A stretch of DNA of 10,497 nucleotides, from assembly GCA_023256295.1 (NCBI GenBank), contig JAGDXH010000058.1, positions 4,827 to 15,323 on the forward strand, written 5' to 3'. Positions 1-10,497 of this stretch are shown piece after piece. The notes beneath the pieces were generated by a model. It was not told the DNA's origin. It searched no databases and saw nothing but the letters and a program-made list of their open reading frames with translations. Numbering within the stretch: the first letter of the stretch is position 1; the number at the start of each line of letters is the position of its first letter. The DNA is from Thermoproteati archaeon. GTDB lineage: Archaea > Thermoproteota > Thermoprotei_A > Marsarchaeales > UBA168. Made by a program: the position numbers and the translations under genes.

Positions 1-396
1 CTCTGGGCAAACGACAAAGCGGAAACAAGTGCTAACCCCCTGCCAAGCCACATAGTCAAGCCGTTGAAACATGGCCTGGTCTGACCCGCCTCAATCCAGA
101 GCGCAAATCGATCTACACCTTCCAGCAAATGGGCTTTCCTGGCAATCGGCAAAGCTATTTTGAACGATCATGCCGCCCCCAAGCGATAGTTGGATTCAAG
201 GGCAAAAACGCCCTCAACCATTCGATCATCGGCTGGGCCTGGAAAGATAACACCTGCATCAGGCTTCTTTTGGCCAAGCCGCACGACAAAATGAAGAGTA
301 AGCTCTGCAAGCCCTTTTCGCCGAAGCCCCAAGCGTTCGTACCCATCGTGCCTCAAACCCTCGCGCAACCCCTTTAGGGTGCCGCCGCGAAGTTGC
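1..396. other. 396-bp stretch with no assignable gene; possible gene remnant on the minus strand
   Basis: I recognise no gene here. On the minus strand, one frame running from an ATG at 398-396 to the window edge is open for about 130 codons except for a single TGA at 170-168. The translation is balanced in charged residues and its codons are often G-first, as in real genes. It includes the stretches FVVRLGQKKPDAGVIFPGPA and, after the stop, ALPIARKAHLLEGVDRF, but I cannot place it in a family. A plus-strand frame is also open from about 36 to 374, but its product is very basic and poor in acidic residues, which suggests a shadow. Options are a decayed or frameshifted minus-strand gene whose body lies left of the window, or non-coding sequence. 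No tRNA-, rRNA- or CRISPR-like structure is visible. Confidence 0.25.
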
Positions 397-909
397 ATGG
401 ACATTGAGCTCTTGAAAAGAAAGTCCTTGCGCGCTCTATTCGTAGAAAGCGTGGCTTTGACGGATCTACTCAACCTCAACAGGCTGGCAGATGGCCAGAC
501 GCGCAAACTCATCCAGCCAATGATATTCGACACATATCTCCACGCCGCTATAATGAGGGGGATAGTTGAAGCTGCTGAGAAGACAGAGCAAGCCATGCGC
601 GAGGAAGGAGGCAAGGCAAGCGCAGAAAGGCTGGCCGAGCTTCTTGAAGCACAAGACCAAGATGAGGCTGAGGCTCTGGCATTTTATGAGCAAGCTTCCC
701 AAGAGCTGGAATCAAATTTCCTGAGGGAATTGTTCTCGACCATTGCCGAGGACGAAAAAACCCATCACAAGATCTTGCTCAACGCGAAGTCAGGACGGAA
801 GCTTGACCAAGATCTTCGAGGCTTCAACCTGACCGGCGGATACGTCAAGAGCCAGCAAAAACGCGAAAACAGGCTTGTCAGACAGGCGCGAAGACCGAGT
901 CAGCGGTGA
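397..909 (+). CDS. Ferritin-like (rubrerythrin-type) diiron protein with basic C-terminal tail
   Basis: The product is 170 residues from ATG 397; a GTG at 379 would add six residues. The fold looks like a four-helix ferritin-like bundle. Helix 1 spans about 9-30 (E17), helix 2 about 36-68 (D45, H49), helix 3 about 88-105 (E92) and helix 4 about 109-130, the last carrying the classic ExxH (E120, H123). The second helix has D45/H49 rather than a clean ExxH, so the metal site may be atypical. Residues 131-170 leave the bundle and form a tail rich in Lys and Arg. Known relatives bind a diiron centre and act in peroxide or iron handling; the specific role here is unknown. The start has no clear Shine-Dalgarno sequence and lies about 20-25 bp after a weak CTTTAG AT-box, so it may be leaderless. 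The 3' end overlaps the convergent helicase gene by 10 bp. Confidence 0.7.
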   Translation: MDIELLKRKSLRALFVESVALTDLLNLNRLADGQTRKLIQPMIFDTYLHAAIMRGIVEAAEKTEQAMREEGGKASAERLAELLEAQDQDEAEALAFYEQASQELESNFLRELFSTIAEDEKTHHKILLNAKSGRKLDQDLRGFNLTGGYVKSQQKRENRLVRQARRPSQR

Positions 910-3623
910 TCATCCCAGAAGGGCTTTGTCTCTAAGTACTTCGACCTCGCGGCCTGAAGCTCTTGAAAGAACTCGTCTTCGTCCAGCATGCGCGAAAGTA
1001 TCCTGAAGGCCGTCTCAGGTCCTATGCCGTACACCGATAATGCCTCAGCTCCTCTCTTTCCGTATAGCGTGAGCAGGTCGGCGGACCTCTTGGCTTCTGA
1101 AATGACCTTGCGGTCATCAGGAGAAAGCTGCCCTTCGGCCTTCCTCGCGACAACCTCTTTCAGCATTTCAGTGCGCCTTGGACCAAAGACGGGAGCCAAC
1201 ATCGTGGACCCGCAGCGCGGACATGGTCTGGCTTGGTAGGCATCGACCTTGCACGTGCAGACCGTTTCACCGCAGTTGAGACAAACAAGTGACATCTGCG
1301 ATGAGAGCACGAAGCCCCTGAAGAGATCCAAAGGGCTTTCGCTTGAAGGGAGCTCCGCCAGCATGACTTTTCTCAGAGAATATTCCGCAAGAGGGCTTGG
1401 ATCTCCTTGGATCTTGGACGATATCTCCACGTTCCCACTCCTTATACCATCGAGTAAACCCTGGAGCAAGCGAAGCGAAACTCTGGTCTCAAGGCCTTCC
1501 CTTAAGGCTTCCTCGTACACCGGGGTACCCCTAAAGGCATGAGGCAACCTTTCGACCTGCCCCTCAAAAGCCATGCCTTTTCCAAGCATCCCGAACCTCT
1601 CTGCCACGAACTTCATCTGATAGGAAAAGGGAAACCTATCTTCGAAGTACGCGGTCATCCAATCCTTGATGTCATCCGGTGGGTACAAGAACTGCCTTTC
1701 AACCTCAGGCACAAAGTGTGGTGCCTCGGCATACAGCTCGAGCACCACCCGGTAGGCGTTGGACCACCAGTAGCGCAGGCTGTCCCTCAATCTGGACTCG
1801 AGGTAAAAGCCCAATGCCCGATTCCCTGCGTCGCCAAGGGCGACGTGCACCACCAAATAGTTTCCGCACGCCTCGAGCACTACGAACTCTTCCGACGGCA
1901 GCTTCATCCCAGCGCTCAGGACCAGTTGGTTTTCCCGCTCCAGATCTTCGGCCAGCAGTTGCCTGCTGTCTGGAGAGACGAACTCAAGCTTTGGAGCGAC
2001 CCGGAGCTCGGTGGCCCTCTTTGCGACCTCCCGAGATACGAAAGCCATCTCTCCGTCCCAACCAGGAATCGCCGGCTGACCCTGCGAGCTGCGCACGAGC
2101 ACCCGTTCGTCTCCTTGGATTGGTTTTCTAGAAACCTCCCACGTACGACCTCCAAGAACGAGTTTCATGCCTTGATACAGCCGCGTGTACACGAACTCCA
2201 TCCCCAGCGATCCAATCCTAGAACCCGTCGACTCATCTATCACAGGATACAGCTTTTCGTCGTTTATCATGGACAAATTCTGGAGATAAATCAACCTACC
2301 TCTCTTTGTGATGCTCAGCTTCCCGTCCTCAACTTTGACCAACTTTGCCCTTTCCATGTAGTTGACCAGTGAGGACAATTTTTCTGTGCCGAGCTCAAAG
2401 AAAGGCTGGCAGTCCAAGAGGAGCGAGAATAGCTCCTTCAACTCCTTGGGGCCATCCTCGCCCTCCATCGCCATGCCAAGGAGCTGGTGAGCTGCCACGT
2501 CGAGAGGCCCCTTCGGTAACTGAGGCGGCTCCAAGTACCCTTCTTCTGCCAGGCTCAGGATGCTCATGGACTCTAGAGCATCCTCTACCGAGAAAGTCAA
2601 GATCTCCCCTCTCGAACGCATGGTGAGAGAGTGACCGCTTCTGCCCAGGCGCTGGACAAAATCCTGCACCCTTCTTGGGGACATGTATTGAACGACGTAG
2701 TCGACGTCGCCAACGTCGATCCCAAGTTCAAGCGTGGAGGTTGCAATCACAGACTTCACCTCCCCACCATTGAACATGGCTTCAACGTGTTCGCGCTCAA
2801 GGCGCGAAAGAGATCCGTGGTGGACAGCCACCGGGGCAACAGTCATGAGAGCATGGCCCAGCTCCTCAACTATCGTCCTGCTATTTGCAAACAAGATGCA
2901 ACGATGTTCTTCCAACAGACGAGTTAGTCTCTCCAGCCTCTTTTTCCCCGAGAGGTCGTCGCCGAGATACGTTATGGTGCACTGCGGTTCCCTGAAGGCG
3001 TTGGGCCTAATCACGCGCACCTTTCTTGAAAAGATGTATCTTCCCATGTCTTCAGGGCTTGAGACGGTTGCCGAAAGACCGATCGCCTGATACCTCCCTG
3101 CAAGCTTTTCCAGACGCTTCAGGCCTACCGACAGTTGGGCACCCCTCTTTGTGGGAGCTAGCTCGTGAAGCTCATCGACGATGACCCACTTGACGCCCCG
3201 CAGACTTTTTTCCCAGCTGGGGGACACCAACAATGCCTGAAGGGTCTCAGGAGTCGTGATCAGCATGTCAGGAGGAGACAAGGCCAGTTCCTTCCTGATG
3301 CGGGCAGGCGTATCTCCGTGTCTAACAGCCACGCTTAGGCCCAGCCTATCCCCCCACCACGTCATCCTAGGCAGCAGGTTTCTGTTCAGCGCCCTCATAG
3401 GAGAGATGTAGAGGAGTCTCAGACCCCTTTTGTTTTCTTCCAGCATCTTGCAGAGCAGAGGGAGAAGTACGGCCTCTGTTTTTCCTGATCCAGTAGGTGC
3501 TATCAGAAGAAGATCTTCTCCTGATAAGACAGCTGGTAAGGCCAGCTCCTGAACCGGGTTCAGCTGCCCAAAGCGGGCGCGGACCAGCTCATCCACTTCT
3601 CCGCAAAGAGTCTCAGAGACCAA
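900..3623 (-). CDS. lhr: Lhr-like superfamily 2 helicase (archaeal aLhr type)
   Basis: This is an ATP-dependent nucleic-acid helicase of the Lhr family, 907 residues from TTG 3623. That start follows GAGGG with a 6-nt spacer; a TTG at 3638 (912 residues) has no ribosome site. From N to C: Q-motif Gln25; Walker A APTGSGKT at 42-49; Walker B/DExH as DELH at 150-153; SAT at 184-186; motif V around ATSTLELGID; motif VI QRLGRSGH at 324-331. A long Lhr-specific region follows. Near the C-terminus six cysteines (781, 784, 789, 791, 801, 804) form a CxxC-CxC-CxxC cluster, probably zinc-binding. It is followed by an HhH-like YGIGPETAFRIL segment and the family's terminal FW. The cysteine cluster and tail fit an archaeal aLhr1-like protein, which acts in DNA repair or RNA handling; the subgroup is inferred. 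It lies 45 bp after ctaB on the same strand, so it is probably co-transcribed with the oxidase genes. The last 10 bp overlap the convergent ferritin-like gene. Confidence 0.9.
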   Translation of the reverse strand: MVSETLCGEVDELVRARFGQLNPVQELALPAVLSGEDLLLIAPTGSGKTEAVLLPLLCKMLEENKRGLRLLYISPMRALNRNLLPRMTWWGDRLGLSVAVRHGDTPARIRKELALSPPDMLITTPETLQALLVSPSWEKSLRGVKWVIVDELHELAPTKRGAQLSVGLKRLEKLAGRYQAIGLSATVSSPEDMGRYIFSRKVRVIRPNAFREPQCTITYLGDDLSGKKRLERLTRLLEEHRCILFANSRTIVEELGHALMTVAPVAVHHGSLSRLEREHVEAMFNGGEVKSVIATSTLELGIDVGDVDYVVQYMSPRRVQDFVQRLGRSGHSLTMRSRGEILTFSVEDALESMSILSLAEEGYLEPPQLPKGPLDVAAHQLLGMAMEGEDGPKELKELFSLLLDCQPFFELGTEKLSSLVNYMERAKLVKVEDGKLSITKRGRLIYLQNLSMINDEKLYPVIDESTGSRIGSLGMEFVYTRLYQGMKLVLGGRTWEVSRKPIQGDERVLVRSSQGQPAIPGWDGEMAFVSREVAKRATELRVAPKLEFVSPDSRQLLAEDLERENQLVLSAGMKLPSEEFVVLEACGNYLVVHVALGDAGNRALGFYLESRLRDSLRYWWSNAYRVVLELYAEAPHFVPEVERQFLYPPDDIKDWMTAYFEDRFPFSYQMKFVAERFGMLGKGMAFEGQVERLPHAFRGTPVYEEALREGLETRVSLRLLQGLLDGIRSGNVEISSKIQGDPSPLAEYSLRKVMLAELPSSESPLDLFRGFVLSSQMSLVCLNCGETVCTCKVDAYQARPCPRCGSTMLAPVFGPRRTEMLKEVVARKAEGQLSPDDRKVISEAKRSADLLTLYGKRGAEALSVYGIGPETAFRILSRMLDEDEFFQELQAARSKYLETKPFWDDHR

Positions 3624-3668
3624 GATCGTCCCTCGCAAACTGCAGGTTTTTTCAACGCTTGGCGCAGC

Positions 3669-4520
3669 TCAGCGAACCAGCAATGCAATCAAGGAAACCC
3701 CCAGAAAGATGCTCGCAAACGTCCTAGCGAAGCGAAGGTACTGCTTCTTGTCGAGGATTAAGGCTTCGTACAGAGCATAGGTGAGACCGGCGAACATGCC
3801 GCCTGCCACTGCCGGCATCAAGAAAGAGGCCACGCCCATGAGCGCAAGCTCAAAGGAAGCCAGTTCAAAGGCGGCCAAGGCGAAGAACAAAGTCAAAAAA
3901 ACCGTCCTCCTTCCGGCCTTAAAAGGAACCATCGGGATTCCAGCCTCCAGGTAGTCTCTGTAGTTGACCAAAGATATCACCCATGTGTGAAGAGGTATCC
4001 AGAGCATTATCATAGAGAACAGAAGTAGTCCTCCGCCAGCGAAGGCTCCCTCCCTCGCCACCCAGCCTCCCAGTATGGGCATGCCTCCAGCCAAACCTCC
4101 AAAAAGTATATTTGTAACAGACCTCCTCTTCAGAAAAAGCGTATAGACCCATATGTCGAAGAAGTACCCAAGGAAGATAGTAAGCGCGAAGATCCAGTTG
4201 ACAAAGATCGACAGAACTATCCCCAAGCCAAGCAGCACATAACCAAAGGCAAAAGCCCACGCAGGCTGCATCCTACCTGAAGGGATGGGCCTGGACCTCG
4301 TCCTACTCATCAAGGAGTCTACGTGACGATCGTGATACATGTTTATGGACGTCGTACCACTCACCGCCAACAGCTCTGAGACCAATACCAACGCAAGGCT
4401 TGAAGGCAAGAACCTACCAGGCGCCGCGAGATATCCAACAAGGGCCGTGAAAACAAGCATGGTGGTTTGAGGGATCTTGCAAAGCGAGATCAAGTCGCGG
4501 GCCAAGACCAAATCACTCAC
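3669..4520 (-). CDS. ctaB: UbiA-family prenyltransferase, heme O synthase (CtaB/CyoE)-like
   Basis: This is a membrane enzyme expected to transfer a farnesyl group from farnesyl diphosphate to heme B, giving heme O. From GTG 4520 it has 283 residues and about 8-9 hydrophobic segments. The first Asp-rich motif is N60-x3-D64-x3-D68, followed by RTRSRPIPSGR, the usual UbiA signature. CtaB-specific features are YTLFLKRRSVTNI at about 126-138, GGLAGGMPILGGW at about 141-153, H178/W180, and RDYLEAGIPM at 188-197. The last motif is very typical of heme O synthases rather than of menaquinone or geranylgeranyl transferases. The usual PPHFW is PLHTW here. The GTG lies inside the cydA' stop (GTGAGTGA), so translation should be coupled. 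TTG 4511, preceded by GGTGAG, and TTG 4556 are alternative starts. No CtaA (heme A synthase) is present in the window. A different acceptor cannot be excluded. Confidence 0.8.
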   Translation of the reverse strand: MSDLVLARDLISLCKIPQTTMLVFTALVGYLAAPGRFLPSSLALVLVSELLAVSGTTSINMYHDRHVDSLMSRTRSRPIPSGRMQPAWAFAFGYVLLGLGIVLSIFVNWIFALTIFLGYFFDIWVYTLFLKRRSVTNILFGGLAGGMPILGGWVAREGAFAGGGLLLFSMIMLWIPLHTWVISLVNYRDYLEAGIPMVPFKAGRRTVFLTLFFALAAFELASFELALMGVASFLMPAVAGGMFAGLTYALYEALILDKKQYLRFARTFASIFLGVSLIALLVR

Positions 4521-5661
4521 CCCCTGAAACCTTATTTCCTGGCAGCTTTGAGACAAAGACCAGATAAATCATGTACGAGAAGGCAGCCATGAGGACCGCA
4601 CCGACGGCAAGCGCTGCCACAGCGAAGACCTGAGGGATATCCATCCAATGGTTTATAAAGAGAGAGGCCGGCAATCCTCCCGTCCCCGTGATCACCATGT
4701 AAGGATAACGAGGCAGGTCGTTCAGCACTTCTCCGTATGGAACACCAACCAACACCGACACCAAAAGCACCCAAGAAGAAGCCTTCTTGGCCCAGTCGAA
4801 TGCCTGATGAAGGACGTTGAATATGGAAGCCGCCCAGATCAAGGTCACGATTCCCATGAAGCCAACGAAAGCAGGATAGAGGTGAAAGTACGTGCTCAGC
4901 GAAGTGGCACTCAGAGGCCCAAGAACGGAAGAAGCCACGTAAGGACTATACTTGTCCAGTTCCAGAGCGTAGGCTGCACCAGATATGGAGGCCAAGAGAA
5001 GGGCTGGAAGGCCAACGTAAAGTCCGAACTTTGAGGCCTTCAGGTAACGCTTCTCACCGGTTGAAGCCTTCAGAGAATAGATGGCTGAGATGGCCAGCGC
5101 AGCCATGCTGATCGCAGCCGTTATGCGATGAAACGTGAAGTCTGGATAGAGGGGGTTTGCAAAAACAGCCCAGCCGTTGCCGTGCAGAGCCCCAGCCATG
5201 CCAACCGGATCATCCAAAAAAGCGAATATCATGTTGAAACCTGTGGGTACTAGCATGGCCCCAAGCGCCATGAAGCTGCCGATCGCTATGTGAAGCTTCT
5301 TCGAGACCGTGTCCCAGGTGTACCAGTACACTGCCATGAGCGGGATGCCAAGCATGACCCCAAACAACGCGATGGTAAGCGGATAAAATAGAACGTCAGT
5401 TGCTATGAAAGTGAGCTGAGGCCAGAACCCGGCCAAGGCCACGGTGAACCACGTCGCCCAAACTCCCGCGGCCAACTCGCTAACGGCCATGTACTTCAGC
5501 GTATCCTTGGCCACAGCTTCGAGCTCTTTGTCTCCTGTCCTGTAGGCCCAGTACTCAATAATCGGAGCCATCACGGCCAGCCCAAGTACGAGACTGACCA
5601 AAAATATGTGGGCCACTATGGTGACGCCAAGCATCAAGAAGCCAATCCACACAGACGTCAT
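4513..5661 (-). CDS. cydA': CydA' - CydA paralogue forming subunit II of a CydAA' cytochrome bd-type oxidase
   Basis: This is a 382-residue polytopic membrane protein. By position one would expect CydB, but the sequence follows the CydA fold. H18 sits in HIFLVSLVLG, aligning without gaps to E. coli CydA around its heme b595 ligand H19. YWYTWD at 112-117 matches the CydA GWDR helix end, and FHRITAA with H178 matches the helix holding H186. The two CydA proton-path glutamates are absent: G105 takes the place of E107, and no Glu lies nearby. The GRxPW motif is degraded to PRYPY. In Archaea such a paralogue pairs with CydA to form CydAA'; the Caldivirga maquilingensis enzyme is an active quinol oxidase containing only b-type hemes. 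The ATG overlaps the cydA stop (ATGA), with GGAGG 10 nt upstream, so translation is coupled. Identification as CydA' rather than CydB rests on these alignments by eye. Confidence 0.82.
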   Translation of the reverse strand: MTSVWIGFLMLGVTIVAHIFLVSLVLGLAVMAPIIEYWAYRTGDKELEAVAKDTLKYMAVSELAAGVWATWFTVALAGFWPQLTFIATDVLFYPLTIALFGVMLGIPLMAVYWYTWDTVSKKLHIAIGSFMALGAMLVPTGFNMIFAFLDDPVGMAGALHGNGWAVFANPLYPDFTFHRITAAISMAALAISAIYSLKASTGEKRYLKASKFGLYVGLPALLLASISGAAYALELDKYSPYVASSVLGPLSATSLSTYFHLYPAFVGFMGIVTLIWAASIFNVLHQAFDWAKKASSWVLLVSVLVGVPYGEVLNDLPRYPYMVITGTGGLPASLFINHWMDIPQVFAVAALAVGAVLMAAFSYMIYLVFVSKLPGNKVSGGE

Positions 5662-7154
5662 TCGTTCTTCGCCTCCAGAAATTCCTGCACCTGAGACCTA
5701 ACCAGCCAAAGAATGGCTGCCGTCCCAACCACGAATATCAACAGCTCAAGGAGCATGATCGCGGCTACGAAGGCCGGCGTTATGGGGACAGGCGTGACAA
5801 CGTCGTAGTAAGGGATCAAACCGTACACGGTCCAAGGGTGCCTCCCAACTTCCCTCACTGCCCAGCCAGCCCCTCCAGCAAACATGGATATGATGACACC
5901 TGCAAATGAGGAAAGCAGCAGGAACTTCTCTACGCCCAATCCAAGTGATGAGAATAAGCTCTCTAGAATTCCCGCAAGTCTAGCGGAAAAGGAAGCAAAA
6001 TACACGGCGGCCAGGATGAAAAGGACGATTCCAGATATGACCATGCCGTAGTAAAGCGGAAAGATCAAGGGCTCAGCTTCCTCAGCTCCGAGCACCGTCG
6101 CGCGGGCCGCCGATGGAATCACCGAAGAACTCGTCTCAGACAGAAGGGTGCTGAACCCTGGGAAGAAGTACGTCGGGTTACCCTTGAGGAGAATGCCAAG
6201 CACTGGGTTTTGGCCTCCCTGCGGCGGAAAACCCTCTGCTGCTAGGAACTTGGTATACTGGTAAGCATACTCCACCCTTCCAGCCATGTCTCCAAAGAGC
6301 GGCTGAAGAATGCTGGCCACCGCTGCCACCCCAAAGCTCTTCCTGAAAAGCCCGAGGAATTCCGCTCTTCTATTTGGATCTCCGCGGAAGTAAAGATATG
6401 CCAGCACAGAAGATACTTCAAAGGACACCACTATGATCGCCGCGTCCACCGTGTGCAAGAACGTTGCCGGGAGATCAGGGTCAGAAAGAATCACCATGGG
6501 AGATGTCAAGATCCTACCCAGCGAGTTTCCGAGAGTAACGTTGCTGAGGGCTGACGAACCCCTTGTGCTCAAGGCTGCCGCTAAAGCCAAAAGAGCGCTC
6601 AGGTTGGAGGCCTGCGGCCCGTAGGTGACCTTCTCCCAAGGAAGTACCCGGTCCAAAAGTGTTCCAGTCCCCCAAGGGACGTTCATGAACGAGTTGGCTC
6701 CTAGTATCATGAACGCACTCACGTTTGAGCCAAGAAGCACAATCAAACCAAACAGCCAGTGAATCCATCTGTAAGCGTATCTGTCCCAAGTGTATATGTA
6801 GAGCACGACAAAAACGACCTCAGTCATGAAGGCAAACAACTCTAAGAACATCACGGAGAACATGTAAGTACCTATGGCCGCCAAGCTACCAGACCACACC
6901 TGCACTAGCCCAAACTCGACGAGCGTCCCAGTTGCTGCCCCAGCCGCAAAGGAAACCCCCCACACGTAGCTGGTCTTCCTTGCTGCAGTCAGGTAAACGG
7001 CGTCCCTATGCCTTATACCAACCCATTCAAAGACCAGCACAACGTAGGGTAAGCCGACCGCAAACACCAAGAACCACGCGTGAACGTATATGCCCAAGAT
7101 GGTCATGTATTCGGCCAAGTTCGCCTGAGAAGCCGAAGATAGCAGGACAAGCAC
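5658..7154 (-). CDS. cydA: Cytochrome bd-type quinol oxidase subunit I (CydA of a CydAA' enzyme)
   Basis: This is the catalytic membrane subunit that oxidises quinol and reduces oxygen to water. From GTG 7154 it has 498 residues. E. coli positions recognisable by eye are: H25 (H19, heme b595 ligand); E105 and E112 near YIYTWDR (E99/E107 region); GSNVSAF; H234 in FLHTVD (H186) and M371 in YYGMV (M393), the heme b558 ligands; W431/E435 and GRHPW at 437-441 (W441, E445, GRQPW). K302 and E307 keep the spacing of the quinol-site K252/E257. The Q-loop is short: 69 residues from Lys to Met, against 141 in E. coli. About 43 extra residues precede H234. A TTG at 7169 is also in frame but sits against the TATA box, so GTG 7154, about 22 bp from the box centre, is the likelier leaderless start. 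It is the first gene of cydA-cydA'-ctaB-lhr. Confidence 0.9.
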   Translation of the reverse strand: MLVLLSSASQANLAEYMTILGIYVHAWFLVFAVGLPYVVLVFEWVGIRHRDAVYLTAARKTSYVWGVSFAAGAATGTLVEFGLVQVWSGSLAAIGTYMFSVMFLELFAFMTEVVFVVLYIYTWDRYAYRWIHWLFGLIVLLGSNVSAFMILGANSFMNVPWGTGTLLDRVLPWEKVTYGPQASNLSALLALAAALSTRGSSALSNVTLGNSLGRILTSPMVILSDPDLPATFLHTVDAAIIVVSFEVSSVLAYLYFRGDPNRRAEFLGLFRKSFGVAAVASILQPLFGDMAGRVEYAYQYTKFLAAEGFPPQGGQNPVLGILLKGNPTYFFPGFSTLLSETSSSVIPSAARATVLGAEEAEPLIFPLYYGMVISGIVLFILAAVYFASFSARLAGILESLFSSLGLGVEKFLLLSSFAGVIISMFAGGAGWAVREVGRHPWTVYGLIPYYDVVTPVPITPAFVAAIMLLELLIFVVGTAAILWLVRSQVQEFLEAKNE

Positions 7155-7167
7155 ACCGTCGCACCGC

Positions 7168-7180
7168 AAAAAAATTTAAG
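7168..7180 (-). promoter_or_regulatory. TATA box for the cydA operon, fused to a T-run that can end the upstream ACT gene
   Basis: Read on the minus strand, CTTAAATTTTTTT lies 15 nt after the stop of the ACT-domain gene. The TTAAATTT part is centred about 22 bp before GTG 7154, where an archaeal TATA box of a leaderless transcript would be. The seven consecutive T residues (7174-7168) also match the U-rich tracts at which archaeal RNA polymerase terminates. The two roles are inferred from position and composition only. Confidence 0.6.
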
Positions 7181-7195
7181 CATGTCCCTTTCAGA

Positions 7196-7840
7196 TCAAG
7201 ACGTTGAGCGATTCCTTGCTCCAAGTTGACGACGAAGAGAATCAATTGCCTCGTTGACCAGAGAAAAGGCCTGAGGAATTTGATCCTCAGACAGCACAAA
7301 CATCACGTCATAATAAGATGACGCTATGTCTTCTACGTTCACGGAAGAAGACGCCAAGAGTTCGGCAAAGAAGGCCAGATAACCTGGTGTGTTCAACGTA
7401 TCCAAAGGACCCCTTATTATCATCGCAGCCAGACTGTCCTTCCTCTCTAGGACCCCACCCCGCACAGTCCTGACAATGATCTCTACCTGCTTTTCCTCCA
7501 GCAGGAAAGTCGTGGTGTCGAGTCCCTTGGTGACGGTCATGAAACCGCCTTGCTCTTGCAACATACCTTCGTCAAAATCTTCTGAACGAATCGAGAGCTT
7601 GGCCAACCCCGTCCTGATGTCGATCGTGCTGGACGCGACCATGCCTAAGACGCGTTGATCAACAGGTCCAAAGTTCATCCTCTTCAGCGCGCTCAGCACC
7701 GCGTACTGGCTCAGATCTCCCTCCGAGAGACTCACGGCTCTTCTTGCGATCTCGCTCGCATTCGCATAGCCTCTTGCGAGGGCAACCTTCATGCAGGGAT
7801 CCGTTACGAGCAATTTTTTCACCGCGTTCCGCGCGTTCAT
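7196..7840 (-). CDS. ACT-domain protein, COG2150-like predicted regulator of amino acid metabolism
   Basis: The product has 214 residues from ATG 7840. An earlier in-frame TTG (7900) would place translation upstream of the promoter and inside the divergent gene, so ATG 7840 is preferred. Residues about 10-56 are helical and resemble the small N-terminal HTH-like domain of archaeal ACT proteins (DPCMKVALARGYANASEIAR, then AVLSALKRM). Residues about 62-126 and 135-202 look like two ACT-type beta-alpha modules. The second is clearer: MIIRGPLDTLNTPGYLAFFA, a segment ending in SSYYDVMFVL, and a helix with VNEAIDSL. GTPGY-like loops of ACT domains often lie at effector sites, so amino acid binding is plausible. 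It is divergent from an APC permease with only 51 bp between start codons, suggesting it senses amino acids and may control the pair. The ligand and DNA binding are not shown. Confidence 0.65.
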   Translation of the reverse strand: MNARNAVKKLLVTDPCMKVALARGYANASEIARRAVSLSEGDLSQYAVLSALKRMNFGPVDQRVLGMVASSTIDIRTGLAKLSIRSEDFDEGMLQEQGGFMTVTKGLDTTTFLLEEKQVEIIVRTVRGGVLERKDSLAAMIIRGPLDTLNTPGYLAFFAELLASSSVNVEDIASSYYDVMFVLSEDQIPQAFSLVNEAIDSLRRQLGARNRSTS

Positions 7841-7857
7841 TTTGACCAAATTTGACC
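7841..7857. repeat. Direct repeat TTTGACC x2 (10-bp period), candidate operator
   Basis: TTTGACC occurs at 7841-7847 and again at 7851-7857, exactly one helical turn apart, with the palindrome CAAATTTG (7847-7854) spanning the junction. The element lies between the shared TATA box and the ACT gene start, and just upstream of the permease promoter. A protein bound here could affect both genes. This could also be chance in a short AT-rich spacer. Confidence 0.4.
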
Positions 7858-7864
7858 GAAATGG

Positions 7865-7872
7865 ATTTATAC
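7865..7872. promoter_or_regulatory. Shared bidirectional TATA box between the ACT gene and the APC permease
   Basis: ATTTATAC on the plus strand reads GTATAAAT on the minus strand. Its centre (about 7868.5) is 23.5 bp from the permease ATG (7892) and 28.5 bp from the ACT ATG (7840). No other AT-rich box lies in the 51-bp spacer. Both transcripts would therefore start at or within a few bases of their start codons, as expected for archaeal leaderless mRNAs. Confidence 0.6.
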
Positions 7873-7891
7873 GGGTATCTTCCGGCCGAAA

Positions 7892-9514
7892 ATGACTCAA
7901 CTAGAAAAAAATCAGAGGCTCAAGAAGGACTTAGGTTTGCTCGAACTAACGGCCATGGGAACCGGAGCCATCATTGGCGCGGGCATATTTGTAGCTCCAG
8001 CTGCCGTGGCGGACCTAGCGGGGCCAGATGGGCTGGTTTCATGGATAATTGGAGGCCTGGCAATGCTTGTCTTGGCCCTCTTCTACGCTGAACTGGGCTC
8101 TTTAAAACCCATCACCTCTGGTTTCTACGTGTACGCCAAGGAGACGATTGGAGATTTTTCAGCATTCATGTCAGGCTGGGGCACCCTGCTATCCTATGCC
8201 ACCACAGCACCAATAGAGCTCTTCACCATAATGCTATACCTGACCTCTTTCTTCCCAAGCCTTACCTCGAGCTTGACGATACCAATCTTCGGCTCCGTCA
8301 GCTCCTTGACGCCTCTTGGAATCGCCGTCTCACTCTGCGTGCTCTGGCTCTTGACCGCCCTTAACGCGATAGGGATAAAGTACGGAGGCGCGTATGCCAC
8401 AGCAACGACGGGCCTCAAGCTTGCCGCCTTGGGCTCCTTCATAATAGGAGGAGCGTTTCTAATCCATCCATCGAACTATGGGCTTTTTCTTCCGGCCTCC
8501 TCTGCAGGTTCGGGCGTGCTTCTGGGGGTATCGGCAACCGTGTTTTCTTATATGGGTTTCAGACAACCGACCGATGTAGGTGCAGAGGTAAAAAATCCCA
8601 GGAGGAACATACCTCTCGCGGTGGTCTTTTCAATGCTTCTTTCCATGGTCATCTACGTGATCATATATTCCACGTTCGTGGGGATGACCAATTGGAAGTT
8701 CCTAGGGACTTCTCCGGGAAACTGGTCAGCCGTGCCCAGCACGTTCACGCTGGCTCAATTGGCAAGCTCTAACGGGGCGGGGGGTCTCGCTTTGCTGATA
8801 ACCGCAGGGATAGTCGTATCAGCTCTTGGTACAGCTGGGATCTACATAGCAACCACAGGAAGAGTGCCCTTCCAGATGGCTGATGGTTCGGCCTTGTCGA
8901 GGGTGCACGCGAGGTTTGCAACACCATACGTTTCCATGATTGCTGTGGCCATCCTGCAGACATTTCTCCTTACTTTTTCCTTGGGGTACTGGGCGATCTA
9001 CTTCCTCTCAGCGATCTCGGGAGTCTTGAGCTATGGCATAAGCGGACCCCTGCCGGCCATGATATACGAAAAGAGGGGACTGAAGCCAGCATTCAGGGTC
9101 CCTGCACGTCAAGTCTTGGCCCCGCTGGGCTTCGTCGTCTCTTCCCTGCTTGTTTATTGGAGCAGTTGGCCCTACACAGGTTACGGGCTCGGATTCGTAG
9201 GGTCGGGAATCGCGGCATACCTTGTGGTGAAGAGGCTCAGGTCGCAGCTTCGTGCAGGACTTAGAGAGATGATGAGGGAAGCCTGGCTGCTGCTTTACAT
9301 AGCTGGACTCATCCTGATTTCCTATATTGGCCCGAGTAACTTCGGCGGGACTGACTTGTTACCGTTCCCGTTGGATCAACTAGTTGTAGCGAGTTTTTCC
9401 CTCGCCGTTTATGAGTACGCCTATTTGGCGAACTCCAAGAAACCGAGCGGCGTTTCCATTCGACTCCTTTATATCTGTGATAGCAGAGATATCTATGCCA
9501 ACTCTTTTTTTTAA
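7892..9514 (+). CDS. APC-superfamily amino acid/polyamine permease
   Basis: This is a 540-residue secondary transporter with about 12 hydrophobic segments, within the usual length of archaeal members. TM1 contains the glycine-rich unwound signature GTGAIIGAGIFVAP (residues 23-36), whose GAGIF lines the substrate site in APC proteins. Around residues 218-245, SYMGFRQPTDVGAEVKNPRR followed by NIPLAV matches the conserved TM6/loop segment (GF-x-AEE-x-NP-x-R-x-IP). The usual acidic EE is EV here. The substrate is probably an amino acid or related amine; the specificity cannot be read. The ATG lies 23.5 bp from a TATA box centre with no leader. The neighbouring divergent ACT protein supports amino acid transport. 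The last about 15 residues come from a region that also holds a palindrome and an eight-T run, so the C-terminus doubles as 3' regulatory sequence. Confidence 0.85.
   Translation: MTQLEKNQRLKKDLGLLELTAMGTGAIIGAGIFVAPAAVADLAGPDGLVSWIIGGLAMLVLALFYAELGSLKPITSGFYVYAKETIGDFSAFMSGWGTLLSYATTAPIELFTIMLYLTSFFPSLTSSLTIPIFGSVSSLTPLGIAVSLCVLWLLTALNAIGIKYGGAYATATTGLKLAALGSFIIGGAFLIHPSNYGLFLPASSAGSGVLLGVSATVFSYMGFRQPTDVGAEVKNPRRNIPLAVVFSMLLSMVIYVIIYSTFVGMTNWKFLGTSPGNWSAVPSTFTLAQLASSNGAGGLALLITAGIVVSALGTAGIYIATTGRVPFQMADGSALSRVHARFATPYVSMIAVAILQTFLLTFSLGYWAIYFLSAISGVLSYGISGPLPAMIYEKRGLKPAFRVPARQVLAPLGFVVSSLLVYWSSWPYTGYGLGFVGSGIAAYLVVKRLRSQLRAGLREMMREAWLLLYIAGLILISYIGPSNFGGTDLLPFPLDQLVVASFSLAVYEYAYLANSKKPSGVSIRLLYICDSRDIYANSFF
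9471..9492 (+). repeat. Inverted repeat ATATCT-N10-AGATAT at the end of the permease gene
   Basis: Six-base perfect arms at 9471-9476 and 9487-9492 are separated by 10 bases. The left arm overlaps a TATA-like TTTATAT (9468-9474). It lies about 12 bp upstream of the eight-T run. It could be a weak hairpin aiding termination or an operator acting on pyk; coincidence is possible with such short arms. Confidence 0.3.
9505..9512 (+). terminator. Eight-T tract, likely archaeal termination signal for the permease gene
   Basis: Eight consecutive T residues overlap the last two Phe codons and the TAA stop of the permease. Archaeal RNA polymerase terminates at such U-tracts without requiring a strong hairpin. 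Together with the following AA it forms TTTTTTAA, centred about 26 bp before position 9536, and may also serve as the AT-box for a pyk transcript. Confidence 0.5.
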
Positions 9515-9534
9515 CGTTTCTGTTCACCCGTCCC

Positions 9535-9585
9535 ATGCGCAAGGTTGAAGTGCTACGATGGGCTAGAAGGCATGCGTCGGACTAA
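9535..9585 (+). other. Possible 16-codon upstream ORF overlapping the pyruvate kinase start
   Basis: ATG 9535 opens a 16-residue frame (MRKVEVLRWARRHASD, stop TAA 9583-9585). It overlaps the pyk start by 14 bp in another frame. ATG 9535 is about 25 bp past the centre of the TTTTTTAA box, so it would sit at the 5' end of a leaderless transcript. It may be a translated leader that couples to pyk, or simply a chance frame; there is no homology evidence. Confidence 0.25.
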
Positions 9586-10497
9586 GATAGTCGCAACTCT
9601 AGGGCCTGCCAGCGAAAGGCTGGTCCCAAGTCTTTCGAAGCGGGTGGACATATTCAGGCTGAACTTCGCACACGGAAACGAGGCTCAGCACCAGATGTAT
9701 TTCGACCTAATAAGAAAAAACGCGCCAAGAGCGGCCATACTCGTGGATCTACCGGGCCCAAAGATGAGGGTGGGCGACCTGCCTTCTCCAATTCGGCTAT
9801 CGAGAGGACAGGACGTGGTATTCTCATGCTCTGGAGGAGGCATCCCGGTTCAGGATCCAAGCTTTTTCAGGGTAATAGCATCGGGCACAGTCGTGTTACT
9901 GGCAGACTCTGAGATAAAGGTAAAGATGACCAAAGTCAACGCAACTAGAGCGGAAGGAAAGGTTCTGGCAGGTGGTATCCTGACCTCAAGGAAAGGAATA
10001 AACGTCCCCAAGCTGGCCATGGAGGCCGGACTAACGAACAACGACAGAGAACTGCTCAAAGAGGCGCTGGCCCTAGGAGCCGACGCGATCGGTCTATCCT
10101 TTGTCACGAGCAGCAAGACGATCCAAGAAGCTCGGCTCCTTGCGCCGAACTCGTTCCTGGTTGCAAAAATCGAGAAAGCTCAGGCCCTTGAAGAGTTGCA
10201 CGACATAGCAATCTCAGCTGACGCAGTCATGGTAGCAAGAGGAGACTTGGGAGTCGAAGTTGGATTGGAAAGACTACCTTCCGTGCAAGACAGGATAATT
10301 CGCGTCTCAAGGTCTTCTGGAAAACCAGTCATACTCGCAACTCAAGTGCTGGAATCAATGGTTACGAATCCTTCCCCAACCAGGGCCGAGGTGGTTGACG
10401 TGGCCAACTCCGTGGCCAAGGGCGTGGATGCCATAATGCTGAGCGATGAGACCGCCGCGGGCATAAACCCTCTGGCGGCCGTCAGGTACCTAGACAT
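9572..10497 (+). CDS. pyk: Pyruvate kinase, N-terminal 308 residues (runs off the window)
   Basis: This enzyme catalyses the last step of glycolysis: phosphoenolpyruvate plus ADP gives pyruvate plus ATP, in the cytoplasm. The start TKIVATLGPASE is the standard N-terminus. Further signatures in order are FRLNFAHGN (R29, N31, H34), DLPGPKMRVG (59-68), a compact B domain, LTNNDRELL, the active-site VAKIEKAQAL with the catalytic Lys and Mg-binding Glu, VMVARGDLGVE, ATQVLESM, PTRAEVVDVAN and MLSDETAAG (MLSGETA in many bacteria). L60 and K64 replace the Thr and Glu seen in potassium-dependent enzymes, and A33 replaces a potassium-ligand Ser. The C-terminal regulatory domain lies beyond the window. 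No strong Shine-Dalgarno sequence is present; AAGG ends one base before the ATG. The transcript probably begins near 9536, after the T-rich box. Confidence 0.95.
   Translation, partial: MRRTKIVATLGPASERLVPSLSKRVDIFRLNFAHGNEAQHQMYFDLIRKNAPRAAILVDLPGPKMRVGDLPSPIRLSRGQDVVFSCSGGGIPVQDPSFFRVIASGTVVLLADSEIKVKMTKVNATRAEGKVLAGGILTSRKGINVPKLAMEAGLTNNDRELLKEALALGADAIGLSFVTSSKTIQEARLLAPNSFLVAKIEKAQALEELHDIAISADAVMVARGDLGVEVGLERLPSVQDRIIRVSRSSGKPVILATQVLESMVTNPSPTRAEVVDVANSVAKGVDAIMLSDETAAGINPLAAVRYLD

What the first reader, a model, noticed from the sequence alone, without database searches (positions are those of the whole stretch)
4513..7154. CydAA' oxidase: subunit II is a degenerate CydA paralogue, not CydB
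The gene after cydA, which by position would be called cydB, aligns to CydA. H18 with the same ten-residue H-to-G spacing, the YTWD helix end and H178 in FHR correspond to E. coli H19, GWDR and H186, while both proton-path glutamates and GRxPW are lost. CydAA' enzymes are archaeal and little studied; the Caldivirga enzyme works with b-type hemes only. CydA' here keeps histidines at two heme-ligand positions, so it may bind heme itself.
Basis: partly seen in the sequence, partly recalled or inferred. Interest (0 to 1): 0.75.

Follow-up and report, generated by a model that had tools for sequence, protein, structure and literature searches.

The report
Archaeal CydAA' oxidase with heme-O gene
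This archaeal oxygen-consuming enzyme is built from two related heme proteins instead of the usual two unlike subunits, as in a known archaeal type, and beside its genes sits a gene that may make a special heme for it.

Summary
The gene after cydA (4513-5661, minus) encodes CydA', a CydA paralogue and not CydB: only the CydA profile matches it, its model has the CydA fold over the full length, and CydA' rows form their own clade beside CydA. This is the known archaeal CydAA' type (Murali 2021, recalled, not readable here), in print for Tardisphaeraceae.

Two corrections. GRxPW is not wholly lost: RYPY remains, with D315 at the place of the b595 ligand E445. H178 is no family feature: of 128 CydA' rows H18 is in all, E311 in all 127 that reach it, H178 in 29.

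cydA-cydA'-ctaB is the order in the three genomes of the genus where cydA' was found; COX1 was found in none of its four, all incomplete. In the class, among genomes without a heme-copper oxygen reductase, ctaB is in 26 of 27 with CydA' and 6 of 72 without. So native CydAA' may carry heme O. That is inferred; no heme was measured, and one near-complete CydA' genome lacks ctaB.

The parts
   Evidence: PF01654 219 bits; residues at the places of E. coli H19, E99, E107, H186, K252, E257, M393, E445 and GRQPW all present: H30, E110, E117, H239, K307, E312, M376, E440, GRHPW
4513..5661 (-). cydA', subunit II, a CydA paralogue (382 aa)
5658..5661 (-). ATGA overlap of the cydA stop and the cydA' start (translational coupling likely, inferred)
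5608..5610 (-). codon of H18 of CydA', place of E. coli H19
   Evidence: in 128 of 128 CydA' rows; codon checked
5128..5130 (-). codon of H178 of CydA', place of E. coli H186
   Evidence: in 29 of 128 CydA' rows; codon checked
4729..4731 (-). codon of E311 of CydA', invariant acid one helix turn before D315 (falls on the Trp of GWxxxE in CydA)
   Evidence: 127 of 127 rows with a letter; alignment
4717..4719 (-). codon of D315 of CydA', place of the b595 ligand E445
   Evidence: global profile alignment; Asp in 29 of 127 rows with a letter
4708..4710 (-). codon of R318 of CydA', first residue of RYPY, remnant of GRxPW
3669..4556 (-). ctaB, heme O synthase (from the TTG at 4556 it overlaps cydA' by 44 bases; later starts at 4520, 4511, 4505 and 4493 are possible, and with the last three there is no overlap)
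   Evidence: TIGR01473 211.6 bits, cut-off 210.3; heme O synthase motifs kept; next to cydA' in the 3 genomes of the genus in which cydA' was found, with a gap of about 0.3 kb in G002

Best explanation
The three genes make and equip a CydAA'-type oxygen reductase. CydA carries the whole catalytic set (ligands of three heme sites, proton-path glutamates, quinol-site Lys and Glu), takes electrons from a quinol-like carrier and reduces O2 to water. CydA' is a duplicated CydA that lost the proton path and the quinol loop, took over the place of CydB, and may keep one heme site around H18 and E311/D315 (about 0.5). CtaB most likely prenylates protoheme so that the native enzyme carries a heme O-type heme at one or more sites (about 0.45). 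In this lineage, which resembles fermenting relatives in print, the enzyme probably serves to remove O2. Shown: genes, order, homology, predicted fold, residues, co-occurrence. Inferred: heme content of each subunit, heme type, electron donor, role. The confidence given is for the CydAA' assignment; the heme steps carry their own figures.
Against: G126 (98% complete) has CydAA' and no ctaB, though its CydAA' lies on a 6.6-kb contig that could be foreign. Of the 15 loci with the pair, ctaB adjoins only in the two of this genus (in L030 the contig ends just after cydA', so nothing can be said). Beside ctaB in three other genomes stand MoaA-like genes or a gene with no Pfam match. CydA'-associated CtaB is not one clade. 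Eighteen genomes of the class of G154 have ctaB with neither COX1 nor CydA'; one, G413, has CydA with a CydB-like gene. G021, without COX1 or CydA', holds a ctaB in two frames, not counted among the 6 of 72. The counts are not independent (27 genomes in 12 genera). Whether the 72 hold CydAB was not tested. Murali's Caldivirga enzyme is active with b hemes only (recalled, and as told in the finding).
Confidence: 0.9

Rival explanations
1. Ordinary CydAA' with protoheme only; ctaB serves another heme protein (a cytochrome b or a nitric oxide reductase) or is left over from a lost heme-copper oxidase.
For: The Caldivirga enzyme with b hemes only is active (recalled). ctaB is not next to cydA' in the loci seen outside the genus. 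G126 lacks ctaB. Weak COX1 homologues, taken by score to be NO reductases, stand in 12 of the 27 genomes. Cytochrome b was not searched for.
Against: 14 of 15 CydA' genomes with no COX1 homologue at all have ctaB, against 6 of 72 of the rest. In the window's genus ctaB adjoins cydA' and COX1 was not found. CtaA was not found either, but that model also misses the control Sulfolobus acidocaldarius, so its absence says little.
Confidence: 0.45
2. CydA' is a heme-free structural subunit like CydB; H18 and E311 are kept for packing or for a bound quinone.
For: H178 and D315 differ between groups; no heme content is known; CydB chains share the overall fold.
Against: H18 and E311 are invariant in the rows seen and H18 falls on the heme ligand H19.
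Confidence: 0.45
3. The UbiA-family gene is not a heme O synthase but prenylates a quinone or another electron carrier used by CydAA'.
For: The score is only just over the cut-off (211.6 against 210.3); PMC12542729 detected no archaeal quinones in its two Tardisphaera strains, possibly below detection, so the donor is unknown.
Against: The three heme O synthase models lead; TIGR01473 scores 211.6 and the best other model 62.1. Relatives in the genus score 222.9 and 219.1. Motifs are kept.
Confidence: 0.1

Closest known systems
Archaeal CydAA' oxygen reductase (Murali, Gennis and Hemp 2021, doi 10.1038/s41396-021-01019-4; not held here, contents recalled)
   Same: Two adjacent genes, CydA and a CydA paralogue; archaeal
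   Different: Here H178 and D315/R318 are kept and a heme O synthase gene adjoins cydA'. To which CydA' group the Caldivirga enzyme belongs, and whether the paper discusses these residues or ctaB, could not be checked
CydAA of Tardisphaeraceae (PMC12542729; sections 8 and 9 and passages read)
   Same: Same type, reported only in this family of the order; no cytochrome oxidases in the two Tardisphaera genomes; the pattern fits the window's family f1 and its sister family f2
   Different: The main text holds no ctaB, cyoE, farnesyl or UbiA. That the window belongs to this family is inferred, not tested
Canonical cytochrome bd (CydAB)
   Same: Subunit I with all ligand and quinol residues; overall fold of both subunits
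   Different: Subunit II is a CydA paralogue
CyoE/CtaB heme O synthase (TIGR01473)
   Same: Over the curated cut-off; motifs kept
   Different: Encoded beside a bd-type oxidase in a genus in which no heme-copper oxidase gene was found

Membership tests
CydAA' oxidase | Subunit II homologous to CydA rather than CydB | tested here: met
CydAA' oxidase | cydA' directly downstream of a complete cydA | tested here: met
CydAA' oxidase | CydA' in one clade apart from CydA | tested here: met
   (100/100; long branches flagged)
CydAA' oxidase | Quinol:O2 activity with b-type hemes (recalled) | not testable with these tools
   needs purified enzyme
Canonical CydAB | Subunit II matches CydB profile PF02322 | tested here: not met
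   PF02322 not listed at E up to 1
Heme O synthase CtaB/CyoE | Over the TIGR01473 cut-off | tested here: met
   211.6 against 210.3
Heme O synthase CtaB/CyoE | N-x3-D-x3-D-x2-M-x-RT and the later LKR and P-x-H-x-W motifs (recalled) | tested here: met
Heme O synthase CtaB/CyoE | Makes heme O | not testable with these tools
   needs an assay

The most novel reading that the evidence does not exclude
Archaeal CydAA' oxidases natively carry heme O-type (farnesyl or geranylgeranyl) hemes supplied by CtaB. That would be a third cofactor type in the bd superfamily beside hemes b and d, and the b-only Caldivirga enzyme would reflect heterologous expression. CydA' would hold a further heme at H18/E311.
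Probability: 0.4. Interest if true: 0.78.

Novelty: new variant of a known kind. Interest (0 to 1): 0.5.

Why it matters
The bd superfamily is described as using hemes b and d (reviews seen in passages). If CydAA' uses heme O, the cofactor range of these oxidases widens, and a heme O synthase gene would no longer mark a heme-copper oxidase in archaeal genomes. It also gives a direct test of what the duplicated subunit does.

Tried and rejected
CydB identity of the second gene: rejected. H178 as a general heme ligand of CydA': rejected, 29 of 128 rows. A single clade of CydA'-associated CtaB: not found. Thermoplasma as a hidden CydAA' case: in the 160 kb of G413 looked at, whose genome length equals that of T. 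acidophilum as I recall it, there is one CydA with a CydB-like neighbour (PF02322, 20 bits, below its cut-off of 35.6). Placing the Caldivirga CydA' in a group: no protein bearing that name, where most proteins bear none. A heterodimer prediction and H18-E311 distances were not possible: one chain per job, and no model file is in the box (listing). Literature: the listings of searches showed no paper that I recognised as linking ctaB to CydAA'. Six papers were opened (passages, and two sections of one); the rest were seen as listings only, and the Murali paper is not held.

Rows and choices: CydA' counted present at 270 bits or more; G068 holds a broken fragment and was counted as absent; G000 left out of the Fisher tests; G131 (COX1 E 3e-44) and G153 counted as heme-copper; the 12 genomes with a best COX1 E between about 1e-24 and 1e-28 were called NO-reductase-like by score alone. 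ctaB was counted at E up to 1e-30. COX1 was counted at E up to 1e-3 but 1e-20. Genomes without a match are only partly listed in these outputs and were counted from the totals. P0093-P0119 were not added to the residue count. For it 164 rows were reduced to 127 distinct and the window, identical to one of them, was added (128). The tree used 86 rows: about two thirds of the database proteins of the K/S/A group, and the truncated P0081, were left out.

Full report
What the window holds. On the minus strand lie cydA (5658-7169), cydA' (4513-5661) and ctaB (3669-4556). The first two overlap by ATGA; ctaB overlaps cydA' if it starts at its first TTG, and not if it starts at 4511 or later. The genome is a 750 kb archaeal assembly, 69% complete.

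Residues. In subunit I every canonical residue is present: H30, E110, E117, H239, K307, E312, M376, E440 and GRHPW at the places of E. coli H19, E99, E107, H186, K252, E257, M393, E445 and GRQPW (E. coli cydA; the roles of these residues are recalled). In CydA', profile alignment puts H18 on H19 and H178 on H186, while E99 and E107 are lost. Its C-terminal motif G-E311-V-L-N-D315-L-P-R318-Y-P320-Y falls on G-W-x3-E445-x2-R-x-P-W in the global alignment.

Across the family. Among 128 CydA' rows (127 distinct) H18 is present in all, and E311 and P320 in all 127 that reach that far. H178 is in 29 and D315 in 29. Three groups appear on the tree: H/D (the window, its genus, G033, G061, G063, G075, G126 and relatives from the class of G154), K/S/A with Q318 (97/98), and Y/N with R318 (five rows lying inside the H/D side). 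By names and residues, K/S/A holds Acidilobus, Caldisphaera, Pyrodictium and Archaeoglobus proteins. The window's CydA' lies among sequences from the class of G154, which I take to be Thermoplasmata (record title of L030; lengths of G413 and G417 as recalled for Thermoplasma). As the window's genome is placed in another class, this suggests lateral transfer.

The third gene. It passes the heme O synthase model TIGR01473 (211.6, cut-off 210.3), as do its relatives in G001 and G002 (222.9, 219.1), and keeps the family's motifs. cydA-cydA'-ctaB is the order in the three genomes of the genus in which cydA' was found, with a gap of about 0.3 kb in G002; in the fourth, G003 (77% complete), neither cydA' nor a ctaB near the cut-off was found. 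COX1 was found in none of the four. At 62-80% completeness, chance loss of COX1 from all four assemblies would be about 0.5% if independent (my arithmetic). CtaA was not found in them either, but that search also fails in the control Sulfolobus acidocaldarius, so this absence is weak.

Co-occurrence. I tested the class with 144 other genomes at least 85% complete (counts and Fisher tests). With no COX1 homologue, ctaB is in 14 of 15 CydA' genomes and in 6 of 72 without CydA' (p 1e-10). Allowing weak COX1 homologues that look by score like NO reductases, it is 26 of 27 against 6 of 72 (p 4e-17). The 27 fall in 12 genera, so the p-values overstate independence. The exception is G126, whose CydAA' lies on a 6.6-kb contig. 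G021, without COX1 or CydA', holds a ctaB in two frames that the threshold passes over; counting it gives 7 of 72. Of 45 genomes taken as heme-copper in this class, 44 have ctaB. In the class of G154, 283 genomes, the four CydA' genomes without COX1 all have ctaB, against 18 of 166 others without COX1 (p 2e-4); of 113 COX1 genomes there 110 have ctaB. Among those 18 is G413, which has CydA beside a CydB-like gene, so the link may be with bd-type oxidases in general or with something else. I did not search for cytochrome b, another possible user of heme O, nor for CydAB across the 72.

Mechanism. CydA does the chemistry. CydA' stands where CydB stands in CydAB and may retain a heme pocket at H18 and E311. 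CtaB probably prenylates heme for this enzyme. The Caldivirga enzyme was, as I recall the abstract of Murali 2021, expressed heterologously, so its b-only heme content does not settle the native cofactor. The electron donor is open: PMC12542729 detected no archaeal quinones in its two strains, possibly below detection, though CydA keeps the quinol-site Lys and Glu.

What is known. CydAA' is a known type. PMC12542729 (sections 8 and 9 read; passages) reports CydAA exclusively in Tardisphaeraceae of its order, no cytochrome oxidases in the two Tardisphaera genomes, and bc1 and aa3 in the sister family. Family f1 against f2 here shows the same pattern, so the window probably belongs there; this was not tested. 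Its main text holds no ctaB, cyoE, farnesyl or UbiA. Passages of five other papers show no link of heme O to CydAA'; PMC9287336 gives the ordinary link, heme A and O biosynthesis genes beside complex IV genes.

Verdict. The finding is correct and mostly already known; the adjoining heme O synthase and the ligand groups are what is worth following.

Noticed in passing
L045, L047, L048, L050, L054, L055, L056 (CydA genes): In these CydA proteins the place of the b558 ligand M393 holds Lys in the alignment, while the window's CydA keeps Met.
   Followed up: no
window 379-909: Rubrerythrin-like protein (PF02915, 30.6 bits) near the oxidase genes; in G001 a peptide methionine sulfoxide reductase follows ctaB (L043:7581-8234). 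Fits an oxygen-defence setting.
   Followed up: partly
L115-L119: A further CydA' group (Tyr or Phe at 178, Asn at 315) in genomes of the class of G154 that also have COX1.
   Followed up: partly
L176:2183-4547: G413 (length equal to T. acidophilum, recalled) has CydA with a second subunit that matches CydB only weakly (20 bits, cut-off 35.6), a ctaB, and no COX1 at E up to 1e-20.
   Followed up: partly
window 900-3638: Lhr-like helicase (DEAD, Helicase_C, WH_Lhr, DEAD_assoc) downstream of ctaB.
   Followed up: no
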